5,389 nt of DNA from Bacteroidota bacterium (GTDB lineage Bacteria > Bacteroidota > Rhodothermia > Rhodothermales > UBA10348). Shown here in pieces: positions 1-5,389 of this stretch (position 1 is its first letter; every line of letters starts with the position of its first letter). The notes beneath the pieces were generated by a model. That model was given only the letters and a program-made list of their open reading frames with translations, made no database searches and had not been told where the DNA came from. The DNA lies in NCBI GenBank assembly GCA_004356385.1, contig SMXL01000164.1:1-5389 (forward strand), read 5' to 3'. Position numbers and translations under genes: made by a program.

Positions 1-621
1 ATAATGGATGGCCAAAAGCCCACCTACGACGGTCGTTCCGACCGCTACATAATCGATCCATTTCAAATTTCGCGTGGACCCCCTTATTCCGATTCGCAGC
101 AACGGGTCCATCTGTTCAACAGACTCAAGCAGCACCAGGTGTCGATTCCAGATCTCGTCCCCCGGCTCTACCCGCCTCGTCACATACCCGGCTCGATCAA
201 ATATCAGTTCACCCTGTAAAGGTGCGTCAGAGACGTAGTCCAGCGGCGACGTTCCCAGGTGACTCCGAATCGTTCCATCTGTCTGGTAGATATCAACTCC
301 TGACGGTACCGTTTCGAGGCGGTAGTAGTACGGGAAATTGAGCTTAACCGTTAGAGTATCCAGTTCGCTCTCTTCGAGTTGCTGCGAAATCGCTGGTACC
401 GACCATACGTCGGCCGAGCGAGGCACCAGTATTAACTTTTCGGTACTGGCCGGAATCTGAAAAACAGATCTCTCCGCAGTTCCGAGCCAGGTTGAATCCG
501 CATAGACAAAGGAATCGATTTGATTGGTCTCCAACTTGACCCATCTTACCTGTGCCCATGCAGTAGTGCTGGCGCCCATCATAAGCAACGCAATAAGGAA
601 GCGTTTACAGAGATTGTTCAT
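1..621 (-). CDS. Exported PEGA-domain protein, C-terminus cut by the window edge
   Basis: An open frame of 207 codons runs from an ATG at 619-621 to the left edge without a stop, so the C-terminal end is missing. The start is chosen because an AGGAGG lies 6 nt upstream and because it gives a clean signal peptide: Lys6/Arg7, a hydrophobic core at residues 8-18, and a likely cleavage after Ala23 (AWA|QV). Residues about 100-165 fit a PEGA domain: a strand ending in VPSGVDIYQTDG, then LGTSPL (122-126) and an AGY turn (144-146) before the last strand. Residues 36-66 (FVYADSTWLGTAERS region) look like a second, weaker copy. Residues 190-206 are hydrophobic and could be a membrane segment, which would place the rest beyond it. 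PEGA domains are small beta-sandwich modules found in surface and envelope proteins; their ligand is usually unknown. The gene overlaps the lipoprotein gene by 17 bp, so it is probably in the same operon. The domain call is from pattern recognition only. Confidence 0.82.
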   Translation of the reverse strand, partial: MNNLCKRFLIALLMMGASTTAWAQVRWVKLETNQIDSFVYADSTWLGTAERSVFQIPASTEKLILVPRSADVWSVPAISQQLEESELDTLTVKLNFPYYYRLETVPSGVDIYQTDGTIRSHLGTSPLDYVSDAPLQGELIFDRAGYVTRRVEPGDEIWNRHLVLLESVEQMDPLLRIGIRGSTRNLKWIDYVAVGTTVVGGLLAIHY

Positions 622-1798
622 TCACAACCTCCTCTCTGAAACTGTAGATGTAGCGTGGTTCTGTGAGAACAATGAGTTCCCCTTCTCTCGCTGACATGGC
701 TGATTTGATCCGCCCTTTCAATTTCGTTTCCCACACCAAATTTCCGGTTGATCGGTCAAGGCCATAAAGCATTCGACCCATGGTCCCCACATAAATATGA
801 GAGTCGGTAATGAGGGGCGCCGCTGTGATGGCGTCTGGACCGTTGAACTGCCATTCTATGATTCCAGTACCGGAATTGAGCGCGAATAGGGTTCCACTCG
901 ACGTTCCGACATAAATAATTGAACCGTCGGTTGCCGGGGAGGCGAATCGAATATGCTCATCTTTCCTGACGAACGTCCAGTTCGAAGACCCGTCGATCGA
1001 AGATATCGCATGAAGTCGACCGCGAGTTGTGGGAACCAGAATTTGATCTCCATCGGCTGTCGGGGAAGCATAGACCGGATCCCCGAGATCGGAGAGCCAG
1101 ATTTGGTCACCCGTCACCGCGTCGTACATGAATGCGACTCCCTTATCGGATACCACAAACATCCTATTGCCGCTCAGGAGAAGAGGCGATGCTTTAACCG
1201 TAACACCGTCGCCTAGTTTTTCGATCCAGTAAGGAGCGCCCGTATCCTTGTTAAACGACCGAATGTTGCCTTCTACGTCGACCGCAACGAGAGCGGTGTC
1301 CACTTCGATGGGAGTTGTTTCGAATGGAATTCCCTTGATTCTCCACGCCGTTGTGCCGGTCGTTAAATCGTATGCGGTTAGCACATATTTTCCCCACGCA
1401 TGAGCGGCATAAAGTACCCCGTTACTGATGAGAATTGAGCCTTCTACGGCTTCACCCAGGTTCTTCACCCCGATGCTTCTTCCCGTCTCGATATCCACCG
1501 CGTGTAGTTCTCCTTTTCTGGTTCCCACGATGACAGCATCATGATATAGAAGCGGAGACCCTGTCCCGAATGCAGCATTTGCGTTGTATAACCAAGCACG
1601 CTCAAGGGGCGGTTCGACGCGCACGTTCACAAGTCGCTCACGTCCATTGCTGGCCCCGTCGACCAGCCAATCGCCACTTCGAGCGTTTCGAGAGCCATCC
1701 AGTTTCAGAGTATTGCAACCGGTGCTCACGATCGTCGCGACAACGAGAACGAAAATGTATGTATAAATTTTATGCCGGATATTTCGTTTTCGCCTCAC
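605..1798 (-). CDS. BamB-like lipoprotein with PQQ-type eight-blade beta-propeller
   Basis: This 397-residue protein starts at a GTG (1796-1798) and has a basic N-terminus (MRRKRNIRHK), a hydrophobic stretch at residues 11-24 and a lipobox-like STGC with Cys28 as the probable lipidated residue. The +2 residue is Asn, not Asp, which would be compatible with outer-membrane sorting if the enterobacterial rule holds here. The mature part is a row of PQQ-type repeats with the signature aDxxTGxxxW: turns near residues 102-106, 144-151, 183-191, 225-234, 267-274, 309-316 and 348-356, with a closing strand near 382-388. That gives about eight blades, as in BamB, and the length matches E. coli BamB (about 392). 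The first repeat lacks the usual tryptophan. BamB binds the BamA barrel protein in outer-membrane assembly; a similar scaffold role here is inferred from the Omp85-like gene 5 bp upstream. No good Shine-Dalgarno is visible, so it is probably translationally coupled to that gene. True orthology to BamB is not established. Confidence 0.88.
   Translation of the reverse strand: MRRKRNIRHKIYTYIFVLVVATIVSTGCNTLKLDGSRNARSGDWLVDGASNGRERLVNVRVEPPLERAWLYNANAAFGTGSPLLYHDAVIVGTRKGELHAVDIETGRSIGVKNLGEAVEGSILISNGVLYAAHAWGKYVLTAYDLTTGTTAWRIKGIPFETTPIEVDTALVAVDVEGNIRSFNKDTGAPYWIEKLGDGVTVKASPLLLSGNRMFVVSDKGVAFMYDAVTGDQIWLSDLGDPVYASPTADGDQILVPTTRGRLHAISSIDGSSNWTFVRKDEHIRFASPATDGSIIYVGTSSGTLFALNSGTGIIEWQFNGPDAITAAPLITDSHIYVGTMGRMLYGLDRSTGNLVWETKLKGRIKSAMSAREGELIVLTEPRYIYSFREEVVNEQSL
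628..633 (-). promoter_or_regulatory. Strong Shine-Dalgarno site for the PEGA gene
   Basis: The minus strand reads AGGAGG followed by TTGTGA and then ATG, a 6-nt spacing. The site lies inside the last codons of the lipoprotein gene (Glu389-Val391), so translation of the PEGA gene begins before the preceding gene ends. It decides the start of the PEGA gene. It is the only strong ribosome binding site in the three-gene operon. Confidence 0.85.
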
Positions 1799-1803
1799 GC
1801 TCG

Positions 1804-4776
1804 TTAAAAGTCGAATCCGAAGAAGAATTGCCGGAAGCGCTTGTCCATTTCTTTAAAGCCATCCCGATATCTGAGTCCGATATCATAGCGCAAAACCAAA
1901 ACCCCGAAAATATTTATTCGAAATCCATACCCGATCGCACCAATGGTTTCACCGGCATTGATTTCTGGGCGCGGATTATGGTACTTCTCATTCCAGGCAT
2001 GGGCTGCGTCGAAAAATACAGCGCCCCTCAAATTCGCAATGCCGAACGGAGCAAGAATGGGTAGGATGATAGAAGGTGAGTTCAACAGCGGGAAACGAAA
2101 TTCGTGAGAGGTAAACCAGATTTTTTGCCCGCGTACGTCGAATAGATGAAATCCCCGGATATCCCAAGAGCCTCCCATGACAAACAGACGGGCCTCTTTA
2201 CCGTGGTTCATCCTTCCCATTACCCAGGAGGCCAGCGTATAGTCCCTCCCCAATCGGATATAGTGACGAAAATCTGCAGTTAGGGTGTAGTAACTCACGT
2301 TTGAATACTGAATATCAGTCGTATAGGCCGCTGACACTTTAGCCCGCCATCCCTGGATGGGGCCGTTCATCCAATAGATCGACTTGTCTTGAATGAACGA
2401 AACCGAATTGGAAAGAAGAAGAGCTTGCCTGTCAATTCGTTCTACTGCTATCTCCTTGCGACTCCAGTTAAACGAAGTTGAAAACTCGAAACGGGTGAAC
2501 TTGGAAAGCGGGTAACTGACTTGACCAAAGCCACCGTAAATAGACTCGAAAAATATGGGTAGCGCTGCGGGAGCGTCTGGATCAGTCAAGTCGTACCTGC
2601 GCCCAGAATAGCGATATACACCGTAGCCAATGTTGGCTCTTTTTTTAAGCTGAACCCTCGCCAACTGAAAACTCAGGTCTTGAAGAAATCCGCGTCCTGA
2701 AAGTCCGGAATTGAATATCGTCAAGTACAAGTAATCGTCTCCCATAATATCAGAAAAAGCCAGGATTCCCCCACCCGTGGTCCCCAGAACGGCGCTCTGA
2801 CTGACCATCCCTTGAGCAATGTCAAGGCGAAAGCGTTTTCTGAATGGCGCTCTCGACGCCCCCTCTCCGATCTTGAGACTGTTGAATTTCCAAGATGCAC
2901 CTGCCTTCGTCAGATCGGCAAACTGCTCTCGGCGCGGTGCGCGAACCAGCGAGTCTGCCCGTTCAAGCTGTCGAATGGAAAAGCTCAATCCTTCGAAACT
3001 CGTAAAAAGGATTCGATCGTCTTTGGTCCAAACCGGGTCGTATGCTGCAGCCGCGAGCTGTGTAATTTTTTTCATGCTTCGCCAGGCAGGCTCAGCGCTC
3101 GGAGCAGGGCCACGACTGATCGAAGCCACGGACGGTCTGGTGCCCAAGACGTAACTCATATCGGCCACCCAAACGTCCTGTGCACCGTAGCGGCCCGTTG
3201 AGTCCTGAACCGCGCTCGTATACAAAATGTGATTCCCGTCGGGGCTCCACGACGGCGAATAATCCAGCCGCTTTCCGAACGTAACGTAGCGGATCCTTCC
3301 ATCGTCGACCCCATACGTAAAAATGTTATACGACCCGGTGTTACCGGTCGTCGTTCGATCCGAAGAAAAGGCGATTTTTGTCCCATCCGGACTCCATGAC
3401 GGGTCGCGATCGTCGTACTGATCGTCGGTCAACTGCTGGAGCTCCCGGCGATCAATATGAAAGATGTATAGATCGCTAAACCCCGCCGCATCGATGGAAG
3501 AAAAAGTAAATCGCGTGCCATCAGGACTCCAACTCGGGGAGTAAACTGCCACGAGATCGTCAAACCCGAATGTTTCGTCGAACTGATCCGTTTCGAGGTC
3601 ATAGACATGAACCACATCATGTCCCCCACTCTTGGTCACAAAGGCAAGTTTCCCTTCGTTAGAAACAGCCAGCCTGCTCTCAAAAAGATGAAATGATTCA
3701 AACCGGTCATTCCGTCCACCACTGATCAAAACTTTGGGTTCTTCGAGCGGCCTGTAATCCTCGTCGACTTCCAATGCATAGACGTTTGAAAGCCCACTTC
3801 GATTACCCACGAAGAACAGCTTTCGTGTACCATCTTTAAATTGGTAAAACGTCGGTTTGGCGTTGAATCCCTCGGTTGACAAACCGTCCGTAATCAGAGA
3901 CGGTAGATCGATAGTGAGCAACTCCGGATAGTATTGCTTTTTGAGCCAGCTCAACCATTGGGAAGACACGTCTTCGAACTTCTGACCTGTGGTCAACTCG
4001 ATCGTAACACGGAAGTCGGAATCCTTCCAAAAGTTGTCCAGGAGATCTAGCAGTTTCTCTTCTCCATATTCCTCAGCAAGAAACCGGCAAAATGCTTCAC
4101 CCTGTTTGTACATCACGAATGATCCCCGGATGCGATACATGCTCTCGAGCGGTACCAGGTAGTTCGTATACAAAGCATCTCGAATCACCATTTCATGTTG
4201 AGCGTCGGGCTCGCCGGACCAGTATTCTGCCAATCCTTCGGTGAACCAAAGCGGCAGAAACCGCTCTACCTGCTTCCTGTGGTCCAGCAGGACCCGGAGC
4301 ACCTTGTTGTACATGAAGACATGCACCATCTCGTGGCGAATCACCCGACGGAATCGGTGCAGGTTACCATTGGCGGGGATGACGACGCGTCCTTTCAGAA
4401 ACTCGAAAAACCCTCCCACTCCGTCTGGTATGAATCCAGGGGTAACGTTGGTCTGTTTGAAATGAAGATTTGACGAGTAGAAAACAACCGGAACGCGATG
4501 ATTTAGCGAGAAATTGAATCGGTTCTGTAGCTCCGAATAGGCTTCTTCAGCGAAAAATGCCCCGTGCTCGGCGAGCTCCAGCATCTCCGGATAATAATAG
4601 ATGTCGAAATGATCCGTCTTGAGGACTTTCCAGTCGAAATAATCGTACTGAATCTTGTTGTGGCCAAAGTAGTAGCCGCTATACTGACCGAAACTCGGGG
4701 TTGTAGCGATTCCGAACACCAGTGACATAACAGCAAAGGCGATGCCCTTGCGGATATAGAAAGGGATTACTGGCAA
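1804..4776 (-). CDS. Fusion of HExxH peptidase-MA-like domain, TolB/PD40 propeller and Omp85-like barrel
   Basis: This 990-residue exported protein has four parts. Residues 1-30 form a signal peptide (Arg9, Lys10, hydrophobic core 11-26, likely cleavage after Gly30). Residues about 45-285 resemble peptidase MA family gluzincins: HEMVH at 148-152 supplies two zinc ligands and the catalytic Glu149, and WFTEGLAEYW at 177-186 supplies a likely third ligand, Glu180; the GEAFCRFLAEEYGEE helix (226-240) also fits. Residues about 315-605 form a TolB-like propeller with three clear PD40 repeats (WSPDG at 416, 461 and 510) and about three degenerate blades. Residues about 650-990 are beta-rich and end in an Omp85-type barrel: GGSWDIRGF (868-876) matches the VRGF/Y motif of BamA loop 6, and the chain ends in FFFGFDF, a typical aromatic outer-membrane targeting end. 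No POTRA domain is recognisable. The N-terminal domains should sit in the periplasm and the barrel in the outer membrane. The start is a TTG (4774-4776) with no clear Shine-Dalgarno; the next ATG, codon 17, would truncate the signal peptide. Its substrate is unknown. Confidence 0.87.
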   Translation of the reverse strand: MPVIPFYIRKGIAFAVMSLVFGIATTPSFGQYSGYYFGHNKIQYDYFDWKVLKTDHFDIYYYPEMLELAEHGAFFAEEAYSELQNRFNFSLNHRVPVVFYSSNLHFKQTNVTPGFIPDGVGGFFEFLKGRVVIPANGNLHRFRRVIRHEMVHVFMYNKVLRVLLDHRKQVERFLPLWFTEGLAEYWSGEPDAQHEMVIRDALYTNYLVPLESMYRIRGSFVMYKQGEAFCRFLAEEYGEEKLLDLLDNFWKDSDFRVTIELTTGQKFEDVSSQWLSWLKKQYYPELLTIDLPSLITDGLSTEGFNAKPTFYQFKDGTRKLFFVGNRSGLSNVYALEVDEDYRPLEEPKVLISGGRNDRFESFHLFESRLAVSNEGKLAFVTKSGGHDVVHVYDLETDQFDETFGFDDLVAVYSPSWSPDGTRFTFSSIDAAGFSDLYIFHIDRRELQQLTDDQYDDRDPSWSPDGTKIAFSSDRTTTGNTGSYNIFTYGVDDGRIRYVTFGKRLDYSPSWSPDGNHILYTSAVQDSTGRYGAQDVWVADMSYVLGTRPSVASISRGPAPSAEPAWRSMKKITQLAAAAYDPVWTKDDRILFTSFEGLSFSIRQLERADSLVRAPRREQFADLTKAGASWKFNSLKIGEGASRAPFRKRFRLDIAQGMVSQSAVLGTTGGGILAFSDIMGDDYLYLTIFNSGLSGRGFLQDLSFQLARVQLKKRANIGYGVYRYSGRRYDLTDPDAPAALPIFFESIYGGFGQVSYPLSKFTRFEFSTSFNWSRKEIAVERIDRQALLLSNSVSFIQDKSIYWMNGPIQGWRAKVSAAYTTDIQYSNVSYYTLTADFRHYIRLGRDYTLASWVMGRMNHGKEARLFVMGGSWDIRGFHLFDVRGQKIWFTSHEFRFPLLNSPSIILPILAPFGIANLRGAVFFDAAHAWNEKYHNPRPEINAGETIGAIGYGFRINIFGVLVLRYDIGLRYRDGFKEMDKRFRQFFFGFDF

Positions 4777-4800
4777 CGACTGACCACTATTGGCTGACAG

Positions 4801-4831
4801 ATTATCATCGACGTCCGTGTGCGAGATTCAA
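4801..4831 (-). promoter_or_regulatory. Possible sigma70-type promoter for the envelope operon
   Basis: On the minus strand TTGAAT (4826-4831) and GATAAT (4801-4806) are separated by 19 nt, and the second hexamer ends 24 nt before the TTG start at 4776. The -10 box matches TATAAT at five of six bases; the -35 matches TTGACA at four of six, and the spacer is 1-2 nt longer than ideal. Its place just before the first gene supports it, and a leader of only about 17 nt would be expected. If the organism uses a different primary sigma consensus this match means little. Confidence 0.3.
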
Positions 4832-4847
4832 GAATATCAGATAGAGT

Positions 4848-4864
4848 ACTTCGCTACGCGAAGT
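4848..4864. repeat. Perfect 7-bp inverted repeat in the ptsI-operon gap
   Basis: ACTTCGC and GCGAAGT flank a 3-base spacer (TAC on the plus strand). As RNA it would form a short hairpin on either strand. On neither side is there a run of U, so it is not a canonical intrinsic terminator. It lies about 17 bp upstream of the possible -35 box of the envelope operon, a position that would also suit a regulator binding site. The role is undecided. Confidence 0.45.
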
Positions 4865-4930
4865 GAATTGAGCCGTTCCCGAAGGTAGCCGAATTTGCCC
4901 CTCCACAGCGATTTCGTAACCCAGTCCGTT

Positions 4931-4951
4931 GAAAGAAGGGTCTGTTCAGAC
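4931..4951 (-). terminator. Weak hairpin with pyrimidine tail after ptsI, possible terminator
   Basis: About 20 bases after the ptsI stop the minus strand has the dyad GTCTGAACAGAC followed directly by CCTTCTTTC. The stem is at most four or five base pairs and the tail is a mixed pyrimidine run, not a U tract, so this would be a poor intrinsic terminator. It is recorded because it is the closest thing to one between ptsI and the next gene. Confidence 0.18.
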
Positions 4952-4971
4952 GAGGGCGTGTTCTGAGTTGC

Positions 4972-5389
4972 CTATGTCGACGAATCGGGGCTATTCAGGA
5001 AGAACGAGACACCGCTTGCGTGTTCGTCGAGCCACTGGTCCAGGATCTCATTAATTTCGGCTACACTTCCCGACTCCAGCGCCTTGGCGGCAAGCTCTTT
5101 TCCCTCGGTGAGTGTCATGGCCCGAATCACTCTTTTGATCGACGGTAGATACACAGGAGACGCACTCAACGTTTGCACGCCCAGACCAATAAGGACAGGC
5201 ACGGCTCTCAGATTGGTCGCCATTTCACCACATAGGCTCACGGGAATATTGGCCCGCACGCCTGCCTCAACCGTCATTTGAATCATCTGCAGTACGGCGG
5301 GATGCATATCCTCGTACAACTCGGACACCAGGTCGTTACCCCGGTCCACTGCAAGCGTGTACTGGGTAAGATCATTCGTTCCAATCGAA
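4972..5389 (-). CDS. ptsI: Phosphoenolpyruvate-protein phosphotransferase (PTS enzyme I), C-terminal part
   Basis: The visible 139 codons are the end of enzyme I, which takes the phosphate from phosphoenolpyruvate and passes it through its own histidine to HPr, the first step of the sugar phosphotransferase system in the cytoplasm. The fragment begins with SIGTNDLTQYTLAVDRGN, the PEP-binding signature of the C-terminal TIM-barrel domain. The Asn and Arg of that motif correspond to Asn454 and Arg465 of the E. coli enzyme. SLCGEMA follows, and its Cys (codon 5230-5232) lies 48 residues after the Asn, exactly as catalytic Cys502 does in E. coli. The tail is about 13 residues longer than in E. 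coli. The N-terminal HPr-binding and phosphohistidine domains lie beyond the right edge, so the true start is not in the window; an in-frame GTG at 5349 is only the Val of the VDRGN motif. A paralogue such as PtsP cannot be excluded from the C-terminus alone. The 195-bp gap downstream suggests it is not part of the envelope operon. Confidence 0.95.
   Translation of the reverse strand, partial: SIGTNDLTQYTLAVDRGNDLVSELYEDMHPAVLQMIQMTVEAGVRANIPVSLCGEMATNLRAVPVLIGLGVQTLSASPVYLPSIKRVIRAMTLTEGKELAAKALESGSVAEINEILDQWLDEHASGVSFFLNSPDSST

What the first reader, a model, noticed from the sequence alone, without database searches (positions are those of the whole stretch)
1804..4776. One polypeptide joins a metalloprotease-like domain, a TolB-like propeller and an Omp85-like barrel
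HEMVH (148-152) plus WFTEGLAEYW (177-186), three WSPDG repeats spaced 45 and 49 residues apart, and an IRGF motif followed by an aromatic C-terminus are all visible in one open frame. In the textbook systems these parts are separate proteins: TolB in the Tol-Pal system, a periplasmic protease such as BepA, and the BamA barrel. A fused form could be a self-contained outer-membrane quality-control, secretion or surface-processing machine. I recall similar architectures in environmental genomes but no characterised function.
Basis: partly seen in the sequence, partly recalled or inferred. Interest (0 to 1): 0.75.

Follow-up and report, generated by a model that had tools for sequence, protein, structure and literature searches.

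The report
Protease-propeller-barrel outer-membrane protein
One bacterial gene encodes a metal-dependent protease, a TolB-like propeller and an outer-membrane barrel in a single chain; it belongs to a large, little-studied family and sits beside a gene for a BamB-like partner, so it probably helps build or police the outer membrane.

Summary
One 990-residue frame (window 4776-1804, minus strand) carries a probable signal peptide, a gluzincin-type metallopeptidase domain (HExxH + Glu180), a six-bladed TolB-like propeller and a 16-strand Omp85 barrel with the RGF motif in loop 6; no POTRA was found. Pfam and AlphaFold2 agree on all three parts. It is not unique: 3,610 relatives passed E 1e-10, and 45 of 198 sampled genomes of the phylum hold a strong match. 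Propeller-Omp85 fusions were named 'WD40-Omp85' in 2014 (PMC4104836); the section I read gives no experiment and no peptidase. What I add: the zinc-site residues are invariant in all sets checked (121/121, 64/64, 72/72, 11/11; overlapping sets); the peptidase is the best-conserved part; a BamB-like gene follows in 44/44 Rhodothermia-like loci with room, then a PEGA-like gene in 40/42; a longer paralogue follows a TamB-like gene and RNase R in 21 of 28 loci. A separate BamA was found in 15 of 15 genomes. Best reading: an outer-membrane-anchored, periplasm-facing protease in outer-membrane assembly or quality control. Activity, topology and substrate are inferred.

The parts
1804..4776 (-). Peptidase-propeller-Omp85 fusion gene, 990 aa, TTG start
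4687..4776 (-). Residues 1-30: probable signal peptide; mature chain probably from Gln31 (inferred, no signal-peptide program run)
   Evidence: helix 5-23; Q31 kept in at least 98% of 121 sequences
3913..4641 (-). Residues 46-288: gluzincin (clan MA) metallopeptidase domain
   Evidence: Peptidase_MA_2 E 1.2e-9 at 136-279; fold matches to M9, M30, M1 peptidases
4321..4335 (-). HEMVH, residues 148-152: probable zinc ligands and catalytic Glu
   Evidence: H148, E149, H152 invariant 121/121, 64/64, 72/72 and 11/11
4237..4239 (-). Glu180 of WFTEGLAEYW: probable third zinc ligand
   Evidence: invariant in the same sets
2938..3900 (-). Residues 293-613: TolB-like beta-propeller (six blades by my reading) with three WSPDG repeats
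1807..2832 (-). Residues 649-990: 16-strand Omp85 barrel
2149..2160 (-). IRGF, residues 873-876, in the loop between strands 11 and 12 (extracellular loop 6 by count)
605..1798 (-). BamB-like PQQ-repeat propeller, possible lipoprotein (cysteine in ATIVSTGC), called start 5 bases after the fusion gene
   Evidence: PQQ_2/BamB E 3.8e-41; TIGR03300 E 2.7e-39 but below cut-off; adjacent in 44/44 loci with room
1..621 (-). PEGA-like, probably secreted protein with a C-terminal hydrophobic segment, cut by the window edge, overlaps the BamB-like gene by 17 bases
   Evidence: present in 40/42 Rhodothermia-like loci with room; weak PEGA match of the L001 orthologue, E 0.023, below cut-off; no match for the window piece
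4972..5388 (-). ptsI C-terminus (PTS enzyme I), upstream neighbour; probably not functionally part of the module
   Evidence: within 3.5 kb upstream in 30/49 Rhodothermia-like and 6/18 more distant loci with room

Best explanation
It is an outer-membrane-anchored zinc protease of an Omp85 sub-type without POTRA domains. The chain is exported by the Sec pathway; the 16-strand barrel sits in the outer membrane; the peptidase and the TolB-like propeller hang into the periplasm. The propeller and the BamB-like protein encoded next to it probably recruit or hold client proteins or partner complexes, and the peptidase cuts clients, for example stalled or misfolded outer-membrane proteins or a precursor that needs processing. 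So it would work like BepA plus BamB built onto an Omp85 base, in outer-membrane assembly or quality control beside, not instead of, BamA. Shown by computation: the three domains, the conserved zinc-site residues, the gene neighbours, the separate BamA. Inferred: export, proteolytic activity, periplasmic topology, complex with the BamB-like protein, substrate.
Confidence: 0.45

Rival explanations
1. Surface-displayed protease: the barrel carries the peptidase and propeller across the outer membrane, as was once thought for PlpD, to digest external protein or process surface proteins.
For: Closest solved peptidase folds include bacterial collagenases and M30 lugdulysin, secreted enzymes by recall. 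An Omp85 barrel is in the same chain.
Against: 16 strands put both ends of the barrel in the periplasm. PlpD's enzyme domain was found to be exclusively periplasmic (abstract, PMC11116518). I saw no obvious release region in the 35 residues between propeller and barrel, but ran no test for one.
Confidence: 0.15
2. An assembly or insertion factor of the BamA/TamA sort for a special set of clients, in which the propeller replaces the POTRA domains as client-binding part and the peptidase is a minor clean-up part.
For: BamA and TamA are the best fold matches of the barrel; RGF motif in loop 6; BamB-like neighbour 44/44; paralogue near a TamB-like gene in 21 of 28 loci.
Against: No POTRA domain was listed by Pfam. 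The peptidase, not the barrel, is the most conserved part.
Confidence: 0.25
3. A TolB substitute in a Tol-Pal-like system: the propeller binds Pal-like OmpA-family lipoproteins and ties the outer membrane to peptidoglycan.
For: TolB is the best match of the propeller. The TolB N-terminal domain is found in 3 of 15 genomes and there only in frames of over 1,000 aa, so no ordinary-sized TolB was seen.
Against: No TolB N-terminal domain was listed for the fusion; that part contacts TolA in the textbook system (recalled). PD40 propellers occur in many unrelated proteins. I did not test for Pal, TolQ, TolR or TolA.
Confidence: 0.07

Closest known systems
WD40-Omp85 subfamily (Heinz and Lithgow 2014, PMC4104836; abstract, section 10 and passages read)
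   Same: Omp85 barrel with an N-terminal TolB-like propeller and no POTRA; no function shown
   Different: Section 10 does not mention a peptidase domain in this subfamily; whether the 2014 members carry it I could not check (supplements not open to me)
BamA / TamA (Omp85 assembly factors)
   Same: 16-strand barrel fold, loop-6 RGF motif, aromatic C-terminus
   Different: No POTRA listed; extra peptidase and propeller; present beside, not in place of, BamA
PlpD (patatin-Omp85; abstract read, PMC11116518)
   Same: An enzyme domain fused before an Omp85 barrel
   Different: Patatin-like enzyme instead of protease; POTRA instead of propeller
TolB of the Tol-Pal system
   Different: No TolB N-terminal domain listed; not a free periplasmic protein
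BepA (M48 periplasmic protease at BAM; recalled)
   Same: Zinc protease expected to act at the outer membrane; proposed role
   Different: Other peptidase family; TPR domain instead of propeller; no barrel
Collagenases M9 and lugdulysin M30
   Different: 12-16% identity; no barrel in those proteins as far as recalled
BamB
   Same: Neighbouring gene product is a PQQ-repeat propeller
   Different: Below the BamB model cut-off

Membership tests
Omp85 superfamily | 16-strand barrel of Omp85 type | tested here: met
Omp85 superfamily | RG[F/Y] motif in loop 6 | tested here: met
   IRGF 873-876 in the loop between strands 11 and 12; R874 in 71 of 72 short-type rows, the other a gap
Omp85 superfamily | At least one POTRA domain (as stated in the PlpD abstract) | tested here: not met
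   No POTRA listed with E up to 10 allowed (HMMER's filters drop most matches above 0.1); only 35 residues between propeller and barrel. Non-POTRA Omp85 types are accepted in PMC4104836
WD40-Omp85 subfamily (2014) | N-terminal TolB-like propeller plus Omp85 barrel, no POTRA | tested here: met
WD40-Omp85 subfamily (2014) | Clusters with the 2014 member sequences | not testable with these tools
Gluzincin metallopeptidases (clan MA) | HExxH plus downstream Glu, conserved | tested here: met
Gluzincin metallopeptidases (clan MA) | Gluzincin fold | tested here: met
Gluzincin metallopeptidases (clan MA) | Zinc binding and proteolysis | not tested
   needs experiment
TolB | TolB N-terminal domain before the propeller | tested here: not met
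   No PF04052 match listed for the chain
TolB | Scores over the TolB model cut-off | tested here: not met
   TIGR02800 104.5 bits against cut-off 343.15
BamA | Scores over the BamA model cut-off | tested here: not met
   TIGR03303 28.5 bits against 297.15; another gene passes in 14 of 15 genomes
BamB (neighbour gene) | Scores over the BamB model cut-off | tested here: not met
   TIGR03300 134.9 bits against 285.2; 0 of 15 genomes over the cut-off

The most novel reading that the evidence does not exclude
A third outer-membrane Omp85 machine of the Bacteroidota phylum, beside BAM and TAM: a barrel with its own periplasmic protease and propeller, working with a BamB-like lipoprotein (and, in the longer paralogue, with TamB and the type IX secretion plug) to sort, process or destroy outer-membrane and surface proteins.
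Probability: 0.25. Interest if true: 0.78.

Novelty: new variant of a known kind. Interest (0 to 1): 0.48.

Why it matters
The Bacteroidota outer membrane is built by heavily altered machinery (PMC12611786, abstract and passages read). A widely kept protein that ties a protease with an intact catalytic site to an Omp85 barrel, beside BamB-like and (in a paralogue) TamB-like genes, is a concrete and testable candidate for outer-membrane quality control in this phylum. It also fills out the picture of the 'WD40-Omp85' type, which in the section I read was described without an enzyme.

Tried and rejected
Fused BamA: rejected, a separate BamA was found in 15 of 15 genomes, 14 over the cut-off; in the fifteenth (G015) it appears as two pieces on different contigs, the better just under the cut-off. 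TolB: rejected, no N-terminal domain listed and far below the model cut-off. BamP of the Flavobacterium BAM as the same protein: rejected, BamP has two folded domains joined by a linker, and the main text holds neither 'propeller' nor 'peptidase'. Degenerate peptidase in relatives whose database record lacks the Pfam tag: rejected for the five looked at one by one (P0012, P0014, P0016, P0026, P0030), all keep the site. Plasmid-borne full-length relatives: 0 of 71 matching records among 72,556 cover 80% of the query; best is 49% on a Salinibacter plasmid. The sequence profile of the peptidase against solved structures gave only weak collagenase matches (E 0.045 and 0.29). The whole-model fold list hardly tested the peptidase, so it was folded alone. 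Paper searches in which the listings showed nothing on this architecture's function beyond the 2014 paper: 20 of 101 listed; 20 of 44 listed; the library holds open-licence papers only. The locus tags were guessed from memory.

Weak points of my own counts. The ORF caller lost real genes in GC-rich loci (for example the paralogue in L092 and the fusion gene in L082), so neighbour counts are lower bounds; counts use tblastn and do not depend on it. 'Rhodothermia-like' means at least 46% identity to the window in the best segment, my own line. One search used 63 of 78 usable loci; one search used 71 short-type ORFs longer than 850 aa, of 77 ORFs in 76 loci, shorter ones dropped. The 28 longer-type loci were picked by me from high-scoring matches, and many are close relatives, so 21 of 28 is not 21 independent cases. 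The barrel of the longer paralogues is less firm: Pfam lists no Omp85 for L090 at E 0.001, NCBIfam no Omp85 or BamA model for L086 or L087; it rests on similarity to the window's barrel, which is weak in L087, L093 and L094. One search was given a completeness limit, but completeness is not reported for those genomes.

Full report
What is there. The frame at 1804-4776 on the minus strand encodes 990 residues from a TTG codon. Pfam gives Peptidase_MA_2 at 136-279 (E 1.2e-9), PD40 repeats (E 1.3e-22) and Omp85 at 806-988 (E 1.1e-12), each above its cut-off; with E up to 10 allowed, no POTRA and no TolB N-terminal domain are listed, though HMMER's filters drop most matches above 0.1. NCBIfam lists TolB (104.5 bits), BamA (28.5 bits) and a general Omp85 model (26.3 bits), all far below their cut-offs.

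Relatives. A protein search scored 7,997 candidates and 3,610 passed E 1e-10; the 120 listed are 57-89% identical over 94-100% of the length, several named 'BamA/TamA family outer membrane protein' from Rhodothermales or Bacteroidetes. A scan of named genomes kept 80 of 82 loci, titled Rhodothermales, Bacteroidetes, Ignavibacteria and the like, with one titled Ectothiorhodospiraceae (L044). The next best genome is at 7.7e-99; the match list is cut. Many weaker matches cover about residues 7-523 of the model in frames of about 1,050-1,150 aa. Eleven such proteins were aligned: all keep the zinc site; the R of the RG motif is kept in 11 of 11 and the G in 10 of 11. Similarity to the window's barrel is clear in some (domain E down to 8.9e-22 in L086) and weak in L087, L093 and L094; Pfam lists no Omp85 for L090 and NCBIfam none for L086 and L087. 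So the peptidase-propeller part exists in a short type (the window) and longer paralogues, the latter probably with a diverged barrel, and some genomes (G018, G023) hold short and longer ones together.

Conservation. H148, E149, H152 and E180 are invariant in 121/121 (120 relatives and the window), 64/64 including Ignavibacteria, 72/72 short and 11/11 long; the sets overlap. Median identity to the window over 71 short-type relatives is 69.5% in the peptidase, 51.4% in the propeller and 58.5% in the barrel; over 11 longer ones 33.1%, 25.1% and 25.4%. This argues that proteolysis is under selection; it is not proof of activity.

Neighbours of the short type. The called BamB-like gene starts 5 bases after the fusion gene, and the PEGA-like gene overlaps its end by 17 bases, so one transcript is likely. 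By tblastn, the BamB-like gene follows in 44 of 44 loci with room among those at least 46% identical, and in 6 of 23 more distant ones; the PEGA-like gene follows in 40 of 42 and 0 of 19; ptsI lies within 3.5 kb upstream in 30 of 49 and 6 of 18. YqeY-like and CvpA-like genes occur in 21 and 33 of the 80 loci and a phosphoglucose isomerase-like gene in 24 (lower bounds). Of 15 genomes searched, 11 are Rhodothermia-like, and in all 11 the best-scoring match to the BamB model is this neighbour (positions compared by me); none of the 15 passes the BamB cut-off. A separate BamA is found in 15 of 15, 14 over the cut-off. TamB is found in 15 of 15; in G001-G012 it is at least 98 kb from the fusion gene or on another contig. 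The TolB N-terminal domain is found in 3 of 15, only in frames of 1,037-1,140 aa.

Neighbours of the longer type. Of 32 loci fetched as longer paralogues, 28 match one sub-type best, 3 another (L087, L093, L094), and in L092 my caller lost the gene. In 21 of the 28 the order is TamB-like gene, RNase R, paralogue; in 15 of 28 a type IX secretion plug gene follows, convergent. Of six TamB-like neighbours scanned with Pfam, two match TamB (L095, L106), two match only DUF748 or AsmA (L107, L110) and two match nothing (L084, L090); L090 has a weak NCBIfam TamB match (26.6 bits against 825), and the L090/L084 profile aligns with the L095/L099 profile at 99.4% probability. These loci are related to each other, so the count is not of independent cases.

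How it most likely works. Sec export, barrel in the outer membrane, peptidase and propeller in the periplasm because the strand number is even; in PlpD, another enzyme-bearing Omp85, the enzyme domain is in the periplasm (abstract of PMC11116518). The propeller and BamB-like partner would hold clients or partner complexes and the peptidase would cut them. BepA is the functional analogue I have in mind (recalled, not looked up). The weakest links are the substrate and the complex.

What is known. Heinz and Lithgow 2014 (PMC4104836; abstract, section 10 and search passages read) define a WD40-Omp85 subfamily whose propeller resembles TolB and call it reminiscent of a BamA-BamB fusion; section 10 gives no experiment on it and does not mention a peptidase in it. 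Its 'Metallo' subfamily is PF00149, another domain. The 2025 Bacteroidota BAM paper (PMC12611786; abstract, outline and passages) and the TamL paper (PMC12045153; passages) do not contain the word 'propeller' in their main texts. Nine paper searches showed no study of this architecture's function in the listings seen.

Verdict. Real, well supported, widespread, and already half-described. I call it a new variant of a known kind because the conserved peptidase and the BamB-like and TamB-like gene links are not in what I read; if the 2014 members carry the same peptidase it is simply a member of that subfamily.

Noticed in passing
window 1-621: PEGA-like, probably secreted protein with a C-terminal hydrophobic segment, in 40 of 42 Rhodothermia-like loci with room; no firm family match. 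Possible third subunit.
   Followed up: partly
L084, L089, L090, L091, L101-L105, L108, L109, L111-L113, L115: A longer peptidase-propeller paralogue lies after a TamB-like gene and RNase R and before a convergent type IX secretion plug gene (15 of 28 loci).
   Followed up: partly
L087, L093, L094: A third paralogue type (about 1,040-1,140 aa) that keeps the zinc site and an FVRGY motif but ends in a tryptophan.
   Followed up: no
genomes G006, G010, G011: TolB N-terminal domain found only in frames of 1,037-1,140 aa, not in a TolB-sized protein.
   Followed up: no
L023 3675-4745 and 23 other loci: A phosphoglucose isomerase-like gene (bact-PGI_C) in the cluster, in the loci looked at just upstream of the fusion gene.
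   Followed up: no
proteins P0001-P0120: The listed relatives, nearly all, carry precomputed Pfam accessions PF26549 and PF26550, which the Pfam scan of the window protein here did not report.
   Followed up: no
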